Part shown: one piece after another, positions 1 through 64,000 of the stretch
How the letters are laid out: every line of letters starts with the position of its first letter
Position numbering within the stretch: the stretch's first letter is position 1
Origin: Halorussus halophilus
GTDB taxonomy: Archaea > Halobacteriota > Halobacteria > Halobacteriales > Haladaptataceae
Assembly (NCBI RefSeq): GCF_008831545.1
Contig: NZ_CP044523.1
Coordinates: 2,542,001 to 2,606,000 of the forward strand
Direction of reading: 5' to 3'
Length of the DNA stretch: 64,000 bases
Program-made: the position numbers and the translations under genes
Notes under the pieces: model-generated
The model's database searches: none
What the model was told of the DNA's origin: nothing
The model's input: only the letters and a program-made list of their open reading frames with translations

Positions 1-112
1 TACCGGAGGCCGCGCCAGTCACGAGCGCGACGTTTTCGGCGACGAATCGGTCGTCGTCGATTCGCAACACGTCGTCCGCTGTCAATTCGGGCGAGGAGAC
101 TTCGTCTGTCAC
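1..112 (-). CDS. Short-chain dehydrogenase/reductase, N-terminal fragment
   Basis: Read leftward from a GTG at 112, the sequence begins MTDEVSSPELTADDV and soon reaches VALVTGAASG, the glycine-rich NAD(P)-binding start of a short-chain dehydrogenase/reductase. The rest lies beyond the window, so the substrate cannot be assigned. An in-frame GTG at 124 is an alternative start. It is divergent from the transporter operon that ends with a ketoacyl-synthase-like gene; a 3-hydroxyacyl or 3-oxoacyl reductase role is a guess from that context only. Confidence 0.6.
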   Translation of the reverse strand, partial: MTDEVSSPELTADDVLRIDDDRFVAENVALVTGAASG

Positions 113-230
113 GTGCTGTGTCACTCGTCGGGCGAGTGAAAAACCGGAGGTTAACGTATGAAGCCCACCCAGCCGTTTACATGTTAACCCCCCAGTATTT
201 GCCGGATACGAGGGATGTATCTAACCTGTT

Positions 231-1649
231 ATGGTGGACGAGAACCTTTCACGACGACAGTGGCTCACCGCACTCGGCGCGACCGGAACGGCCGGTCTCG
301 CTGGCTGTATGGGCGGCGACGAAGGTGGACAGAACACGACGACTGACGGCGGCACGACGAACTCCGGCATGAACGACACCACGGCGAAGACGACGACGGC
401 GGCGAACGTCTCCGGAAAGGTGAAAATCGGCGTCCTTCAGCCGACCTCCGGCGACCTCAAGTACTACGGTCAGCAGGGTCTCTGGGGCTTCTACTCCGGG
501 CTCGCCTACAAGGGCAACACCGACCCCATCACCGGGTCGAGTACGGGCAAGCAGACGGTGACGGTCGGCGACGTAGACTACGAACTCATCGTGCGCGACA
601 CGAAGTTCAGCGCCGACACGGCTCAGTCGCTAGCGACCGACCTCGTGAAGAACGAAGAGGTAGACATGCTCTTTGGCTGTGCCTCTTCAGGGTCGGCCAA
701 CCGCGTCATCAAGACGGTCGTCAATCAGGCGCAGGTTCCGTACATGGCCGGTCCCGCCGCGTCTGCCGACATTACGGCGAGTTCCGAGACTTGTGGTAAC
801 CTCGTCTTCCGAGCGAGCGAGAACACCGCGATGGACGCCCGCTCGGGCGGGAAGTACGTCGCCAACCAGACCGACGTGAGCAAGGTCTACCTCTTCGGAG
901 CGGACTACTCGTTCGGCAAAGCGGTCGTGAACAACTACGAGCAGGTGCTGAAAGACGAGGGCATCGAAATCGTCGGCAAGAAGTTCGTTCCGCGCGGCTA
1001 CAAAGAGTGGAAAGGACTGCTCGACAACGCCCAGAAGGCGGGCGCAGAGGGCATCGTCGGTGGGTTCACCGTCGCCACACTGCCCGCGCTGTTCACTCAG
1101 GTCCTCAACGGCGACTACGACTTCCGCGTGTTCGGCGGCTTCGCGACCCAGATTACCAACAGCATCGTCGGCGGCACGCTCAAGAAGGCGCTGGGCGACC
1201 TGACGAAGGAGAAGTTGGCTAACACGAAACTCGGGCCGTTCACGACGCGCTACCACTGGAACCAGTACGACAACGACATCAACAACAAGTTCGTGGACAT
1301 GTACACCAACGCCTACGGCGTCGTGCCTGACCTGTTCACCTCCGGGACGTTCACCGCCGCGTCGGCCATCGTGCAGGCGGTCAACGCGAGCGGTTCGACC
1401 GAAGGCAAAGACATCGCCAACGCGCTCAGTGGGATGACGGTCAAGGACACGCCGAAGGGCGAAGGCGGCTACGTCTTCCAGAAATACAACAATCAGGCCC
1501 GGTCCTCGATGACCGTCGCGGACCCGGTGCCGACCACCGACGAGTGGGCGGAAAACTGGGACGCGCCGATAATGCCGGGCAAACCGCTCACCACGATTTC
1601 GGGCAAGAAATCGACCATCCCGAAAAGCGGCGTCGATTGCTCGCTGTGA
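231..1649 (+). CDS. ABC transporter substrate-binding lipoprotein, LivK/UrtA-like
   Basis: Periplasmic-binding-protein fold of the branched-chain amino acid/urea/amide family (472 aa), acting on the cell surface to hand ligand to the permeases encoded downstream. The N-terminus has a Tat motif (SRRQWL, residues 7-12) and a haloarchaeal lipobox (LAGC, about residues 23-26), followed by a Thr/Gly-rich linker. The mature part opens with VKIGVLQPTSGD, typical of Peripla_BP_6 proteins. It starts a five-gene transporter operon; the next ATG lies one base after its stop. The family is clear, but the ligand (branched-chain amino acid, urea, amide or short acid) cannot be read from sequence. Confidence 0.9.
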   Translation: MVDENLSRRQWLTALGATGTAGLAGCMGGDEGGQNTTTDGGTTNSGMNDTTAKTTTAANVSGKVKIGVLQPTSGDLKYYGQQGLWGFYSGLAYKGNTDPITGSSTGKQTVTVGDVDYELIVRDTKFSADTAQSLATDLVKNEEVDMLFGCASSGSANRVIKTVVNQAQVPYMAGPAASADITASSETCGNLVFRASENTAMDARSGGKYVANQTDVSKVYLFGADYSFGKAVVNNYEQVLKDEGIEIVGKKFVPRGYKEWKGLLDNAQKAGAEGIVGGFTVATLPALFTQVLNGDYDFRVFGGFATQITNSIVGGTLKKALGDLTKEKLANTKLGPFTTRYHWNQYDNDINNKFVDMYTNAYGVVPDLFTSGTFTAASAIVQAVNASGSTEGKDIANALSGMTVKDTPKGEGGYVFQKYNNQARSSMTVADPVPTTDEWAENWDAPIMPGKPLTTISGKKSTIPKSGVDCSL

Positions 1650-1650
1650 C

Positions 1651-2460
1651 ATGTTGCGAACCACGGGCTTGACGAAAGAGTTCGGCGGTCTCACGGCCGT
1701 CGATGACGTAGACTTCGCGTTGGAGGACGAGGAACTCTGCTCACTCATCGGACCGAACGGCGCGGGCAAGACGACGTTCTTCAACCTCCTGACGGGGACG
1801 CTCACCCCGACGCGGGGTACTGTCGAGTTGCAGAAGGAGAGCGGTTGGCGCGAGATTACCGAAGAGGAGCCACACGAAACGGCCAGCCTCGGTCTGCACC
1901 GCTCGTACCAGATTACGAACGTCTTCCCGACCAGCACGGTGTTGGAGAACGTCCGCGTGGCCGCACAGTCACATAGCGACGACTCCGCGAAGTTCTGGCG
2001 CAACGCCGGAGCCTTCGACCGCCACACCGAGGAGGCCCACGCCATCCTCGAACGTGTCGGACTCGCAGACGAAGCCCACACCGTGGCCCAGAGCCTGAGC
2101 CACGGCGCGAAGCGCCAGCTAGAGGTCGGCGTTGCGCTCGCTGGTGACCCCGAAGTGCTCCTGCTGGACGAACCGAACGCGGGCGTCTCTTCGGAGAGCG
2201 TGGACCAAATCATCGACCTCATCGAGGACGTGGCGACGGACCACGCGGTCCTGCTGGTCGAGCACAACATGGACATCGTGATGAACGTCTCCGACCGCGT
2301 CGTCGTGCTGAATCAGGGCGCGGTCATCGCAGAGGGCGAACCGGAAGAAGTCCGGGGCGACCCCACAGTGCAGGAAGCGTACCTCGGCGGCTACGAGGCC
2401 GGAAGCTTGAGCGCCAGCGAGTCCGAGGAAGCGACCGACCCAGAGGAGGGAGCGGCGTGA
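1651..2460 (+). CDS. ABC transporter ATP-binding protein, LivG/UrtD-like
   Basis: Cytoplasmic ATPase of the transporter (269 aa). It shows Walker A GPNGAGKTT (about 34-42), a variant signature LSHGAKRQ, Walker B VLLLDEP and the switch His in VEHNMDIV. LivG-type proteins are longer than LivF-type partners, as seen here against the 232-aa protein at 2708. It follows the binding protein with a one-base gap, so the two are probably translated from the same message. The C-terminal 20 residues are Ser/Glu-rich and lie outside the usual fold. Confidence 0.93.
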   Translation: MLRTTGLTKEFGGLTAVDDVDFALEDEELCSLIGPNGAGKTTFFNLLTGTLTPTRGTVELQKESGWREITEEEPHETASLGLHRSYQITNVFPTSTVLENVRVAAQSHSDDSAKFWRNAGAFDRHTEEAHAILERVGLADEAHTVAQSLSHGAKRQLEVGVALAGDPEVLLLDEPNAGVSSESVDQIIDLIEDVATDHAVLLVEHNMDIVMNVSDRVVVLNQGAVIAEGEPEEVRGDPTVQEAYLGGYEAGSLSASESEEATDPEEGAA

Positions 2461-2707
2461 ACTCGACACTCCTACAGTCCGCGAGTAAGCGGACACAGAC
2501 CAGCAAGTTCCGCCCGGCGACACAAACACAGGGCGGGACTGAAAGGGGCCGCGCGCTCGGCGAACCCCGACGACGTAAGCACCGCAGCGAAGCGAGGAGC
2601 GCAGCGAGTCGTGGGAGTCGAGCGCGGGGGGGCTTTCGAAGCGGTCGAAGTCCCTGTACTTCCTGCGGCCGCACCAAGACCAACTATTCGAAGAAGGAGG
2701 TCACAAA
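2461..2707 (+). repeat. Palindrome-rich insertion inside the transporter operon
   Basis: This 247-bp gene-free stretch splits two ABC ATPase genes that are normally adjacent. Positions 2527-2550 contain GGGCGGGACTGAAAGGGG and match 24 bp at 24426-24449 exactly, on the opposite strand. The right part ends in GGGGGCTTTCGAA (about 2628-2640), an end also found at 24385 (reversed) and 24772-24784. The middle (2560-2625) is made of short GCGAAGCGAGGAGCGCAGCGA-type runs. A good ribosome binding site (AGGAGGT) follows at about 2696. It reads as a dispersed intergenic element rather than a gene; no convincing ORF is present. Confidence 0.7.
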
Positions 2708-3406
2708 ATGACCCTTCTCGAAGTCGAAGACGCCCACACGTACTACGGCGAGAGCCACATCCTCGAAGGCGTCTCGCTCGAAGTCGAAGAAGGAGAAGTC
2801 GTCGCTCTCGTCGGCCGCAACGGCGTCGGCAAGACGACGACGCTCCGAACTATCCTCCAACTCACCGCGCCCCGCGAGGGAACAGTCAGATATCGCGGGG
2901 AAGACGTGACAGGCCACAACACCCACGAAGTCGCGGACATGGGCGTCGGTTGGATTCCAGAAGGTAGACGAATCTTCACGCAACTCTCCGTCGAGGAGAA
3001 CGTCCGCGTGGCAGTGCCAGACGGAAGAAACGTCTCGGAAGCGGTCGAAGACGCCTTCGAGACGTTTCCGGACCTGCGCGAGCACGCCGACAGAGACGCC
3101 GGAAATCTCTCTGGCGGCCAACAGCAGATGTTGGCCATCGCTCGTGCGTTGGTCGGCGACAACGACCTGCTGCTCGTAGACGAACCGAGCGAAGGTCTCG
3201 CGCCGCTCATCGTCGAGCGAGTCGCGAACGCGCTCAACGACGCGGCCGCCGACACGACGATTCTGCTGGTCGAGCAGAACCTGCCGCTCGCACTCGACTT
3301 GGCCGACCGCTTCTACGTCATCGACAACGGACAGGTCGTGGAGGAAGGTGACGCGGACGCCGCGTCTGCGGACGACGAGCGACTCAGGAGGTATCTCAGC
3401 GCATGA
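2708..3406 (+). CDS. ABC transporter ATP-binding protein, LivF/UrtE-like
   Basis: Second ATPase of the transporter (232 aa, the short LivF class). Walker A is GRNGVGKTT (about 36-44), the signature is LSGGQQQM, and Walker B with D-loop reads LLLVDEPSEGLAP. The start ATG is preceded by AGGAGGT, one of the few clear Shine-Dalgarno sites in this window. That fits a cistron whose upstream neighbour has been pushed away by the inserted repeat. The 3' end overlaps the permease gene by 4 bp, supporting translational coupling. Confidence 0.93.
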   Translation: MTLLEVEDAHTYYGESHILEGVSLEVEEGEVVALVGRNGVGKTTTLRTILQLTAPREGTVRYRGEDVTGHNTHEVADMGVGWIPEGRRIFTQLSVEENVRVAVPDGRNVSEAVEDAFETFPDLREHADRDAGNLSGGQQQMLAIARALVGDNDLLLVDEPSEGLAPLIVERVANALNDAAADTTILLVEQNLPLALDLADRFYVIDNGQVVEEGDADAASADDERLRRYLSA

Positions 3407-4404
3407 ACTCGATACTGTTCCTCGACGCGCTCGGGCAGTTCCTCCAACCGGACAACCTCGCGTCCGTCCTCGTAGACGGACTCGCCAAGGCCGCCCTCTA
3501 CGTGATGATTGCGGGCGGACTCACGCTCATCTTCGGTCTGATGGGCGTGTTGAACTTCGCACACGGCTCGCTGACGATGATCGGCGCGTATCTAGGCGGC
3601 CTGTTGATGGTCCTCGCCGTCGGGCAGGCCAGCGGTCCGGGCACGCGACTGCTGACCTTCTTCCTCGCGCTCGCCGCGACGTTCGCGCTTCTCGCCGGAC
3701 TCGGCGGTGCGATGGAGGTCACCTTGATACGGCGACTGTATGACCGGCCGCCGGTCTACCAGATACTGCTCACCTTCGGGCTGACCCTCATCTTGGACGA
3801 ACTGGTCCGTATCGTCGTGTTGTTCTACGGACTCCAACCGACCAGCGAGTGGCAGGCCGCACTGGGCACGAAACCCGGTTTCCTCAGCAGTTCGGTGGAC
3901 CTCGGCATCATCTCGGTCGCGGGGCTCGACCTGTTCGAAATCGCAGTCGGCGCGCTCACGGTGGGCGCGCTGTGGGCGTTCCTCACCCGAACGCGCTACG
4001 GCCTGATAATCCGCGCGGGGAGCGAGGACGCTGAAATGACCGAAGCGCTCGGCATCGACGTGCGCCGCGTGTTCACCGTCGTCTTCGCACTCGGCGCGGG
4101 CGTCGCGGGTGCGGCGGGCGTCCTGCTAATGTGGGACGCCTCGTGGGGTGCGAGCGTGCCGTTGGCTTCCCACACCCTGCTCCCGGCGTTCGTGGTCGTC
4201 ATCATCGGCGGTCTCGGAACGTTCCGGGGCACCGTCGTCGCGGCGGTCATCGTCGGCCTGACCGACGCCGTGATGTCGTGGTGGTTCATCAACGAAATCG
4301 ACTTCGCGGGACTGCCACAGATGACCATCTTCCTCATCCTCGTGGTGATGCTCATCCTGCGCCCACAGGGACTGTTCGGTGTCGAGGAGGTGGGCGGCCA
4401 TTAG
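3403..4404 (+). CDS. ABC transporter permease, LivH/UrtB-like
   Basis: Integral membrane permease (333 aa) with about eight hydrophobic segments. It carries hallmarks of the LivH family: GLTLIFGLMGVLNFAHGSL near residue 40 and the EAA-like region with GIDVRRVF in the C-terminal half. It forms the membrane channel with the LivM-like protein encoded next and is energised by the two upstream ATPases. The ATG overlaps the preceding gene by 4 bp and its stop lies within the next gene. Confidence 0.93.
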   Translation: MNSILFLDALGQFLQPDNLASVLVDGLAKAALYVMIAGGLTLIFGLMGVLNFAHGSLTMIGAYLGGLLMVLAVGQASGPGTRLLTFFLALAATFALLAGLGGAMEVTLIRRLYDRPPVYQILLTFGLTLILDELVRIVVLFYGLQPTSEWQAALGTKPGFLSSSVDLGIISVAGLDLFEIAVGALTVGALWAFLTRTRYGLIIRAGSEDAEMTEALGIDVRRVFTVVFALGAGVAGAAGVLLMWDASWGASVPLASHTLLPAFVVVIIGGLGTFRGTVVAAVIVGLTDAVMSWWFINEIDFAGLPQMTIFLILVVMLILRPQGLFGVEEVGGH

Positions 4405-5749
4405 CACCGAAACGTCGGACTCTGCGGACTCCGCAGAATCCGCGGATTCGGAGGCCGACGTGGCCCCCGAGACGGAAAGCGCGACTGGGAGTGGCGAAAC
4501 TGCCACCTCGTGGACCGTCCGCTACGCCCGCGAGCATCTGGCGCACCTCGGCGTCATCGTCTTCCTCGCGGCGTATCCCGGCATCTACACGGTCCTGCTG
4601 AACTCCCCACTGAGTTCCGAGATGGCGACGGTGCTGCCGGACATCGAGACGATGATAACGGTGCTGTACTTCGCGCTGTTCGCCATGTCGTTCGACTTCA
4701 TCAGCGGCTACACGGGCTACCTATCCTTCGGCCACGCGGCGTTCTACGGGACAGGCGCGTACTTCGTCATCCTCACGTCGAACGGGAAGATTCCGGGACT
4801 CGCCACGGGCACGCCGTTCATGCTGATGCTCGTCTTGGCAGGACTCGCGGCCGTCGTCTTAGCGCTACTCATCGGCGCGGTGTCGTTCCGACTGTCGGGC
4901 GTCTACTTCGCCATGATTACGCTTGGCTTCTCACAGGTGCTGTACGTGTTCATCCGTGGGTGGGACTACGCGGCGAGTAACCCCCGCGACGGCCCGGCCG
5001 TGTTGGAACGAACCGACCCGTTCAGCATCGGAATTCCTGGTGTAGACTCGCTGAACCTCGCCATCGGCCAACTCGCAGGCGACGAAGTAGAGGGCCTGCT
5101 CGGTGTCCTCAACTTCGGGACGACCGAGGTGTCCTACTACATGGTCGGCCTCGTCGTGCTGGTCTGCTACTTCGCCATGCAGCGCATCATCCACTCGCCG
5201 TTCGGCAAGGTGATGGTCGCCATCCGCGAGAACGAAGAGCGCGCCGAAGCCATCGGTTACAACACGTTCTGGTACAAGCTCGGCGCGTTCGGGGTCAGTG
5301 CGTTCTTCGCTGCCGTCGCTGGCGGCCTCTTTGCAGGCTTCCAGCGCTCTGTCTCGCCGGAGAGTACGTTCTACTTCACCGTCGCCGGGGACGCCCTACT
5401 CGCGTCCATCATCGGCGGGTTCGGCACGTTGGCCGGACCACTGTACGGCTACCTCTTCGACGAGTCGGTGACGGAGTTCCTCTCGAAATCCGGAGAGGGA
5501 GGGGGACTGCTCCCGTACCTCCGAGACCACCTCGGCGAAGGGACGCTCTCGACCGAGGTGTTCAACGGCCTCACCGTACAGGAGGGCATCGACACCTTCC
5601 TGAACGGCCACGCAGAGCTGTACGTCGGCGCGGTGTTCATCCTGTTCGTGCTGTTCGTCCCGAATGGACTGCTCGGCACGGTCCGGGACCGACTCGGCGG
5701 CCACGTCGGCAAGCAAGTCGCCGCGCGACTGCGGGGTGACGAACGATGA
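4379..5749 (+). CDS. ABC transporter permease, LivM/UrtC-like
   Basis: Second permease (456 aa) of the same importer. After an acidic Ser/Glu-rich N-terminus (about residues 10-45) come multiple membrane segments, with the LivM-type FISGYTGYLSFGHAAFYGTGA near 110-130 and AIRENEERAEAIGYN in the cytoplasmic loop. The GTG at 4379 gives a 26-bp overlap with livH. No ATG exists before the first membrane span, so the exact start is uncertain, and the AGGAGG at 4385-4390 may serve a rarer start near 4400. The 3' end overlaps the next gene by 4 bp. Confidence 0.9.
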   Translation: MSRRWAAISTETSDSADSAESADSEADVAPETESATGSGETATSWTVRYAREHLAHLGVIVFLAAYPGIYTVLLNSPLSSEMATVLPDIETMITVLYFALFAMSFDFISGYTGYLSFGHAAFYGTGAYFVILTSNGKIPGLATGTPFMLMLVLAGLAAVVLALLIGAVSFRLSGVYFAMITLGFSQVLYVFIRGWDYAASNPRDGPAVLERTDPFSIGIPGVDSLNLAIGQLAGDEVEGLLGVLNFGTTEVSYYMVGLVVLVCYFAMQRIIHSPFGKVMVAIRENEERAEAIGYNTFWYKLGAFGVSAFFAAVAGGLFAGFQRSVSPESTFYFTVAGDALLASIIGGFGTLAGPLYGYLFDESVTEFLSKSGEGGGLLPYLRDHLGEGTLSTEVFNGLTVQEGIDTFLNGHAELYVGAVFILFVLFVPNGLLGTVRDRLGGHVGKQVAARLRGDER

Positions 5750-6786
5750 GCGAGTCACGACAAGTGACTGACGCAGACCCCGTCGCGCTCACCGGCTACG
5801 GCGTCTACGTGCCCGAAGAAGTTATCACGGGCCAAGCAATCGCCGAGCAGAGCGGGGTTCCCGAGGAAGTCGTGGTCGAGAAGATGGGCGTCCGAGAGAA
5901 ACGCGTCTGTCCCACAGACGGGGACAACGTCACGGACATGTCGGTGAAAGCCGCCGAGCAGGCACTCGCCGACGCCGAACTCGACGCCGAGGACCTCGAC
6001 ATGGTGCTGTACCATGGGAGCGAGTACAAGGACTACGTCGTCTGGAGCGCCGCGGCGAACGTCGCCGAGCGACTCGGCACGGACGACGCATTCGCAGTCG
6101 AGAGCTACGCACTCTGTGCAGGCGCGCCGCTGGCGATTCGACAGGCGAAATCGCAGTTGCTCGCCGACGCGCCCGAAACCGTCCTGCTCGTCTCCGCGAG
6201 CAGGGAGGAAGACCTCGTAGACTACGAGAACGAGGCTTCGTCGTTCATGTTCAACTTCGGGAGCGGTGCGAGCGCCGCAGTATTAGAAACTGACCCCGCC
6301 AACGAGCGCGCCCGCGCCGTCGTTCGCGAGAGCGCGGCACTCACCGACGGCAGTTTCTCGGAGGACGTAATCATGCCCGCAGGTGGGTCTCGTGAACCGA
6401 CCACGCACGCGACGGTTGACGCGGGCTTGCACACCCTCGACGTGCCCGACCCCGACGGCATGAAAGAACGCCTCGCCGACGTGAGTTTGGCGAACTTCCT
6501 CGACGTGGCAGACGACGCCCTCGAACGGTCCGGCTACGACCGCGACGACCTCGATTTCGTCGCGCTTACGCACATGAAGCGGTCGTTCCACGATCTGCTT
6601 ACGGAGAAGTTGGACGCGAAGAACTACTATCTGGACGAGTACGGACACGTCCAGAGCGTGGACCAACTGCTCGCGCTGGACGAGGGGCTTGCGAGAGGCA
6701 AGGTCGAGTCGGGTGACACCGTTCTGTTCCTCGCCGCGGGTACCGGCTACACCTGGGCCGCGACGGTGCTTGAGTGGCGGGGTTGA
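5746..6786 (+). CDS. Ketoacyl-ACP/CoA synthase III-like thiolase-fold enzyme
   Basis: A 346-aa thiolase-superfamily protein with the FabH layout: GYGVYVPEEV at the N-terminus, the nucleophilic Cys in YALCAG (C124) and the glycine-rich AAGTGYTWA near the end. The His of the triad is probably H276 (LTHMKRS). Where FabH has Asn in a YGNTS motif, this protein has EYGHVQS, that is His301. It is the last gene of the transporter operon, overlapping livM by 4 bp, and an SDR lies divergently upstream. A role in condensing or activating a carried short acid is inference; the acyl substrate is unknown. Confidence 0.75.
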   Translation: MSESRQVTDADPVALTGYGVYVPEEVITGQAIAEQSGVPEEVVVEKMGVREKRVCPTDGDNVTDMSVKAAEQALADAELDAEDLDMVLYHGSEYKDYVVWSAAANVAERLGTDDAFAVESYALCAGAPLAIRQAKSQLLADAPETVLLVSASREEDLVDYENEASSFMFNFGSGASAAVLETDPANERARAVVRESAALTDGSFSEDVIMPAGGSREPTTHATVDAGLHTLDVPDPDGMKERLADVSLANFLDVADDALERSGYDRDDLDFVALTHMKRSFHDLLTEKLDAKNYYLDEYGHVQSVDQLLALDEGLARGKVESGDTVLFLAAGTGYTWAATVLEWRG

Positions 6787-6936
6787 AAGGTTCCTTTCGA
6801 GTCGTGGACGAACTGCTCCCGTCCACGGTTCCGAGGTGCGACAAGAGACGGTAACTGCAGACTACCACGAGTAAGTGCCTGAACAGGTCACTCCGTCCAC
6901 GAAGGCTTTCAATAGAGTGGGGGATGTTGACGAGCC

Positions 6937-8376
6937 ATGAAGGAGTTCGACTTCCTCGTCATCGGGTCGGGTTCCGGTCTCGACGTAGCGAACGTCGCAA
7001 TAAATCGCGGCCAGTCCGTCGCCGTCGTGGAAAAGGGGCCACTCGGCGGAACTTGCCTCAATCGCGGCTGTATCCCTTCGAAGCTGTTGCTGTATCACGC
7101 GGACGTTCTCGAAACAATCGAGCGCGCGGACGAGTTCCATATCGACGCAGAAGTTAGCGACGTCGCGTTCTCCGACATCGTCCAAGTGGTGACAGAGAAG
7201 GTGGAAGGAGAGGCCGAGTCTATCCGCCGTGGACTGCGCTCTTCCTCCGGACACGAACTTTTCGAGGGCGAAGGTCGATTCGTAGACGAACGTACCATCG
7301 AAATCACTGACGGTGTGGACGCAGGCACGCGAATTCGAGCCGAGACGGTCACCATCGCAGCCGGAACGCGCCCGGCGATTCCACCCATCGATGGTCTCGA
7401 CGAGGTCGATTACCTGACGAGTACCGAAGCACTCAAGCTGGAAACAGTACCGGACCGCCTCGCCATCGTCGGTGGCGGATACATCGCAGCAGAACTCGGA
7501 CACTTCTTCGGGACGTTCGGCGGCGACGTGACGATAATCGGGCGGCGACCGAACCTCCTCCCAGAAGCCGACGAAGAGGTCGCTGAGGCGTTCACCGAAC
7601 GATACGCCGACCGATTCAGCGTTCACACCGGGTACGCAGCCACCGACGTTTGGGAGGAAGACGGGTCCGTAGTCGTCGAAGCACGTCCATACGAATACGG
7701 CGAGCGAGGAGGAATCATCGAAGATGGCGACTTCATCACGGTGACCGGCGACGAGTTACTGATTGCGGCTGGACGCGTTCCAAACTCCGATACGCTGAAT
7801 CTCCCGACTGCTGGCGTGGCGACCGACAACCGGGGATTCGTCGAGACCGACAAGTACCTGCGAACGACCGCGGAGAACGTCTGGGCACTCGGCGACATCG
7901 TCGGTGAATATCTGCTGAAACACAGTGCAAACCACGAGGCTCGGACGGTCGCTCGAAACATCTTCGGTAGCGAGCGACAGCCAATCGACTACAGTGCGAT
8001 GCCGTTCGCCGTGTTCGCTTCTCCCGAGGTTGCTGGCGTCGGAGCGAAAGAAGGGGACCTTCGAGCTGCCGGAAGAGAATATGCGACGAACACGTACCAG
8101 TATCAGGACACTGCTCGTGGGGACGCGATGAAAGCCGATGGCTTCGTGAAAGTTCTCATCGACCTGGACGGGGACATCCTCGGCTGTCACATCATCGGCC
8201 CGGACGCCTCGACGCTCATACAGGAGGTCGTCGTCGCGATGAAAGCAGGGACCGGGACGATACAGGATATTCGGGACGCAGTGCACATTCACCCGGCACT
8301 TCCAGAGGTCGTCCAGCGAGCGTTTTCGGGACAGTTCACCCGGAGTAACCAAGGCCACGACCACCACCATCACTGA
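6937..8376 (+). CDS. FAD-dependent disulfide oxidoreductase (dihydrolipoyl dehydrogenase/mycothione reductase-like)
   Basis: A class I pyridine nucleotide-disulfide oxidoreductase (479 aa). FAD-binding is shown by VIGSGSGLDVA, the redox-active pair by GGTCLNRGC (Cys40/Cys45), the NAD(P)-binding site by IVGGGYIAAELG, and the C-terminal catalytic pair by HIHPALPEV (His452/Glu457). The GSGSG start resembles mycothione reductases, and haloarchaea are known to use a related enzyme to reduce bis-gamma-glutamylcystine, so a thiol-disulfide reductase is as likely as dihydrolipoyl dehydrogenase. No 2-oxoacid dehydrogenase genes lie nearby. The last seven residues are GHDHHHH, an unusual natural metal-binding-type tail. 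Confidence 0.85.
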   Translation: MKEFDFLVIGSGSGLDVANVAINRGQSVAVVEKGPLGGTCLNRGCIPSKLLLYHADVLETIERADEFHIDAEVSDVAFSDIVQVVTEKVEGEAESIRRGLRSSSGHELFEGEGRFVDERTIEITDGVDAGTRIRAETVTIAAGTRPAIPPIDGLDEVDYLTSTEALKLETVPDRLAIVGGGYIAAELGHFFGTFGGDVTIIGRRPNLLPEADEEVAEAFTERYADRFSVHTGYAATDVWEEDGSVVVEARPYEYGERGGIIEDGDFITVTGDELLIAAGRVPNSDTLNLPTAGVATDNRGFVETDKYLRTTAENVWALGDIVGEYLLKHSANHEARTVARNIFGSERQPIDYSAMPFAVFASPEVAGVGAKEGDLRAAGREYATNTYQYQDTARGDAMKADGFVKVLIDLDGDILGCHIIGPDASTLIQEVVVAMKAGTGTIQDIRDAVHIHPALPEVVQRAFSGQFTRSNQGHDHHHH

Positions 8377-8516
8377 ACCCGCACAGTTAACCGACAATTC
8401 GATAACGAATGGTGAACACGAACGCGGCGTCGATTGATGTTTTCCCACTGTCGAACGAGGAGGGAATGACCCACAGCGGCACCGCTATGGTAGTCACTAA
8501 CATATTAATCTCCGCA

Positions 8517-8873
8517 ATGGTCAAAGCAGCAATCGTACTACTCGCAGACGTTGACACCGACGAGGGCGTCGGGCGTATGGTCAACAGCCTGGAGACCGCC
8601 AAAAAGTTCGCCGAGAACCCCGAAGACGACCTCGAACTCGTCTTCGACGGGACAGGCACTCGTTGGATACCCGAACTCGAAAACGAAGATCACGACTTCC
8701 ACGACCTCTATGCAGCCGTAGAAGGAGACGCCTCTGCCTGCACCTTCTGTTCGGATGCGTTCGGCGTCGCGGACGCCGTTGGAGAGTCGAACGTGCCCCT
8801 AGTCGATGAGTACGACGGCCACCTCAGCATCGAAAAGCTCGTCAAAGAAGGCTACGAGGTACTGACGTTCTAA
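8517..8873 (+). CDS. DsrE family protein
   Basis: A 118-aa cytoplasmic protein starting MVKAAIVLLADVDT, with a DsrE/DsrF-like alpha/beta pattern and a CTFC motif (SACTFCSDAFGV) in the second half. The family includes sulfur-relay and uncharacterised thiol proteins. The ATG at 8517 is preferred because conservation-like sequence begins there; the in-frame extension back to 8409 has no family character. It follows a disulfide oxidoreductase in the same direction, so a shared thiol/sulfur role is possible but unproven. Confidence 0.75.
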   Translation: MVKAAIVLLADVDTDEGVGRMVNSLETAKKFAENPEDDLELVFDGTGTRWIPELENEDHDFHDLYAAVEGDASACTFCSDAFGVADAVGESNVPLVDEYDGHLSIEKLVKEGYEVLTF

Positions 8874-8919
8874 GGATTTGGACTATTTTATTCGAAATCG
8901 AGCGGAGCGACGGGGTCCG

Positions 8920-9705
8920 TCACTGGGTCGTGGTCGGCTGAGTGGTCGTCATCGTGTCCGAGACAACGAACGGTTGAACGAGTTCGAGGACCTCATCGGG
9001 TTCCAACGGTTCGTCGAACGCACTGGGGAACGGCGACCGCCGCGTCAGCGTGTTGAGGTACGACGAGTGTCTTGCCTCGACCGTAGCGATCGACGCCGCC
9101 GCGGTGATCAACTCACCGTTCCCGCTCAGCGTGTCTATCGCACCGTCGTAAGCGGAGACCCCGGTCGTTTCGAGCGTCTGGGCTGTCCGGATGAAGCGCC
9201 TGGGGTTTCGGAGGTCGAACTGGAACTCGACGTCGTCTGCGGTCACCGGGTCGCCGCCGAGACTTTCGACCGTCTGGGTAAGCGTCTGGACGTGCGCCTG
9301 CTCGTGGTCCCGAATCTCTTCGAACCGCTGGTACATGGACGACTGTATCTCTTCCCCGAACCGTTGTCCGATTCGAGAGTTGACGAGGTCGTCTTCGCTG
9401 AACTCTTGTAGCCCGCGCCTGTAGAACGTCGCTTCGAGTCGTTCGAGGGTGAGCGCGTAGTTCAGCGTATCGACGAACCGTTGGTCGTCTCGACCCTCCT
9501 CGGTCGTCACAGTTCCCTGCGTCGTCTCCTGTGCTCCCGTAGCGGCTCCCGAACCCGCCGAAAGTCCGAATCCTATCGCCGACGTGGCGAACCCTTTCTT
9601 CAAGAACTCTCGACGGGAATCAGCCGAACCGCTTCCGTTCTCCGCTGATGAATTGCCCCCTTCGTCCCCACCGTCGATTTCGAAGTCATTTATTTCGTTT
9701 CTCAT
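8920..9705 (-). CDS. Tat-exported ferritin-like domain protein
   Basis: A 262-aa protein with a twin-arginine signal (SRREFLKKGF) preceded by an acidic N-terminus. The mature part is a helical bundle of the ferritin-like superfamily, with Glu/His positions in ALTLERLEATFYRRG, EIRDHEQAHVQ and IATVEARHSSYL. Such secreted proteins are related to desiccation-linked PCC13-62-like families; iron binding is not proven. The C-terminus ends in a Thr/Gln tail. The ATG at 9705 gives the Tat signal its normal spacing, and the longer in-frame reading to 9834 is unlikely. Confidence 0.82.
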   Translation of the reverse strand: MRNEINDFEIDGGDEGGNSSAENGSGSADSRREFLKKGFATSAIGFGLSAGSGAATGAQETTQGTVTTEEGRDDQRFVDTLNYALTLERLEATFYRRGLQEFSEDDLVNSRIGQRFGEEIQSSMYQRFEEIRDHEQAHVQTLTQTVESLGGDPVTADDVEFQFDLRNPRRFIRTAQTLETTGVSAYDGAIDTLSGNGELITAAASIATVEARHSSYLNTLTRRSPFPSAFDEPLEPDEVLELVQPFVVSDTMTTTQPTTTQ

Positions 9706-10367
9706 AATTTGGCCGAATACGGTCTCTAAGCGCCAATTACGTCGTTTTCCGACGTCGGTCGTCTCGCTGCGCCCGGTGAGAACACCCGCGGGAGGATAAA
9801 GAACGAGTACCGTTTCCGTTTTCTCGAATCTCATTCTCCCGAGTAAGGGACGTTACCCGGACGCCCTTGTTTCAGCTGCCGTGCGAATTGAAGTATTACG
9901 ACCGCCGGTCGGCGGGCGAGATACGAACACGCCAACCACCATCTCGCTCTCCCGTCAAAAATCAGGCACCGCCGAATTTCAGGCGAAACTGCAACGGGGA
10001 AATCTCGGGGACCTATCCAACAGCACAGACATCTGTTCGTCTCCCGAGTAATGAATAGTCGCTTGCAGGACGAGGACGTCAGAAGCGGCCGACAGGGATG
10101 CCGAGGAGTTCCTCGCTGAACGGTTGTGTCGGATTGGAAGGGAGCAATACAGGGTATCTATTTCTCGATGTTGTCCTGTCGGTGTCGTCTTAGTACTGCT
10201 CCGCGACCCTTGTCACCAAATCCCACCAACAGTAGACGTATATATTCAAGGAATTCCAAGCTAGGTACGATTACCGGGAGAGCATTAGTCGAAATACCGC
10301 CGTATTCTTCGAGCTTCTTGAACAGTCTACCGGATTCATACGTCGATAACTCGATAATGGTACGACC
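9706..10367. other. Gene-free interval between two divergent exported-protein genes
   Basis: These 660 bases contain no reading frame with protein-like composition on either strand. The base composition is more AT-rich than the flanking genes. A TATA-like stretch (CGTATATATTC) lies around 10228-10238, about 130 bp before the next gene, and may mark a promoter with a leader. The hairpin modules found elsewhere in the window are absent here. Confidence 0.5.
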
Positions 10368-11495
10368 ATGAGACGCGCCAATAGGAGCCGAGTTTCAACA
10401 GTGACCCGACGCACCTTCCTCGGCGGCGTGGCTACCGCCGGAGTGGCTGGGCTCGCAGGAGGTCGGCTACAAGAGGACGACGACGCGATTCCGTCGCGGT
10501 TCGCTAGTGCAGTCGAGATAGACACCGAGAACGACACCGTCACGCTCCCGCTCTACCGCGGCCAGAGCCCGATGGGAAACGTGTTCTACGTTTTGTTCGA
10601 AACGACCAGTCTCCGTCGCGCTACGAGGCGAGGAATCAACTGGTCGCCGAAGCTGTCCAACGCGCTCGGCACCGACGCCGTACAGCAGGTCGACGGACGA
10701 CAACCCCGCGCCCGAAATCGGGACCAGGCGGGTATCGCGTTCCGCGCGACCCCGAACTTCACTCCAGAGCGCAACGTCGTCCCTGGCCCGGAAGGGTTCC
10801 CGCTCTCCACCGACACCCAACCGGGAGCGACGAGCGAGACGTACACCCCGTTGATTACGCGGGACCAAGACGTGGTGTACAACGCACCGCACGTCGCGAA
10901 CGAGACGGGCGAACACGACAACGTCGTCTCTATCGACCGTAACGCGATGGAGGTGACGATGGCGTTGACCGCCGGGTTCTACGAGGGTCAACGAACCCTC
11001 TATGTCAGTACGGAGGCGTCCGCGCCCGACGTCGCGGCGCTCGAAGGCGCGACGTACGCCCCCGCCCTGAACGCGGCACCAGCGGCGGCGGACCGAAGCA
11101 CGGCCACGTCCGCCCGCGAATCGATCATCCCGGTGGTGAACGGCCCGATGGGTGCAGACAATCCGAACCGGCAGGGGTTGCGGTCGGCAGTGGCGGGCGA
11201 GGGCAGTCCGCTCAACGTCGTTGCGGAGGAACAGGAGTGCGGTGACCCCAGCTTCCGGTCCGACTGCGAAGCACTGTTCTACAGCCCACTCTGGGACGTC
11301 CATCCGGTCGTGTGGACGCAGCAGGCGATAGACGAGGGCCAACGGCGACGGTTGACTAGTCATCAGGATGCCATCACCGCCTTCCGACGAGGGCAACTGG
11401 AGAGCGGTGCACCGGACGGTCCGGTCAACGACCTCCTGGGCGGCATGCGGGCGGCGGGGGCGCTCGTCAACTGTCCCCTGATACTCGTCGGGTGA
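10368..11495 (+). CDS. Tat-exported protein of unknown function
   Basis: A 375-aa secreted protein with a twin-arginine signal (TRRTFLGGVATAGVAGLAGG, residues 13-32); there is no Cys for a lipid anchor. The mature domain begins with SAVEIDTENDTVTLPLYRG and holds repeated beta-rich stretches, including VFYVLFETT, DVVYNAPHVANE and PLWDVHPVVW. I do not recognise the family. It is divergent from the ferritin-like exported protein across a 660-bp gap. The C-terminus contains a CGDPSFRSDC segment that could form a disulfide outside the cell. Confidence 0.75.
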   Translation: MRRANRSRVSTVTRRTFLGGVATAGVAGLAGGRLQEDDDAIPSRFASAVEIDTENDTVTLPLYRGQSPMGNVFYVLFETTSLRRATRRGINWSPKLSNALGTDAVQQVDGRQPRARNRDQAGIAFRATPNFTPERNVVPGPEGFPLSTDTQPGATSETYTPLITRDQDVVYNAPHVANETGEHDNVVSIDRNAMEVTMALTAGFYEGQRTLYVSTEASAPDVAALEGATYAPALNAAPAAADRSTATSARESIIPVVNGPMGADNPNRQGLRSAVAGEGSPLNVVAEEQECGDPSFRSDCEALFYSPLWDVHPVVWTQQAIDEGQRRRLTSHQDAITAFRRGQLESGAPDGPVNDLLGGMRAAGALVNCPLILVG

Positions 11496-11614
11496 CCCCG
11501 CGAGGCGCGGGATGCTGTCCCCGAGTCCATGCGAGCGCCCGTACCGAGCACGAAGTGGCGGAGGCGGTTCGGGCGCGAGATATAACATGTGGCGTCCTAC
11601 ATCTTCGGGACGAC

Positions 11615-12088
11615 ATGTGCGAACTGGCGATTCGTCGAGCGACCGCCGCAGATGCGAAGGAACTCACGAGCGTCTTGCATAGTGCGTACCGGGAGAACCG
11701 CGAACTCGGCTTTCCGGCCAAAGCCGAATCCGTCACGGAGAGCGAAGTCGCGGAGTGGAGCCAGGAAGCGCGAATCTACGTCGCCGAGAGCGACAGGGAA
11801 CTCGTCGGTGGTGTCCGACTCGAAGAGACGGAACCCGAACGTGTGAAACTCAGTCGCCTCGGCGTCCACGAAGACTGGAAAGGTGAGGGCGTCGGCAGTC
11901 GGCTACTGAGTCACGCGGAGGAAGTCGTTCGAGAGGAGGATTATGAGACTATCTGGCTGACGACACCAGAATCACATCCGTACCTTCCCGAGTTGTATCG
12001 GCGGCGAGGGTACGAAGAAACCGAACCGTACCCGCTGGAGTATCGAGAATACGACGAAGTCGTGATGGAGAAGTCGTTTCGAGACTGA
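11615..12088 (+). CDS. GNAT family N-acetyltransferase
   Basis: A 157-aa cytoplasmic acetyltransferase. The acetyl-CoA-binding motif is seen as LGVHEDWKGEGVGSRLLSHAEE (motif A, R/Q-x-x-G-x-G/A type), followed by the C-terminal PELYRRRGYEETEPY. The ATG at 11615 starts MCELAIRRATAAD, the usual GNAT beginning. A TATA-like AGATATAAC sits at about 11578-11586, roughly 30 bp upstream, consistent with a leaderless message. The acceptor substrate is unknown. Confidence 0.85.
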   Translation: MCELAIRRATAADAKELTSVLHSAYRENRELGFPAKAESVTESEVAEWSQEARIYVAESDRELVGGVRLEETEPERVKLSRLGVHEDWKGEGVGSRLLSHAEEVVREEDYETIWLTTPESHPYLPELYRRRGYEETEPYPLEYREYDEVVMEKSFRD

Positions 12089-12095
12089 ACCCGCG

Positions 12096-13328
12096 CTACA
12101 ACCCGATTCGTTCCTTCGCAAACTCCGCCAGCAGCGGGATGTCGCCCCAGTGAATCAGCTTTCGAATCGCGGCCCGACTCCCGCCGTTCGCTTCGCTCAG
12201 CACGTCCGCATCGACGCGTTTGAGGTCGCGCAGGAGCGTGTCGTAGCGTTCGTTCGGCGCGAGATAGAGTAGTTGGGTCATCAGCAGTCGCGTGCGCATC
12301 TTCGGCGCGACGTCGCTGTGCCAGAGGTCGTCGTAAATCGACAGTTCCTCCGCGGAGGTGTCTCGCTTCTCACCCATGAAACAGCGGTCGGCCATCACGG
12401 CGGCGGCGCGACCGGACTTCATGCAGGTGTGGATGCCCTCGCCCCAAAGTGGGTCGATTGTCGGCACCGTGTCGCCGATAGCCATGAAGTTGTCCGTGCT
12501 GAGGCCGGTCGGCATCTGGATGTGGGCCGACCCGCGGTGCTGTTTCCCTTCGATTCGCTCTGCGTTCTCGAAGCGAGGGTCCGAGTCCAGCCAGTACTGC
12601 AGGTAGTCGTCGATGCCCATGTCCTCCTTGCCGTAGTCGCGGTGGGCCTGATTCTGGATGTAGCAGAGGCCGACCTTCGCGGTGTCCTCGCCGGTGTGGA
12701 AAATCCACGAGTAGCCGCCGGGCGCGAGGTCGTGGTCCAGACGGAGCATCATGCCGTCCGTCAAATCCGCGTAGCCGGGATGGTCGATGTCGATGCCTTC
12801 CATCTCGAACTCGACGCCGATGGCCTGATTCTGGCGCTCCAAATCGACCACGCCGAGTTTCTTGGCGAGCGGCGCGGCGGGACCGGTGGCGTCGATGATG
12901 ATGTCGCCGTACACTTCCTCCTTACCAGCGTACCGGACGCCGACGATTTCGCCGCCCTCCATCACGGGCTTGTTGACCCGCGAGTCGAAGCGGTACTCCG
13001 CACCTTTGTCGCGGCCGTCCTTGACGAGGTAGCGTTTGAAGTCCGCGAATTCGAGAACCGCACCCGGCTGATAGCGGGAGAAGTACTCGTTCGGTGATTC
13101 GAGGACGACGTTGTCGGTGTAGTTCATCACCACGTCGTCGGGGATGCCGAACGACCCCATCATGGAGGGGAACGTTCCGGCGGTCGATTTGTTCGACTGG
13201 CGCGGGAACTGGTCTTCGGGTTCGGCTTCGAGGACGACGACGCCGTAGCCTCGGCGGGCCACGTCGCGGGCGCACTGCGCACCAGCGGGTCCAGCACCGG
13301 CAATCACGACGTCGTAGTGGTCGGTCAT
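12096..13328 (-). CDS. Geranylgeranyl reductase family FAD oxidoreductase
   Basis: A 410-aa flavoprotein that resembles digeranylgeranylglycerophospholipid reductases, which saturate the isoprenoid chains of archaeal membrane lipids. It has the FAD-binding start YDVVIAGAGPAGAQCARD, the second flavin motif DNFMAIGDTVPTIDPLWGEGI and the substrate-side YSWIFHTGED. Length and motif order fit the family. It stands alone between an acetyltransferase and a small membrane protein. Haloarchaea carry several paralogues, so the exact lipid or quinone substrate is uncertain. Confidence 0.85.
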   Translation of the reverse strand: MTDHYDVVIAGAGPAGAQCARDVARRGYGVVVLEAEPEDQFPRQSNKSTAGTFPSMMGSFGIPDDVVMNYTDNVVLESPNEYFSRYQPGAVLEFADFKRYLVKDGRDKGAEYRFDSRVNKPVMEGGEIVGVRYAGKEEVYGDIIIDATGPAAPLAKKLGVVDLERQNQAIGVEFEMEGIDIDHPGYADLTDGMMLRLDHDLAPGGYSWIFHTGEDTAKVGLCYIQNQAHRDYGKEDMGIDDYLQYWLDSDPRFENAERIEGKQHRGSAHIQMPTGLSTDNFMAIGDTVPTIDPLWGEGIHTCMKSGRAAAVMADRCFMGEKRDTSAEELSIYDDLWHSDVAPKMRTRLLMTQLLYLAPNERYDTLLRDLKRVDADVLSEANGGSRAAIRKLIHWGDIPLLAEFAKERIGL

Positions 13329-13518
13329 GGTCGCTCCCCCCGCACCACTCGCACGGGCGCACTGGTCCCCGCGTCGCCCCCAGCAATATCGTATTCCGCA
13401 GTCATCTCTATCGCGTGGTTAACAGACGCCCAATAAAAAACACGCGGGAACGGTTCTGACGCTTGCGAACGGACGGAATGGGGGATGGGTGATGTGTCGG
13501 TTCGCGGTGGCGGGTTCC

Positions 13519-13758
13519 TTACCGAACAGTGTCGCTGAGAACGCGGTGCGCGATTGCGACGAGTCCGCTCATCACGAGGAAGAACCCGACGAGGAAGAGG
13601 AGCAACTGGAGTAGGTCGTCGAAGACGGAGAACGGGGCGAAACCGACTGACCCCGAGAAGCCGATCATCACCCACCCGGCGAGGACGACGGCGTACAGTC
13701 GGAGCAGTTCTCTGGTGAGTGCGTACTGGAGCGAGCGGGGAACGCTTTCGGATGACAT
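13519..13758 (-). CDS. Small membrane protein, 79 aa
   Basis: Two hydrophobic segments (about residues 21-40 and 47-68) are separated by GSVGFAPFSVFDD, which suggests a hairpin-like membrane protein with both ends in the cytoplasm. Codon use is ordinary for this genome, unlike the AT-rich genes to its right. It has no recognisable enzymatic motif and I do not know the family. Confidence 0.6.
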   Translation of the reverse strand: MSSESVPRSLQYALTRELLRLYAVVLAGWVMIGFSGSVGFAPFSVFDDLLQLLLFLVGFFLVMSGLVAIAHRVLSDTVR

Positions 13759-13824
13759 GGCCGTGGGTTCACGGTGAGATTAGAAATATCCTGCCAAATT
13801 CTAGAGTTGGAAAATTTCACGCCC

Positions 13825-14091
13825 TTAATTGAGAGATTGTTGCTTTGCAGAGCCACTCCTCGTGATAACGTAGATACCCCCTAATAGGAATACAATTTGT
13901 AAGATTGCAAGGACTGTTTCTAAGCTTCCACTCTCGGTGAATCTCATTGCGACTAAACAAAGCATAGAGAGGAAAATTAAGAGAACAAATCGCTTTGTAT
14001 TCTGTGCTTTCTCACTCATCCATGTGTAGATCACTACTACACCGAACAGCGTTATGCCAACGAATTGTATCAGTGATTGTATGCTACTCAT
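13825..14091 (-). CDS. Small three-span membrane protein beside the halocin-like gene
   Basis: An 88-aa protein with three hydrophobic spans (about residues 6-24, 33-50 and 58-77) and a Lys/Gln-rich C-terminus. Its DNA is clearly AT-richer than the window average, as is the neighbouring halocin-like gene, and the two are on the same strand 80 bp apart. That points to joint acquisition. Small membrane proteins beside bacteriocin genes often act in immunity or export, but nothing in this sequence shows that directly. Confidence 0.6.
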   Translation of the reverse strand: MSSIQSLIQFVGITLFGVVVIYTWMSEKAQNTKRFVLLIFLSMLCLVAMRFTESGSLETVLAILQIVFLLGGIYVITRSGSAKQQSLN

Positions 14092-14171
14092 AGAGTAACG
14101 TATACCATATTACGACTGACACTACTACTGCTTTATGCTCTCAGAGGGTTCGAGAAAGAAAGCGAGTGGTT

Positions 14172-15029
14172 CTATGTTACATTCGGGATGTTCTTACACT
14201 CGTAACACCCAGTGACCGTTTCGCAACCACTACCGATGTTACAGTCAACCCCGTAAGCAGTCATCACTGCAAACATGCAAGCAGCACATGTAGTGTCATC
14301 AAAGAACGAAGCCGCGCATTTACCACACAAGACAATTGCTCCACCGTACGCACCAGCAATAGCTGACCAGCACTGGTAGTTTGGAGAATCACACACCGTA
14401 GCTTCGGCTTGACAAAGATCACCACATCCACCCCCACCATCGCCCGGAAGATGGGCTTGTGTGCCGACGTTGCCACCTTCGAGTGTGTGGTAGTCTGACT
14501 CTTTTGTTTTTACTTTACCATCGTCAACGACGTACCGCTCCGAGTATTCCGTCGATGGGTTCGAAGAAGTCGAAAGCGAGTTGCTTGACCGCTCGAACCG
14601 GAAACCAAGTACCCTGTACGTTCCAAAGCTTTCGTCTAACCAGAGGATGTGAGCACTCTCCGACTTTGAATTCCTGCCAGATTTCTTGAAAGGAACAACA
14701 ACGGTTCGATGACCCTCTTCCTCCGTGGAGGTAGTTCGTTTACAATCCGCCTTTTGTGCTTGAGGAACAAACCCATCAGCGGAAAGGGCTGCGGAAATTT
14801 TCTGGTACACTTCGTCAGACTGCGCAGCCTCAATCGCGTTCTTACGCGCTTTTCCAGACATGGTCTGTACTTTAAGGCCTCGTTCGTCTGCGTCCTTTTT
14901 CAGTGCGGCGACAGTTTGACTGAACCACGTTGTAGTAGCAGTCGCTGCTCCCACTGCTTTGAGGCATTTTCGTCGATTGACTCCCTTTTTCTCACCTCTA
15001 CCGCCACTTGTTATCTTTTCTAACACCAT
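14172..15029 (-). CDS. Halocin C8-like precursor (candidate microhalocin with self-immunity domain)
   Basis: A 285-aa precursor with three parts. First is a Tat-type signal (NRRKCLKAVGAA, residues 18-29). Then comes a ~150-residue middle domain (IEAAQSDEVYQKISAAL, RTVVVPFKK, HILWLDESFGTYRVLGF). Last is an 84-residue C-terminal domain with 12 Cys after a Gly-rich joint (GDGGGGCGDLC). Halocin C8 is made as a 283-aa Tat-exported precursor whose N-terminal part gives immunity and whose Cys-rich 76-aa C-terminus is the antimicrobial peptide; this protein copies that size and layout. The gene is AT-rich with a strong TATA box. Processing and activity are not shown. Confidence 0.75.
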   Translation of the reverse strand: MVLEKITSGGRGEKKGVNRRKCLKAVGAATATTTWFSQTVAALKKDADERGLKVQTMSGKARKNAIEAAQSDEVYQKISAALSADGFVPQAQKADCKRTTSTEEEGHRTVVVPFKKSGRNSKSESAHILWLDESFGTYRVLGFRFERSSNSLSTSSNPSTEYSERYVVDDGKVKTKESDYHTLEGGNVGTQAHLPGDGGGGCGDLCQAEATVCDSPNYQCWSAIAGAYGGAIVLCGKCAASFFDDTTCAACMFAVMTAYGVDCNIGSGCETVTGCYECKNIPNVT

Positions 15030-15051
15030 AGAAATTTTACTTTTGGTGTAG

Positions 15052-15063
15052 GTATTTATATTT
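15052..15063 (-). promoter_or_regulatory. TATA-box region of the halocin-like gene
   Basis: On the minus strand this reads AAATATAAATACC, a strong archaeal TATA element, centred about 29 bp before the ATG at 15029. That spacing puts the transcription start at or next to the start codon, so the message is probably leaderless. No ribosome binding site is seen. Confidence 0.6.
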
Positions 15064-15165
15064 TTGTGTTATTACATCTCGTAGAACATAGTTATCGCTA
15101 CGGAGTTGTTGGCACTGAAGCGCAATCAAATTTCGAGGAAAGCGAGAAAACGCGAAGACGACCGG

Positions 15166-16029
15166 TTAGTAGAACTCTCGAACGAGATCCATCGCGCCCT
15201 CGGGCGCGCCGTCCGGAATCTCGGCCATGTTGCCTTCGATGCCGTGGAGTTCCGAGTAGGGCACGCTGTTCTCGTCCTGATAGAGGATGCCCTGATACTC
15301 CTTATCGGCGTCGAGAATCTTCTCTTTCGCGGCGTCGCGGTCGGTCGGGTCGTGGTCCGTCTCGTCTAAGTCCACGATGGCGTCGCGGAAGTAGTCGTAG
15401 GTGTCCACGTCGTTGAACGTCACGCACGGCGAGAAGACGTTCACGAAGCCGAAGCCGTCGTGTTCGATGGCCTTCTGGACGAGTTCGGCGTGGCGCTGGG
15501 CGTCCGTGGAGAACGACTGGGCGATGAAGGTGCCACCCGCCGAGAGCGCGAGTGCGAGCGGGTTGACCGGCGGCTGTTTCGGGCCTTCCGGCGTCGTGGA
15601 GGTCTCGAAGTCCTCGCGGCTGGTCGGGGAAGCCTGTCCCTTGGTCAGGCCGTAGATACGGTTGTCCATGACGCAGTAGGTCATGTCCACGTTGCGGCGC
15701 ACCGCGTGGATGAAGTGGCCCGCGCCGATGGAGTAGCCGTCGCCGTCGCCGCCCGCGACCATCACTTCGAGGTCGGGGTTGGCGAGTTTGACGCCCGTCC
15801 CAACGGGGAGCGCGCGGCCGTGGACGCCGTGAATCGCGTAGCTGTGCATGAAGGTGCCGATCTTGCCCGAGCAACCGATACCGGCGACGACGAACGTGTC
15901 GTCGGGGCTGTTGCCCGTCTCGGCGAGTGCCTTCATCATGCCGTTCATGGTGCCGAAGTCGCCGCACCCCGGACACCACGTCGGCTGTTTGTCTGACTTG
16001 AAGTCGGTGAATCGAATCTCGGAACTCAT
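15166..16029 (-). CDS. korB: 2-oxoacid:ferredoxin oxidoreductase, beta subunit
   Basis: Thiamine-pyrophosphate subunit (287 aa) of the enzyme that oxidises a 2-oxoacid with CoA and ferredoxin. TPP binding is seen in VVAGIGCSGKIG and VMVAGGDGDGYSIGAGHF. The N-terminal PTWCPGCGDF supplies the conserved Cys pair. Its length and that of the alpha subunit (585 aa) fit the 2-oxoglutarate (kor) pair of haloarchaea better than the longer pyruvate enzyme, but specificity is inferred from size. Its start overlaps the stop of korA by 4 bp. Confidence 0.9.
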   Translation of the reverse strand: MSSEIRFTDFKSDKQPTWCPGCGDFGTMNGMMKALAETGNSPDDTFVVAGIGCSGKIGTFMHSYAIHGVHGRALPVGTGVKLANPDLEVMVAGGDGDGYSIGAGHFIHAVRRNVDMTYCVMDNRIYGLTKGQASPTSREDFETSTTPEGPKQPPVNPLALALSAGGTFIAQSFSTDAQRHAELVQKAIEHDGFGFVNVFSPCVTFNDVDTYDYFRDAIVDLDETDHDPTDRDAAKEKILDADKEYQGILYQDENSVPYSELHGIEGNMAEIPDGAPEGAMDLVREFY

Positions 16030-17783
16030 GCTTGAACCTCCTGTGAGAGCTGCTGTTTGATTTCGTCGGCCAGTTCGTCGGCCTTGAATCGAACGCCGGT
16101 GTACTTGTTGATGCGGTCGAGGCGGGTCAGCGAGTCGTGTTCGAGGACGTTGGCGAACTGCCCGGTCTCGTTACACTCGACGACGATGGCGTTGTCCGCC
16201 GCCTCGATTTCCTCGGTGAGGTCGGGGCGCGGGAAGATGTACGGCACCGAGATGAACTTCACGCTGATACCCTCGTCGCTGAGGAACTGGTTCGCTTCTC
16301 GGAGCGCGCCTTCGTTCGAACCCCACGTGATGACGAGGTCGTCTGCGTCCTCGTCGCCGAACGTTCGGGGAGACCAGTCTTCTTCCTCTTCTGCGGTCTT
16401 GACCTTCTGGTTGCGCTTGTCTACCTGCTCGACGCGGATGTCGGTGTCTTCGGTACGGCGGCCGAGCGCGTTGTGTTCCAGACCGGTGGACATGTGCGCG
16501 CCGTCCTTCGTGCCGGGGAACGCGCGCGGACTGATGCCGTCTGCGGTCGGGAAGTGCGGTTGGAACCGACCCTTCTCGTCGGTCCACGCTTCGATTTCGT
16601 CTTCGTCCACGACCTTCCCGCGGTCGATTTCGACCTCGTCCATGTCGAACTCTTCGGGTTCGAACGTCTGCTCGGTGACTGCCATCGCGAGGTCAGAGAC
16701 GAGGAAGACGGGCGTCTGGTACTTCTCCGCGAGGTTGAACGCCTCGATAGTCTTGTGGAAACACTCGCTGATGGTGGTCGGTGCGACGACGAAGCGCGGA
16801 ATCTCGCCGTGGCCGCCGTACAGCGTCATGTTGAGGTCGCCCTGCTCCTGCTTGGTCGGCATCCCCGTCGAGGGACCCGAGCGCATCACGTCGCAGATGA
16901 CCAGCGGCGTCTCGCTCTGGGCGACCAGCCCGAACGTCTCGGTCATTAGGTCGATACCCGGACCGGAGGTGGCGGTCATCGAGCGCGCGCCGGCGCGCGC
17001 CGCACCGAGCGCCATGTTGATGGCCGACAGTTCGTCCTCGGCCTGAACGACGGTGCCGCCGTACTGCTGGATGCGGCCCATCAGGTACTCCATCACGTCC
17101 GTCGCGGGGGTGATTGGGTAGCCCGAGTAGAACCGACAGCCAGCGGCGATTGCGCCCATGCCGATGGCTTCGTCGCCGTTCAGCAGGACGTAGTCGTTGT
17201 CCGTCGTGTCGATGTCGTAGTCGAAGTCGTAGTCGTACTCCTCCTGTACGTACTCTTGGCCGAGACGGGCGGCTTCCTTGTTGTTCTCGACGATGGACTC
17301 GCCCTTGCTCCCGAACTTCTTGTCGAGGGCGCTGTCTAAGTTCTCGATGGGGAAGTTCGTCGCTTCACAGGCCGCACCGAGCGCGACGGTGTTCTGCATG
17401 ATGGCCCCGCCAGCGTCCTCCGCGAGCGATTTGAGGGGGACGTCGAGACCGATCATGCCCTCCGGAACTTCCACGTCTGCCATCTCCGTGCGTTCGCCGT
17501 CGTAGATGATGACGCTCCCGTCGTGGAGTTCGTCCATGTTCTCCTCGATGGTGCGCTCGGTCAGCGCGACCAAGATGTCGAGGCGGTCCACGACGCTCTC
17601 GACTCGGTCTACGGAACTCCGAATCTTGTACGCCGTGTAGCCACCGCGGATTCGGGACGCGAAGTCCTTCGAGGTGAATACGTGCCGTCCTGCGCGGGAA
17701 AGGGCCTGTGCGAAGATCTTCCCCGTCGAGTCGATGCCATCGCCAGCCTCCCCGCCGATGGCCCAGTTCAAGTCTTCTGGCAT
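16026..17783 (-). CDS. korA: 2-oxoacid:ferredoxin oxidoreductase, alpha subunit (gamma-alpha fusion)
   Basis: A 585-aa subunit. The N-terminal ~190 residues form the gamma domain (NWAIGGEAGDGIDSTG at the start), followed by the alpha pyrimidine-binding domain (GCRFYSGYPITPATDVMEYL, ARSMTATSGPGIDLMTE) and a C-terminal CoA-side domain. With KorB it makes the two-subunit archaeal enzyme replacing the 2-oxoacid dehydrogenase complex in the citric acid cycle. Operon order is korA-korB. The ATG at 17783 directly precedes PEDLNWAIGG. Confidence 0.9.
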   Translation of the reverse strand: MPEDLNWAIGGEAGDGIDSTGKIFAQALSRAGRHVFTSKDFASRIRGGYTAYKIRSSVDRVESVVDRLDILVALTERTIEENMDELHDGSVIIYDGERTEMADVEVPEGMIGLDVPLKSLAEDAGGAIMQNTVALGAACEATNFPIENLDSALDKKFGSKGESIVENNKEAARLGQEYVQEEYDYDFDYDIDTTDNDYVLLNGDEAIGMGAIAAGCRFYSGYPITPATDVMEYLMGRIQQYGGTVVQAEDELSAINMALGAARAGARSMTATSGPGIDLMTETFGLVAQSETPLVICDVMRSGPSTGMPTKQEQGDLNMTLYGGHGEIPRFVVAPTTISECFHKTIEAFNLAEKYQTPVFLVSDLAMAVTEQTFEPEEFDMDEVEIDRGKVVDEDEIEAWTDEKGRFQPHFPTADGISPRAFPGTKDGAHMSTGLEHNALGRRTEDTDIRVEQVDKRNQKVKTAEEEEDWSPRTFGDEDADDLVITWGSNEGALREANQFLSDEGISVKFISVPYIFPRPDLTEEIEAADNAIVVECNETGQFANVLEHDSLTRLDRINKYTGVRFKADELADEIKQQLSQEVQA

Positions 17784-17991
17784 TCCTAACTAGCGGTTTA
17801 CCCACGCCAAATCAAAAGCCTTCTGAAGCCACGTAGGTCCGACCTGTCGGGCAATTGTCCGAGGTTTTGTGGCACGCGTAGTATTACCACGCTTGGAACG
17901 CCAGTGTTTCGACTAAAACGAGCCCTCACTGCCTGAAACGCACGTTTCATCATCGCAGAAGCCTTTAGTCGGGCCACCGCAACCTCCGGGT

Positions 17992-18636
17992 ATGGACGGA
18001 ACCGCAGTCGAAGTTCGCGCAGTCGAATCAGTCGGCACCGACACGGTCGCGTTGACGTTGGAGACGCCCCCGGAGTTCGACGCCGAACCGGGCCAATTCG
18101 TGCAACTCGGCGCGACGGTCGAGGGCGAGGAAGTCGCCCGCTACTACACGCTCTCTTCGCCAGACATGGCGGACACTTTCGAGACGACGGTCGAGGTAGA
18201 CCCAGACGGTTCGCTGACGCCGTATCTCGCCAACCTCGAAGCGGGCGACACCGTGGAAGTCGCAGGCCCGTTCGGTGAATCCTACTACGAGGGCGAACAG
18301 TCGGTCGTCGTCCTCGCTGGCGGGCCGGGCGTCGGTCCCGCGGTCGGCATCGGCGAGCGCGCGCTAGCAGAGGGCGCGGACGTGACCATCGTCTACGAGG
18401 ACGCGGACCCCGCGCACGAAACTCGACTGGCCACCTTGGCGAGCGAGGGCGCAACGGTCGTAATTACGGACGACGTGAGTAGCGACGACGTGGTGACGCT
18501 ACTGGCGGACTCGCTCGGACAGACGTTCGTCTACGGCTTCGCGAACTTCGTGGACGAGGCGACCGCCGCGCTCGACGCGGCGGGACTCGACACCGCCGAC
18601 GCGAAAGTCGAGAGCTTCGGCCCCGCGCCGGAGTGA
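17992..18636 (+). CDS. Ferredoxin reductase-like FAD/NAD-binding oxidoreductase
   Basis: A compact 214-aa FNR-superfamily protein. It has the flavin-binding RYYTLSSP motif (RxYS/T type), the phosphate-binding GDTVEVAGPFG, the NAD-side VVLAGGPGVGPAVGIGERAL and a C-terminal ESFGPAPE. It is divergent from the ferredoxin-dependent korAB operon, so moving electrons between ferredoxin and NAD(P)H is a reasonable guess. No iron-sulfur domain is fused to it. Confidence 0.85.
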   Translation: MDGTAVEVRAVESVGTDTVALTLETPPEFDAEPGQFVQLGATVEGEEVARYYTLSSPDMADTFETTVEVDPDGSLTPYLANLEAGDTVEVAGPFGESYYEGEQSVVVLAGGPGVGPAVGIGERALAEGADVTIVYEDADPAHETRLATLASEGATVVITDDVSSDDVVTLLADSLGQTFVYGFANFVDEATAALDAAGLDTADAKVESFGPAPE

Positions 18637-18645
18637 GCAAGAAGG

Positions 18646-19197
18646 ATGAACCTCGGGGAGAAGACCCGAACCGACGTAGACGCTCGAATCGACCAGTTTC
18701 GAGAGAAGTACGGCGAGTTCGAACTGGTCGAACGAACCGTCGAGAACGACCCGGAGTACTTCGAACACGGGCGAGAGCTGGCACAGCGTGGCTGGCGCGG
18801 CGACGCGTGTACGTGGGTTCGTTCTGATGACGGGAGCGACCGACTGTTCATCAGACATCCAGAAGCGCCCAAAAAGTGGGGCATCCCCGGCGGTACCCAC
18901 CAAGGAGACGAGTCGTTCGAAGACACCGCGCGCCGGGAAGTCCGCGAGGAGACGGGTCTCGACTGCGAGATAACCAACCTCTGGCGCGTCGTGCGCAGGA
19001 CTATCGTGCTGGAGACGAACCCCGAGAAGCGGCTACACGTTTTGACCACGCAGTTCGAGGGGCGCGCAGACGGCGACTCGTCGCCGTCCGCAACGGGAGA
19101 CGACGAGATTCTGGAGGCGCGTTGGTTCGACAAGCCGCCAGCGTCGGTACACGAGTTTCTAGAGTCGAAGGTCCGAGCGTGGGCCGACGGACACTGA
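18646..19197 (+). CDS. Nudix hydrolase
   Basis: A 183-aa protein with a complete Nudix box (GTHQGDESFEDTARREVR followed by EETGL, about residues 87-109), which binds Mg2+ and cleaves nucleoside-diphosphate-linked compounds. The N-terminal ~60 residues before the fold (EKTRTDVDARIDQFREKYG) are probably a helical extension. It starts 9 bp after the flavoprotein gene and is likely co-transcribed with it. The substrate is unknown. Confidence 0.88.
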   Translation: MNLGEKTRTDVDARIDQFREKYGEFELVERTVENDPEYFEHGRELAQRGWRGDACTWVRSDDGSDRLFIRHPEAPKKWGIPGGTHQGDESFEDTARREVREETGLDCEITNLWRVVRRTIVLETNPEKRLHVLTTQFEGRADGDSSPSATGDDEILEARWFDKPPASVHEFLESKVRAWADGH

Positions 19198-19350
19198 ACC
19201 GCGTTCCCTACGACCGGTCGCGCGACGAACACCTCGATACAGCGCGTCGGCGAGCGCGAGGAGGCAGAGGAGGGCTTTCAGCGGTGGGCGCACATTCGGA
19301 AATTATCAATATGATTTGATGAACGTTCCCGACTGCCGGGAATGGGTGGC

Positions 19351-19360
19351 TAAATACTTA
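19351..19360 (+). promoter_or_regulatory. TATA box of the universal stress protein gene
   Basis: TAAATACTTA is located about 25-34 bp before the ATG at 19385, with no ribosome binding site between them. This supports the choice of that ATG and a leaderless message. Confidence 0.55.
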
Positions 19361-19384
19361 TCTTCTATTCGACTACTCTGTAGT

Positions 19385-19894
19385 ATGACACTGGTGGTTC
19401 CGTTCGATGGGTCCGAACTCGCCCAAGCGGCGCTCGTTCGCGCGGCCGAGTTCGGTCGTGCGTTCGACGAAGACGTGCTGGCAGTGAGCGTGATTCCGAA
19501 GGGTAACGCGGAGTACGCCCAAGCGCGCGGCTGGCTCGGCCCGGACGAGGCGTTCGAGATGGAAGCCGTCGTCTCGGCGTTACACGAGCGAGTGACGGAC
19601 CTCTCTCCGAGTAGCGACTTCCGACACAAGGTCGTGGACCGCTACGCGCCGTCCGGGGCTATCTCGAACCACCTGCGGTCGGTCGCGAGAGACGAAGACG
19701 CCTCGATGGTCTTCATCGGGAGCGAGAACTCCGGACACATGGTTACGTCACTCAGTAGCGTCGGCAGTGGTATCGCGGCAGACGACGCCTACGACGTGGT
19801 CATCGTTCGCAACCGGAGTCCCACGAAAATCACAGAGCTCAAGCGCAACTCCCCGCACCGGAACTCCAAATCGGACTTCTATCTCACCGAGTGA
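19385..19894 (+). CDS. Universal stress protein family
   Basis: A 169-aa UspA-fold protein beginning MTLVVPFDGSELAQAAL, the common haloarchaeal UspA opening. The C-terminal part has VFIGSENSG followed by a Ser/Gly stretch and VVIVRN, close to the ATP-binding G-x2-G-x9-G(S/T) motif although the first glycines are degenerate. The start is fixed by a TATA box 30 bp upstream; the in-frame ATG at 19316 would lie before that promoter. The stress that induces it cannot be seen from sequence. Confidence 0.85.
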   Translation: MTLVVPFDGSELAQAALVRAAEFGRAFDEDVLAVSVIPKGNAEYAQARGWLGPDEAFEMEAVVSALHERVTDLSPSSDFRHKVVDRYAPSGAISNHLRSVARDEDASMVFIGSENSGHMVTSLSSVGSGIAADDAYDVVIVRNRSPTKITELKRNSPHRNSKSDFYLTE

Positions 19895-19967
19895 CGCGTT
19901 CTCTTTCCCGCCGTCGAGCGAATTCGGGCGGCGAAACAGCTATCTCCTCATCGCTTCAGTTACAGAT

Positions 19968-20294
19968 ATGATAGTTACGAACACCGAAACCGTAACGGGA
20001 CGCGAAATCACAGAAAATCTCGGTCTCGTTCGAGGCAACACCGTCCGAGCGCGCAACGTCGGCCGGGACATCACGCAGGGACTGCGCAACATCGCTGGCG
20101 GCGAACTGAAAGCCTACACGACGCTGCTGTCCGACGCGCGCGAGCAGGCAATCGGCCGGATGCAAGCGGAGGCCGAAGAACTGGAAGCCGACGCCATCGT
20201 CAACGTCCGGTTCGTCACCGCAGAGGTGACCAACGGCGGCGCGGAACTGCTGGCCTACGGGACGGCAGTGCGACTCGCGCCGCGCGAAGAGTAG
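19968..20294 (+). CDS. YbjQ/UPF0145 family protein
   Basis: A 108-aa protein with the family pattern from VTGREITENLGLVRGNTVRA through REQAIGRMQAEAEELEADAI to the final GTAVRL. These small proteins form a pentameric barrel and have been labelled heavy-metal-binding, but their function is unsettled. The ATG at 19968 gives the usual family length; the open frame to its left has no family character. Confidence 0.88.
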   Translation: MIVTNTETVTGREITENLGLVRGNTVRARNVGRDITQGLRNIAGGELKAYTTLLSDAREQAIGRMQAEAEELEADAIVNVRFVTAEVTNGGAELLAYGTAVRLAPREE

Positions 20295-20311
20295 AACGCG
20301 GAGAGTCCCGC

Positions 20312-20695
20312 TCAGTGCTGGACGAACTCCACCAGAACCCCGCCGGTCGATTTAGGGTGGAGGAACGCCACGTCGTGGCCCCACGCGCCGGGTCGTGGCT
20401 CCTCGTCGATGAGTTCGACGCCGTGGCTTCTGGCGGTTTCGAGCGCCGCGTCGATGTCGTCGGTTTCGAGTGCGACGTGGTGGATACCCGGCCCGTTCGC
20501 GTCGAGGTATCGCGAGATGGTGCCCTCCTCGACGGGTTCGAGCAGTTCGAAATAGCCGTTTTCGAGTTCGAGGAAGACGACGTGCAGGCCGTCGAACTCC
20601 TCTTCGTGGGCGACTGGCGCGTCGAAGAGGTCCGCGAAGAGGTCGGCGAGCGTTGCGGCGTCGTCGGTTGCGATTCCGGCGTGGTCGAAGTGCAT
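20312..20695 (-). CDS. mce: Methylmalonyl-CoA epimerase
   Basis: A 127-aa vicinal-oxygen-chelate protein. It starts MHFDHAGIATDDAATLADLF and contains the metal-binding His/Glu positions in HIAIA-type strands (FDHAGIATD, GIHHVALETDD) and the final VLVEFVQH. It interconverts the (R) and (S) forms of methylmalonyl-CoA for the mutase encoded 1.8 kb away on the same strand, in the propionyl-CoA/succinyl-CoA route. A hairpin element and a glycosidase-like gene separate the two. Confidence 0.9.
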   Translation of the reverse strand: MHFDHAGIATDDAATLADLFADLFDAPVAHEEEFDGLHVVFLELENGYFELLEPVEEGTISRYLDANGPGIHHVALETDDIDAALETARSHGVELIDEEPRPGAWGHDVAFLHPKSTGGVLVEFVQH

Positions 20696-20839
20696 GGGTG
20701 GGGTGTTTGGGCGAGTGGGCTATAGTTTCGGTGAAAAGTCCGTGGAGTACTGGTCGAAGTTCTGTTGTCCCGGATTCGATAGGATATGTGGCAAGAGATA
20801 CGAACAGCAACGCGACAGCGACTGCGAACAGCACTGTTG

Positions 20840-21201
20840 CCGATACCAACGAGACCGCACCGCTCCGCATGGGCCACACACAACCCCAGCCGACTGCGGG
20901 CTTCAGTACGAACGACGCCCCGTAGCGCGCCGTCCGGCCTTGCAGCCCTCATCCCTCGCACGAACTGGTCGCGGCATGAACGCCGCGACCGCGTACGCCC
21001 GGTGGTTTGAACAGTATCTCGAACTTCCGCTAACGAAGTGGCGCGCGGTCAAATCCCGAATGTGGATTCGGCCATTCCATACGAGGTCTGCGCGAACGAA
21101 GTGAGTGCAGGCTCGGCAGACGCGGTTTGTCTGCCGGTGGACGAGCGAACGAACGTGAGCGAGTCGGGTGGGGAGGCGTGTGGCTGATGCTGTGCGGTCT
21201 C
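20840..21201. repeat. Composite hairpin element, copy B (two facing modules)
   Basis: Gene-free element whose ends are a perfect 10-bp inverted repeat, GAGACCGCAC (20851-20860) and GTGCGGTCTC (21192-21201). The left module carries a conserved CCCAGCCGACTGCG block, a TCATCCCTCG block and a 9-bp stem GGTCGCGGC/GCCGCGACC (20967-20990). The right module has the stem GGCAGAC-GCGGTTT-GTCTGCC (21115-21135), then GTGGGGAGGCGTGTGGC. Blocks and stems recur at 30.6, 35.7, 24.5 and 55.9 kb. It occupies the gap between mce and the glycosidase-like gene. No ORF is credible here. Confidence 0.7.
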
Positions 21202-21293
21202 ATTTGTGACGTGTGAGTAGCGGTTCTGTTCGAGTTGCAGGAGTTCACCGTTGTTTGGCAATTCCCAGTGACTAACTCGTGGTCACACCCAAC

Positions 21294-22415
21294 TCACTCC
21301 CCACCGAACGCCTCTTCCCGGACCTCAAGCGCCCACTCTGGCCACTCTCGGCGCTCCTCACCTGAAAACGACACCTCGCCCGACATCGACTGAATCCCCC
21401 GGGCGTCCTCAAGACTCCAGACCGCACCGTCCTCGTGGAACAGTCCCCCGAGAACACCTTGGTCGCGCTGGGCGTGGACGTAGGCCGGTTTGACCATCAG
21501 CGACCAGAAGAAGTTGCCGACGCCCGCCTTTCGAATCTCCGGCGCGAGCGAGGCGTAGTTCGGTTGCCACTCGTCGCCGACCACCTCGGCTTCGAACCCC
21601 TGTCCCGAACGGCAGCGTTGCCACTCGGTCAGCCAGATTGGGCAGTCCATCGAGTCGGCGAGGTGGTTGGCGTCTCGTAGTAGTCTCCGATACGTCTCCC
21701 TGCTCGATGCGAAGTTGTAGTGGAACTGCAGCACGTCGCTTCCCCAGTCGGTGTACTCGACGTTGTTGGCCAGACTGGTCGAACCCACGGTAAGTGGAAC
21801 GCTCGGCCGCGCAGTTCGCAACGTGAAGAACATCGACTTGGCGAACTCCTCCTTGAAGGGAAGCCACCCCGGTTCGTTCATCACCTCTATCGCCAGCAGT
21901 CGGTCGTCGTCGCCGTACCGCTCGGCGAACCAGCGGACGAACTCGCGCGTCTCGCCCCAGCGCGAGGAGTCGAGAAGAATCTTCCGCGAGGGAGACTGCA
22001 CGGGAGTCGCGGTCAGCGGGTCTCTGTTCGTCAGATTCTCCTCGTTCGGGTTGAGACCGACGCTTTCGAAGAGGCAAACCAGCACCTCGATGTCCTGCTC
22101 GTCCGCGGCCGACAGCAAGTGGTCAAGGCGGCGTTCGTGTGCCTTCGGATTCTCGACCCAGAATTCGTAACTGCAGCAGAGTCGGATGGCGTTCAAATTC
22201 ACCCTCGCGGCGTAGCCCAGATCGCGCTCGATGACCGACTCGTCGTAGTCGTGCCACAACTGGTACCAGTTGAACACGCGCGTCGGCAGGTAGATAGCTC
22301 CGCGGACATCGACGGGAGGGCCTGATGACTCCTGTAAAGGACTCGTACCGAGGACTCCAACGCTTGCGACACCTGTCGCACCCAGAAATTCGCGGCGTGT
22401 CACCCGCTCGGTCAT
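21294..22415 (-). CDS. Tat-exported glycoside hydrolase-like protein (TIM-barrel, GH5-type)
   Basis: A 373-aa exported protein with a Tat signal (TRREFLGATGVASVGVLG). The barrel shows the clan A arrangement: AIEVMNEPGW with the likely acid/base Glu, and CPIWLTEWQ with the likely nucleophile Glu at the end of a later strand. It opens with VDVRGAIYLPTRVFNWYQLW and is closest in look to GH5-like cellulase/mannanase domains; the polysaccharide substrate is unknown. It is inserted between the methylmalonyl-CoA epimerase and mutase genes, with which it shares no obvious pathway. Confidence 0.75.
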   Translation of the reverse strand: MTERVTRREFLGATGVASVGVLGTSPLQESSGPPVDVRGAIYLPTRVFNWYQLWHDYDESVIERDLGYAARVNLNAIRLCCSYEFWVENPKAHERRLDHLLSAADEQDIEVLVCLFESVGLNPNEENLTNRDPLTATPVQSPSRKILLDSSRWGETREFVRWFAERYGDDDRLLAIEVMNEPGWLPFKEEFAKSMFFTLRTARPSVPLTVGSTSLANNVEYTDWGSDVLQFHYNFASSRETYRRLLRDANHLADSMDCPIWLTEWQRCRSGQGFEAEVVGDEWQPNYASLAPEIRKAGVGNFFWSLMVKPAYVHAQRDQGVLGGLFHEDGAVWSLEDARGIQSMSGEVSFSGEERREWPEWALEVREEAFGGE

Positions 22416-22492
22416 AGCCGTGCCACGACGGCGGGTCTCTTAATGATACAGGCGAGTTGTCACGACGAGAGAGGGAACAGAGTTCGAGCGCG

Positions 22493-24175
22493 TTAGACCG
22501 CCGCACCGGGCTTGTACTCACCGAAGGTCTCGCGCAGAACGTTGCAGACCTCACCGACAGTCGCGTACACCTTCACGGCGTCCACGATGTACGGCATGAC
22601 GTTTTCGTCGCCCTCGGCGGCCTCACGGAGCGCGTCGAGTTTGGCTTGAACTTCTTCGTCGTCGCGGTCCTCTTTGACCGACTCTAGTCTGCCAATCTGG
22701 CGCTGTTCGTCCTCCTCGGTGACTTCCTGAATGTCTACCTCTGGCTCTTCGTCCACTTCGAACTCGTTGACGCCGACGATGATGCGCTCTTGTTCTTCGA
22801 TTTCGCGCTGGCGCTCGTAGGCCGTATCCTGAATCTGGCGCTGGACCCACTGGTTCTCGATGGCCTGCAACATGCCGCCCTTCTCGTCCACCGTGTCCAA
22901 GATGTCGAAGGCGTCCTCCTCGACGCCGTCGGTCAGACTCTCGACGTAGTAGCTCCCCGCGAGCGGGTCGATGGTGTCTGCGGCACCGGACTCGTGGGCC
23001 GCGATTTGCTGGGTGCGCAGGGCAGTTCTGACGCTCTCTTCGGTGGGCAGGGCCAAAGCTTCGTCCTTGCCGTTGGTGTGGAGGCTCTGGGTGCCGCCCA
23101 GAACTGCGGCGAGGGCTTGGTAGGCCACGCGGACGATGTTGTTGTCCACCTGTTGAGCGGTGAGCGTCGAGCCAGCGGTCTGGGTGTGGAACTTGAGTTG
23201 TTTGCTCTTGGGATTCTCGGCGTCGAATCGCTCTTCCATAATCTTGGCCCACATGCGCCGCGCGGCGCGGAACTTCGCGACCTCTTCGAGGACGTTGTTG
23301 TGCGCGTTGAAGAAGAACGAAAGCTGGGGCGCGAAGTCGTCAACGTCCAGTCCGGCGTCGAGTGCGGCCTCGACGTACTCGATGCCGTTGCCCAAGGTAA
23401 AGGCGACTTCTTGGGCGGCCGTCGCGCCCGCCTCTCGGATGTGGTAGCCAGAGATAGAGATAGTGTTGAACTTCGGCGTCTCTTGGGCGCAGAACTCGAA
23501 GATGTCCGTGATGATGCGCATCGACGGCTCCGGCGGGTAGATGTAGGTGTTGCGCGCGACGTACTCCTTCAGCAGGTCGTTCTGAATCGTCCCGCGTAGC
23601 TCCTCCCTATCGACGCCCTGCTTGTCGCCGACTGCGATGTACATCGCCAGCAGGACGGAAGCGGGCGCGTTGATGGTCATCGACGTACTCACTTCGTCCA
23701 GCGGGATGCCGTCGAAGACGGTCTCCATGTCGTGCAGGGAGTCGATGGCGACCCCGGACTTGCCGACTTCGCCCGCGGCCATCGCGGCGTCCGAATCGTA
23801 GCCCATCTGAGTCGGCAGGTCGAACGCCATCGAGAGGCCAGACGACCCGTTTTCGATGAGGTACTCGAATCGCTCGTTGGTCTCTTCAGGCGTGCCGAAC
23901 CCGGCGTACTGGCGCATGGTCCAGAGTCGCCCGCGGTGCATCGTGGAGTAGACGCCGCGCGTGTACGGCTCTTCGCCGGGGAAGCCCAAATCCTCGTTGT
24001 AGTCGAGGTCTGCGACGTCGTTGGGCGTGTAGAGGCGGTCTACTTCCTGTCCGCCGGTGTCGGTCGTGAACGTCTCCTTGCGCTCGCCGAACCGCTCGAC
24101 TGTGGGTCCGACTGTCTCGTCCTCCCACTCTTCGCGGGCCGAGCGTATCTCGTCGAGGTCGTCCGCGTCGAACAT
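22493..24175 (-). CDS. mcmA1: Methylmalonyl-CoA mutase, large (catalytic) subunit
   Basis: A 560-aa catalytic subunit that binds the acyl-CoA in a TIM barrel. Recognisable segments are [46 protein letters not shown] and [12 protein letters not shown]-like [15 protein letters not shown]. It ends at EYKPGAAV without a cobalamin-binding domain, as in haloarchaea and other archaea where that domain is a separate ~140-aa protein, which is not in this window. The epimerase lies downstream on the same strand. Confidence 0.93.
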
Positions 24176-24384
24176 TGGCTAGAAAAACGTGGGGGTCGGT
24201 CTTAACGGTTGGCGGATTGAGTTGGAGATGGGGTTTGGTGTGTTGGTGGTTTTGGAACAGTGAACTCGGACGTTTCGACAGCCTCGGAACTGTTCAGAAT
24301 CATAGCAGACGATGCAACCGGGAACAACCCGAAAGCCCCCGGACTACGCAGAGAGACAGCAGACTACGTGACTTAGAACACCCG

Positions 24385-24449
24385 GAAAGCCCCCGGACGA
24401 CCACGCCCTTCGGGCGCGAACGTCCGGCCCCTTTCAGTCCCGCCCTGTG
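24385..24449 (-). repeat. GGGACTGAAAGGGG-type element, reversed copy
   Basis: Read on the minus strand, this starts with the same 24 bp as 2527-2550 (core GGGCGGGACTGAAAGGGG). It continues through a stem with arms CGCGCCC and GGGCG, and ends in CCGGGGGCTTTC. A second copy of that end lies at 24331-24343. The same start-hairpin-end order occurs at 2527-2640 and, in a diverged form, at 24665-24786. It begins the gene-free stretch 24176-24924. Confidence 0.65.
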
Positions 24450-24515
24450 GTCAGTTCCACCGGCTGATTCCGGTTGTTTGTTTCACCGGTTGTTTCCACG
24501 GTGAACAGTTCACCC

Positions 24516-24660
24516 GGCGCGCGCTGGCGCGACCACGAGGGTCGCGCCAAATCTCGCGCGAGGGATGAGCAACACAGGCCCGGACGACGCGCCGGAGCGC
24601 GTCGTCCGTACTGAGTAGCGCAGTCGGTTGGGGAGGCGTGTGGCTGTCGCGGTGCTGTGC
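24516..24660 (+). repeat. Hairpin module, copy D (single module)
   Basis: Order of parts: GCGCGCGC; a 10-bp stem TGGCGCGACC-ACGAG-GGTCGCGCCA (24525-24549); the block TCGCGCGAGGGATGAG; an 11-bp stem GGACGACGCGC/GCGCGTCGTCC (24582-24607); and the block GCAGTCGGTTGGGGAGG, then CGTGTGGCTGTCGCGGTG. These are the same parts in the same order as at 55851-56007 and, reversed, in the left halves at 30596, 35724 and 20840. A small palindrome GGTGAACAGTTCACC (24500-24514) precedes it. Confidence 0.7.
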
Positions 24661-24664
24661 GATT

Positions 24665-24786
24665 GGGTGGGACCGAAAGGGGTCGCCCGGTCGCGTTCAC
24701 TTTAGTCGCTTCAGCGGCCCCTATCGGCGTGCGGTTTGCGCCGATATGTCGCTGAGCGACCGCGAGCGGGCGGGGGCTTTCGAAGA
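24665..24786 (+). repeat. GGGACCGAAAGGGG-type element with GCGGTTT-loop hairpin
   Basis: This starts GGGTGGGACCGAAAGGGGTC and ends GGGCGGGGGCTTTCGAAG, a diverged form of the elements at 2527-2640 and 24385-24449. Inside lies a hairpin with arms ATCGGCG and CGCCGAT around the loop TGCGGTTTG (24724-24746). The same loop, with different arms, is found in the hairpin elements at 21115 and 30878. It directly follows hairpin module D. Confidence 0.6.
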
Positions 24787-24792
24787 AGTCAG

Positions 24793-24846
24793 AGTCACAG
24801 TAGCTTCTACAGTCACAGTAGCTTCTACAGTCACAGTAGCTTCTAC
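24793..24846. repeat. Three perfect tandem copies of an 18-bp unit
   Basis: The unit AGTCACAGTAGCTTCTAC is repeated three times without change (24793-24810, 24811-24828, 24829-24846). It lies at the right edge of a cluster of intergenic elements, next to another GGGCTTTCGA end (about 24859). A multiple of three would keep a reading frame open, but the flanking frame is not protein-like. The copies have no spacers, so this is not a CRISPR array; slippage duplication is the simplest origin. Confidence 0.85.
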
Positions 24847-24924
24847 AACTGCTAGCGAGGGCTTTCGAGGTAGTCACCAAAGTAGTCCAAAAAACGTAAT
24901 CAGTACCCCAAAAAGTCACTCCAC

Positions 24925-25506
24925 CTAGTTCCCAGTGTCGTACTTATAGGTCGCGCGGTCGGGGTCGATGCCGAAGTCCTCCGCGCTCTCTTCCGGTTCC
25001 GACTCTTCCTCGCTCGGTTGGGCACCCTTGAACCGCTCGCGGAGTCGGGGCGGCATCTCGAAGCTATCGACGGCCAGCGCCATCCCGACTGCGTCGGGGT
25101 CGAGACTCCCGCGCTTGGCTTCGAGTCGCTCTTGGAGTTTCGCGGGGAGTTTGGACGTGTCGATGCCCCGGAAGCCGAACTGCGAGAGGTAGTCCGTCGC
25201 GCTGGTCAGCGCGTAGACGACTTCGAAACCCGCGTCGCGGGCGTGTTCGACCAGTCGCTCGACGACGTGTGCGCCGACGCCCTGCCTGCGCCAGTCTTCG
25301 AGGACGCCGATGCTCGTCAGTTCGCAGAGTTCGCCCTCGTCTGTCTTGTGGATACGAATACGGCCGAATCCGGCCTTCGCGCCGTTCGTCTCGTCGATGG
25401 CGACGACGTAATCGCGGGAACGGAACGCTGTCTCGTCGAGGCCCATCGCTTCGATGTGGTCGAGTAGCCAGACCTCTTCTCTGTTTTTCGCGTCCCGGAC
25501 GTACAT
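24925..25506 (-). CDS. GNAT family N-acetyltransferase
   Basis: A 193-aa acetyltransferase starting MYVRDAKNREEVWLLDHIE. The acetyl-CoA site reads LTSIGVLEDWRRQGVGAHVVERLVEHA, and the C-terminal part has YLSQFGFRGID. A 30-residue acidic tail (PSEEESEPEESAEDFGID) follows the fold. The ATG at 25506 fits family length; the longer in-frame start at 25551 would add a segment without homology. The substrate is unknown. Confidence 0.83.
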   Translation of the reverse strand: MYVRDAKNREEVWLLDHIEAMGLDETAFRSRDYVVAIDETNGAKAGFGRIRIHKTDEGELCELTSIGVLEDWRRQGVGAHVVERLVEHARDAGFEVVYALTSATDYLSQFGFRGIDTSKLPAKLQERLEAKRGSLDPDAVGMALAVDSFEMPPRLRERFKGAQPSEEESEPEESAEDFGIDPDRATYKYDTGN

Positions 25507-25589
25507 AGGAGGGGGTTCGTCGGTGATGGGTAAAAAGGTGTGGCGCGCCAATGAACTGTGGCGCTACGAAAGAGGGAGACAACAGCGCG

Positions 25590-25892
25590 TCAGTCTGCGT
25601 TCTGCGGGACCGAGTGGGGAGATGCGTGGTCCTGCGTGGTCGAATCGTCGTTGTACGGATGGGGCGAACGGAGGAACGCGATGAGACTCCACATGATACC
25701 GGTGAGGAACGAACCGACCGCGGAGAGCGTCATTCCGAGGGTGAAGAACGTCGTTCCGTAGACGATACCGATAGTCGCAGAGGGAAGCGTCGTGCCGAGC
25801 GGGATGTTCGCCATCGAGTCTCGAAGCGTCGGGACGAGAACGACGAGCGAAAAAACGCTTCCGCAGAGGAAGATGAGGTCTTGCCACATCAT
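25590..25892 (-). CDS. Small membrane protein with three spans, PQ-loop/SWEET-like length
   Basis: A 100-aa membrane protein starting MMWQDLIFLCGSVFSLVVLVPT. The three hydrophobic segments lie at about 5-22, 33-52 and 57-75, ending in a polar tail (PYNDDSTTQDHASPHS). The spacing is reminiscent of one PQ-loop repeat (half of a SWEET transporter), but no PQ motif is present, so the family stays open. A perfect inverted repeat about 76 bp upstream may control it. Confidence 0.6.
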   Translation of the reverse strand: MMWQDLIFLCGSVFSLVVLVPTLRDSMANIPLGTTLPSATIGIVYGTTFFTLGMTLSAVGSFLTGIMWSLIAFLRSPHPYNDDSTTQDHASPHSVPQNAD

Positions 25893-25967
25893 CGTGTCAA
25901 CTCCATCGTGTCTTTGGGGGTGGGAAGTTCTTTCATCAACTACACGTAATAGCGAGGAATACAAAAA

Positions 25968-25989
25968 GTTTACTCAATGCCGAGTAAAC
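25968..25989. promoter_or_regulatory. Perfect 8-bp inverted repeat, possible operator
   Basis: GTTTACTC-AATGCC-GAGTAAAC lies in an AT-rich intergenic stretch between two minus-strand genes, about 76 bp before the start of the small membrane protein gene at 25892. Perfect short dyads with a 6-bp spacer are typical binding sites for dimeric winged-helix regulators; which protein binds here is unknown. Confidence 0.45.
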
Positions 25990-26093
25990 AATTCGTTAAA
26001 TTTCCATTCGGTAGCAAATCACACAGTAGACCGACCGCTGTCCAATGGTACCAAGCGAACCTGCTCGCCGCAAAATAGTCTGTTTCGGTGGCG

Positions 26094-26555
26094 TTACAGT
26101 CCCTCAAGCGACCGCAACTTCTGCTCTATCGCTGGAGGCGCGGCACTCGGCCCGTCCCGCACCCTGTGGTCCGGAATCAACAGCGGCGCGGGATTCTGGT
26201 CGAGCGCGGTGCGCACCGTGTTCAGGTCGTCCTCGTCGGTGTGGTCGATGCCGCTGGTCATGCGGGCCAGCGTCTCGACGTTTATCTGGTCGCCGTAGGG
26301 AATCTCGCGCACGCGGTCCAGCGCGCGCCGCTGGTCGGTCGGTACCGTCAGCGCGATTTCGACGTCCGAGAAGTCGTCTTCGACGCCGCTCAGATAGTCG
26401 AAGATACGGTCTAACAGTTCGTGGTCTACCTCTGCGTCTTCGTCGGGCGCGTCGGGGAACGAGACGCTAAGCACGCGCCCACTGGCGATACCGAGTTGGA
26501 CGTACCGCTCCAAGTACGGTGACTCGCGCGCGAAGATACCAGCAACGTCGTCCAT
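26094..26555 (-). CDS. MGMT/Ogt-like domain protein lacking the acceptor cysteine
   Basis: A 153-aa protein with the fold signature of O6-alkylguanine-DNA alkyltransferases: REIPYGDQINVETLARMTSG (the helix-turn-helix region) and NPAPLLIPDHRV where active enzymes have NPxPxxxPCHRV. The acceptor Cys is Asp (codon GAC, residue 129), so suicidal alkyl transfer should be impossible. Such proteins resemble the alkyltransferase-like (ATL) group, which bind alkylated bases and signal to excision repair, although known ATLs carry Trp or Ala at this place. Binding without transfer is inference. Confidence 0.8.
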   Translation of the reverse strand: MDDVAGIFARESPYLERYVQLGIASGRVLSVSFPDAPDEDAEVDHELLDRIFDYLSGVEDDFSDVEIALTVPTDQRRALDRVREIPYGDQINVETLARMTSGIDHTDEDDLNTVRTALDQNPAPLLIPDHRVRDGPSAAPPAIEQKLRSLEGL

Positions 26556-26710
26556 GGGTGGCGTTTCGGTCGGTTCGGACTTGAATATTCCGCGCCTACT
26601 CCGAAGTCCGATTCACCTTCGAACTACGCGTCGGACCCCCAAGTCGAGACGAGCGGGTGGGCGTCAGCATCCAGAGAGACGCGACATCCCGTCCACCCGA
26701 CGGCGCAAGC

Positions 26711-26740
26711 CTTATGTACAATTCCGTCCGTCAATGTACA
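26711..26740 (+). promoter_or_regulatory. trp operon promoter with two TGTACA boxes
   Basis: Two identical ATGTACAAT sequences, with TGTACA cores at 26715-26720 and 26735-26740, lie 20 bp apart (two helical turns). They end directly at the trpC start; the TATA-like CTTATGTA overlaps the first. TGTACA is the TRP-box consensus bound by the TrpY repressor of Methanothermobacter. A similar repressor blocking this promoter when tryptophan is plentiful is a reasonable inference. Confidence 0.55.
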
Positions 26741-27502
26741 ATGATGAACGAGAGCCAGGAGCTCGCGCCCGCCGTTCGCTCTATCCTCCGGACGGCGGAG
26801 GCGCGAGGAGACCCCGGCGCCGAGAGGCTGTCGGTGGACGCACGGTCGTTCCCCGACGCGCTCGCGGCGGCCGAAGCCGACGGACGCGTTCCGGTAATCG
26901 CGGAGGTGAAGCCGACGAGTCCCACGACAGAAGGAACTCGCGAGGCGGACCCCGTAAAATTGGCCGAACAGATGGTCGCGGGCGGCGCGGCCGCCCTCTC
27001 GGTGCTGACCGAACCCGAACACTTCGGCGGGTCTCCCGAGAACCTGCGGCGCGTGCGCGACGCAGTAGACGTACCCGTGCTTCGGAAAGATTTCGTTCTG
27101 GAGGAATCGCAACTCGACTCTGTGGAAGCCGACCTCGTCTTGCTCATCGCGCGCTTCGTCGGTGACGACTTGCCGGGCTTGGTGGCGGCCGCAGAAGAAC
27201 GGGGCTTCCAGCCACTCGTGGAGGTCCACGACCGAACGGAGTTGGAGCAGGCAGTCGAGGCGGGCGCGAAGCTAATCGGCGTGAACAACCGCGACTTGGC
27301 GAAGTTGGAGGTGAACCTCGAAACGTTCGAGTCCGTCGCGCCCCACGTTCCGGACGACGTGACCCTGATTGCTGAAAGCGGCATCTCCTCGTCGGCGGAC
27401 GCCCGGCGAATGCGGGATGCCGGGGCCGACGGCTTGCTCGTCGGCTCTGCGATAATGGACGGAGAAATCACGGAGAACACGCGGAGGTTGACACAGGCAT
27501 GA
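26741..27502 (+). CDS. trpC: Indole-3-glycerol phosphate synthase
   Basis: A TIM-barrel enzyme (253 aa) that closes carboxyphenylamino-deoxyribulose phosphate into indole-3-glycerol phosphate. Motifs include [11 protein letters not shown] (catalytic Lys), [32 protein letters not shown]-type [14 protein letters not shown] and LIAESGISS. Two ATGs stand in tandem (26741 and 26744), and a further in-frame ATG at 26714 would overlap the promoter. First gene of trpC-trpB-trpA; trpB starts inside its last codons (4-bp overlap). Confidence 0.93.
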
Positions 27503-28758
27503 GTAGCAAATCTAAATTCGGCGAGTACGGCGGCCAGTACGTCCCCGAGGCACTGATGCCCGCCATCGAAGAGTTGACCGACGCCTACGAACGCTACGTC
27601 CTCGACAACGAGGACGGCTTTATGGACGAGTTCCGCGGGCGTCTGCGCGACTTCGGCGGCCGGCCGACGCCGCTCCAGCGCGCGGACAGATTGAGCGAGC
27701 GATACGACCGCGAAATCTATCTCAAGCGCGAAGATTTGGTCCACGGCGGCGCGCACAAGTTGAACAACGCTCTCGGACAGGTCCTGCTGGCGAAGTACAT
27801 GGGCAAAGACCGCATCGTCGCCGAGACGGGCGCTGGCCAGCACGGCACCGCGACGGCGATGGCCTGCGCGCATCTGGGTATCGATTGTGAAATCTACATG
27901 GGTCGCACCGACATCAATCGCCAGCGGCCCAACGTCTTCCGGATGCGAATCCACGACGCCGAGGTGAACCCGGTGGACATCGGTTCGGGGACCTTGAAAG
28001 AGGCCATCAACGCCACGATGCGCGACTGGGCGACCAACGTCGAGGACACCCACTACGTCATCGGGTCGGTCGTCGGGCCCCACCCGTTCCCGAAGATGGT
28101 CCGGGACTTCCAGTCGGTCATCAGCGAGGAAGCCCGCGAGCAGATTCGAGAGCAAGCGGGGCGACTCCCCGACAGCGTCGTCGCCTGTGCGGGCGGCGGG
28201 TCGAACACGATGGGTGCGTTTCACGAGTTCGTGGGCGATGAAGAAGTGAGCCTCTTCGCAGTCGAAGCAGGTGGCTCCTCGCTGTCGATAGACGAAGAAG
28301 AAGGCCTCGCACCACACTCCGCCTCACTCTCGACCGGCGACGAGGGCGTCCTGCACGGTGCCCGGACGAAACTGCTTCAGAACTCGGAGGGGCAGATTCT
28401 CGAATCGCACAGCGTGAGCGCGGGTCTCGACTACTCCGGGGTCGGCCCAGAACTTGCTCATCTCGTGGACGAGGAGCGCGTGACACCCGTCAACGTCGGC
28501 GACGACGCCGCGCTGGAGGCGTTCCACCGACTGTCGAAGTTGGAGGGTATCATCCCAGCGCTCGAATCGAGTCACGCGCTGGGGTACCTCGAACGCGCGT
28601 CGGAAACCGACGCGCGTTCTGGCGACGTACCAGACCTCGGGGACCTCGTAGTCGTCAACGTCTCCGGGCGCGGCGACAAGGACTTAGATACCGTTATCGA
28701 GGAGAGCGACCGACGGGACATCGACGCCGCGCCGTCGATGGAGGTGTTCGAGGGATGA
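27499..28758 (+). CDS. trpB: Tryptophan synthase beta chain
   Basis: A 419-aa PLP enzyme joining indole and serine. It starts [21 protein letters not shown], has the PLP lysine in [18 protein letters not shown] and the phosphate-binding [12 protein letters not shown]. This is the TrpB1 type that pairs with TrpA. Overlaps of 4 bp with both trpC and trpA indicate a tightly coupled operon. Confidence 0.95.
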
Positions 28759-29657
28759 GCGGGAGTGAGCGCGAACGAGAAATCGAGAGCAAGCACGAGA
28801 GCGACATCGAAGCGGCGTTCGCCGACGAACCGGCGCTGGTTTCCTACGTCGCGGCAGGCGACCCGAATGCCGAGGAGACCAAAGAGTACGTCCGCGCGCT
28901 CGTTCGCGGTGGCTCGGACGTGATAGAATTAGGTCTCCCCTTCTCGGAACCCATCGCGGAAGGCCCCACCATCCAGCAGGCGATTCGGCGGGCGCTCGAC
29001 GCGGGCATGACGCCCGACCGGTACTTCGACCTCGTGGCCGATTTGGACGTTGACGTGCCGCTGGTCTGCATGACCTACTACAACCTGATTTACCAGTATG
29101 GGACGAGCGAGGCGCGACGCGCCTCGGAACACGCGAGCGGCGAAGCCGCGAGCCAGCGAGGCGTCGAACCGTTCGTCGCGGCCGCGGCGGAGGCAGGCAT
29201 CTCGGGCCTCATCGTCCCCGACCTGCCAGTAGACGAGAGCGCCCCGCTAAAAGAAGCGTGCGACGCGCACGGACTCGACCTGATTTTCATGGTCGCGCCG
29301 ACGACGACGGACGACCGACTCGAACGGATGCTCGACCGAGCGACCGGCTTCGTCTACGTGCAGGGCCGTCTCGGCACGACCGGCGCGCGCTCGGACGTGA
29401 GCGACGAGACCCACGTCAGTCTCGGCCGACTCGACCAGACTGAACTGCCGAAAGCGGTCGGCTTCGGCATCAGTGAGAGAGAACACGCCCGCGAAATCGT
29501 TGGCGGCGGCGCAGACGGCATCATCGTCGGGAGCGCGTTCGTAGATATTGTGGCGTCCCAAGAGAACGTCGCCGAGCGCCTCGAAGCGAAAGCCAGCGAA
29601 CTCAAGGCGGGCGCGCTCGAAGCACGGGCAGAAGTACCGGAACCGGAACGAACTTAA
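28755..29657 (+). CDS. trpA: Tryptophan synthase alpha chain
   Basis: A 300-aa TIM-barrel subunit that cleaves indole-3-glycerol phosphate. Characteristic stretches are [29 protein letters not shown] (catalytic Glu/Asp region), [13 protein letters not shown] and [15 protein letters not shown], whose usual SLxGVTG region reads VQGRLGTTG here. An extra acidic/Ala-rich insert ([17 protein letters not shown]) lies before the loop at about residue 120. The C-terminus is extended with Ala/Glu residues. Confidence 0.93.
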
Positions 29658-29685
29658 CGACAGCTTGCTAGACTTTCACACACTT

Positions 29686-30480
29686 ATGGACGCAGGAATC
29701 GCGGCACGGCTCGAACGCATCGGCACAGGCGGGCGATACGTAATCGTCCCGATGGACCACGGCATCACACTGGGGGCTGTCAAAGGCCTCAAAGACATCG
29801 AATCGACCATCGACGCGGTGACTCGCGGCGGCGCAGACTCGGTACTGACCCAGAAAGGCATCGCACCACGGGTCCACGACAACAAGAACGGTAAGGGCTA
29901 CATCGTCCACCTGAACGCCTCCACGACGATTGGCCCGGATTCGAACGACAAGCGCATCACCGGCACGGTCAAGGACGCCGTGCAGGCCGGAGCGGACGCA
30001 GTTTCTCTCCATCTCAACGTCGGCAGTAACTACGAACCGAAGCAAATCGAAGACTTGGCGGAAGTGACTGCGGAGGCCCAGGAGTACGGCATGCCCGTGC
30101 TGGCGATGTCCTACGCCCGCGGGCCGGGCATCGACGAACACGACGCCGAGAGTCTGGGCCACGCGGTCAGACTCGCGGAGGAGTTGGGCGCTGACGTAGT
30201 AAAGACGGCCTACAGCGGCGACGCGGCGAGCTTCGAACACGTCGTGGAATCGACGCGCTTGCCGGTGGTGATTGCTGGAGGTTCGCCAGAAGGCGATAGG
30301 GCGACACTGGAGGCAGTTCGTGGGGCGATGGACGCGGGTGCGGCGGGAGTCTCGATGGGTCGGTCTATCTTCCAGCACGACGACCCCGAGTCGATAGCGC
30401 GGGCGGTTGCGAAGGTGGTTCACGAGGACTGGTCTGCGGAAGACGCGCTTCGTGAAGCGGGATTGGTCGTCGAGGCGTGA
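29686..30480 (+). CDS. 2-amino-3,7-dideoxy-D-threo-hept-6-ulosonate synthase (class I aldolase family)
   Basis: A 264-aa DeoC/FbaB-type aldolase with VIVPMDHGITLGAVKGL, a Schiff-base Lys in ADVVKTAYSGD and the phosphate site MDAGAAGVSMGRSIFQ. In archaea that lack the DAHP route, this enzyme makes the precursor of dehydroquinate. Haloarchaea commonly keep it downstream of trpCBA. The next enzyme of that route, 3-dehydroquinate synthase II, is also in the window (56672-57841). A fructose-bisphosphate aldolase is the alternative. The ATG at 29686 follows a TATA-poor 28-bp spacer, so it is probably part of the trp operon. Confidence 0.85.
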   Translation: MDAGIAARLERIGTGGRYVIVPMDHGITLGAVKGLKDIESTIDAVTRGGADSVLTQKGIAPRVHDNKNGKGYIVHLNASTTIGPDSNDKRITGTVKDAVQAGADAVSLHLNVGSNYEPKQIEDLAEVTAEAQEYGMPVLAMSYARGPGIDEHDAESLGHAVRLAEELGADVVKTAYSGDAASFEHVVESTRLPVVIAGGSPEGDRATLEAVRGAMDAGAAGVSMGRSIFQHDDPESIARAVAKVVHEDWSAEDALREAGLVVEA

Positions 30481-30595
30481 ATCGGTAACTTGGGTTTAGG
30501 TAGTGGCGTCGGGTTTGTGGAATCTGCTTTCATATCGAGTGACATTTTTGCAGTGTCTGCATCAGAGAGATTTGAGCCATTGGAGCTAGCTACTC

Positions 30596-30959
30596 CCGGT
30601 GCCGAGGAGAGACCGCACAGCACTGCAACCGCGACCGCCACGTCCTCCCCACCCGGCTGCGGTCTTCGGTACGAAAGACGCGACGAGTCGCGTCTTTCGA
30701 GCCTGCGGTCCTCGTCCCTCGCGCGACGTTTGGCGCGACCACAGGGGTCGCGCCAGCGCGCGCCGGGGTGGTTTGGTCAGTTTCGTGAATTCCGACAGCC
30801 GAGCTGGCGCGCGGTCGCGGCGTTCATGCCGCGACCTGTCCGCGCGAGGTCGTGGCGAACGACGTGAGCCACGGCTCGGAGGATGCGGTTTGTCCTCCGG
30901 TGGATGAACGAGCGAAGCGAGCGAATCGGTTTGGGAGGGTGTGGCTCAAGCGGTGCGGT
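30596..30959. repeat. Composite hairpin element, copy C (two facing modules)
   Basis: The left end reads CCGGTGCCGAGGAGAGACCG, then CACAGC. The left module holds CTCCCCACCCGGCTGCGG, a 12-bp stem GAAAGACGCGAC/GTCGCGTCTTTC (30673-30698), TCGTCCCTCGCGCGA and the stem TGGCGCGACC-ACAGG-GGTCGCGCCA (30731-30755). The centre resembles that of copy B. The right module has GGTCGCGGC/GCCGCGACC (30813-30836, the exact reverse complement of the copy B stem-loop) and the GCGGTTT-loop hairpin (30878-30898), ending GTGCGGTA. It fills the gap between the trp operon and mfnA. Confidence 0.7.
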
Positions 30960-30971
30960 AAGTAGCAGCTT

Positions 30972-31099
30972 GAAGACGTGAGAAATCCGTGCGCTTTGCG
31001 CTCGGATTTCGAGCGTCCCTTTTTTGGTCCAGATTTTTTCGAGGAGGGTGGCAAAGCGCGCCAGAGGCGCGCACAGCCACCCGACGAGAAAAAAGGTGG
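30972..31099 (+). repeat. T6/A6 double-hairpin module, copy 1
   Basis: Begins GAAGACGTGAGAAATCCG. The first stem is GAAATCCG/CGGATTTC (about 30982-31010), followed by GCGTCCCTTTTTTGGTCCAG and a second T6. Then comes a long interrupted hairpin whose arms are TTTTTTC/GAAAAAA, GGGTGGC/GCCACCC and GCGCGCC-AGA-GGCGCGC. It ends AAAAAAGGTGG. The same architecture with other stem sequences is found at 56022-56147. Both lie just before the promoter of the next gene, so a transcript-ending or insulating role in both directions is possible. Confidence 0.65.
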
Positions 31100-31139
31100 A
31101 ATCAGAACGTCTAAACAGACCCAACAAAAATTACCAGTC

Positions 31140-32189
31140 ATGCAGCGTGAGTCGCAGGAGTTCGGGCAGGTTCTCTCCTCGATGTGTACGGAGCCCCACC
31201 CCCGTGCCGCGGAGGCCGCCCAGCAGTTCCTGTCGAGCAACCCCGGCGACCCGACCACCTACCCAGCGGTCGCCGAACTCGAAACTGAGGTCATCGCCAC
31301 GCTCGGCGAGTTGACCGGTCTCGACTCGCCAGAGGGCTACGTCGCCAGTGGCGGCACCGAGGCCAACCTTCAGGCCGTCCGCGCCGCGCGCAACCTCGCC
31401 GAGAGCGACACTCCGAACGTCGTCGCGCCCGAGAGCGTCCACTTCAGTTTTCAAAAGGCCGCCGACGTACTCGACGTCGAACTGCGCGTCTTCGAGGTGG
31501 GCGACGACCGGCGCGCGGACCCCGCCGACGCCCTGCGACTGGCCGACGAGGACACGGCCCTCGTAGTCGGCGTCGCCGGAACCACCGAGTACGGGCGCGT
31601 GGACCCGATTCCGAAACTCGCCGACGTGGCACGGGAAGTCGATTCACTCCTGCACGTGGACGCCGCGTGGGGCGGGTTCGTCCTGCCCTTTACCGACTGG
31701 GAGTGGAACTTCGACCACGCGGCGATTGACACGATGGCTATCGACCCCCACAAGATGGGCCAAGCGCCCGTCCCGGCGGGCGGGTTCCTCGCGCGCGACG
31801 AGGCGATTCTCGACGCGCTCGCGGTCGATACTCCGTATCTCGAATCGACCAAGCAGGCGACGCTCACCGGCACACGGAGCGGCGCAGGGGTCGCTGGAGC
31901 GCACGCCGCCCTCGAAGCGCAGTGGCCCGAGGGCTACCGCGAGAACTACGAGCGCGGGCAGGCCAACGCTGACTGGTTGGCCGACGAACTCGTCTCGCAG
32001 GGGTACGACGTGGTGGACCCCGTCCTGCCGCTCGTGGCGGCCGACATCCCACACGAGACCGTCGAAGCACTGCAAGACCAAGGCTGGCGCGTCTCGCCCA
32101 CTGGCTCTGGCGAGTTGCGCGTCGTCTGCATGCCGCACGTGACCCGCGAGATGTTGGAGCAGTTCGTGGCAGACGTAGACGACCTCTGA
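31140..32189 (+). CDS. mfnA: MfnA-type tyrosine/aspartate decarboxylase (PLP)
   Basis: A 349-aa group II decarboxylase. The PLP lysine is in [18 protein letters not shown], preceded by [11 protein letters not shown] with the cofactor Asp, and [19 protein letters not shown] holds the phosphate-binding part. In methanogens MfnA makes tyramine for methanofuran. In haloarchaea, which lack methanofuran, the homologue is usually read as aspartate 1-decarboxylase giving beta-alanine for coenzyme A. The ATG at 31140 gives normal family length; the longer frame runs into the hairpin module. Confidence 0.88.
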
Positions 32190-32192
32190 GTC

Positions 32193-32603
32193 CTACTTGT
32201 ACTCTTTCTGGGGCACCTCGACGACTTCTTCGCCAGCGTCCTGCCACGCGGTAAAGCCGCCTTCGAGGTGCGCCACGTCGGGATAGCCCATCTCTTCGAG
32301 TCGCTTGGCGGCCAGTGCCGAGCGTCCGGCCTCGTTGCAGTAGCAGACGTAACGTCTCTCTGTCGTGAAAAACTCCTTGTAGTACTTCGTCTCCGGGTCG
32401 GCCCAGAACTCGATCATGCCGCGCGGTGCGTGTTCGACGCCGGGAATCGAGCCTTCGAGCCACACTTCCCGGATGTCGCGCACGTCTACGACGACTGTCT
32501 CTTCGTTGTCCAACTCGGCCGCCAGTTCTGCGACGGTCACCGACTCGACTTCGGCGTCGGCCGCCTCGGCCATCCCCCACGCGGTCCGGTCCAGTTCGGT
32601 CAT
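32193..32603 (-). CDS. Rhodanese-like domain protein
   Basis: A 136-aa single rhodanese domain. The start TELDRTAWGMAEAAD leads into ETVVVDVRDIREVWLEGSIPG. The active loop is VCYCNEAGRSALAAKRL, with the second Cys in the sulfur-accepting place, and GYPDVAHLEGGFTAWQ closes the fold. It probably moves sulfane sulfur. Another ATG 30 bp further in is possible. It lies tail-to-tail with mfnA, 3 bp apart, and shares its upstream region with the metalloprotease gene. Confidence 0.85.
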   Translation of the reverse strand: MTELDRTAWGMAEAADAEVESVTVAELAAELDNEETVVVDVRDIREVWLEGSIPGVEHAPRGMIEFWADPETKYYKEFFTTERRYVCYCNEAGRSALAAKRLEEMGYPDVAHLEGGFTAWQDAGEEVVEVPQKEYK

Positions 32604-32662
32604 CGACTCCGGGTACTGCAGCAGAGAGGAAGAGTGTTGTGCTGCGGTAACACTCGACAACT

Positions 32663-32694
32663 TAGCGCCCAATCACTTTAGCGTCCAATCACTT
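32663..32694. repeat. Tandem 16-bp direct repeat in a divergent promoter
   Basis: Two adjacent copies of TAGCG(C/T)CCAATCACTT (32663-32678 and 32679-32694), differing by one base, lie between the divergent rhodanese and metalloprotease genes. The right copy runs into CACTTATC, the likely TATA of the metalloprotease gene. The 16-bp period and promoter location suggest a regulator site or a duplicated promoter element. Confidence 0.55.
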
Positions 32695-32731
32695 ATCTGT
32701 TCGTCCGTCGTCAGAAGTGGTGGTACAACCG

Positions 32732-33403
32732 ATGCCTTCGCCAGAGTCGTCCCAGTCGTCACAGAAATCGCGTCTATTCGACGGGGCTGACGCGTCCGAC
32801 GCGTCCGAAGAGGAACGCGCGGATCCAGAACCACCAGGCCCACCCGAGACGCCGCAGGGCTACCGCGACCCCGTGGAGTTCAACTATCCGCCGCTGTGGC
32901 TGGCCGTGGGGTCGTTCGTCCTCTTCTTCACCGCCGTTGTGGGGTTCGGCTGGCTCATGGGCACGCTCCGGAACGAGTTGGTGTTCGAATTTACGCTCGG
33001 ACCAGCAGGAATGGCAACCGTCGTCGTCGCACTCGGGGCGACGTTCGTGGTCCACGAACTGGTCCACGGGACGGTCTACAAACTGCTCGGCTACCGAGTG
33101 AGCTACGGCGTGGCGATTAATATCGGCGCGCTCTACGCCGCCGCCTTCGGCCAGTTCCAGACTCGGCGGGACAACGTTCTCTGTGCGATGGCTCCGCTGG
33201 CCGTGTTCACCGTCGTACTGACGCCACTGCTCGCTGGGCCACTGCCGGTGGCACTGCTCGCGTTCTTCGTGCTGGTGGTCAACACCTCCGGCGCTATCGG
33301 CGACCTCTACATCACGTGGCGACTCCTGCGGATGCCACCGGGCACGCTGCTGTACGACGTTGACGCGCGACACTCGTACGTCTTTTATCCCAAACGGGAC
33401 TAG
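32732..33403 (+). CDS. DUF3267-type membrane metalloprotease
   Basis: A 223-aa membrane protein with about four spans and a zinc-peptidase HELVH motif (VVHELVHGTVYKLLG), as in the DUF3267 family of putative intramembrane proteases. The third ligand is probably the Asp in GAIGDLYITW near the end. A Ser/Pro/Glu-rich N-terminal tail of about 50 residues precedes the first span. ATG 32732 is preferred; GTG at 32717 or 32720 lies closer to the expected transcription start and cannot be excluded. Confidence 0.8.
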   Translation: MPSPESSQSSQKSRLFDGADASDASEEERADPEPPGPPETPQGYRDPVEFNYPPLWLAVGSFVLFFTAVVGFGWLMGTLRNELVFEFTLGPAGMATVVVALGATFVVHELVHGTVYKLLGYRVSYGVAINIGALYAAAFGQFQTRRDNVLCAMAPLAVFTVVLTPLLAGPLPVALLAFFVLVVNTSGAIGDLYITWRLLRMPPGTLLYDVDARHSYVFYPKRD

Positions 33404-34053
33404 TGTTCTCGCTCCTCCACAGCGGCACCCAGCGCGTTGCGCTTGACGCTCCGAATTCCCTGTTCGGCGGCGCGCTTCGAGGAGTAGCCCTGGTTCGAAT
33501 CGGCGATGACGTTGCCGTTGTCGTGGACGAGTCGCCAGCGCCACCCCTCGCCTGCTTCTGCTTCATACACCTCGAAGGTGGCCTGCGCAGGTGGTGCGAG
33601 CGCTTCGACGGTGGTGCCGTCCGACTGTGGCATCTCGATTGGCGTCGCGGTTGTTCGTTCTGGAGTCGATTCAGCGGTTGACTTCGACCGTCTCTCTGTT
33701 ACCTTGCCGACCAACTTCCGGCCGCGGTCGGCGAGCGCGGGCGCGAACCTATCGACCGTATCGACGGCCTCGGCGAGTTCCGAGACTACTGAGAAGTCCC
33801 GCGCGACCACCTCCTCGTCGTCGCGGTACAGCGCGACGTGAAACCCCTGCCACTCGACGCCCGCCTCTTCGGGATGTTCGGGAAGCCCGACGGTCGTCCC
33901 TGCTTCGGTCCACCGGCCGTCGGCGCGGTAGTCGAAACAGCAACTGAGTGCGGTGAGAGGCGTATCAGTCGCCTCGCTGTCTTCGGCGCGACGGTACGCC
34001 GCGCGCAGTCGGATGCGGGGATGTGCGACGAGCGTGTACTCGTGGTCGAACAT
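33400..34053 (-). CDS. YegP/DUF1508 domain protein with an extra N-terminal domain
   Basis: About 217 aa. The last ~50 residues are a YegP (DUF1508) unit: TFEVYEAEAGEGWRWRLVHD, then GNVIADSNQGYSSKRAAEQGI. Haloarchaeal YegP proteins are usually short, about 55-60 aa. Here the domain is fused behind ~160 residues that start MFDHEYTLVAHPRIRLRAAY and include LVGKVTERRSK and a Pro/Thr-rich linker. The N-terminal domain is unknown to me. An ATG at 34068 is an alternative start. The stop overlaps the end of the convergent metalloprotease gene by 4 bp. Confidence 0.75.
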   Translation of the reverse strand: MFDHEYTLVAHPRIRLRAAYRRAEDSEATDTPLTALSCCFDYRADGRWTEAGTTVGLPEHPEEAGVEWQGFHVALYRDDEEVVARDFSVVSELAEAVDTVDRFAPALADRGRKLVGKVTERRSKSTAESTPERTTATPIEMPQSDGTTVEALAPPAQATFEVYEAEAGEGWRWRLVHDNGNVIADSNQGYSSKRAAEQGIRSVKRNALGAAVEEREH

Positions 34054-34106
34054 GCTACCAGTGACCATGTGAGAGAGTATCAGTCTGACCGCCGTGCAAA
34101 AGGCCT

Positions 34107-34691
34107 ATGTCGTCGTTGTTCATCGCAACGTACGTGGGAGCAATCGCCGGATTCGTCGAGTTCGTCGCCCTCTTCTCGTTCGGCTGGATGGAGCACGTCG
34201 TCGAGACGGCGACCGGTTGGGTCGGTCTGGCGATTATCTTCGTCTACTCGTTCCTCATCGCGTTCGCACTGCCGGGCGTGAGCGAAGTCGTGCTGGTCGC
34301 GCCACTGGACCTCGGACTCAGTCAGTTCGGGCGACTCGCGCTCATCATCCTCGTCAGCGCGGTCGGCAAAGCCGCCGGGAGCGTCTTCGCGTTCCACATC
34401 GGCCAAGAAGCCAAGGAGTCCGGGCCGGTCATCAAGTTCCTCAGAGAGTCGCGCTTCGACGTAATCGAGTGGTCCGAGAAGAAGACGCTGAAACTCGCGC
34501 GCAAGTGGGGGTACCTCGGAATGGCGCTCGCGCTCTCGGTGCCCTTCTTCCCCGACACGCTCTCGATTTACGCGTTTGCGGTCCTCGAAGAAGATTACGT
34601 CAAGTTCGCGCTGGCGACGTTTGCGGGAAGCGTCGGCCGTCTGCTGGTGACGCTCGGAGTCGTCGGCGCGGCGGCCGGAGTCTCGGTCTGA
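34107..34691 (+). CDS. VTT/YqaA-family membrane protein
   Basis: A 194-aa membrane protein of the SNARE-associated (VTT/DedA-like) superfamily, short YqaA type. It has PGVSEVVLVAPLDLGLSQFG and SAVGKAAGSVFAFHIGQEA around the re-entrant helices, then RKWGYLGMALALSVPFFPDT and the last span. Relatives move or scramble lipids and some are linked to selenite or membrane stress; the role here is unknown. It sits head-to-head with the YegP-fusion gene. Confidence 0.8.
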   Translation: MSSLFIATYVGAIAGFVEFVALFSFGWMEHVVETATGWVGLAIIFVYSFLIAFALPGVSEVVLVAPLDLGLSQFGRLALIILVSAVGKAAGSVFAFHIGQEAKESGPVIKFLRESRFDVIEWSEKKTLKLARKWGYLGMALALSVPFFPDTLSIYAFAVLEEDYVKFALATFAGSVGRLLVTLGVVGAAAGVSV

Positions 34692-34700
34692 CAGTACGAG

Positions 34701-35177
34701 TTATCCCTGCGTGTTACCGCACTCGGTGCACGTGAGTTCGAACGAGCCAGCGCCGAGTCTCACGTTCTGTTTCGTCTCTTCCTCGCACTCGGGACAGTAC
34801 GCGAGCGAGTAGAGTTCGTCCCAGTCGTGCATCGCGCCGGGCGCGCCGAGTGCCCACCCGACGACGGTGTCTTCCCCATCGTTGTACCCCTTCTGGAACT
34901 CGCCCGGCGGGAAGCGGATGAGTTCTCCGTCTGCGACTTGGACTTCTTCGCGCTCTTTCGTGACTTCGAAGGTCGCGATTCCTGACTCGACGTAGAAGAC
35001 TTCCTCTTGGTCCTCGTGGGTGTGCAGGCCGCCGGAGAAGGACTCGCCCACTTCGAGTTCGAAGTAGTTCATCGCAAACTCTTCGGTGCCTAACTCTCGG
35101 GAGATGGGCTTGCGAACGCTGTGAACCTTCATCGGGTTCTGCTCGTTTTCGACGTCCTCGATTGCGACTTTCTCCAT
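34701..35177 (-). CDS. Cupin with C-terminal zinc ribbon
   Basis: A 158-aa protein. A double-stranded beta-helix with metal-site residues in SGGLHTHEDQEEVFYVESG occupies about residues 40-120. A CPEC and CTEC zinc ribbon (residues 128-155) follows. This resembles the small cupins found throughout haloarchaea. Whether it is an enzyme or a sensor cannot be told. It lies tail-to-tail with the VTT gene, 9 bp apart. Confidence 0.8.
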   Translation of the reverse strand: MEKVAIEDVENEQNPMKVHSVRKPISRELGTEEFAMNYFELEVGESFSGGLHTHEDQEEVFYVESGIATFEVTKEREEVQVADGELIRFPPGEFQKGYNDGEDTVVGWALGAPGAMHDWDELYSLAYCPECEEETKQNVRLGAGSFELTCTECGNTQG

Positions 35178-35240
35178 GTGTCCGTGGGTTGGGTTGTCGG
35201 TCGGAAAGGTCTGTGGCTGTCGGAAGGTAGCGCGACTGCT

Positions 35241-35522
35241 TTATCCAGCACCGCCGTTTCCACCGTAGCCACCTTTCTCCATCTCCAGTTCTTTTTCGCG
35301 GCGACTTCGCTTCTCGTCTCTGTCCGACGGGGGTTTCTGCGCCTCCTGCTCGGATTGGCGAATCGCCAGCACCCAGCCGAGACTGTAGACTGCGACAGCG
35401 AATCCGATTCCGGGTACCGTGCCGAAGAGCGAGGCCCCCACGAGAAAGGAGATGAGACCGAGTACCGGGCCGCCGAGAAGTGCGTACCCGAGGTTCTCGG
35501 TTAGGTGCTGTCGCATCGTCAT
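35241..35522 (-). CDS. Small membrane protein with charged tail, 93 aa
   Basis: Two hydrophobic spans (about residues 11-31 and 36-54), then a polar tail rich in Arg/Glu and ending GGYGGNGGAG. Met3 is another possible start. I see no known motif. It faces the same way as the cupin gene, 63 bp behind it. Confidence 0.6.
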   Translation of the reverse strand: MTMRQHLTENLGYALLGGPVLGLISFLVGASLFGTVPGIGFAVAVYSLGWVLAIRQSEQEAQKPPSDRDEKRSRREKELEMEKGGYGGNGGAG

Positions 35523-35723
35523 GTTGGGATTTTGTGAACGAGAGTGGAAATGCTTTGGCCCGATTCTACAGACGAGCGACGTAGTTCATCGGTCAGTATT
35601 TCCGAGACTTACGTTCGTGTAGCCGAATCCGACGTAGTTGAATTGAAGCTAGCTACTGCTCAGATTCTGCTCGCTCTGCATAACTCTAGTAGTCTTTCTC
35701 GGTCCAGTCAGAGCTAGCTACTT

Positions 35724-36057
35724 CCGATACCGATGAGAGACCGCACAGCGACCGCTCCGCATGAGCCACACGCCTCCCCAGCCGACTACGTTTCTCAGGT
35801 CCGGAAACCGCGGCGTGCCGCGGTTTCCGCGTTGCGATACTCATCCCTCGCGCGAGTTCGGCGCAACCACTTCGGGTTGCGCCAACGCGCGCCGATGACC
35901 GAAGAACAATTTCGCGCATTTTCACAGATTTCTCGGCGCGTGCGGCCGAATCCCGTGTGGATTCGGCCATCCGCGCGAGGGACGAGCGAGCAGTGCGAGC
36001 GAGTCGGATGGGGAGGACGTGGTTCGTGGTTGCGGTGCTGTCTCTCCTAGGCACCGG
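35724..36057. repeat. Composite hairpin element, copy E (two facing modules)
   Basis: The ends are inverted repeats: CCGATACCGATGAGAGACCG at the left, and at the right GGTGCTGTCTCTCCTAGGCA, then CCGG. The left module carries CGCCTCCCCAGCCGACTACG, a 12-bp stem GGAAACCGCGGC/GCCGCGGTTTCC (35802-35827), TCATCCCTCGCGCGA and the stem GGCGCAACC-ACTTCG-GGTTGCGCC (35860-35883). The right module has GGCCGAATCC/GGATTCGGCC (35944-35968), CGCGCGAGGGACGAG and GAGTCGGATGGGGAGGAC. Compared with copies C and D, the second stem shows paired changes (CGACC/GGTCG to CAACC/GGTTG). It lies in the 950-bp gap before metG. Confidence 0.7.
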
Positions 36058-36177
36058 CATCAGTGCTGTTCGCTGTGCTGTCAGAGTTCCTGTCCTCACC
36101 ACTAACCGAATTCCCACTCGGAACTCACCAGACTACCCACGAAACACCTAGCCACTAGCTACCACCCCGAGCGAAGC

Positions 36178-36183
36178 CTTAAG
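36178..36183 (+). promoter_or_regulatory. TATA-like box of the metG leader ORF
   Basis: CTTAAG, in the context GCCTTAAGTA (36176-36185), is centred 27-28 bp before the GTG at 36208. This is the spacing expected for a leaderless haloarchaeal transcript that begins at that codon. Confidence 0.45.
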
Positions 36184-36207
36184 TAGCAAAACGAACAACT
36201 CTGAGTC

Positions 36208-36285
36208 GTGCGAATCACGGTCCAGAAATCATTTCAAACCCGACTCGCCCGCGCTATGCGCATGCAGATGCAGAGCCACGCGTAG
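36208..36285 (+). CDS. Possible 25-residue Met-rich leader peptide upstream of metG
   Basis: A GTG-started mini-ORF, MRITVQKSFQTRLARA followed by MRMQMQSHA, ends at TAG 36283. Three of its last nine residues are Met, and it lies 190 bp before the methionyl-tRNA synthetase gene. A TATA-like box 28 bp upstream suits a leaderless start, and a foldable sequence begins right after the stop. Translation is not proven; the case rests on promoter spacing, residue content and position. A Met-sensing leader peptide is inference. Confidence 0.4.
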   Translation: MRITVQKSFQTRLARAMRMQMQSHA

Positions 36286-36286
36286 C

Positions 36287-36339
36287 GTCGGGAGGACCCA
36301 CCGGACCGTGACAACTCTTCTGCGGTGGCGAAACCCGAC
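36287..36339 (+). ncRNA. Nested stem-loop after the leader ORF, candidate regulatory RNA
   Basis: Outer stem GTCGGG (36287-36292)/CCCGAC (36334-36339) and inner stem CCACCG (36298-36303)/CGGTGG (36323-36328) are separated by an asymmetric internal loop (AGGAC/CGAAA). A 19-nt apical loop is present. The structure begins one base after the stop codon of the Met-rich mini-ORF, in the path of a transcript running toward metG. Whether it is a real RNA element is not known. Confidence 0.35.
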
Positions 36340-36438
36340 TCGCTGATTGAACCACCAACCAGTCACAACCAGTCACGAAACACAGAATCCAATGCACGAA
36401 TCACCGAGTCGAATTCACAGCCCCCAACACCGAAATCG

Positions 36439-36455
36439 GCGGGTTTTACACCCGC
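36439..36455 (+). promoter_or_regulatory. Dyad GCGGGT-TTTAC-ACCCGC over the metG promoter
   Basis: The perfect 6-bp inverted repeat encloses a TATA-like TTTTACA, located 24-30 bp before the metG ATG at 36474. A protein bound to the dyad would cover the box. As RNA from the upstream leader, the same bases would form a short hairpin directly before metG. Confidence 0.45.
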
Positions 36456-36473
36456 GAGAGAGGACCAGATAGT

Positions 36474-38630
36474 ATGAGCCACGAGGACTTCCCCACCGAG
36501 GAACCGGCCGTGGTGACGTGCGGCCTGCCGTACGCCAACGGCGAGTTGCACATCGGCCACCTGCGAACGTACGTCAGCGGCGACGCCTACGCTCGCGCGC
36601 TGGAGAAACTGGGCCAACAGACGGCCTTCGTCTCCGGGTCGGACATGCACGGCACCCCCGTCGCTGTCAACGCCGAGAAGGAGGGCGTCACGCCCGAGGA
36701 GTTCGCGCTCCGGCACCACGAGAAGTACGAAGAGACGTTCCCCAAATTCAACGTCGAGTTCGACAACTACGGACACACCCACGACGAGACGAACACCGAG
36801 TTGACACAGGAGTTCGTCCGCTCGTGGATAGCAAACGACCACGTCTTCGAGAAGGAGATTCAGGTCGCGTGGGACCCCGAAGCCGACCAGCCACTGCCCG
36901 ACCGCTACGTCGAGGGGACCTGCCCGTACTGCGGTGCGAAGGCCCGCGGTGACGAGTGTGACGAAGGTTGTCAGCGCCACCTCGAACCCGGAGAAATCGA
37001 AGACCCGCGCTCGACGCTGACTGGGAACCCCGCCGAGTACCGCGCACGGGAACACGAGTTCCTCAGATTGTCGGACTTTCAGGACTACCTGAAGGGGTTC
37101 ATCGACCGCTTGGAGGGCACCAGCAACGCGCGAAACCAGCCCCGAGAGTGGATAGAGGGCGAACTGCAGGACCTCTGTATCACCCGCGACATGGACTGGG
37201 GCATCGACTATCCGGGCGAAGGAAAGGAAGACCTCGTGCTGTACGTCTGGGTAGACGCGCCTATCGAGTACGTCTCCTCCACGAAGCAGTACAGCGAGCG
37301 CGTCGGCACAGACACCTTCGACTGGGAAGCCGCGTGGAAGGACGGCGCACCCGAGGCCGGAGCGGACGACGAAGCCGACACCGAAGCGTGGGCAGACGCC
37401 GACACGGGCGAAATCGTCCACATCATCGGCCGCGACATCATCCAACACCACACGGTCTTCTGGCCATCCATGCTCCGCGGTGCGGGCTACAACGAACCGC
37501 GCGCCGTCATGGCGAGCGGGTTCGTCAACTTGGACGGCAAGGCGTTCTCGACCAGTCGGAACCGCGCCGTGTGGGCCGACGACTACCTCGACGAGGGCTT
37601 CGACCCGGACCTCGTGCGGTACTACCTCACCACGACCGGCGGGTTCCAACAGGACGTTGACTTCTCGTGGGAGAAGTTCCAGGAGCGCGTCAACGGCGAG
37701 TTGGTCGGCACGCTCGGTAACTTCGTCTACCGGAGTCTGCTGTTCGCGGCGCGCAACTACGACGGCGCGCCCGAGGCCGAGACTTCCGAGGAAGTCGAAG
37801 AGCGAATCGAGGAAGCTATCGAGGAGTTCGAAGCCGCGGTCAACGACTACTCGCTCAAGGAGGCGGGCGATACCGCAATCTCGCTGGCTGGCTTCGGCAA
37901 CGAGTACATCCAGCGCAACGAACCGTGGAACCTCGTCGGCGAGGAACCCGAGCAGGCAGAGCAGGTCATCTACGACTGCGTGCAGTTGGCCAAGGCCGTC
38001 GCGGTCCTCTCTGCACCCATCCTCCCCGGCACGGCCCAGACGCTCTGGGAGCAGTTGGGCGAGGACGGTACGGTGGACGACGCTGGACTCGACGCCTGTC
38101 TCGAATCCCCCAATGGAGAATTCGACGAACCGGACGAACTGTTCGAGAAAATCGAAGACGAGCGCGTCGAGGAACTGAACGCGAAGTTGCAGGAGCGAAT
38201 CGAAGCGGCTACGGAAAGCGACGACCAAGCAGACACGGACGAAGCAGACGCGGACGAAGCCGAATCGGAGGACATCATGAGCGAAGACGCAGACATCGAA
38301 CCCATCACGGACGACCGCATCAGTTTCGAAGAGTTCCAAGACCTCGACATCCGCGTCGGGGAAATCGAAGTCGCCGAACCCATCGAGGGCGCGGACGACC
38401 TCGCGCGACTCGAAGTGAACATCGGCACCGAGACCCGCCAAATCGTCGCGGGCATCAAGCAACTGCACGACTTGGACGCACTGCCGGGAACGAAGGCCAT
38501 CATCGTGGCGAATCTGGAGAAAGCCGAGTTGTTCGGCGTCGAGAGCAACGGCATGTTGCTGGCCGCGGGTGACGAGGCCGATATCCTGACGACTCACGGC
38601 GACAGCGTGCCAGGGACGAAGGTACAGTAA
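36474..38630 (+). CDS. metG: Methionyl-tRNA synthetase with C-terminal tRNA-binding domain
   Basis: A 718-aa class I synthetase charging tRNA-Met. It has TCGLPYANGELHIGHLRT (HIGH region), a zinc-binding knuckle CPYCGAKARGDECDEGC, and the KMSKS-equivalent KAFSTSRN. An acidic hinge (TESDDQADTDEADADEAE) joins it to an EMAP-II/Trbp111-like domain (residues ~610-718, starting DDRISFEEFQDLDIRVGEIE) that helps bind tRNA. Such fusion is common in haloarchaea. The promoter region holds a dyad, and a Met-rich mini-ORF precedes it. Confidence 0.95.
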   Translation: MSHEDFPTEEPAVVTCGLPYANGELHIGHLRTYVSGDAYARALEKLGQQTAFVSGSDMHGTPVAVNAEKEGVTPEEFALRHHEKYEETFPKFNVEFDNYGHTHDETNTELTQEFVRSWIANDHVFEKEIQVAWDPEADQPLPDRYVEGTCPYCGAKARGDECDEGCQRHLEPGEIEDPRSTLTGNPAEYRAREHEFLRLSDFQDYLKGFIDRLEGTSNARNQPREWIEGELQDLCITRDMDWGIDYPGEGKEDLVLYVWVDAPIEYVSSTKQYSERVGTDTFDWEAAWKDGAPEAGADDEADTEAWADADTGEIVHIIGRDIIQHHTVFWPSMLRGAGYNEPRAVMASGFVNLDGKAFSTSRNRAVWADDYLDEGFDPDLVRYYLTTTGGFQQDVDFSWEKFQERVNGELVGTLGNFVYRSLLFAARNYDGAPEAETSEEVEERIEEAIEEFEAAVNDYSLKEAGDTAISLAGFGNEYIQRNEPWNLVGEEPEQAEQVIYDCVQLAKAVAVLSAPILPGTAQTLWEQLGEDGTVDDAGLDACLESPNGEFDEPDELFEKIEDERVEELNAKLQERIEAATESDDQADTDEADADEAESEDIMSEDADIEPITDDRISFEEFQDLDIRVGEIEVAEPIEGADDLARLEVNIGTETRQIVAGIKQLHDLDALPGTKAIIVANLEKAELFGVESNGMLLAAGDEADILTTHGDSVPGTKVQ

Positions 38631-38649
38631 GTCACACCGACCACGTTTC

Positions 38650-39021
38650 TCAGCCAGACCGGAGATACAGCGCGGCGAGAACGAGCACGAGCGCTAGCTG
38701 GACGACTTTGTCGAAGAGACCGATGAACTCGTAGATGTCTGGCCAGCGAAGCACGAAGTACGCGACGAACTGAATGCCTGTGAAGACGATGCCGGCGAGG
38801 TACAGCGGTCGTTTCGGAGCGCCGAGGAAGAGCAGTACGATAGCCCCGAAGAAACCGAGTCCTGCCAGTACGAACAGTACCCCGATGAAACCCTCTCCCC
38901 AGTCTTCGACTCCCTCGTAGAGGTGGATGAGTCCGGTGATTGCTGCGAGTAGGGCACCGACGTAGTCGAGCGAGGTGAGCGATTCGTCCCGTTGCAACCA
39001 CGTGCGAGTTTCGGTTGCCAT
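38650..39021 (-). CDS. Four-span membrane protein, unknown
   Basis: A 123-aa protein with an N-terminal soluble stretch (TETRTWLQRDESLTSLDYVG) and four hydrophobic segments, including FIGVLFVLAGLGFFGAIVLL and LALVLVLAALYL. Length and layout match a family of small haloarchaeal membrane proteins with no known role. The ATG at 39021 gives this clean form; the open frame further upstream is Arg-rich, out-of-frame shadow of the neighbouring gene. Confidence 0.7.
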   Translation of the reverse strand: MATETRTWLQRDESLTSLDYVGALLAAITGLIHLYEGVEDWGEGFIGVLFVLAGLGFFGAIVLLFLGAPKRPLYLAGIVFTGIQFVAYFVLRWPDIYEFIGLFDKVVQLALVLVLAALYLRSG

Positions 39022-39143
39022 CGGAGCGGGTACGACGAACTCTGTAAAGAGGATACTGGGCAGTTGGCTGGGAAAAGACTGGTCGGTTCGCCAGAGTTGC
39101 GCGAACCGACAGCTATCACGCCCCAGAGAACCAATTTCCAGAT

Positions 39144-39893
39144 ATGAACGACGCCGACCGGAAACGGGAGAACGTCGAATCCTTCGGTGGGGCCGCCGAC
39201 GCCTACCGAGACAGCGCGGTCCACCGCGAAGGCTCGGACCTCGACACGCTGGCGGCGTGGTGCGAGGACGCGACCCGCGCACTCGACGTGGCCTGCGGCG
39301 GTGGGCACACGGCAGGCGCGCTCGCGGAGGCAGGCGTCCCGACCGTAGTCGCAAGCGACCTCACGCGGGAGATGGTCGTGACAGCAACCGCGACCTTCCC
39401 CGTAGAAGGGGTCGTTTCGGACGCCGAGCGACTGCCGTTCGAGGACGATAGCTTCGACGCTGTGACGTGCCGCATCGCGGCGCATCACTTTCCGAACCCC
39501 AAAACGTTCGTCGCGGAGGTCGGGCGCGTCCTCGCACCCGGCGGCGTCTTCGCGTTCGAGGACAACGTCGCGCCGGAAGACGAGGGACTGGCGGACTTTT
39601 TCAACGAGTTCGAGGCGCTACGAGATTCGACGCACGGCGAGGCGTACTCGCAGACTGAGTGGGAGGGAATTCTCGGCGACGCAGGGTTCGACGTCGAAGA
39701 GTCGCTGACGATGCGCAAAGAACTGGACTACGAGTCGTGGGTCGAACGCACCGACCCCGAGGAAGAAGCGCGCGAGCGACTCTCCGAACTCGTTCGCACC
39801 CCCGAAGCACAGCAGGTGTACGGCGTGTCGGTCGAAGACGGTAACGTGCAGAATTTCGGCAATCGGAAGTTGATGGTTCGAGCGCGGAACTGA
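39144..39893 (+). CDS. Class I SAM-dependent methyltransferase (UbiE/COQ5-like)
   Basis: A 249-aa Rossmann methyltransferase. The SAM-binding motif is ALDVACGGGHTAGALAEAG, motif II is GVVSDAERLPFEDDSFDAVTC, and ARVLAPGG appears here as VGRVLAPGGVFAFED. This Methyltransf_11 type acts on small molecules such as quinone precursors or lipids; the substrate is unknown. It is divergent from the small membrane protein gene. Confidence 0.88.
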   Translation: MNDADRKRENVESFGGAADAYRDSAVHREGSDLDTLAAWCEDATRALDVACGGGHTAGALAEAGVPTVVASDLTREMVVTATATFPVEGVVSDAERLPFEDDSFDAVTCRIAAHHFPNPKTFVAEVGRVLAPGGVFAFEDNVAPEDEGLADFFNEFEALRDSTHGEAYSQTEWEGILGDAGFDVEESLTMRKELDYESWVERTDPEEEARERLSELVRTPEAQQVYGVSVEDGNVQNFGNRKLMVRARN

Positions 39894-39990
39894 GAGGGAA
39901 ACGAGAACGGTTCGGTTCCCGGCGATATTACGATTTCTCGGAATCGTAGTAAGGAAACATTTCAAGTCGCTGGAGTACTGCGTCGAGTCG

Positions 39991-41238
39991 ATGACGACGC
40001 TCGGCGTGACCGACGGACTCCCCGACTCCTCGGTCCTGACCTACTACCTCTACAAGGCGACGAAAGCGGTGGAGTTCTACCGGCCGGTGATGTATCTGTA
40101 CTTCCTCTCGCTGAATCTGTCGTTCGCCCAGATAGCAGTGCTGGAAGCTGTGTACAACCTCGCGACAGTGTTGGGGGAAGTGCCGACCGGCTACGTCGGC
40201 GACCGAATCGGCCGCCGGAACAGTCTCGTCGTCGGGACGGCGGTCATCACCGCGACGCTGGTCGCCATCGGCCTCGCGTCGTCGTTCCTCGTGTTGGTCG
40301 CGCTCTACGCCTGCTGGTCGATGGGCTACAACTTCCGGTCAGGGAGCGAAGACGCGTGGCTCTACGACACCTTGACTGACGACGACGCAGCGGACGACTT
40401 CTCCGAGATACGCGGCCGCGGGGAGTCGGTCTCGCTTCTCACTGGCGTCGTCGCCGCCGTCGCTGGTGGCTATTTGGGGAGTCTCGACTTGGCGTATCCG
40501 TTCTTCGTCGCGGCGGGCGTGACGGCGCTCGGCGTGCCGATTCTGCTGTCGCTCTCCGAATCGGGCACCTACGAAGCAGAGACGCCGGACCACCTCTCGC
40601 TCGGGCGGACGCTCGACATCGTCCGTGACGCGGTGACGGATAGACGAATTCGGGCGTTCGTCCTCTACTACTACGTGCTGTTCGCGGCGGTGCTGTACCT
40701 GGTGTTCATCTTCGTCCAGCCTATCTTCGAGACCGTCGTCGTCGATTTGGGCGTCGCCGAATCGCGCGTCGAACCGCTCTTGGGGTGGTACTACGCCGGT
40801 ATCAGTCTGGTCGGTGCAGGATTGAGTTATCACGCGGGAACGATTCGGGAACGCGTCGGCCTCCGAACGTGGTTCCTCGTGCTCCCGTTCGGGGTCGGCG
40901 GGGCGCTCGCGGCGATGTACTTCGCGCCGGTACTGGCGCTCCCGCTGCTGTTGCTCGCACGGGGCATCGCAGACACGACGCGCACGTTCGCCAGCCAGTA
41001 CGTCAACGACGGGGTCGAGTCGCTCGGCCGGGCGACCGTTCTCTCGGCGATGGCGATGGTCAGCGGACTGGCCGTGATTCCGTTCCAGTTGGCGAGTGGC
41101 GTTCTCTCGGACCTGTCGTCGCCCCTACTGGCGCTCGCTGTGGCTGGCGTAGCACTGATACTGGGCAGCGCGGCCGTCCTCGTTTGGGAGGTGCCCGTCG
41201 CTAAGCGCGCTGGCGGTTCGACAAAATCTGAAGGCTAG
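39991..41238 (+). CDS. Major facilitator superfamily transporter
   Basis: A 415-aa carrier with about 12 membrane spans. The loop 2-3 signature reads GEVPTGYVGDRIGRRNSLV, the MFS G-x3-D-(R/K)-x-G-R-R pattern. It starts LGVTDGLPDSSVLTYYLYKA and resembles the drug/sugar-type MFS proteins annotated in haloarchaea. Substrate and direction are unknown. It stands alone after the methyltransferase gene. Confidence 0.88.
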   Translation: MTTLGVTDGLPDSSVLTYYLYKATKAVEFYRPVMYLYFLSLNLSFAQIAVLEAVYNLATVLGEVPTGYVGDRIGRRNSLVVGTAVITATLVAIGLASSFLVLVALYACWSMGYNFRSGSEDAWLYDTLTDDDAADDFSEIRGRGESVSLLTGVVAAVAGGYLGSLDLAYPFFVAAGVTALGVPILLSLSESGTYEAETPDHLSLGRTLDIVRDAVTDRRIRAFVLYYYVLFAAVLYLVFIFVQPIFETVVVDLGVAESRVEPLLGWYYAGISLVGAGLSYHAGTIRERVGLRTWFLVLPFGVGGALAAMYFAPVLALPLLLLARGIADTTRTFASQYVNDGVESLGRATVLSAMAMVSGLAVIPFQLASGVLSDLSSPLLALAVAGVALILGSAAVLVWEVPVAKRAGGSTKSEG

Positions 41239-41523
41239 CTACAGGTCGTCTACGAGCGTGGCGAACTCGTCGGTCGGCACTATCTCCATGGTTTGGAGGT
41301 CGAGTCCGTGTCGCTCGATGGCCATCGAAGCCTTGTACACGTCGTCGCGGTCGGGGGCGTCGATGATGAGGAGGAAGTCGTACTCGCCGAGGATTGCGTA
41401 GGTCTCTTCCAAGTGCGCGTCGTGCTCTTCTAGCTCCGCACGGATGTCGCCCCAGATGGAGGTGAGTTCCTGGACGTTCTGGAAGTCCTTCCGAATATTG
41501 ACGAGGGAGGCGTATTTGGGCAT
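41239..41523 (-). CDS. GYD domain protein
   Basis: A 94-aa ferredoxin-like fold protein. It starts MPKYASLVNIRKDFQNVQEL and has the family LGEYDFLLIIDAPDRDDVYKA and MAIERHGLDLQTMEIV. GYD proteins are small and uncharacterised, possibly ligand sensors like Dabb/AsnC-type barrels. The ATG at 41523 gives normal length. It is convergent with the MFS gene (adjacent stops) and divergent from pyruvate kinase. Confidence 0.82.
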   Translation of the reverse strand: MPKYASLVNIRKDFQNVQELTSIWGDIRAELEEHDAHLEETYAILGEYDFLLIIDAPDRDDVYKASMAIERHGLDLQTMEIVPTDEFATLVDDL

Positions 41524-41630
41524 ACGTGACCAATTGCGAAGGACGCAAAAAGTGATTGTGGCCCGAAGCCAACAACTCACCTGCGAGTTAATCACTGGGG
41601 TTTTTTGCGCGTAGCGGCAAAGAGGCGTCC

Positions 41631-43376
41631 ATGAGAAACGCGAAAATCGTCTGTACGCTGGGTCCCGCTTCTGACTCCCGGCGTACCATCCGCGACCTCG
41701 CAGACGCTGGGATGACGGTGGCTCGGCTGAACGCCAGCCACGGTTCTCGGGAAGACCGAGCCAAGTTGGTAGACCACGTCCGGCACGTGGACGACACCAC
41801 CGACGACCCGCTGGCCGTGATGATGGACCTCCAAGGGCCTGAGATTCGTACCGCCGAGATAGAAGAGCCAATCGAACTTGCGAGCGATTCGACGGTTCGG
41901 TTCGTCGCTGGCGACAGCGCGACCCCCGAAGAAGTCGGTCTCTCCTACGCGATACCGAGTGTCGAGCCAGGCGACAAGGTACTGCTGGACGACGGCCGCA
42001 TCGAGACGACAGTCGAGCGCGTCGAGGACGAGACGGTCTTCGCGCACGTCGAGAGCGGCGGCGAACTGGGCAGTCGGAAGGGCGTCAACACGCCCGGCGT
42101 GGACTTAGACCTCGACGTCGTCACGGAGAAAGACCGCGGTGACCTGAAGTTGGCGGCCGAGAAAGAGGTTGACTTCGTGGCTGCGAGTTTCGTCCGGAGC
42201 GCCGACGACGTGTACGAGGTGAGCGAAGTGCTGGAGGAGTTCGGCGCTGACATCCCCATCGTCGCCAAAATCGAGCGCCGCGGCGCTGTCGAGAATCTGG
42301 ACGAACTGGTCGAAGCCGCCTACGGCGTGATGGTCGCTCGCGGGGACCTCGGCGTGGAGTGTCCGCTCGAAGACGTGCCGATGATTCAGAAGCGAATCAT
42401 CCGGAAGTGCCAGCAGGCGGGCGTGCCGGTCATCACGGCGACGGAGATGCTAGACTCGATGGTTCACGCGCGCCGACCGACGCGCGCGGAGGCCTCAGAC
42501 GTTGCCAACGCAGTGCTGGACGGCACCGACGCCGTGATGCTGTCGGGCGAGACGGCCATCGGCGACGACCCCGTTCGCGTCGTGGAGACGATGGACCGAA
42601 TCGTCCGGGAAGTCGAATCGAACGCCGAGTACAGCGAGATTCTCGAACAGCGCGTGCCGAAGGCCGAGGACGCCCGGACCGACGCCCTCGCTCGCTCCGC
42701 TCGCTATCTGGCGCGGGACATCGGCGCGTCTGCGGTCGTGGCGGCCAGCGAATCCGGCTACACCGCGCTGAAGGTGGCGAAGTTCCGCCCCGAAGTGCCC
42801 GTGATTGCGACTACACCCAACGACGAAGTCCGGCGGAAACTCTCGCTCTCGTGGGGCGTCGAGGCGCGCTACACGCCGATGGCCGAAGGCATCGACACCA
42901 TCATCGAAGACGCCGTGCAGGCCGCACTCGACGCGGGGGCCGCAGACAGCGGCGACACGGTGGTCGTCCTCTCCGGGATGATGTCCGAACTCGAAAGTGC
43001 GAGTACGACGAACATGCTGAAGGTCCACGTCGCCGCCGAGACTATTGCCACGGGCCGGAGCGTCGTCACCGGTCGCGTTTCGGCGCCGATTGCCCGAACG
43101 AAGGACGGCGACCTCTCGGACGTCCCGGAAGGGTCGATTCTGGTCATCGACCCGGCGTTCGACGGCGAGTTCGAAGGGGACGCCTCGAAGTTGGTCGGCA
43201 TCGTAGACGCGCGGCCGGGCATGACTGGCTACCCCGCGCTGGTGGCCCGCGAGTTGGAGATTCCGATGGTCAGCGGCGCACCGCTCGACCCGGGCGTTCA
43301 CGACGGCGACGAGGTCACCATCGACGCCGAACGCGGCGTCGTCTACGAGGGGAACATCGGCGCGAACGAGCAGTAA
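41631..43376 (+). CDS. pyk: Pyruvate kinase with C-terminal PEP-utiliser-like domain
   Basis: A 581-aa enzyme making pyruvate and ATP from PEP. Catalytic and metal motifs are MRNAKIVCTLGPASDS, RLNASHGSREDRAKLVDHVR, IVAKIERRGAVENLDEL and GDLGVECPLEDVPMIQK. Beyond the usual ~475 residues lies an extra domain like the mobile domain of PEP-utilising enzymes. Its phosphohistidine place reads GMTGYPALVARELEIPMVSG instead of GGxTSHxAIVAR, so the His is missing. The PEP synthase that runs the reverse step is encoded at 60535-62874. Confidence 0.95.
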   Translation: MRNAKIVCTLGPASDSRRTIRDLADAGMTVARLNASHGSREDRAKLVDHVRHVDDTTDDPLAVMMDLQGPEIRTAEIEEPIELASDSTVRFVAGDSATPEEVGLSYAIPSVEPGDKVLLDDGRIETTVERVEDETVFAHVESGGELGSRKGVNTPGVDLDLDVVTEKDRGDLKLAAEKEVDFVAASFVRSADDVYEVSEVLEEFGADIPIVAKIERRGAVENLDELVEAAYGVMVARGDLGVECPLEDVPMIQKRIIRKCQQAGVPVITATEMLDSMVHARRPTRAEASDVANAVLDGTDAVMLSGETAIGDDPVRVVETMDRIVREVESNAEYSEILEQRVPKAEDARTDALARSARYLARDIGASAVVAASESGYTALKVAKFRPEVPVIATTPNDEVRRKLSLSWGVEARYTPMAEGIDTIIEDAVQAALDAGAADSGDTVVVLSGMMSELESASTTNMLKVHVAAETIATGRSVVTGRVSAPIARTKDGDLSDVPEGSILVIDPAFDGEFEGDASKLVGIVDARPGMTGYPALVARELEIPMVSGAPLDPGVHDGDEVTIDAERGVVYEGNIGANEQ

Positions 43377-43495
43377 CAGACGGAGCGACGGCCACCAACG
43401 ACGGTGCTAGCTTTTCGAAACCAGTTCGCCATTCCGAGTCACGTAGCCACAAATATTCGGAAACAGTTATATTTCTGTATGTGAATATATCTGAC

Positions 43496-43798
43496 GTGGC
43501 CGACGTATTCCAACTGCTGGCGGACCCGACCCGTCGCCGTCTGGTTGAACTGACCGCGAGCGAAGAACGGAGCGTCGGCGAACTCGTGGAAGCCACCGAA
43601 CTCAGCCAACCGGCCGTCTCCAAGCAGTTACGGCAACTCAGAGAGGGCGGACTCGTCTCCGTCCGGAAGTCGGGGCGCAAGCGGTTCTATCAGGCCGAGA
43701 CCGAGGAGTTGCAAGTGATGGTCGATTGGCTGCTGGAGTACGGTCCCCGCTGGTCGGACCGATTGGACGCACTGGAAGACCACTTAGACGAGATGTGA
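43496..43798 (+). CDS. ArsR-family winged-helix regulator
   Basis: A 100-aa DNA-binding protein: MADVFQLLADPTRRRLVELT, recognition helix region ATELSQPAVSKQLRQLREGG and wing VRKSGRKRFYQ. The C-terminus (MVDWLLEYGPRWSDRLDAL) is typical of ArsR proteins that pair with SRPBCC genes. A TATA-like TTATAT at about 43467-43472 lies 26 bp before GTG 43496, supporting that start; GTG 43481 is an alternative. It probably regulates its own operon with the next gene, which begins 4 bp after its stop. Confidence 0.85.
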   Translation: MADVFQLLADPTRRRLVELTASEERSVGELVEATELSQPAVSKQLRQLREGGLVSVRKSGRKRFYQAETEELQVMVDWLLEYGPRWSDRLDALEDHLDEM

Positions 43799-43802
43799 TA
43801 CG

Positions 43803-44351
43803 ATGGACAGAGAACTAAACAAAACCGAAGATGCCTACGAAGCGCGTTTCGAGCGCGTCCTCGACCACCCCGTCGAGAAAGTCTGGGAGGCACTGAGCGA
43901 CCCCGAACACCTGCGTGAGTGGCTCGATGTGGTGGAGTTCGAAGGCGAACCCGGCGGCGAGTTCGTCACAGAACACGACGAGGACGTGTTCGCCGAGGAC
44001 CGCATCCTCCGAATCGAACCACCCACTCTCCTCGAACACACGTGGTGGGAAGAAATGAACCCGGACGGTGTCGTCCGGTGGGAACTCGACTCTCATCCGG
44101 ACGGCTGTTTCCTGACGCTTACCTACACAGCACCTGTCGAAAGCTCAGACGACTGGGCCAGAGACATGGCAGGGTGGCACACGATGGTCGAACGACTTGC
44201 CTCCCACTTGGACGGGGTTCCCATCAACGAACATCAGCGTCCCACAGTGGGGTCGGATGGAAAGCGGTCGGGCGGAACCGGCGTCTACGCGCAGTTCACG
44301 GACCGTCGGGACGCATACGAGGGCGTCGTAAGCGAGACTGAGGAGCAATAA
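43803..44351 (+). CDS. SRPBCC/AHSA1-family protein
   Basis: A 182-aa START-like fold protein. FERVLDHPVEKVWEALSDPE, followed by HLREWL, is the standard AHSA1 opening, and GCFLTLTYTAP, DMAGWHTMVERL and ASHLDGVP form the later strands and helix. These proteins bind small hydrophobic ligands and are commonly encoded next to an ArsR gene, as here. The ligand is unknown. Confidence 0.87.
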   Translation: MDRELNKTEDAYEARFERVLDHPVEKVWEALSDPEHLREWLDVVEFEGEPGGEFVTEHDEDVFAEDRILRIEPPTLLEHTWWEEMNPDGVVRWELDSHPDGCFLTLTYTAPVESSDDWARDMAGWHTMVERLASHLDGVPINEHQRPTVGSDGKRSGGTGVYAQFTDRRDAYEGVVSETEEQ

Positions 44352-44405
44352 CCAGAGTAAGCTGAAGCCGCCAATCCTTTTGCCAGTGGGGGCGAAGGTT
44401 TCGCT

Positions 44406-44591
44406 ATGTCCGACTCCGACTGGAAGTACGACCCCGAAGACGTGGGACCGGAGGCCGAGCAGACGCCGCCGGAACCGGAACCCGAGACACTCGAACCGGG
44501 GTCGCCCTCCGCCGAGAACGCGCTGTTCGTCGCGCTCGGCGTCTTGACGATGCTCGCAGTCTTCTTCCGCATCGCGCTTCTCGCGGCCTGA
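44406..44591 (+). CDS. Small tail-anchored acidic protein, 61 aa
   Basis: An acidic, Pro/Glu-rich N-terminal half (DPEDVGPEAEQTPPEPEPET) is followed by one membrane span (NALFVALGVLTMLAVFFRIALLAA) at the C-terminus. This layout is common among uncharacterised haloarchaeal micro-proteins. It is followed 2 bp later by the ParB-like gene, so the two are likely co-transcribed. Confidence 0.65.
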   Translation: MSDSDWKYDPEDVGPEAEQTPPEPEPETLEPGSPSAENALFVALGVLTMLAVFFRIALLAA

Positions 44592-44593
44592 GC

Positions 44594-45283
44594 ATGGGTC
44601 TCGACGCCTTTCGCTACTACAGCGAGTGGCACGACTGCTGCAATCGGGAACAGTACGGCGCGCCAGGGGACCCGTGGGAACCGATTCGAGTAGACCCCAC
44701 AGCGGTAGAGTACTACAGCGTCGTCTCGCTCCGCTGGGGTGTCGGTCGAGTTCGGGGCGGAGAGTGGGACCGTCCGGAGAACTGCCAGTTACTCGGCGAG
44801 ACGACGATGTACGAGGGACTCAGACAGCATTTCGAAGACGGCATGGACTGGGAGGAGACCGTCTACGACGATTGGGCGAAAGAGAAACTGGCCGACAACG
44901 ACGTGTTTCGCGGATTCGAGAGCATAGAGGAGTTCAGAGCGGAGCGGTACGCAGCGCTAGACGAGTTGGCCGAGAGCGTGCGAGAGCGCTATCGACCGAA
45001 CTTCGAAACGTCGTACGACTCGGTGACGGACGTGGAGTTCATCAGTGACTTGGAACCGCTGGTACTGGTCGGCAGGTCCGGCGAAATCATCTGGACGGAA
45101 GGCTATCACAGGCTCAGCATTGCCAAGGTACTCGGTGTCGAGGAGATTCCAGTGTACGTCCTTCGCAGGCACGAACAGTGGCAGAAGATTCGGGACGAGA
45201 TTCACGGGACGCCAAAGTCGGAACTGCGTCCCGAACTGCGACAGTATCTGGACCATCCCGACCTGCAGGATATCGTCGGCTGA
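44594..45283 (+). CDS. ParB-like nuclease-fold protein, orphan
   Basis: A 229-aa protein. The region EPLVLVGRSGEIIWTEGYHR, then LSIAKVLGVEEIPVYVLRRH (about 150-193), matches the ParB/Srx N-terminal fold, where a GxxR motif binds CTP or nucleotide; here it is GYHR. The N-terminal 60 residues (EWHDCCNREQYGAPGDPWEP) look like those of haloarchaeal proteins of unknown role. No partition ATPase or DNA-binding HTH domain is linked, so chromosome segregation is not implied. Confidence 0.65.
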   Translation: MGLDAFRYYSEWHDCCNREQYGAPGDPWEPIRVDPTAVEYYSVVSLRWGVGRVRGGEWDRPENCQLLGETTMYEGLRQHFEDGMDWEETVYDDWAKEKLADNDVFRGFESIEEFRAERYAALDELAESVRERYRPNFETSYDSVTDVEFISDLEPLVLVGRSGEIIWTEGYHRLSIAKVLGVEEIPVYVLRRHEQWQKIRDEIHGTPKSELRPELRQYLDHPDLQDIVG

Positions 45284-45300
45284 GGTTCGTCGTTCGGGTG

Positions 45301-45419
45301 CTCCGTCGGAGTGCGAGCAACGCCCCCGCTCGCGGCTTCGCCGCTCGCAATCGAGACTCCTGCGGGGTCTCGCAGTTCGCGCCTTCGGCGCTCACTTTCC
45401 GTTGCCCCTGCGGGGCAAC
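45301..45419. repeat. Array of short hairpins with TTC/TGC tri-loops
   Basis: In the 180-bp gap before the NfeD gene, at least four near-perfect hairpins follow one another. They are CTCC-GTC-GGAG (45301-45311), GCGGC-TTC-GCCGC (about 45332-45344), GCGCC-TTC-GGCGC (45379-45391) and GTTGCCCC-TGC-GGGGCAAC (45401-45419). A looser CGAGAC/GTCTCG stem lies between. There is no T-tract. It could end transcription of the upstream genes or be an insertion-type repeat. Confidence 0.6.
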
Positions 45420-45463
45420 GCCCCTTGCAAAACGTTAACCGGTCGGCATTCCAAGACGAAGGT

Positions 45464-46063
45464 ATGGCACCGCTGTTGGAATCGCTCCCACTGTTGTTGG
45501 TCATCGCCGGTATCGGCTTAGCGATGGCCGAAGCTCTCATTCCGGGAGCGCACTTCGTCGTCCTCGGCGTCGCGCTGTTTCTGGCGGGACTCGTCGGGTT
45601 GTTGTTCCCGCCGCTGGCGGGGCCGCTCGTGATGGCCGCACTCGTCTTGGGCTTCGGTGCGGCGTCGTTCTACGCCTACCGTGAGTTGGACCTCTACGGC
45701 GGGAAGGGCGTCGCTCGGACACGGGACTCGGACTCGATGAAGGGCGAAACCGGCCGCGTCACCGAGCGCGTGACGCCCCACGAAGGCCAGATTAAGCTTC
45801 ACGAAGGCGGGTTCAATCCGTACTACGCCGCCCGGAGCATGGACGGCGAGATTCCGGAAGGAACCGAGGTGATGGTCGTAGACCCCGGCGGCGGCAACGT
45901 CGTCACCGTCGAACCGCTGGAAGCAATCGAGGACCCCATCGACCGCGAGTTGCGGAGAGAACGCGAGCGGGCCGCACAGCGCGACGAAGAGGCCGGTTTC
46001 GAAGACGGTGGAGAGCGTGGCGATGCAGTCCGCGAGCGCGAGACGGACTCCGAGGAAATCTAA
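45464..46063 (+). CDS. NfeD family membrane protein
   Basis: A 199-aa protein with two to three N-terminal spans (LLESLPLLLVIAGIGLAMAE, AALVLGFGAASFYAYREL) and a C-terminal OB-fold (GETGRVTERVTPHEGQIKL ... VMVVDPGGGNVVTVEPL). NfeD proteins pair with SPFH/stomatin proteins in membrane microdomains, and the SPFH gene follows. A charged Arg/Glu tail ends the protein. The ATG at 45464 lies after the hairpin array. Confidence 0.87.
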   Translation: MAPLLESLPLLLVIAGIGLAMAEALIPGAHFVVLGVALFLAGLVGLLFPPLAGPLVMAALVLGFGAASFYAYRELDLYGGKGVARTRDSDSMKGETGRVTERVTPHEGQIKLHEGGFNPYYAARSMDGEIPEGTEVMVVDPGGGNVVTVEPLEAIEDPIDRELRRERERAAQRDEEAGFEDGGERGDAVRERETDSEEI

Positions 46064-46145
46064 CCGACTGCTTGCGGTTAGTTTTGCTGTTCCTGTAACA
46101 ACGACGAGCAGAATACTTAACACGTATTCATTCTAACATCCGCGT

Positions 46146-47321
46146 ATGGGAGTCCCTATGCTAGTCCCGCTACAGGCCGCCCCCGGCGGTGGCTTCATGA
46201 TAGTTGGTCTGCTCATCCTCGTGTTAGCGATTATCACGATTTGGCAGGCCGTCGAAATCGTCGATGCGACTGAAAAGCGTGCGCTGACTGTGTTCGGCGA
46301 GTACCGCAAACTGCTCGAACCCGGTATCAACTTCGTGCCACCGTTCGTGAGCGCGACCCACCGCTTCGACATGCGAACACAGACGCTCGACGTGCCACGA
46401 CAGGAAGCCATCACGCGCGACAACTCGCCCGTGACCGCCGACGCCGTGGTCTACATCAAGGTGATGGACGCCAAGAAGGCGTTCCTCGAAGTCGAAGACT
46501 ACAAGCGCGCCGTCTCGAACCTCGCCCAGACGACGCTCCGCGCAGTGCTGGGCGACATGGAACTGGACGACACGCTCAACAAGCGCCAAGAGATCAACGC
46601 GAAGATTCGCCGCGAACTCGACGAACCCACCGACGAGTGGGGCATCCGCGTCGAGAGCGTCGAAGTCCGTGAGGTCAACCCGAGCAAGGACGTTCAGCAG
46701 GCGATGGAGCAACAGACCTCCGCAGAGCGCAAGCGCCGTGCGATGATTCTGGAAGCGCAGGGTGAACGCCGGAGCGCCATCGAGACGGCCGAAGGTGAGA
46801 AGCAGTCGAACATCATCCGCGCGCAAGGTGAGAAGCAGAGCCAGATTCTGGAAGCCCAAGGTGACGCAGTTTCGACCGTGCTTCGTGCGAAGTCCGCCGA
46901 GTCGATGGGCGAGCGCGCCGTCATCGAGAAAGGAATGGAGACCTTGGAGAGCATCGGTCAGGGCGAGTCCACGACCTTCGTCCTCCCGCAGGAACTCTCC
47001 TCGCTGGTGGGTCGCTACGGCAAGCACCTCACCGGCAGCGACGTGCAGACCGACGGCCAGTCGCTCGACAGTCTGGACTTCGACTCGGAGACTCGGGAAC
47101 TGCTCGGCCTCGACAACATCGAGGAGATTCTCGGCCAAATCGACGAGGAGGCCGAGATGGACGTGGAAGCGATGGAGCAGGAAGCCCAAGCTATCAAGGA
47201 AGGCGACGACCCGACGAACATCAAGAGTGCCGACGAAGTCATCGAGGAGATGGACGACGTAGAGGACGTCGAAGACATCGAAGAGATGGACGACGCCGAA
47301 CTAGAGAAGGAACTCGAATAG
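46146..47321 (+). CDS. SPFH/band 7 (stomatin-prohibitin) protein
   Basis: A 391-aa membrane-anchored scaffold. One N-terminal span (MIVGLLILVLAIITIW) leads into the SPFH domain (KRALTVFGEYRKLLEPGINF, VDAVVYIKV-type ADAVVYIKVMDAKKAF). A long coiled coil follows (EQQTSAERKRRAMILEAQGE and three more EAQGE/RAQGE repeats). The last ~90 residues are very acidic. It likely oligomerises with the NfeD protein. A TATA-like AGAATACTTA at 46111-46120 suggests its own leaderless promoter. Confidence 0.9.
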   Translation: MGVPMLVPLQAAPGGGFMIVGLLILVLAIITIWQAVEIVDATEKRALTVFGEYRKLLEPGINFVPPFVSATHRFDMRTQTLDVPRQEAITRDNSPVTADAVVYIKVMDAKKAFLEVEDYKRAVSNLAQTTLRAVLGDMELDDTLNKRQEINAKIRRELDEPTDEWGIRVESVEVREVNPSKDVQQAMEQQTSAERKRRAMILEAQGERRSAIETAEGEKQSNIIRAQGEKQSQILEAQGDAVSTVLRAKSAESMGERAVIEKGMETLESIGQGESTTFVLPQELSSLVGRYGKHLTGSDVQTDGQSLDSLDFDSETRELLGLDNIEEILGQIDEEAEMDVEAMEQEAQAIKEGDDPTNIKSADEVIEEMDDVEDVEDIEEMDDAELEKELE

Positions 47322-47482
47322 TTCGCGTCGGCAGTAGTTTCGCCCTCCACTTTTTCGCTCGTCACGCACTCACCTAACGAATTGCAGATATATCTTTGAA
47401 TACGGCAAAAACTATTACTTGCACTCTTGAGTTGCAGACGTTAGTGTGGCAGTCGTTCGCACTGCCCGACGAGAGCGGAGCT

Positions 47483-47680
47483 ATGGCACGCGAAAACAGC
47501 AACGAACGGCGGAGTATCGAAATACCGTGTCCGACCTGTGACCAGCAGTGGCGACACGGCCAACCGGCAGACGAACCGACCTGCCCCAACTGCGGGGCCT
47601 CGTTCTCTCTCAGAGTCCACGACGAGTTCGCGGTAGTCGAACGCGAGGGTTGGGCCGTCACCGTCGAGACGCCGAGGTAA
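47483..47680 (+). CDS. Small zinc-ribbon protein, 65 aa
   Basis: A single zinc ribbon with CPTC (residues 16-19) and CPNC (33-36), between SIEI and GASFSLRVHDEFAVVER. Micro-proteins of this type are plentiful in haloarchaea and some affect biofilm or swarming, but this one has no assigned role. The ATG at 47483 is favoured over an earlier one at 47396 that adds a Cys-containing segment without ribbon character. Confidence 0.7.
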   Translation: MARENSNERRSIEIPCPTCDQQWRHGQPADEPTCPNCGASFSLRVHDEFAVVEREGWAVTVETPR

Positions 47681-47686
47681 CCACCG

Positions 47687-47869
47687 ATGGCGTCTCTCGG
47701 GGACGCGTTCGCGGCCGCACTCGACGGACCGGACGAAGAGAGCAGATACGAATGCGGTCACTGTGGCGTCGTCGCGGACAGTTGGCACGACGACTGCAAC
47801 CGATGTGGCGGGACGATGATGCGAATCGTGACGGAGCCACGAGAAGACGAAATCGAACGTTACGACTGA
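47687..47869 (+). CDS. Small rubredoxin-like zinc finger protein, 60 aa
   Basis: It has CGHC and CNRC pairs (ESRYECGHCGVVADSWHDDC, then NRCGG) forming a rubredoxin/zinc-ribbon knuckle, with an acidic C-terminus. It starts 6 bp after the previous zinc-ribbon gene and is surely in the same transcript. The function is unknown; the pair may act together. Confidence 0.7.
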   Translation: MASLGDAFAAALDGPDEESRYECGHCGVVADSWHDDCNRCGGTMMRIVTEPREDEIERYD

Positions 47870-47971
47870 GCGCCAGAGTAGTAGGTTGGACCAACAATCG
47901 GAACCCTCCTGCATGTGACGCTCCCGCAAGCGAAGATGTTTTAGGTGTCCGGAACGACCCTTCTTTTGAAG

Positions 47972-48580
47972 ATGGTTGAGCGCTCCGAGGTGGATGAAAA
48001 TAAGCGGTCCACGCTCCGCCGGTTCGCGGCACTCGGTGCGGCGACGCCGCTCTCGAAACTCAAGAGTGACGACAACGGCGAGAGCGAGGCCCGCGACGCC
48101 ATCGCAGGCTACGTGGCGACCACACCCGGCGCACACTTCTCGAAAGTGCGAGACGACTTGAAACTGGGAACGGGGGAGGCACAACATCACCTCCGGCAAC
48201 TACTCGACGCGGGCGTCGTCGAGAGTCGCCGCGACGGCGACTACCGACGGTTCTACCCCGCCGAACAGTTCTCTTCGTTCGAGCAGGTCGCACTGGGCTA
48301 TCTCCGCCGCGACACGCCGCGTGGGATGCTCATCGAACTACTGCGAGACCCCGACGCCACGGGGTCTAGCCTCGCGGACGCGCTCGACGTGTCTCGGCCG
48401 ACGGTGAGCAAGTACGCCGCCAGTTTAGAGGAAGCGGGCTTGCTTGACCGCGAGGACGGCTACGTCGTCCGTCACCCCGAGACGGTCATCACGCTGCTCG
48501 TCCGCTACGCCGACTCCTTCGACGCCGACGCGACGGCGTTCGCGGCGCAGGCGGACGGACTGATTAGTTTCGACCCGTAG
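47972..48580 (+). CDS. Tandem winged-helix transcriptional regulator
   Basis: About 202 aa with two winged-helix units. The first is GYVATTPGAHFSKVRDDLKL, then GTGEAQHHLRQLLDAGVVES. The second is LIELLRDPDATGSSLADALD, then VSRPTVSKYAASLEEAGLLD. This is the form of haloarchaeal MarR/IclR-like double-wHTH regulators. The N-terminal 45 residues hold a basic segment (RSTLRRFAALGAATPLSKLK). GTG/ATG choices upstream (47945) are less likely. The target is unknown. Confidence 0.8.
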   Translation: MVERSEVDENKRSTLRRFAALGAATPLSKLKSDDNGESEARDAIAGYVATTPGAHFSKVRDDLKLGTGEAQHHLRQLLDAGVVESRRDGDYRRFYPAEQFSSFEQVALGYLRRDTPRGMLIELLRDPDATGSSLADALDVSRPTVSKYAASLEEAGLLDREDGYVVRHPETVITLLVRYADSFDADATAFAAQADGLISFDP

Positions 48581-48723
48581 GTCGTCGCGGTTCGGTTTTG
48601 CCGTGAGTAGTGGAACTCGCTAGTCGCTTCGCTCGTCGGTTACGTGGAGAAAACAGAACAGCGTCTCAAGGTATCGAACTGCGTGCCAGCAGTGCGAAGA
48701 ACTGCCACCGCGTTCGCGAACTC

Positions 48724-48963
48724 TCAGACGGTGACCTTCCACGTCGTGGACGAGGAGTAGCCCCACTTCTCTACGTCCACGTCGAACTCGCCGTCGGCGA
48801 TGGTGGTCATGTTCGCGCCGACTTCCTTGGCGGTGAGGCCGAGTTCGTCACCGATGAGTCGGGATTTGAAGTACGTCTTCATCTGACCGTTCTCGCGGAG
48901 GTACCGGAGGATTCGCTGTTGTTTGTCGGTCAGGGTGGTCGTGCCAGCAGCGGTGGTGCTCAT
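48724..48963 (-). CDS. Small winged-helix protein, 79 aa
   Basis: It contains LTDKQQRILRYLRENGQMKT, then GDELGLTAKEVGANMTTIADG, a compact helix-turn-helix, and a C-terminal wing (KWGYSSSTTWKVTV). Haloarchaea have a family of such short DNA-binding proteins. The second ATG (48963) is chosen over 48975. It is divergent from the AglD-like gene. Confidence 0.72.
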   Translation of the reverse strand: MSTTAAGTTTLTDKQQRILRYLRENGQMKTYFKSRLIGDELGLTAKEVGANMTTIADGEFDVDVEKWGYSSSTTWKVTV

Positions 48964-49393
48964 GGACAGATACACCTAGGTCCCAAACTGCCTTAGTGGG
49001 TTTGGTACGAGTAGTTAACACCTCGCCCTCTTGCGTTTTCACACCATAATTAGTTGAACTAAACCGGGGCGAGTGGGGGTGTTGGTACAGCTGGTTAACG
49101 CGGGATTTCGGAACCTATCCGGCAACGAGATACCACCGATTTTAGCGAGAGATGTTCACGATGGACACGGCATAACGATAGCTTACACGAACCGTTTCGT
49201 TCGAAACGGCAGCACAACGGTCGGACGCGAGGACGAAACTGTACGCCACGGAGTCGAAACGCGCAGACCGGAAAACCGAGATTCGACGCTACAGAGCGTT
49301 TCAGCCGACGTGTCGGAACAGGCTGAACTTAGTCATGTGACCGGTTCAGAACGAGGCAGAAGCTACTTAGGCGGCAACGATGTCCATCAAACA
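48964..49393. other. Gene-free interval before the AglD-like gene
   Basis: No separate gene is supported here. The frame of the downstream glycosyltransferase stays open back to 49073, but the translated extension lacks family character. A TATA-like CTACTTAG at about 49364-49371 lies 25-30 bp before the ATG at 49394, which marks the probable promoter. No module of the dispersed hairpin family is present. Confidence 0.5.
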
Positions 49394-51229
49394 ATGAGCG
49401 GTCGTGCCGTCGAAGTGAGCGTCGTCCTCCCGGCCTACAACGAAGAGGCGACTATCGAGAACACGGTCGAGACGACACTCACCACGCTAGATTCGTTCCT
49501 CCCCGCAGGCACGTACGAAGTCCTCGTCGCCGAAGACGGGTGTGACGACAGAACGCCCGAAATCGCCGACAGAATGGAAGCCGAAGACGAGCGCGTTCGT
49601 CACTTCCACAGTGACGAGCGCCTCGGTCGTGGCGGCGCACTCAACCACGCGTTCCGCGCCGCAGACGGCGAGACGTTGGTGTACTTCGACACGGACCTTG
49701 CGACGGACATGAAACACTTAGAAGAGTTGGTCGAGGCCATTCGGTCTGGCGAGTATCAGTTCGCCACTGGTTCGCGCTGGATGCCCGGAAACGTCGCCGA
49801 CCGCCCGGCGAAGCGCGACTTCGCCAGTCGCGGCTTCAACGGACTGACTCGACTCTTCCTCTCTTCGGACCTGAAAGACCACCAGTGTGGGTTCAAGGCG
49901 TTCGACCGAGACGCGCTGTTCGACGTGCTCGACGACGTGGAAGACGAACACTGGTTCTGGGACACCGAAGTCCTCGTTCGCGCGCAGCGACGGGGCTACG
50001 ACATCAAAGAGTTCGCCGTCGAGTGGGAACCGAAGGGCGACACGAAAGTCGATTTGGTCCGTGACGTGTTCGGCATGGGGAGCCAGATTATGCGCTGTTG
50101 GTGGGAGTTTTCAGTACAACCGCGTATCACCCGCAACGTGTCTATCGCCGCGGGCGTCTTCCTCACCCTCGTCGCGGTGCTGTTGATGGGCGAGTACCTC
50201 CCGATGGACCAGGTATTGACCCAGATGAGCAACGCCGACCCGATGCTCGTCGGTGTCGCCGCGCTCGTCTACGTCCTCTCGTGGCCGCTTCGCGGTGCCC
50301 GCTACAGGGACATCCTCGAAGAACTCGGCTACACGGAAGACACTGACTTCCTGACGGGGGCTATCTTCGTCAGCCAGACCGGGAACCTCGTGTTTCCGGC
50401 GCGCGCTGGCGACGCCGTGCGCGCCTACGTCGTGAAGGCCCGCCGGTCGATACCGTATCCGACGGGCTTCGCCTCGCTGGCAGTCGAGCGCGTCTTCGAC
50501 CTGCTCACCATCACCGTGCTGGCGGGCGTCGTCCTCATCGGACTCGCCCTGACTGGCATGACCTCGCTGTCCGGCCTGCAATCGACAGTGCTGGGTTCGG
50601 ACCCGTCGGGTGGCGGCGTGGGTGCGAGTGGCCAGATGGCAGTGTACGTCGCGGGCGGCGTCGGCGTCGCGGCTATACTCGCCGCGGCGGTCATCGTCGT
50701 CAGCGCCCGCTCGGACCGCAACTACGTGCGCGCGGTCGTTTCGAAGTTGAGCAACGACTCGTACGCCGACTACGTAGCGGGCGTCATCGAGCGGTTTACC
50801 AGCGACGTGCAGACCGTTGCAGGGAATCGCAGCGCCTTCCTCACAGTCGGTGCGAGCAGTCTCGCCATCTGGACGCTCGACGTGGTGACGGCCCTGCTCG
50901 TGTTGCTCGCGTTCGACGTGTCGATGCCGCTCGTGTCCCTCGTCGCGGTCACGTTCTTCGCGGTCAGCGTCGGGAACCTCGCGAAAGTGTTGCCGCTGTC
51001 ACCCGGCGGCGTCGGCCTGTACGAAGGCGCGTTCACCATCTTCGTCGTCGGACTGACGCCGATTTCCGCGGCCGTCGCCATCGGCGCGGCCATCCTCGAC
51101 CACGCGGTCAAGAACATCGTGACGCTGGTCGGCGGCGTCGTCTCGATGTTCGTACTCAACGTCTCGTTGACGACCGCAGTGGAGGAGAGCAAAGAGGCGC
51201 GAGTGGACGCGGAACCGACCGACGACTAA
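49394..51229 (+). CDS. aglD: AglD-like dolichol phosphate glycosyltransferase with flippase-like membrane domain
   Basis: A 611-aa two-domain protein. A GT-2 domain opens with VSVVLPAYNEEATIENTVET, contains YFDTDLATDMKHLEELVEAI (DxD-type site) and EDGCDDRT. It is followed by a C-terminal multi-span region (from about residue 240) of the lysylphosphatidylglycerol synthase/flippase type, with LKVLPLSPGGVGLYEGAF-like KVLPLSPGGVGLYEGAFTIF. Haloferax AglD has this same size and fusion and charges dolichol phosphate with the final mannose of the S-layer N-glycan. The sugar used here is inferred by similarity. Confidence 0.85.
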   Translation: MSGRAVEVSVVLPAYNEEATIENTVETTLTTLDSFLPAGTYEVLVAEDGCDDRTPEIADRMEAEDERVRHFHSDERLGRGGALNHAFRAADGETLVYFDTDLATDMKHLEELVEAIRSGEYQFATGSRWMPGNVADRPAKRDFASRGFNGLTRLFLSSDLKDHQCGFKAFDRDALFDVLDDVEDEHWFWDTEVLVRAQRRGYDIKEFAVEWEPKGDTKVDLVRDVFGMGSQIMRCWWEFSVQPRITRNVSIAAGVFLTLVAVLLMGEYLPMDQVLTQMSNADPMLVGVAALVYVLSWPLRGARYRDILEELGYTEDTDFLTGAIFVSQTGNLVFPARAGDAVRAYVVKARRSIPYPTGFASLAVERVFDLLTITVLAGVVLIGLALTGMTSLSGLQSTVLGSDPSGGGVGASGQMAVYVAGGVGVAAILAAAVIVVSARSDRNYVRAVVSKLSNDSYADYVAGVIERFTSDVQTVAGNRSAFLTVGASSLAIWTLDVVTALLVLLAFDVSMPLVSLVAVTFFAVSVGNLAKVLPLSPGGVGLYEGAFTIFVVGLTPISAAVAIGAAILDHAVKNIVTLVGGVVSMFVLNVSLTTAVEESKEARVDAEPTDD

Positions 51230-51253
51230 GCGTCCTGTTTTTCGGTGGTTACG

Positions 51254-51772
51254 TTATCTGTAGAATCCAGTCACGAACGGCCCGAGAGCACCGGCCAGCG
51301 CAGAGCGTAGACCGTCTTCGCGGTCGATGATGCCGTTCGTCAGGACGCCCGCCGCTCCGCGCGTTTCCGGCACGTCGTCGGTCCCGAGTGCGTCGTTCAT
51401 CACCGGGCCGAGTTCCTCGCCGCCTCGAATTCTGTCGGCGATGTTGTCTGGTAAGCGGAGTCTCGGACCCGCGCCCCGGCCAATCTGGTCGCCATCGGTC
51501 GCGGCGGCCCACATGATAAGGAAGAGACCGTCCGCTCCTTCGATTTCGGCGACGCCGCCCTCCAGTCCGACGCCGAGCGTAAACTCACCCGCGTCGAGGA
51601 CGTTCTGGGCACGATTCACCGCACCTTCGACCGTCTCGCGCTCGCCGAAGGGCTGTTCTGAGACGCCGGACTCGACGGCGACAGACTCCACGGTGAGTTC
51701 GGGAATCGACGAGAGTGCGGACTCGGTGGCACGTCGCTTGACGGGATTCGTACTGCCGACACCGACTCGCAT
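51254..51772 (-). CDS. DUF84 family inosine/xanthosine triphosphatase (YjjX-like)
   Basis: A 172-aa house-cleaning enzyme. It starts MRVGVGSTNPVKRRATESAL (NTPase P-loop-like strand), has QPFGERETVEGAVNRAQNVL and FTLGVGLEGGVAEIEG, and PRLRLPDNIADRIRGGEELG closes the fold. The family hydrolyses ITP and XTP so they do not enter nucleic acids. It is convergent with the AglD-like gene, 24 bp apart. Confidence 0.87.
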   Translation of the reverse strand: MRVGVGSTNPVKRRATESALSSIPELTVESVAVESGVSEQPFGERETVEGAVNRAQNVLDAGEFTLGVGLEGGVAEIEGADGLFLIMWAAATDGDQIGRGAGPRLRLPDNIADRIRGGEELGPVMNDALGTDDVPETRGAAGVLTNGIIDREDGLRSALAGALGPFVTGFYR

Positions 51773-51804
51773 ACACTGAGAGAGATGGTCGGGCGACTTG
51801 TGAG

Positions 51805-52587
51805 TTACTGTCTGGCGATTTCCGGATGAAGACTCACGGCAAGTCTTTCGACGCCGTCGAGGAGTCGCGGACTCGGTTGGTTCAATAGCGAGTCGTGAAG
51901 CACGTGGACGTTCCCCCGCTCGACGGCCGGAACGTCCAAATTGCGTTCCACGACCGATTCAGGGTCCGCGCTGTCGCCACGGCCACAGTAGTGACAGACG
52001 ACGTGTTCGGGGGCGGCCGATTCGATTTCCTCTGTCGAGACTTCGTGGGACCGCTCGCCCGGTTCAACGAAGGGATGACTCCCTCCAGCGACTTCGACTG
52101 CTTGTGGAACCCAGTTGCCCGCTGCCATCGGTGGGTCTGGCCACTCCTCGCAGTAGACCACTGGTCGGTCGTACGGCGCGACCAGCGACCGGACGCGGTG
52201 GAGTCTACTCCGCGCACGCCACGCGAGGTCGTGGCCCGCTTTGGGGTCGCCGACGGTTCGGCCTATCTCGGCAAACGATTCGACTACCTCGCCGAGTGTC
52301 GTGGGTGAAAACTGAACGACGCGGTAACCACGCCCGCGGAGTTTATTCGTCACCTCGGTCTGGAGGTCGTCGGCAGTCAACACGAGGTCGGGGTTCAGTT
52401 CGGCTACGGCGTCGTAGTCGGGATTGAGCCACCCGCCGACGCGCGTGGGGGCACGCTCGGCGCTTCTCCCGCGTTCGAAGTCCTCACAGTGATTCGTGAC
52501 GCCCACGAGGCGGTCGGTCGCGTCGAGAGCGCGCACTGTTTCGGTCGCACTCGGAGCCAACGAGACGATGCGTGGCAGGTCGGCCAT
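51805..52587 (-). CDS. BtuF-like helical-backbone metal receptor, no signal peptide
   Basis: A 260-aa protein of the ABC cobalamin/iron-siderophore binding type: RIVSLAPSATETVRALDATD, RLVGVTNHCEDF, LNPDYDAVAELNPDLVLTAD and a Trp-rich VVYCEEWPDPPMAAGNWVPQ, the usual cobalamin-side segment. It begins MADLPRIVSL with no Tat/Sec signal and no lipobox, so it should stay in the cytoplasm, and no permease or ATPase lies nearby. A cytoplasmic corrinoid-binding role is plausible because the genome uses a B12-dependent mutase. Confidence 0.8.
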   Translation of the reverse strand: MADLPRIVSLAPSATETVRALDATDRLVGVTNHCEDFERGRSAERAPTRVGGWLNPDYDAVAELNPDLVLTADDLQTEVTNKLRGRGYRVVQFSPTTLGEVVESFAEIGRTVGDPKAGHDLAWRARSRLHRVRSLVAPYDRPVVYCEEWPDPPMAAGNWVPQAVEVAGGSHPFVEPGERSHEVSTEEIESAAPEHVVCHYCGRGDSADPESVVERNLDVPAVERGNVHVLHDSLLNQPSPRLLDGVERLAVSLHPEIARQ

Positions 52588-52742
52588 CGACTACCCATCG
52601 GCGAGCGACCCGAATAAATCGTCCGACGTGCGTCGTACAACCTGATATTATCCAATTTAAATTTTTCCCACCGGAAACCGAGACCGGCGGTTGCGAGCAG
52701 TGTGGTACGCATTCTCGTGAATCGCGGGGCTCGATTCCGGAA

Positions 52743-52751
52743 AATTTAAAT
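52743..52751 (+). promoter_or_regulatory. TATA region of the tfb gene
   Basis: AATTTAAAT lies about 105 bp before the tfb start, and a second copy is seen at about 52656-52664 (CCAATTTAAATTT). If the nearer one is used, the message has an ~80-nt leader with a GAGGTG ribosome site at about 52840-52845. The farther copy may serve the divergent receptor gene. Confidence 0.5.
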
Positions 52752-52851
52752 ATGTTTCGGAGTAACTGGATGTTAAGAACTGAGTCCGGGTTTTTCAGGC
52801 TTTCCCTGCCCGGTTAGCTCACGCCCTCTCGTAATCCACGAGGTGTAAGCG

Positions 52852-53817
52852 ATGACGAACACACACATTCGAACTCGACAGTCAGAAGAAGCGGTAGAAG
52901 AAGAAAAGACCGACGACGGGACCACCTGTCCCGAATGCACGGGGAGACTCATCAACGACGGCGAACACGGTGAAACCGTCTGCGAAGAGTGCGGCCTCGT
53001 CGTCGAGGAAGACAACGTAGACCGCGGGCCGGAGTGGCGCGCGTTCGACGCCAAAGAGAAGAACGAGAAGTCCCGCGTCGGTGCCCCGACGACGAACACG
53101 ATGCACGACAAGGGTCTCTCGACCAACATCGACTGGCGCGACAAGGACGCCTACGGCAACTCGCTCGGGTCGCGCCAGCGCGAGAAGATGCAGCGCCTGC
53201 GCAAGTGGAACGAACGGTTCCGCACGCGAGACAGCAAGGAGCGCAACCTCAAGCAGGCACTCGGCGAAATCGACCGCATGGCCAGCGCGCTCGGCCTGCC
53301 GGACAACGTCCGGGAGACGGCGTCGGTCATCTATCGGCGCGCACTGGACGAGGACCTGCTTCCGGGCCGCTCCATCGAGGGCGTCTCGACATCCTGTGTC
53401 TACGCCGCCGCTCGACAGGCGGGCGTCCCGCGCAGTCTGGACGAAATCGGCGACGTCTCACGCGTCGAGAAGAGCGAAGTCGCCCGCACGTACCGCTACG
53501 TCGTCCGGGAACTGAACCTCGAAGTCAAGCCCGCCGACCCCGAGAGCTACGTGCCGCGATTCGCGTCGGGACTCGACCTCTCCGACGAGGCCGAACACCG
53601 CGCCCGCGAACTGCTCAAGACCGCCAAAGAGCAGGGCGTCCACAGCGGCAAGTCGCCGGTCGGACTCGCCGCAGCGGCCGTCTACGCCGCCGCACTCTTG
53701 ACCAACGAGAAGACCACGCAGGCAGAGGTCAGCGACGTGGCCGACATCAGCGAAGTCACCATCCGCAACCGCTACCACGAGTTGCTGGAAGCCGAAGAAG
53801 CGCCTGCGATGGCGTAA
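52852..53817 (+). CDS. tfb: Transcription initiation factor IIB (TFB)
   Basis: A 321-aa general factor that bridges TBP-bound promoter and RNA polymerase. The zinc ribbon (CPECTGRLINDGEHGETVCE, then ECG, about 24-46) is followed by the B-reader (GPEWRAFDAKEKNEKSRVGA) and two cyclin folds (LKQALGEIDRMASALGLPDN and ARELLKTAKEQGVHSGKSPV). Length and motif set are standard. Haloarchaea own several TFBs; this one has an untranslated leader with a ribosome site, unlike most neighbours. Confidence 0.95.
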   Translation: MTNTHIRTRQSEEAVEEEKTDDGTTCPECTGRLINDGEHGETVCEECGLVVEEDNVDRGPEWRAFDAKEKNEKSRVGAPTTNTMHDKGLSTNIDWRDKDAYGNSLGSRQREKMQRLRKWNERFRTRDSKERNLKQALGEIDRMASALGLPDNVRETASVIYRRALDEDLLPGRSIEGVSTSCVYAAARQAGVPRSLDEIGDVSRVEKSEVARTYRYVVRELNLEVKPADPESYVPRFASGLDLSDEAEHRARELLKTAKEQGVHSGKSPVGLAAAAVYAAALLTNEKTTQAEVSDVADISEVTIRNRYHELLEAEEAPAMA

Positions 53818-53916
53818 GTCGCGCCGAAGTGTAAGCGCGTTCGGTATTTTACGCGGGAGACAGTACGCGAACCGAAAGAGAGTTTTGTCGCCAACGTGAG
53901 ACAATCAGCAAGCGGA

Positions 53917-54963
53917 ATGGAAACGGAACACCGGATTCACGTCGGCGACGCCCGCGAGATGACTGAGTTGGGAGACGATTCGGTCGAGTTGGTCGTCACC
54001 TCGCCTCCGTACCCGATGATAGAGATGTGGGACGACCTCTTCGCCGACCTCGACTCCGAAATCGAATCCGCACTCTCGGCGGGCGACGGTGAGGCGGCGT
54101 TCCAGGCGATGCACGACGCGCTCGCCCCGGTCTGGTCCGAACTCTCGCGCGTCCTCGTTCCCGGTGGCATCGCGGCCGTCAACGTCGGCGACGCGACCCG
54201 AAGCGTCGCCGACACGTTCGAGTTGTATCCGAACCACGCCGAACTCATCTCCCGGTTTCGGGACGAAGGATTCTCGCTGCTGCCGGACGTCCTCTGGCGC
54301 AAGCCCGTCAACAGCCTCACGAAGTTCATGGGGTCGGGAATGGTGCCGCCGAACGCATACGCGACGCTCGAACACGAGTACGTCCTGTTGTTTCGCAACG
54401 GCCGTGAGTCGCGGTCGTTCGAACCCGGTGCCGAGCGGCGATACGAGGCGGCGTACTTCTGGGAGGAGCGCAACGACTGGTTTTCCGACCTCTGGACCGA
54501 CGTGCGCGGCGAGCGCCAACAGTTGGGCACCGACGGCCTTCGAAAACGCTCGGCGGCGTATCCGTTCGAGGTGCCGTACCGACTCGTCAACATGTACTCC
54601 GTCTACGGCGACACCGTTCTGGACCCCTTCTGGGGAACCGGCACTACCTCGCTGGCGGCGATGGTCGCGGGCCGCAATTCGGTGGGCTACGAACTCTCGC
54701 GGGAATTCCGGGACGTGTTCGACGAGCGCGTGGCGGGACTTCCGGGGTTCGCCGACAGCGTCAATCGGTCGCGGTTGGCCCAGCATCGGGAGTTCGTCGC
54801 CGACAGCGAGAACGGAGCGGGCGACTTCGGCTACGAAGCCGACAACTACGACTTCCCAGTGAAGACCCAACAAGAGCGACAACTCCAACTGTACTCGGTC
54901 GTAGACTGCGAGCGCGAGGACGACCGATATCTCGTCGCCCACGAGCGATTCGGGAACGAGTAG
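53917..54963 (+). CDS. Zim-like beta-class DNA methyltransferase (N4-cytosine type)
   Basis: A 348-aa methylase with the catalytic TSPPYPMIEMWDD (SPPY at 29-32) in the N-terminal half and the SAM-binding LDPFWGTGTTSLAAM (238-244) near the end: the beta-class order used by N4-cytosine and some N6-adenine enzymes. Size, SPPY and the tfb/aroD/aglD neighbourhood match Zim of Haloferax, which methylates cytosine in CTAG. No restriction enzyme is nearby, so it is an orphan methylase. GTG 53896 is an alternative start. Confidence 0.82.
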   Translation: METEHRIHVGDAREMTELGDDSVELVVTSPPYPMIEMWDDLFADLDSEIESALSAGDGEAAFQAMHDALAPVWSELSRVLVPGGIAAVNVGDATRSVADTFELYPNHAELISRFRDEGFSLLPDVLWRKPVNSLTKFMGSGMVPPNAYATLEHEYVLLFRNGRESRSFEPGAERRYEAAYFWEERNDWFSDLWTDVRGERQQLGTDGLRKRSAAYPFEVPYRLVNMYSVYGDTVLDPFWGTGTTSLAAMVAGRNSVGYELSREFRDVFDERVAGLPGFADSVNRSRLAQHREFVADSENGAGDFGYEADNYDFPVKTQQERQLQLYSVVDCEREDDRYLVAHERFGNE

Positions 54964-54994
54964 CCTTTTACACGCGGGAGGCACAGACCACGCC

Positions 54995-55666
54995 ATGGAG
55001 TTCGAGGAGTTCGTCTTGGTGGCGAGCGTGACCGACCTCGCCGCCGAGCGTCGCGCCCGCGACCACGCCGATGCAGTCGAGTTTCGAATGGACCTCTCCG
55101 AGGGCCCGCAGTCGGACGTAGAGAGCTACGACGGTGAGTTGCCGATACTCGCTACGAACCGGGCGGCGTGGGAAGGCGGGGAGGCCGCAGACGACCACGC
55201 ACGACTCGACGCGCTGGCCGAGGTCGCCGAGCATCCCGCCGTGGAGGCAATCGACGTGGAGCTACGGAGTCTCGTCTCGGGAGAGGCCGACGAAGTCGTC
55301 GGGCGCGCCCGCGACCACGGCGTGAGCATCGTCGCCTCGGTTCACGACTTCGAGACGACGCCGTCCACGATGGAGATGCGCGGAAAGTTGCAACTAGCCA
55401 CGAGACGCGGCGACGTAGGGAAGTTGGCCGTGACCGCTCACGACCGAAGCGACGTGCTGGACCTGTTGACCGTCACCGACCAACTCGACGGGGCAGGCGA
55501 GCGCGTGGCGACGATGGCGATGGGCGAGGCGGGCCGACACTCGCGGGCGGTCGCGCCGCTGTACGGGTCGAAGATCGGCTACGCGCCAGTCGAGTCCGAG
55601 GACGCGACTGCGCCGGGCCAGTACGACCTCGAAACGCTGGCAGGGCTCGTCGAGCAACTGGAGTAG
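54995..55666 (+). CDS. aroD: 3-dehydroquinate dehydratase, type I
   Basis: A 223-aa TIM-barrel Schiff-base enzyme dehydrating 3-dehydroquinate to 3-dehydroshikimate. Motifs are EFVLVASVTDLAAERRARDH, VEFRMDLSEGP (Glu-x-Arg strand), SIVASVHDFETTP (the catalytic His) and DVGKLAVTAHDRSDV with the Schiff-base Lys; MAMGEAGRHSRAVAPLYGSK closes the site. It works after dehydroquinate synthase II, encoded 1 kb away on the other strand, and the aldolase at 29686. Confidence 0.92.
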   Translation: MEFEEFVLVASVTDLAAERRARDHADAVEFRMDLSEGPQSDVESYDGELPILATNRAAWEGGEAADDHARLDALAEVAEHPAVEAIDVELRSLVSGEADEVVGRARDHGVSIVASVHDFETTPSTMEMRGKLQLATRRGDVGKLAVTAHDRSDVLDLLTVTDQLDGAGERVATMAMGEAGRHSRAVAPLYGSKIGYAPVESEDATAPGQYDLETLAGLVEQLE

Positions 55667-55850
55667 GTCGGTTCTCCATAGCCGTCGCTCGTGGATGCGG
55701 GATGGCTCCGTCCTTTCGGAGTAGTCGGACTGGCGGATGACGAGGTCATCGACCGTGCTGACTGACTCACCAGCTATCTGCTCGCAACCGCGCGAAACGT
55801 CCGGGGCGAGTTTGTCCCGGCTTGGTATTTGAACGTTTGTGCGAGCCGTC

Positions 55851-56007
55851 GCCGCGCGCTGGCGCGACCCGAAGGGTGTCGCGCCAACTGTCGCGCGAGG
55901 GACGAGTAACGGAGCGCGGACGACGCGAACCTACGTGGTCGCGTCGTCCGAATCCGAGTAACGCAGTCGGATGGGGAGGGTGTGGCTGTCGCGGTGCTGG
56001 GCGGTCG
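55851..56007 (+). repeat. Hairpin module, copy F (single module)
   Basis: CGCGCGC; stem TGGCGCGAC/GTCGCGCCA (55860-55886); TCGCGCGAGGGACGAGTAAC; a 12-bp stem CGGACGACGCGA/TCGCGTCGTCCG (55917-55950); then CGCAGTCGGATGGGGAGG and GTGTGGCTGTCGCGGTGCTG. It has the same order of parts as the module at 24516-24660. It fills part of the gap between aroD and the next gene and is followed 14 bp later by the T6/A6 double hairpin. Confidence 0.7.
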
Positions 56008-56021
56008 CCGCACAAGCTACA

Positions 56022-56147
56022 GAAGACGCGAGAAATCGAGACGCATGCGTCTCGATTTCTCTGCGTCCATTTTTTGATCCACATTTTTTGGCGGAGCGGT
56101 GCGCGGGAGCCTTCGGCTCCCAGCGCACCCGACGCCAAAAAAGGTGG
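56022..56147 (+). repeat. T6/A6 double-hairpin module, copy 2
   Basis: The module begins GAAGACGCGA and then holds a perfect 28-bp palindrome (56032-56059, arms GAAATCGAGACGCA). GCGTCCATTTTTTGATCCAC and T6 follow. Next comes a hairpin with arms TTTTTTGGC/GCCAAAAAA, GGTGCGC/GCGCACC and GGGAGCC-TTC-GGCTCCC, ending AAAAAAGGTGG. All single-stranded links match the copy at 30972-31099 while nearly all stem bases differ. It ends 48 bp before the next gene start. Confidence 0.65.
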
Positions 56148-56194
56148 TTGTGGAGGCGCAAGTTTTTAACGCAAGCGCCAGTTATCCCCGTCTA

Positions 56195-56650
56195 GTGACT
56201 CATACGAAATCTGGAAAGCGTCCGTGGCTGGGCGCGATACTGGCGTTCTTTCTGCCCGGACTCGGGCACGTCTACCTGCGGGAGTGGCTTCGGTCGCTGA
56301 TGTGGTTCGGGTTCGTCCTGAGCGCCGTCGTCCTCTTCGTGCCGATTCCGGACTCCGCGATGGCCGCCGCCGAGACAGGTGGCGTCCAGGCAGCGTGGGA
56401 CGCCGCGATGCAGACGAGCCAGAACCTCCCGATGGAGGCGATGTTACCCATCCTCGTCGTGCGCGTGTTCAGCGCCATCGACGCCTACTGGCTGGCGCTT
56501 CAGGGCCAGACCGAAGAACAGGAGGGCGAGCGCTGTCCGGCCTGTGGCAAGCCAGTGGACGAGGAACTCGACTTCTGTCAGTGGTGTACGACGCCGCTGG
56601 CCGAACACGAGAACCCGGACCCGGCCGAAAAAGGACTGCTGTCGCGCTGA
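56195..56650 (+). CDS. Membrane protein with C-terminal double zinc ribbon
   Basis: A 151-aa protein. A basic N-terminus (HTKSGKRPW) leads to AILAFFLPGLGHVYLREWLR, a TM2-like PGxGH turn, then two more spans and a zinc ribbon CPACGKPVDEELDFCQWC (about 118-135). Start: GTG 56195, placed 28 bp after TTTTTAA (56163-56169), the probable TATA box, giving a leaderless message. The family is widespread in haloarchaea without known function. Confidence 0.75.
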   Translation: MTHTKSGKRPWLGAILAFFLPGLGHVYLREWLRSLMWFGFVLSAVVLFVPIPDSAMAAAETGGVQAAWDAAMQTSQNLPMEAMLPILVVRVFSAIDAYWLALQGQTEEQEGERCPACGKPVDEELDFCQWCTTPLAEHENPDPAEKGLLSR

Positions 56651-56671
56651 CGGCTGCCTGCGCTGACTGTT

Positions 56672-57841
56672 CTACTTCTCGATGATGCTCTCTTCGACGC
56701 TCTCGCCGAAGTGTCGAGCGCCTTCCTCTCTGTAGAGTCGAATCTCGTCGCCGACCTGCAAGTCAGTCACTGCTTTCCGGCCCTCGCTGGTCGGGACCTT
56801 GATTGTCTCTGCGTTCTGCAGTAGCGTCTCGACTCTGTCGCCGTCGTCCGTCTCAGCCTCGACGCGGAACATCGGTCGCTGCTCGATTTTGACGCGGCCG
56901 ACCGTCGCTTCGCGGGTGGTGCCGTCCAGGTTCACGACCTGCACCTCGTCGCCGGATTTCAGTTCCGAGAGGTACTTCGTGCCGCCGTCGGGCGTGCGGA
57001 CGTAGGCGTGGACTGCACCTGCGTTGACCCGGAACGGCCGGGAGGCGACGTACGGCGATTCGGCGGTTTCTGCGTGGACGAAGAACAGACCGCGGGACAT
57101 CGACCCGACGAGCATCCCTTCGTCGTGTTCAAGCAGGTTGCCGGTATCGACGCAGACGCGGTCGGCGCTCCCGGTGCGTTCGACCGTCGTCACCTCTGCC
57201 CAGTCTAAGTCGAGCGTCTCGCGTTCTGCTTCGTCGCGGACATCGACGGTGTCTCGAATCTCGTCCGGGTCGTCGCTGTCGAGGAGTACAGCGTCGCTAC
57301 CGATTTCCAGCGTCTCGAAGGCGGTCTTGGCTTCCTCGGCGCTGGTGACGCCCGCGATGAGGTCGGTCTCCTCGCCGATGCGAGCGATGAGATTCTCCAG
57401 CGGGATGATGGTCCAGTCTTCGCCGACGACGACGGTGTAGTCTGCTTCGTCGGCCGCCGCCTCTGCGAACGCCTCGTACTCTTGGCCGAAGATGCGGACG
57501 TAGGCACCGTCCGCTCGGTCGTCGGTTCGGCGGAGCGTCGAGAGGTCCGCCGACCCCGAGAAGTCGTTCGGGAGGTCTACTGTCCCGTCGCCCTCGCCCT
57601 CTTTGCCGACGAAGTAGGCGTCGGCCTCTGCGGCATCGGCTTCGGCTTCGTCGATGACTTGCGTGTCGCCGTTCGAGAACGCCGCGACGTTCACGTCGCC
57701 GAGTTCTCGCACTCGCGCGACGTCTTCTGCGTCTACCAGTACCCAATCGACGCCTGCTTCCAGCCCAGCAGTGATTCGTTTCCGACGGTCGTCCCAGTCG
57801 CCGACTGCGTCGTCGGCTTTGAGCCATACAGAGCGGGTCAT
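56672..57841 (-). CDS. 3-dehydroquinate synthase II
   Basis: A 389-aa archaeal-type enzyme (AroB-prime) that oxidises and cyclises the product of the alternative aldolase to 3-dehydroquinate with NAD. Features: MTRSVWLKADDAVGDWDDRR at the start, ENLIARIGEETDLIAGV, GDAVLLD-type GSDAVLLDSDDPDEI, VGSMSRGLFFVHAE and NAGAVHAYVRTPDGGTKYLS, the family's signature. Together with aroD (54995) and the aldolase (29686), three steps of the aromatic route are within the window, though not in one operon. Confidence 0.92.
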   Translation of the reverse strand: MTRSVWLKADDAVGDWDDRRKRITAGLEAGVDWVLVDAEDVARVRELGDVNVAAFSNGDTQVIDEAEADAAEADAYFVGKEGEGDGTVDLPNDFSGSADLSTLRRTDDRADGAYVRIFGQEYEAFAEAAADEADYTVVVGEDWTIIPLENLIARIGEETDLIAGVTSAEEAKTAFETLEIGSDAVLLDSDDPDEIRDTVDVRDEAERETLDLDWAEVTTVERTGSADRVCVDTGNLLEHDEGMLVGSMSRGLFFVHAETAESPYVASRPFRVNAGAVHAYVRTPDGGTKYLSELKSGDEVQVVNLDGTTREATVGRVKIEQRPMFRVEAETDDGDRVETLLQNAETIKVPTSEGRKAVTDLQVGDEIRLYREEGARHFGESVEESIIEK

Positions 57842-57909
57842 ACTCGCAGGCTTGCGCCGAGTTGGCTTGAACGTGGCGGATGCGACAACAGCTGTGAAAA
57901 GAATAGCAC

Positions 57910-59355
57910 TCAGGCTCGTTGCTCGATGGCCTTGATGGTCTGCTGAAGCTGCTGCATCGCTTGCTGCGGTCTGCCGCCCTGACTGTACGCCGAGTTGACC
58001 TGCTGTGCAATCTGCGTGGACTCTTGGGGCCAGACGACCGTCACTGGTCGCGGCAGTGCCGCGTTCGCGGCCGTCCGGAGCTGTTCGACGTACCGCCCCA
58101 TGATTGGCACCTGCTGTGCCCGCTGGCGCTGGAGCAGGTCCGTGTTCGGCGGCACCCAACCCAACAGCTCGAACAGTCGGAACATGAACTCCTCGTTCAT
58201 CATCGACGTGATGACTTCGAGGGCGGCTTCCTTGTTCTGCGAGTTCGGGTTGACGGACGTGAGCCACCCACCGAGTGCGGAGGTCGGACCACCCGTCGCC
58301 GGAATCTGGGCCTGCTGTTCGGTCTTGGCGTACGGAATCGGCATGACGCCGAGGTCTTGGCCGAACGCGTCCTCTGCGCCGTTGATGTTGATGGAGTAGG
58401 TCCAGTTTCGGTGCGTGACTGCGTTCCCACTGGTGAACGGCTTGCGTGACGGCTCTTCGGACCACTGAAGCACCGCCTGCGGTGCGATTTGCTGGTAGCC
58501 GTCGAGCGTATTGTTCGCGTCCGGCCCGTGGATGAGCGACCGGACCATCCGAATGGAGTCCACGACCGGTTTCTGGGCGAGTGTAATCGGTCGGTCGCCG
58601 ACTGGTCCGAAGAGGTTCTGTTGCGGGTTGCCGAAGTACGCGCCGCCCCAACTCGTCATGAACTCGTTGAAGTCACAGCACGACAGGCCCTCGTAGGTGT
58701 CTGCTTGGAACGTGAACCCGTAGTTCGTGTTCGTCTGGCTCTGCACGTCCGAGACGATGTTCGAGAATCGCTGCCACGTCATCGACTCGGTCGCCCAACT
58801 CTGCTGTGGACTGTGGCCCGCCTGCTCGAAGAGGTCTTTCCGGTACTGTATCGTCGCGATGTCGGGGAAGAACGGCACCCCGTAGATGGCATTGCCGCCC
58901 GGTGGCTGGCCCGTCGCTGCAAGTCGCTGTAGATACTGGTTGCGCAGCATCTGGACTTTCCCCTGTGGCAACCGGTCGGTCAAGTCGAGCAACTGGTCGC
59001 GGACGATGAACGGAATCGTCCACCCGCTGTCCATCATCATGATGTCGGGCTTGTTCCGACCGGCAGAGAGCCACTGTTGGTACTGCGCACGACGGTTGTC
59101 GGTGACGTTCGGACCAGCGAGGACGCTAATTTCGATGTCGTTCGACAGACCGACGTCGCGCAACGCTTGCTGGAGTTCTCCCTCGACCCCCTTCACGTTC
59201 GAGTCTGCCGCCCACTGGACAGTCGTCGTGCCGCCCTGATTCTGTACTTCGCCGACGGTATCGCCGTCGAGATACCCAGTCAGACCACCCGCCGCTCCGG
59301 ACGCCCCGATAGCCTTGACGAACTGGCGTCGAGACGTTCCGCTATCTCGTGTCAT
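57910..59355 (-). CDS. Extracellular (sugar-type) solute-binding protein with Tat signal
   Basis: A 481-aa family 1 binding protein. The signal is TSRRQFVKAIGASGAAGG followed by LTGYLDGD, where haloarchaeal lipoproteins have a Cys (LTGCLDGD). The TAT codon differs from TGT by one base, so the lipid anchor seems lost. The fold shows DIMMMDSGWTIPFIVRDQLL, GVPFFPDIATIQYRKDLFEQ and GGPTSALGGWLTSVNPNS. No permease or ATPase genes are adjacent. The ligand, probably a sugar, is unknown. Confidence 0.85.
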   Translation of the reverse strand: MTRDSGTSRRQFVKAIGASGAAGGLTGYLDGDTVGEVQNQGGTTTVQWAADSNVKGVEGELQQALRDVGLSNDIEISVLAGPNVTDNRRAQYQQWLSAGRNKPDIMMMDSGWTIPFIVRDQLLDLTDRLPQGKVQMLRNQYLQRLAATGQPPGGNAIYGVPFFPDIATIQYRKDLFEQAGHSPQQSWATESMTWQRFSNIVSDVQSQTNTNYGFTFQADTYEGLSCCDFNEFMTSWGGAYFGNPQQNLFGPVGDRPITLAQKPVVDSIRMVRSLIHGPDANNTLDGYQQIAPQAVLQWSEEPSRKPFTSGNAVTHRNWTYSININGAEDAFGQDLGVMPIPYAKTEQQAQIPATGGPTSALGGWLTSVNPNSQNKEAALEVITSMMNEEFMFRLFELLGWVPPNTDLLQRQRAQQVPIMGRYVEQLRTAANAALPRPVTVVWPQESTQIAQQVNSAYSQGGRPQQAMQQLQQTIKAIEQRA

Positions 59356-59473
59356 TTCGTGTCATACCCCCAAACGGTCCACGGTAGATTTCCGTAAATC
59401 CGTTTGGTTCGGACTGCTCATCTGGTTGACTGGAATAAAGACTTGACTGCAGGAATCGTTCGTTGGCCGAGGT

Positions 59474-60421
59474 TCAGGTCGCCGTGGAACTATTCGTCGC
59501 CATGGATACGGCTGTAGTCGTCGCGTTCTGCAGTTCAGTCGTCCTGTTCGGCGCAGTGGTCGCCGTATTCCGCGCATGGGTCGTCGTATTCGAGAGTTCT
59601 GTCGTCGCGTTCGTAGCCTGAGAAGGCGGAATCGCCGCGCCGACCCACGGCGGTCGGTCGAGGTCGAGCGGTGCTAACTCCTCGATTTCGAACTCGTAGT
59701 GAATTCGGGTCGCGTTCGACTCCTCGTCGGCGTCGTACAGCGCAGTCAGCGAGATTTCGCGGACGCGTCCGCGGGAATCGACGACGAGGCGCGCGTCGAA
59801 CTCGCTGACGTTCGGATCGACTGCGTCGGTAGCACGGAGGACGGTGACGGGCCGTCCGTCCCGACGCTCTACGTCGGCGACGGTGTAGTTGCCAGCGGCC
59901 AGCGCGAGTTCGAGAAGCCACGCGTGTGTAACCTGCGAGTCGAGGTCAGCGCGAGGGAGGTGCGCCCACGTCTCGTCCGGGACACCGAGGTCCTCGCCCG
60001 TTCGGTTGTACATACGAAGTCGCGTCTCGTTGTTCCCGCGGTAGCGGACGACGGTCGTCGATTCGTTGGCCCAGATGTCGGTCGCAAACTCGGTGGTCTC
60101 GCCACCGACGCGGCGTTCACTCGCCGAGTAGATGACGAGCGGCGTCAATCCCGTCGAGACGGTCCCACACTGCGTAGTCGTCTGGCGAGCGCCGCCGGTC
60201 GAGACGTTCGCGAGGAACCGAAACCGGAAGCCAGTGTCGTTGAGCGCCTCGCTGTGGGCGGTCACGAGTGCTTCGTCGTCTTCGATGCCAGATTCCGTGA
60301 CGCCGGGCGGGAGGGTCGTCTCGTCCACTGTCGTCGTCGCAGGTGGGGCGGCCGCACTTCCTGCCCATCCGGCCTGCGCGAGAACGACGAGGACCACGAG
60401 CGTAGCGACTCGGACGTTCAT
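59474..60421 (-). CDS. Secreted surface protein with Thr/Asn-rich stalk
   Basis: About 315 aa. A Sec-type signal (VRVATLVVLVVLAQAGWAGSA) precedes a soluble domain (ALNDTGFRFRFLANVSTGGA ... RLRMYNRTGEDLGVPDETWA ... LVVDSRGRVREISLTALYDA) that looks like the LolA/DUF-type lipoprotein domain of haloarchaea. The last 60 residues are Thr/Asn-rich with many N-glycosylation sequons (NATTE, NTTTH, NRTTE), as in surface stalks. No C-terminal span is visible. Start is ATG 60421. Confidence 0.7.
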   Translation of the reverse strand: MNVRVATLVVLVVLAQAGWAGSAAAPPATTTVDETTLPPGVTESGIEDDEALVTAHSEALNDTGFRFRFLANVSTGGARQTTTQCGTVSTGLTPLVIYSASERRVGGETTEFATDIWANESTTVVRYRGNNETRLRMYNRTGEDLGVPDETWAHLPRADLDSQVTHAWLLELALAAGNYTVADVERRDGRPVTVLRATDAVDPNVSEFDARLVVDSRGRVREISLTALYDADEESNATRIHYEFEIEELAPLDLDRPPWVGAAIPPSQATNATTELSNTTTHARNTATTAPNRTTELQNATTTAVSMATNSSTAT

Positions 60422-60534
60422 TCGCTCGCAGTGCAATGGCTCGGCCCATAAACAGGCCGTATCGTATCGGTCGTTTCGGGGCGGTAGCCACTGCTTTCGG
60501 GCGATAAGTAGCGATTGTAAAGAGAAGGGTCCGC

Positions 60535-62874
60535 TTAGCGCACCGAGTCGAGCAGGAGTTTCTGCTCGACGCGCTTGACCTCGTGCTGGACGTCGCGCAC
60601 CGCGTCGATGTTCGCCGAAATCGAGCTGACGCCCTCGTTGACGAGGTGCTGGACCATCTGGGGCTTCGACCCGGCCTGCCCACAGATGCTCGTCGCCACG
60701 TCGTGCTCGCGGCAGGTCTCGATGGTCTGGGCGATGAGTTCCAAGACGGCGGGGTGAAGTTCGTCGAACCGGTCTGCGACGTTGCCGTTGTTTCGGTCCA
60801 CCGCCAGCGTATACTGGGTTAGGTCGTTCGTACCGAAGGAAGCGAAGTCGATACCCTGCTCGGCCATCTCCTCGATGGAGAGCGCGCTCGCGGGCGTCTC
60901 GACCATCACGCCCCAGTTACGCTTCTCGTAATCGATGCCCGCCTCGGTCATGAGGTTGCGCGCCTGAATCACGTCCTCGGCGTCGTTGACCAGCGGGAGC
61001 ATGATTTCGACGTTGTCGTAGCCCATCTCGTAGAGCCGTTTGAACGCCTCCAGTTCGTGTTTGAACACGTCCGGCCGGTCGAGACTGCGGCGGATGCCAC
61101 GATAGCCGAGCATGGGGTTGTGTTCGCTCGGTTCGTCCTCGCCGCCCTCCAACTGGCGGAACTCGTCGGTCGGCGCGTCGAGCGTCCGCACGCGGACCGG
61201 TCGCGGATAGAACTCGTCGGCCACGCCGCGAACGCCCTCGACGATTTCGTTGATGTAGGCGTCCTCGCCGTGGTCGTCGATGTACTTCGCGGGCGTCTTG
61301 TTGGTCGAGAGAATCATGTGCTCCATCCGGAGCAGGCCGACGCCGTCGGCACCAGTCGCGGCGGCACGTTCTGCGGCTTCCGGGATGGAGACGTTGACCT
61401 TGACCTCGGTTGCGGTCATCGGCTTGACCGGGGACTGCGGACGGACTTCTTCGACGCCTTCGCGTTCGGCTTCTTTCTCGGGGCGGCCCTCCGTGATGGT
61501 TCCTTTGTCGCCGTCGAGGCTGATGAGTTGGTCGTCCGCGAGCGTGGTCGTCGCGTCTTGACACCCGACGACGGCCGGGCAACCGAGTTCGCGCGAGACG
61601 ATGGCGGCGTGGCTGGTCATGCCGCCCTCGTCGGTGACGATACCCGCGGCGCGCTTCATCGCGGGCACCATGTCGGGCGTCGTCATCTCGGTGACGATGA
61701 TGTCGCCGTCGCTGACCTTGTCGAGTTGGTCGAGTTTGCCGACGATGCGGGCCGCACCGGACGCGATTCCGGGACTCGCGCCGAGTCCGTTGACGAGTAC
61801 GTCGCCGTTCGACCCGGCGTCGCCGCCTGCGTTCGCGTTCGCGCTCGAACTGCCGCTGGCGGTTTCGACGCCGCTCCCGTCGGCGATACCCTCTGCTTCG
61901 GCAGTCCCCTGAGAGTCGGCGCTCGCGCCCTCGTCGATGGTCGTAATCGGCCGGGACTGGAGCATGTAGACTTCGCCGTCCACGATGGCCCACTCCACGT
62001 CTTGGGGCGCGTCGTAGTGGTCTTCGACGAGTTCGCCGAGCTCCACGAGTCGGTCGATGTCGGCCTCGTTCAGGACCTGCTGTTCGCGCTTCTCGTCAGG
62101 GACCTCGCGCTCGACGGTCTCGCCCGTCTCGGCGTCCTTCTCCATCATGAGCTTCTTGTCGGCGATGGTCACCTCGTCCAAGGTTCCCGTCTCGCGGTCC
62201 ACGACGTAGTTGTCCGGCGAGACAGAGCCAGAGACGACGGCTTCGCCGAGTCCCCAAGCGGACTCGATGATGATCCGCGGTTCGCCGGTCGAGGGGTGAC
62301 TGGTGAACATGACGCCGCTCTTCTCGGCGTCCACCATCTTCTGGACGACGACTGCGATGTTGACGACGGAGTGGTCGAAGCCCTTCTCTTGGCGGTAGTA
62401 GATAGCGCGCTGGGTGAACAGCGATGCCCAGCACCGCTTGACGCGGTCCACGAGGTCTTGGCCAGTGACGTTGAGGAACGTCTCCTGCTGGCCCGCGAAG
62501 CTAGCGTCGGGCAGGTCTTCGGCGGTCGCGGAGGAGCGGACGGCGACGAACGCCTCGCCGTCGTCTAAGTTGTCGTAGCTCGTCAGAATCTCCTCCCGTA
62601 TCTCGGCGGGCATCTCGGTTTCGAGGATGAGTTCCTTCGCGCGCGACTGGGCCTCCGCGAGCGCGGCGGAATCTTCCGTGTCCACGTCTACAGCCTCGAA
62701 GAGTTCCTCGTCGATTCCGGTTTCCTCGATGAACGTGCGGTAAGTGCCCGCAGAGACGACGAACCCCGAAGGGACCGGCAGGCCCGCGCCCGTCAGTTCG
62801 CCGAGCGAGGCGCCCTTGCCACCGACCAGTTCGAGGTCGTCTGCAGTGATTTCGTCCAGCCAGAGTACAGCCAT
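60535..62874 (-). CDS. ppsA: Phosphoenolpyruvate synthase
   Basis: A 779-aa enzyme that makes PEP from pyruvate and ATP for gluconeogenesis. The ATP-grasp domain starts AVLWLDEITADDLELVGGKG, the phosphohistidine site is DEGGMTSHAAIVSRELGCPA, and the PEP-binding barrel ends with DLTQYTLAVDRNNGNVADRF and SICGQAGSKP (catalytic Cys). A Ser/Gly/Ala-rich insert of about 50 residues (near 360-410) lies between the nucleotide and His domains. The ATG at 62874 is chosen; the frame upstream is not family-like. Confidence 0.94.
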   Translation of the reverse strand: MAVLWLDEITADDLELVGGKGASLGELTGAGLPVPSGFVVSAGTYRTFIEETGIDEELFEAVDVDTEDSAALAEAQSRAKELILETEMPAEIREEILTSYDNLDDGEAFVAVRSSATAEDLPDASFAGQQETFLNVTGQDLVDRVKRCWASLFTQRAIYYRQEKGFDHSVVNIAVVVQKMVDAEKSGVMFTSHPSTGEPRIIIESAWGLGEAVVSGSVSPDNYVVDRETGTLDEVTIADKKLMMEKDAETGETVEREVPDEKREQQVLNEADIDRLVELGELVEDHYDAPQDVEWAIVDGEVYMLQSRPITTIDEGASADSQGTAEAEGIADGSGVETASGSSSANANAGGDAGSNGDVLVNGLGASPGIASGAARIVGKLDQLDKVSDGDIIVTEMTTPDMVPAMKRAAGIVTDEGGMTSHAAIVSRELGCPAVVGCQDATTTLADDQLISLDGDKGTITEGRPEKEAEREGVEEVRPQSPVKPMTATEVKVNVSIPEAAERAAATGADGVGLLRMEHMILSTNKTPAKYIDDHGEDAYINEIVEGVRGVADEFYPRPVRVRTLDAPTDEFRQLEGGEDEPSEHNPMLGYRGIRRSLDRPDVFKHELEAFKRLYEMGYDNVEIMLPLVNDAEDVIQARNLMTEAGIDYEKRNWGVMVETPASALSIEEMAEQGIDFASFGTNDLTQYTLAVDRNNGNVADRFDELHPAVLELIAQTIETCREHDVATSICGQAGSKPQMVQHLVNEGVSSISANIDAVRDVQHEVKRVEQKLLLDSVR

Positions 62875-63025
62875 TGTGTGCATATAGGAGAACAAGAAGA
62901 CGAATAAAGAATGTTCCGACCGTCCGCATCCGGAAATATTTACTCGAAAGCGTATTTGGTTGAGAAACGACCAGAGGGAGAGCAGCCCCGAATCGTGTGT
63001 TTCCGCAGACACGAAAGCGTGCAAG

Positions 63026-63031
63026 TTATAT
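63026..63031 (+). promoter_or_regulatory. TATA box of the 63056 gene
   Basis: TTATAT lies 25-30 bp before the ATG at 63056, with no ribosome site between, consistent with a leaderless message. The divergent ppsA starts at 62874. Confidence 0.5.
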
Positions 63032-63055
63032 GGGTACGCCATAGTGTCCCCGTCA

Positions 63056-63487
63056 ATGGACGCGAGCAGTTCGCTTCGGTGGGCAGTGTACTACGTCGCG
63101 CTCGCGGGCGTGGCGACTATCGTCGGCGGCGGATTCGTCGTCGTCGGGATGATGCTCGGCCTCGGCGCGGCAGTCAACCAGTTGCTGTACGAGGGCGCGG
63201 GCTTCGGGACGGTCCTCGGAACCGCCGCACCGGGTCTCGTCGTCGCCCTGCTCGGCGTGTTCGTCTGGGCAGTCGGCAGCGCGGCGGCGTTCTTCACGGT
63301 CGTCGCCGAGGCCGTAGACGAACAGATGCAAGAGCGGTTCAACGGCGAGAAAGTCAAGAGCGACATTCTGTCGGTGCTGGACGACCGACTCTCGGACGTG
63401 GAACACGACATCGAGGAGATGCGCCGGAAAGTCTCGGAGATGAAACGCGAAGACGCCGCGAACGAGTTCGACTTCGGCGACGCCTGA
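63056..63487 (+). CDS. Two-span membrane protein with coiled-coil tail
   Basis: A 143-aa protein. Two long hydrophobic segments (VYYVALAGVATIVGGGFVVV; LVVALLGVFVWAVGSAAAFF) are followed by a cytoplasmic helical tail with heptad-like repeats (DDRLSDVEHDIEEMRRKVSE) and an acidic end. I do not know the family. It may have a structural or adaptor role at the membrane. It stands between ppsA (divergent) and the kinase gene. Confidence 0.65.
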   Translation: MDASSSLRWAVYYVALAGVATIVGGGFVVVGMMLGLGAAVNQLLYEGAGFGTVLGTAAPGLVVALLGVFVWAVGSAAAFFTVVAEAVDEQMQERFNGEKVKSDILSVLDDRLSDVEHDIEEMRRKVSEMKREDAANEFDFGDA

Positions 63488-63551
63488 CTGGCGTGGGAGT
63501 CGTTCACGTACCGGGATAGCACTTTTCAGGACCCCTTCCGAGAATTCGAGC

Positions 63552-64000
63552 ATGAGCGACGACGATGCTGGCACGGAGACAGACAGCGATGCTGACGCCG
63601 ACGCCGTAGCAGATGCGGAGGACGCGACCGACTTTTCGCCGGAAACGCTCACTCGAATGGTCCGCGAGATTCGACCGGAGTGGCGACTTCGAGAGTCGAG
63701 GCTCGCACCCGAAGGCACCGACGCGGTCTACTTCGTGACCGTCGAGACAGGCGAAGGAACGCGCGAGTGCGTCCTCAAAATCTGTGACTTCCTGGACCCC
63801 GAGGCGTTCCGACCGGAACCACACCTCGTGGCCCTGATAGACGCCGAAACGTCGATTCCGGTGCCGAGCGTCGTCGGGACAGTGGACTACCACGAGGAAC
63901 TGCCCGCGCCGTTCTTCCTGATGGAGAAGGTGGACGGCGAGAATCTGGAGAACCAAGCACGGGAGTTAGCCCCCGAAGTGGTCGAACGAGTCGCGCGAAA
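63552..64000 (+). CDS. Aminoglycoside phosphotransferase-like kinase, N-terminal part
   Basis: The right window edge cuts the gene after 149 codons. After an acidic leader (DDDAGTETDSDADADA) comes the kinase N-lobe: VYFVTVETGEGTRECVLKIC with the ATP Lys, and FRPEPHLVALIDAETSIPVP, SVVGTVDYHEELPAPFFLME, typical of the APH/choline kinase family. The catalytic HGD and DFE motifs would lie beyond the window. Haloarchaeal members are rarely true antibiotic kinases; the substrate is open. Confidence 0.75.
   Translation, partial: MSDDDAGTETDSDADADAVADAEDATDFSPETLTRMVREIRPEWRLRESRLAPEGTDAVYFVTVETGEGTRECVLKICDFLDPEAFRPEPHLVALIDAETSIPVPSVVGTVDYHEELPAPFFLMEKVDGENLENQARELAPEVVERVAR

Follow-up and report, generated by a model that had tools for sequence, protein, structure and literature searches.

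A Predicted Microhalocin Precursor of Halorussus halophilus With a HalI-Like N-Domain, a New Type of Cys-Rich C-Domain and a Candidate Membrane Immunity Partner

A small AT-rich island in the genome of Halorussus halophilus appears to encode a microhalocin precursor that is exported by Tat and activated by a protease, that joins a HalI-like N-domain to a Cys-rich peptide of a new type, and that is probably accompanied by a separate membrane immunity protein; we give this reading a probability of about two in three. Activity, cleavage and immunity are what we infer for the predicted cassette. As judged from sequence profiles, the N-domain is homologous to that of the halocin C8 precursor (the HalI part), whereas the C-domains of the two are unrelated. 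Sequences are known for only a few peptide antibiotics of archaea. In the following, the window means the whole stretch of DNA that was analyzed (64,000 nucleotides), to which the coordinates of these features refer:

13780..15100, no strand: AT-rich island between geranylgeranyl-reductase-like and KorB-like genes (composition, congener comparison)
13825..14091, minus strand: gene (GC 0.40) for a candidate immunity protein of 88 aa, a membrane protein in which three TM segments are predicted
14172..15029, minus strand: precursor gene, 285 aa, with Tat signal, HalI-like N-domain, Gly joint and Cys-rich C-domain
14175..14426, minus strand: C-domain of 84 residues with 12 Cys, the predicted mature peptide (~8.8 kDa)
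14427..14444, minus strand: Gly-rich joint GDGGGG, residues 196-201; presumed cleavage region
14439..14897, minus strand: N-domain, residues 45-197, by homology to the halocin C8-type N-domain (HalI part)
14778..14855, minus strand: helix-loop-helix, residues 59-84, from the structure model and the alignment with halocin C8 precursors
14907..15029, minus strand: Tat-type signal peptide, residues 1 to ~41, from sequence; putative cleavage site
15053..15065, minus strand: TATA-like AAAAATATAAATA, from sequence; putative promoter

The Precursor and Its Relatives

The open reading frame starts with ATG, and its N-terminus contains NRRKCLKAVG, in which RR occupies residues 19-20 and is followed by a hydrophobic stretch up to VAA. 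This RR motif is kept in the full-length relatives of the alignment, and export by Tat is predicted from the motif alone. An earlier note on this DNA had described a 285-aa Tat-exported precursor with a Gly-rich joint and an 84-residue tail with 12 Cys; the frame, an RR motif, the joint and the tail are indeed present at 14172-15029; the tail (residues 202-285) would yield a Cys-rich peptide of less than 10 kDa behind the joint. The position of the TATA-like stretch suits a leaderless transcript of the precursor gene, for which it may act as promoter.

A search across 391 genomes of the class returned 21 genomes with a match at E <=0.01, a count that includes the genome of H. halophilus itself and some weak or spurious matches. 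The layout recurs in 10 relatives with 23-31% identity, which were aligned with the window protein (two rows are partial): an RR signal leads into the N-domain, which is often linked through a Gly-rich joint (seen in several relatives) to a Cys-rich end. Since this layout is common to 10 other sequences, the precursor frame is not due to chance. Among the relatives are proteins from plasmids of Actinarchaeum halophilum and Halorubrum trapanicum, where both genes carry the annotation "hypothetical protein", and from Natronococcus jeotgali. Searches of viral contigs and phage records found no relatives. On contig_103 of N. jeotgali, a family precursor has an internal stop codon and a truncated C-domain and stands without a membrane partner; it looks like a decayed copy.

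Kinship With Halocin C8

The earlier note had likened the layout to that of halocin C8, and this likeness extends to sequence homology in one half of the protein but not in the other: the N-domain is homologous even without the Tat signal, but the peptide falls outside the TIGR04449 family. When the N-domains without Tat signal were compared by hhalign with a halocin C8-type set, the score was 58 (E 2e-9), and with the N-domains of all TIGR04449 proteins it was 71.5 (E 6e-12), as against maxima of 13.8 and 12.7, respectively, in 100 column shuffles. The shuffle test was clean with gap-trimmed alignments; with untrimmed ones a few scores were spuriously high, for which gap columns are the probable cause. 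In an hmmsearch with the N-domains that included 1132 decoy ORFs and shuffles, the N-domains of TIGR04449 proteins were the top non-family matches (best E 5e-9). Both methods hence detect the HalI-type N-domain of the halocin C8 precursor architecture. A window-family profile that was built without any TIGR04449 member also matches the halocin C8-encoding gene (E 4e-10, model positions 4-197, Tat part included). A direct hmmsearch of the family model against the halocin C8 N-domain is weak (E 1.2), so that the kinship depends on profiles and intermediates. The detected similarity covers the first ~85 residues of the N-domain, including the helix-loop-helix, which is also the most confident part of the structure model (pLDDT about 70-80).

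C8-likeness at the peptide level had been set as a test beforehand, and here the expectation failed, as TIGR04449 finds no match in the precursor, in its C-domain, in the whole 4.45-Mb genome or in the 11 aligned family members. In hhalign comparisons with halocin C8-type C-domains, the scores of the C-domains lie within the range of the shuffles. TIGR04449 proteins occur in 47 of the 391 genomes, and one of them ends in a 76-aa sequence that we take to be halocin C8. Because the kinship of the N-domains reaches beyond superficial layout, the new microhalocin type proposed earlier holds as the best-supported reading of the precursor, although its peptide does not belong to the halocin C8 family.

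The Cys-Rich C-Domain

The C-domain is present in 18 of the 391 genomes, in 12 genera. Its core consists of six invariant Cys residues, spaced C-x14-C-x2-C-x9-C-x2-C-x11-C in the window protein, and thus contains two invariant CxxC pairs, whereas the outer Cys are variable, both in number and in spacing. The C-domains of the window and of the Actinarchaeum relative share 39% identity and have 12 Cys each, most of which are aligned. The predicted peptide is acidic, with hydrophobic segments between the CxxC pairs. Pfam gives zero matches for the precursor, and for the 11 aligned family members neither Pfam nor NCBIfam returns an enzyme, a metal domain or any other informative match. No significant PDB match to the protein was obtained by sequence or fold, the fold model being too poor for this purpose; in the C-domain, pLDDT is mostly <50 and the model is unreliable, though some helices are predicted. 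By sequence criteria, the C-domains form a separate family, called "hypothetical" wherever it is annotated. Makarova et al. reportedly surveyed archaeal antimicrobial proteins in 2019, and the C-domain family may already figure in that survey.

A Small Membrane Partner Beside the Precursor

The earlier note had stated that the usual transport and regulatory genes are not seen alongside the precursor. None indeed lie alongside it, but the 88-aa ORF with three TM segments at 13825-14091, on the same strand and 81 bp downstream of the precursor, had been overlooked. Most likely, the function of this protein is to protect the producer membrane from its own peptide. In order to be counted as a partner, an ORF had to comprise 45-150 aa with at least two TM segments (called by simple hydropathy) and to lie no more than 400 bp from the precursor. 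By these rules a small membrane ORF accompanies the family precursors at 16 of 21 loci, or at 15 of 19 distinct ones once duplicates are removed, as compared with 25 of 266 ordinary genes (9%). A dedicated small membrane protein beside the precursor, as in bacteriocin/immunity gene pairs, is therefore typical of the family. The partners of relatives lie upstream or downstream of the precursor and on either strand.

When the size limit was drawn a little more tightly, small polytopic membrane ORFs were also counted next to 12 of 24 scorable TIGR04449 loci, versus 19 of 224 ordinary genes; as half of these precursors have such an ORF, the new family is not alone in having a partner. At the halocin C8 locus, a small membrane partner was looked for and is absent.

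The partners themselves diverge fast. That of the window resembles the H. trapanicum partner (z 7.9), which in turn resembles the partner of a congener (z 12.5), and the Actinarchaeum partner has zero detectable similarity to that of the window. A profile of three window-type partners, run over the 391 genomes, gave strong matches only at four loci beside precursors; as the profile was built from those same loci, the finding is that no further strong loci exist in this set. The remaining matches are all weak, and most lie in far longer frames. A Mantel test of partner type against C-domain similarity is nominally significant; as it is driven by few pairs, we do not rely on this correlation.

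An Acquired Island at a Variable Site

The AT-rich island recognized earlier is borne out, as 13780-15100 has a GC content of 0.46 against 0.62 for the window, and the lowest other 858-base stretch reaches 0.54. GC3 amounts to 0.47 in the precursor gene and 0.43 in the 88-aa ORF, compared with 0.88 and 0.84 in the flanking genes. The neighbors are 2-oxoacid:ferredoxin oxidoreductase genes and the geranylgeranyl-reductase-like gene. Downstream of the KorB-like gene, the precursor cargo is absent from all 16 congeners examined; in one of them just 270 bp separate the KorB-like from the geranylgeranyl-reductase-like gene, and others carry different cargo there, often with RR signals. Both plasmid relatives lie near transposase or integrase genes. 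A tRNA in the window and direct repeats flanking the island were looked for, and none mark the island ends. Plasmids, transposases, low GC3 and the variable site in congeners indicate that the precursor gene is acquired and mobile, and the intergenic site seems to be a hot spot for exported proteins.

Several observations from the window and from related genomes are recorded here in their own right. In one congener, the same intergenic site is occupied by a 429-aa ORF that is AT-rich, bears an RR signal, has a trypsin-type protease-like GDSGS motif and adjoins a 143-aa membrane protein. The H. trapanicum plasmid pCBA1232-01 carries two adjacent precursor-plus-small-gene units at 107.9-113.8 kb, amid transposase genes and with a regulator gene beside each unit; a third precursor, of TIGR04449 type, lies elsewhere on this plasmid, which hence holds several microhalocin cassettes. 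Within the window, 8920-9834 (minus strand) encodes an RR-signal protein with a Ferritin_2 match (Pfam E 2e-37) in the second most AT-rich part, and 10368-11495 (plus strand) an RR-signal protein with a DUF7482 match.

Alternative Explanations

The same kind of precursor could carry its immunity in the N-domain, as reported for halocin C8, and the membrane protein would then be a docking or export helper or a sensor. The homology between the N-domains does span the helix-loop-helix, an element of HalI that is essential for immunity according to the title of a 2008 paper cited in PMC11509114. That 15 of 19 distinct precursors have a small membrane partner at their side, variously oriented, and that the window type is restricted to precursor loci among 391 genomes, speaks rather for an immunity-gene habit, and an N-domain that is combined with unrelated C-domains is hard to reconcile with immunity that is strictly specific for one peptide; we regard this explanation as unlikely. 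A secreted peptide next to a membrane protein would also fit signaling or cell recognition with the partner as receptor. Such a receptor would be very small and fast-diverging, and the N-domain also occurs in a family of precursors with proven antimicrobial products, which leaves little probability for a peptide that is not a killer.

The C-domain might instead be a metal-binding or redox module of a non-antagonistic exported protein, its two CxxC pairs binding Zn or Fe-S. Tat exports folded, cofactor-bearing proteins, which would suit such a module, but it is the usual haloarchaeal route anyway. The lack of enzyme, metal-domain and PDB matches described above, the inconstant outer Cys, and a distribution that is patchy, mobile and linked to a membrane partner, unlike that of a housekeeping protein, make this explanation improbable, if somewhat less so than signaling. 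Hardly any weight falls on an active N-terminal helical stretch with the Cys-rich part as a mere carrier. The precedent is HmHapP of Haloferax mediterranei, which after halolysin cleavage yields a helical N-terminal 45-aa killer peptide (PMC12893001). HmHapP was considered as a family member and rejected, as its primers imply an MKMST start without a Tat signal; the halocin C8 precursor, which is homologous to that of the window, kills by its Cys-rich C-terminus.

Proposed Mechanism and Implications

The reading that we prefer is that of a two-gene microhalocin cassette. The product of the first gene would leave the cell by Tat, as its motif suggests, and a secreted protease, for which the subtilisin-like enzymes of the genome are plausible candidates, would cleave it near the Gly-rich joint. 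This could release an acidic peptide of ~84 residues with up to six disulfides, which may attack the membranes of related haloarchaea. The N-domain probably holds the peptide harmless until its release, or aids folding, and the 88-aa product of the second gene, whose association with the precursor recurs in relatives, would shield the producer membrane. Given that the N-domain is the reported immunity factor in halocin C8, there may be no need for a further protein with this role. Halolysins of the S8 class activate other haloarchaeal precursors (PMC12893001), and the genome of H. halophilus has fourteen S8-type protease matches. Five subtilisin-type protease genes stand in a row within ~6 kb at C1:1584647-1590929 of this genome.

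We speculate, with somewhat less than even confidence, that HalI-type N-domains serve as a common export-and-restraint module to which Cys-rich killer peptides can be attached interchangeably, every one of them paired with a small membrane immunity protein, and that the halocin C8 branch lost or never had a separate immunity gene. The common N-domain connects halocin C8 with another peptide family, as yet unnamed, the family profile can find members that current models miss, and a candidate immunity gene is indicated beside the precursor. The self-protection of halocin producers, through the N-domain or through a membrane protein, thus becomes amenable to direct tests.

Comparison With Known Systems

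ProC8 comprises 283 aa, is exported by Tat and is matured to HalI and a 76-aa peptide (PMC11509114). The window precursor (285 aa) resembles it in size, Tat signal and a homologous N-domain with helix-loop-helix, and both end in Cys-rich acidic peptides of similar mass (7.4 kDa in halocin C8, 8.8 kDa here). The window C-domain differs by its 12 Cys instead of 10, by an unrelated Cys pattern and sequence, and by escaping TIGR04449; the Gly-rich joint and the small membrane partner further set the window apart from the halocin C8 locus, which is without a partner. Other haloarchaeal TIGR04449 precursors have the architecture of the window precursor, half of them next to a small membrane ORF, with a C-domain of a different family. 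HmHapP (HFX_0892) is likewise a haloarchaeal precursor activated by an extracellular serine protease (PMC12893001), yet it starts without a Tat motif, has another sequence and is active through its N-terminal part. Two-peptide bacteriocins such as lactococcin G have a dedicated immunity protein with putative transmembrane segments (PMC6957408); the likeness of the 88-aa protein, which has an archaeal host, is by analogy only. The plasmids of A. halophilum (WP_330633771 / WP_330633772) and H. trapanicum (WP_143076933 / WP_137711804) encode C-domains with only 33-39% identity to that of the window, and there the hypothetical proteins form a pair of precursor and small membrane partner just as in the window.

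Follow-up and report, generated by a model that had tools for sequence, protein, structure and literature searches.

The metG gene of Halorussus halophilus (NZ_CP044523.1; 36474-38630, plus strand), which encodes a methionyl-tRNA synthetase of 718 aa, is preceded by a short open reading frame (ORF) with clustered Met codons and by a foldable RNA, which raises the question whether the two form an attenuator operated by stalled ribosomes. Stalled-ribosome attenuation is a textbook bacterial mechanism, and ribosome-mediated attenuators with cognate leader peptides are found in E. coli in trpL, pheL and pheM, the last of these before pheST. A sequence-only reading of the locus had proposed such attenuation for metG and had considered it new for archaea. 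Here, we followed this proposal by comparing the upstream regions of metG and of other synthetase genes in the class Halobacteria. All positions refer to the window, i.e. the whole 64-kb stretch of DNA that was analysed. Relatives of metG were collected by tblastn, and the nearest named metG records came from Halorussus species.

Architecture of the metG leader

The TATA-like box, the leaderless-type GTG at 36208, the 25-codon ORF with a Met-rich end and the two-level stem-loop one base past its stop that the sequence-only reading had described before metG are all present on the plus strand. The TATA-like box CCTTAAGTA of the putative distal (leader) promoter spans 36177-36185, and its TTAA lies 29 nt 5' of the GTG. 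The leaderless ORF (36208-36285) encodes MRITVQKSFQTRLARAMRMQMQSHA and ends with a TAG stop at 36283-36285; its three Met codons (36256, 36262 and 36268, together 36256-36270) are located 9 to 5 codons before this stop. The hairpin starts at 36287 with helix P1, in which GTCGGG (36287-36292) pairs with CCCGAC (36334-36339). P1 is followed by a 5x5 internal loop composed of AGGAC (36293-36297) and CGAAA (36329-36333) and then by the predicted stem P2 with its apical loop (36298-36328), where CCACCG (36298-36303) faces CGGTGG (36323-36328).

Two further helices connect the ORF with the hairpin. In P0, TCACGGTCC at the start of the ORF (36215-36223) pairs with GGACCGTGA in the hairpin loop (36303-36311). 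Helix A, predicted in the fold of the full leader, has the 5' strand CCCGCGCTA (36248-36256), which reaches the first internal Met codon, and its partner is 36283-36292, i.e. the stop codon and the 5' strand of P1, which means that helix A and P1 exclude each other. Folding of this single sequence sets the hairpin only slightly apart from shuffled sequences (z -1.77; equally good folds in 10 of 200 shuffles), and in the lowest-energy structure of the whole leader P1 is replaced by two other helices. A scan of both strands of the 64-kb window found a single copy of the motif GGNGGAC-N15-55-CGAAACC.

No Rfam family, T-box included, passed its gathering threshold when the window was scanned, and with permissive settings (E up to 5) the region 35700-36600 yielded nothing relevant around the leader element; an istR match below threshold (35802-35904, minus strand) was dismissed as an effect of inverted repeats at that site. 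A terminator-like U-tract is absent at the leader in the window, where the longest T run is 2, and no conserved U-tract was seen in Haloferacales or Natrialbales elements. A T run of at least 4 is present in only 13 of 25 Halorussus and Haladaptatus elements, which suggests that termination is not a conserved output. A classical terminator of hairpin and U-run would thus apply to only part of Halorussus and Haladaptatus and was rejected for the window and elsewhere.

Conservation of the leader across Halobacteria

A DNA search returned matches in 24 of 40 relatives, and the metG upstream regions that we compared were those of these relatives together with 80 named haloarchaeal loci. The common plan spans Halorussus, Haladaptatus, Haloferax, Halogranum, Halegenticoccus and Natrialbales-type genera, with leader peptides such as MPVTVRTRSEPDRSARAMRMRMQSDA, MRRTAHPVASPMRSQR, MTATGLPDNMRMRAFF and MTVPSAPEARSMRMRR. 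For a class-wide search we built a covariance model (R1) from the end of the ORF and the hairpin of the metG leaders. It matched 87 of 391 genomes, drawn from 31 of 86 genera, once per genome, and in 86 of the 87 matches metG lies directly downstream (the exception is locus L329). In a deduplicated set of 157 metG upstream regions, a pattern search that ignores the ORF detected the hairpin in 82 and did not find it in the other 75, among them that of Halorussus marinus.

Leader ORFs were called when the start lay 27-33 nt past a TATA-like box and the frame ended 0-34 nt before the hairpin, and 70 of the 82 hairpin-bearing regions contain such an ORF. These leaders are 12 to 38 codons long, start with GTG (49) or ATG (21) and stop mostly with TAG (64; TAA 5, TGA 1). 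The distance from TATA box to start is 29-31 nt in 58 of them, which fits a leaderless haloarchaeal gene (about 27-31 nt), and in 52 of the 70 the offset between the stop and the GGN motif of the hairpin is exactly 7 nt. Dinucleotide-shuffled upstream regions yielded a leader ORF in only 1.4% of cases; when TATA box and start were kept and the inside was shuffled, the share was 17.5%. An internal Met occurs within the last ten codons of all 70 leaders, and 51 of them contain at least two, whereas only 1.6% of the inner shuffles gave an ORF with such a Met; moreover, Met makes up 20% of the last nine residues. As the R1 model takes in the Met codon region, the counts were also made on regions found independently of it: 51 of 96 such regions have the hairpin and 44 of these 51 the leader ORF. 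Among 72 unique named regions, 30 have the hairpin and 24 the ORF, with an internal Met in 24 of 24.

The Halorussus leader peptides show no excess of third-position changes, and the three codon positions vary about equally. What is kept in this genus, as judged from the alignment, is therefore the frame, the start, the Met codons and the stop, and the body of the peptide shows no protein-level conservation; a leader peptide depends on just these features, a functional small protein does not. Since frame, start, stop and Met codons are conserved (70 of 82 regions against 1.4% of shuffles), the comparison provides strong evidence for a leader, and the ORF and hairpin before metG are not a product of chance. 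Conservation of the peptide end and the stems in relatives had been named in advance as a check on the proposal, and start, Met codons, spacing and hairpin are indeed kept class-wide.

RNA pairings in relatives

The pairings differ in how far they extend. The core of P1 pairs in each of the 16 Halorussus leaders. P0 is paired at 90.7% of positions in 27 sequences of Halorussus, Haladaptatus and Halomicrococcus, compared with 16-43% when the strands are slid against each other, and shows compensatory (two-sided) changes at several positions; the helix is not kept outside Halorussus/Haladaptatus-type sequences. Helix A reaches 91% in 16 Halorussus leaders (slides 25-67%) and is nearly invariant there. 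As a general anti-P1 helix it was rejected, since it pairs well in Halorussus only and is not maintained elsewhere. P2 or the apical stems covary in elements of the Natrialbales type and of the Haloferacales type, for each of which nine chosen sequences were checked.

One clade of metG elements (L044, L056, L066, L080, L083, L086, L092, L097 and L103) has an invariant apical loop, UCAU(A/G)CGG, which resembles the anticodon loop of tRNA-Met. Mimicry of the tRNA-Met anticodon was set aside as a general explanation, the loop being confined to this clade and absent from the metG elements of Halorussus, Haladaptatus and Haloferax.

Cognate leaders upstream of other synthetase genes

The same design precedes pheS, where a leaderless ORF with an end like GFGFFFA is followed by a hairpin with a 5x5 loop, YGGAC/CGAAA, as in metG, and 6 of the 12 pairs of this hairpin show two-sided changes. 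An RNA model of the pheS element (R2) matched 242 of 391 genomes and 65 of 86 genera. A Phe leader was present in 31 of 31 pheS loci that passed the hairpin pattern, out of 37 examined; the other six failed the strict pattern, and one of them (L142) reads GFGFFTGV by eye. Of 50 R2 matches examined from the 242 genomes (30 returned and 20 chosen from the remaining list), all precede pheS; a Phe leader could be parsed in 39 and not in the remaining 11. For both pheS sets the parse picked the ORF richest in Phe, and these sets thus prove presence and not rate. H. halophilus itself carries the Phe leader MPSEPHSGSITDEQRLRRGFGFFFAA before pheS (C1:3339023-3339101, minus strand; L387). Applied to the metG elements, R2 gave no significant match (best 15.6 bits, E 0.094), and a single covariance model for both genes was rejected. 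Therefore, we regard the metG and pheS elements as sharing a design and a similar loop and make no claim of common descent.

Leaders with a Trp-Arg-Trp motif, such as MQSAPTRWRWRTSGADSLAFAA, were found at 17 of 23 loci of the bacterial-type trpS2; the WRW codons are flanked by a helix of 8-13 bp whose two strands have changed in a compensatory way between species. In Haladaptatus, the trpS2 leaders contain only one Trp (RFWP), and their helices are shorter. Since the presence of Trp in the ORF was a condition for entering the Trp set, this set likewise proves presence, not rate. H. halophilus apparently has only the bacterial-type TrpRS, and the scan detected no Trp leader at its copy (L167). 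Furthermore, 8 of 9 valS loci have leaders of the MRLTASVVR type with tandem GTA Val codons, including that of H. halophilus (MKLTASVVRRTA, C1:3625562, L206). The share of its own residue among leader residues is 10.6% for Met, 14.7% for Phe (28 of the 31 leaders), 9.3% for Trp and 28.2% for Val, and the sets are nearly free of each other's residues, except for Phe in metG leaders and moderate Val.

The same scan detected no cognate leader before ileS, leuS, tyrS, serS, proS or glyS. A Trp leader was also absent in all 29 trpC loci inspected, including the trpC of the window (26825-27478), and biosynthetic attenuation at trpC was rejected on this ground; in bacteria, biosynthesis genes of this sort are under attenuation.

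The proximal promoter-like element of metG

Between the leader and metG lies a palindrome, GCGGG-TTTTACA-CCCGC (GCGGGTTTTACACCCGC, 36439-36455, plus strand), which is centred on the probable TATA box of metG; its TATA-like TTTTACA is located 30 nt before the metG ATG. Of the 157 unique metG upstream regions, 112 contain the palindrome, and 39 of these belong to the 75 in which the hairpin was not found. Its position suggests that the element is probably the leaderless promoter of metG itself, and the palindrome may in addition serve as an operator for some regulator. With a promoter-like element of metG at about -30, control by the leader would act on the distal transcript, and since the proximal element occurs with or without the leader, the latter would adjust metG expression and not carry all of it.

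A proposed model of ribosome-gated attenuation

The reading of the leader as a stalled-ribosome attenuator is supported by its class-wide conservation and by the cognate codons before the Phe, Trp and Val synthetase genes. We consider it about 75% probable that the metG leader is a cis-acting, ribosome-gated attenuator that senses the supply of charged Met-tRNA, and we propose a similar logic for pheS, trpS2 and valS, where the codons are those for Phe, Trp and Val. From the genomes of relatives one can read directly the ORF and its reading frame, the cognate codons, the spacing between stop and hairpin, and the P0 and hairpin pairings; that the ORF is translated, that ribosomes stall on it, and which way the switch works and on what it acts, we infer as follows. 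The distal promoter would give rise to a transcript beginning at or beside the GTG of the 25-codon leaderless ORF, which a ribosome would translate while RNA polymerase is still near. With ample Met-tRNA, the ribosome would proceed to the stop, where its footprint would cover the 5' strand of P1 (1-7 nt past the stop), and the hairpin would come too late. When Met-tRNA is short, the ribosome would stall on the Met codons 3-9 codons upstream and leave P1 free to fold. It is the constant stop-hairpin geometry that suggests these two positions of the ribosome. The folding of P1 would then mark starvation, upon which metG expression from the distal transcript would rise. In Halorussus and Haladaptatus, P0 would join the start of the ORF to the hairpin loop when the 5' end is free of ribosomes and could thereby add a reading of initiation, which also depends on Met-tRNA. 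The most likely output is premature termination or polarity of untranslated RNA, and mRNA stability or translation are also candidates.

A sub-variant of this model, which differs in the output alone, assumes that the folding altered by the ribosome governs mRNA stability or translation of metG and not termination. The lack of a conserved U-tract in the window and in Haloferacales and Natrialbales elements would agree with it, as would the SD-like GGAGG that precedes metG in Halorussus. However, the metG start lies 69-281 nt past the hairpin (n=70 leaders), compared with a coupling that fades over 30-40 nt in H. volcanii according to a section of PMC12548453, and most metG starts outside Halorussus lack an SD by eye, so that we view a translational or decay output as possible but somewhat doubtful. 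Alternatively, the RNA could be the active part, as a riboswitch or as a protein-binding RNA (e.g. for MetRS or L7Ae on its own leader), and the ORF would merely bring the ribosome. The 5x5 loop NGGAC/CGAAA, strongly conserved between two helices in the metG and pheS elements, and the tRNA-Met-like apical loop of one clade are what such an RNA might be expected to have, but the cognate codons change with the gene, the UCAUA loop is missing from the metG elements of three genera named above, and neither the T-box nor any other Rfam family matches; we consider this explanation unlikely.

That the ORF is an independent small-protein gene which adjoins metG by coincidence appears very improbable. 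Its own promoter-like box and leaderless start would suit such a gene, and the promoter-like element of metG could separate two units, yet the substitution pattern in Halorussus is not of the coding type and the peptide body is not conserved, the Met codons are set against the stop in 70 of 70 leaders, all but one of the 87 matches of R1 precede metG, and the enriched residue changes with the synthetase. A chance ORF in GC-rich DNA beside a chance hairpin would be compatible with the weak fold of the single sequence and with the 17.5% of inner shuffles that keep an ORF once TATA box and start are given; against the shuffle tests and the conservation of frame and Met codons in relatives from 31 genera, its probability is negligible. 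Some observations also weigh against ribosome-gated attenuation. In most species metG can probably bypass the leader by way of its own -30 promoter-like element, and P0 and helix A appear confined to Halorussus and Haladaptatus. Moreover, the patterns used place the hairpin in fewer than all metG regions (75 of 157 without it) and no cognate leader at trpC and six synthetase genes, and the published H. volcanii uORF table (PMC4983044), in the section considered, lists trpS and pheS and not metG.

Relation to known attenuators and published uORFs

Like trpL, pheL and pheM in bacteria, the haloarchaeal leaders combine a short ORF, cognate codons clustered at its end and a foldable RNA before a synthetase or biosynthesis gene, and the bacterial control of pheST by a Phe-rich leader is a direct analogue of the pheS leader described here. 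The cluster of cognate codons near the end of the ORF is found in 70 of 70 metG leaders and, as Phe, Trp and Val codons, at pheS, trpS2 and valS; an intrinsic terminator before the structural gene, another feature of the trpL/pheM type, is not conserved in these leaders. In contrast to the bacterial attenuators, the haloarchaeal leaders are archaeal, have a leaderless start at a TATA promoter, a hairpin that begins at the stop codon and a conserved NGGAC/CGAAA loop without a conserved intrinsic terminator, precede synthetase genes and not trpC, and are known here from sequence alone. T-box riboswitches likewise control synthetase genes by tRNA charging but need no leader ORF, and no Rfam match to them was obtained here. 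A comparative study of actinobacterial attenuators (PMC1262725) covered the leader peptides and RNA elements that accompany amino acid genes; it is close in subject but bacterial.

In the literature searched, with many subscription papers outside its reach, we found no report of leader-peptide attenuation or of cognate synthetase leaders in archaea, in agreement with the earlier suggestion of novelty. The type of mechanism is known in bacteria; new would be an archaeal, leaderless type of attenuator without a conserved intrinsic terminator. Transcription and translation have been reported to be coupled in H. volcanii (PMC8576121), and the same paper notes that nearly nothing was known about this coupling in archaea.

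Transcripts with such leaders have probably been mapped before. In the dRNA-seq study of H. volcanii by Babski et al. 2016 (PMC4983044), the section considered reports 16 uORFs in 5'-UTRs of 150-250 nt, including one of 23 aa (MW 2743, pI 5.4) before the tryptophan--tRNA ligase gene (trpS) and one of 26 aa (MW 2772, pI 5.9) before pheS; neither gene shows an extra start site at the main gene, and metG is not in the uORF list of its Table 2. The trpS2 leaders of three Haloferax species have 23 aa (MW 2625-2730, pI 5.4-8.0), and of 13 Haloferax species eight have a pheS leader of 26 aa (MW 2792-2850, pI 4.4-5.9) and five have one of 23 or 28 aa. As the leader lengths of 23 and 26 aa agree with those of the published uORFs, the transcripts that carry the trpS and pheS leaders are probably already mapped in H. 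volcanii, a comparison made by length, MW and pI without the H. volcanii sequence. In that section the uORFs are described without amino-acid content, RNA structure or a reading as attenuators, and the leader reading would offer an explanation for these uORFs, to which start-site mapping had attached no role.

On balance, we lean towards a still wider view, in which a class-wide haloarchaeal regulon of leaderless Met, Phe, Trp and Val mini-ORFs and RNA folds would switch metG, pheS, trpS2 and valS by charged tRNA. The NGGAC/CGAAA module would be common to metG and pheS, and metG could be a double sensor of elongator and initiator Met-tRNA. If true, the regulon would represent ribosome-mediated attenuation in Archaea and a use of transcription-translation coupling for regulation in this domain, and the pheS, trpS2 and metG genes of Haloferax would offer genetically tractable test cases.

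Additional small ORFs

A second small ORF (36347-36472) lies between the leader and metG, and a single base separates its stop from the metG ATG; its translation begins with M(H/P)EHGNRRVLHP in many Halorussus. It is probably a by-product of the promoter-like element, since every codon position is conserved at the nucleotide level and the element persists in species that lack the leader. Upstream of thrS in Haladaptatus and Halomicrococcus, a conserved ORF, M(L/A)G(D/G)CFTRR(V/A)LAR, was recognised by eye in 4 of 8 loci (L226, L228, L229 and L232). Thr is not enriched in it, and it was left out of the cognate leaders; part of these loci also show a GGTGACT/AGTCACC pairing.
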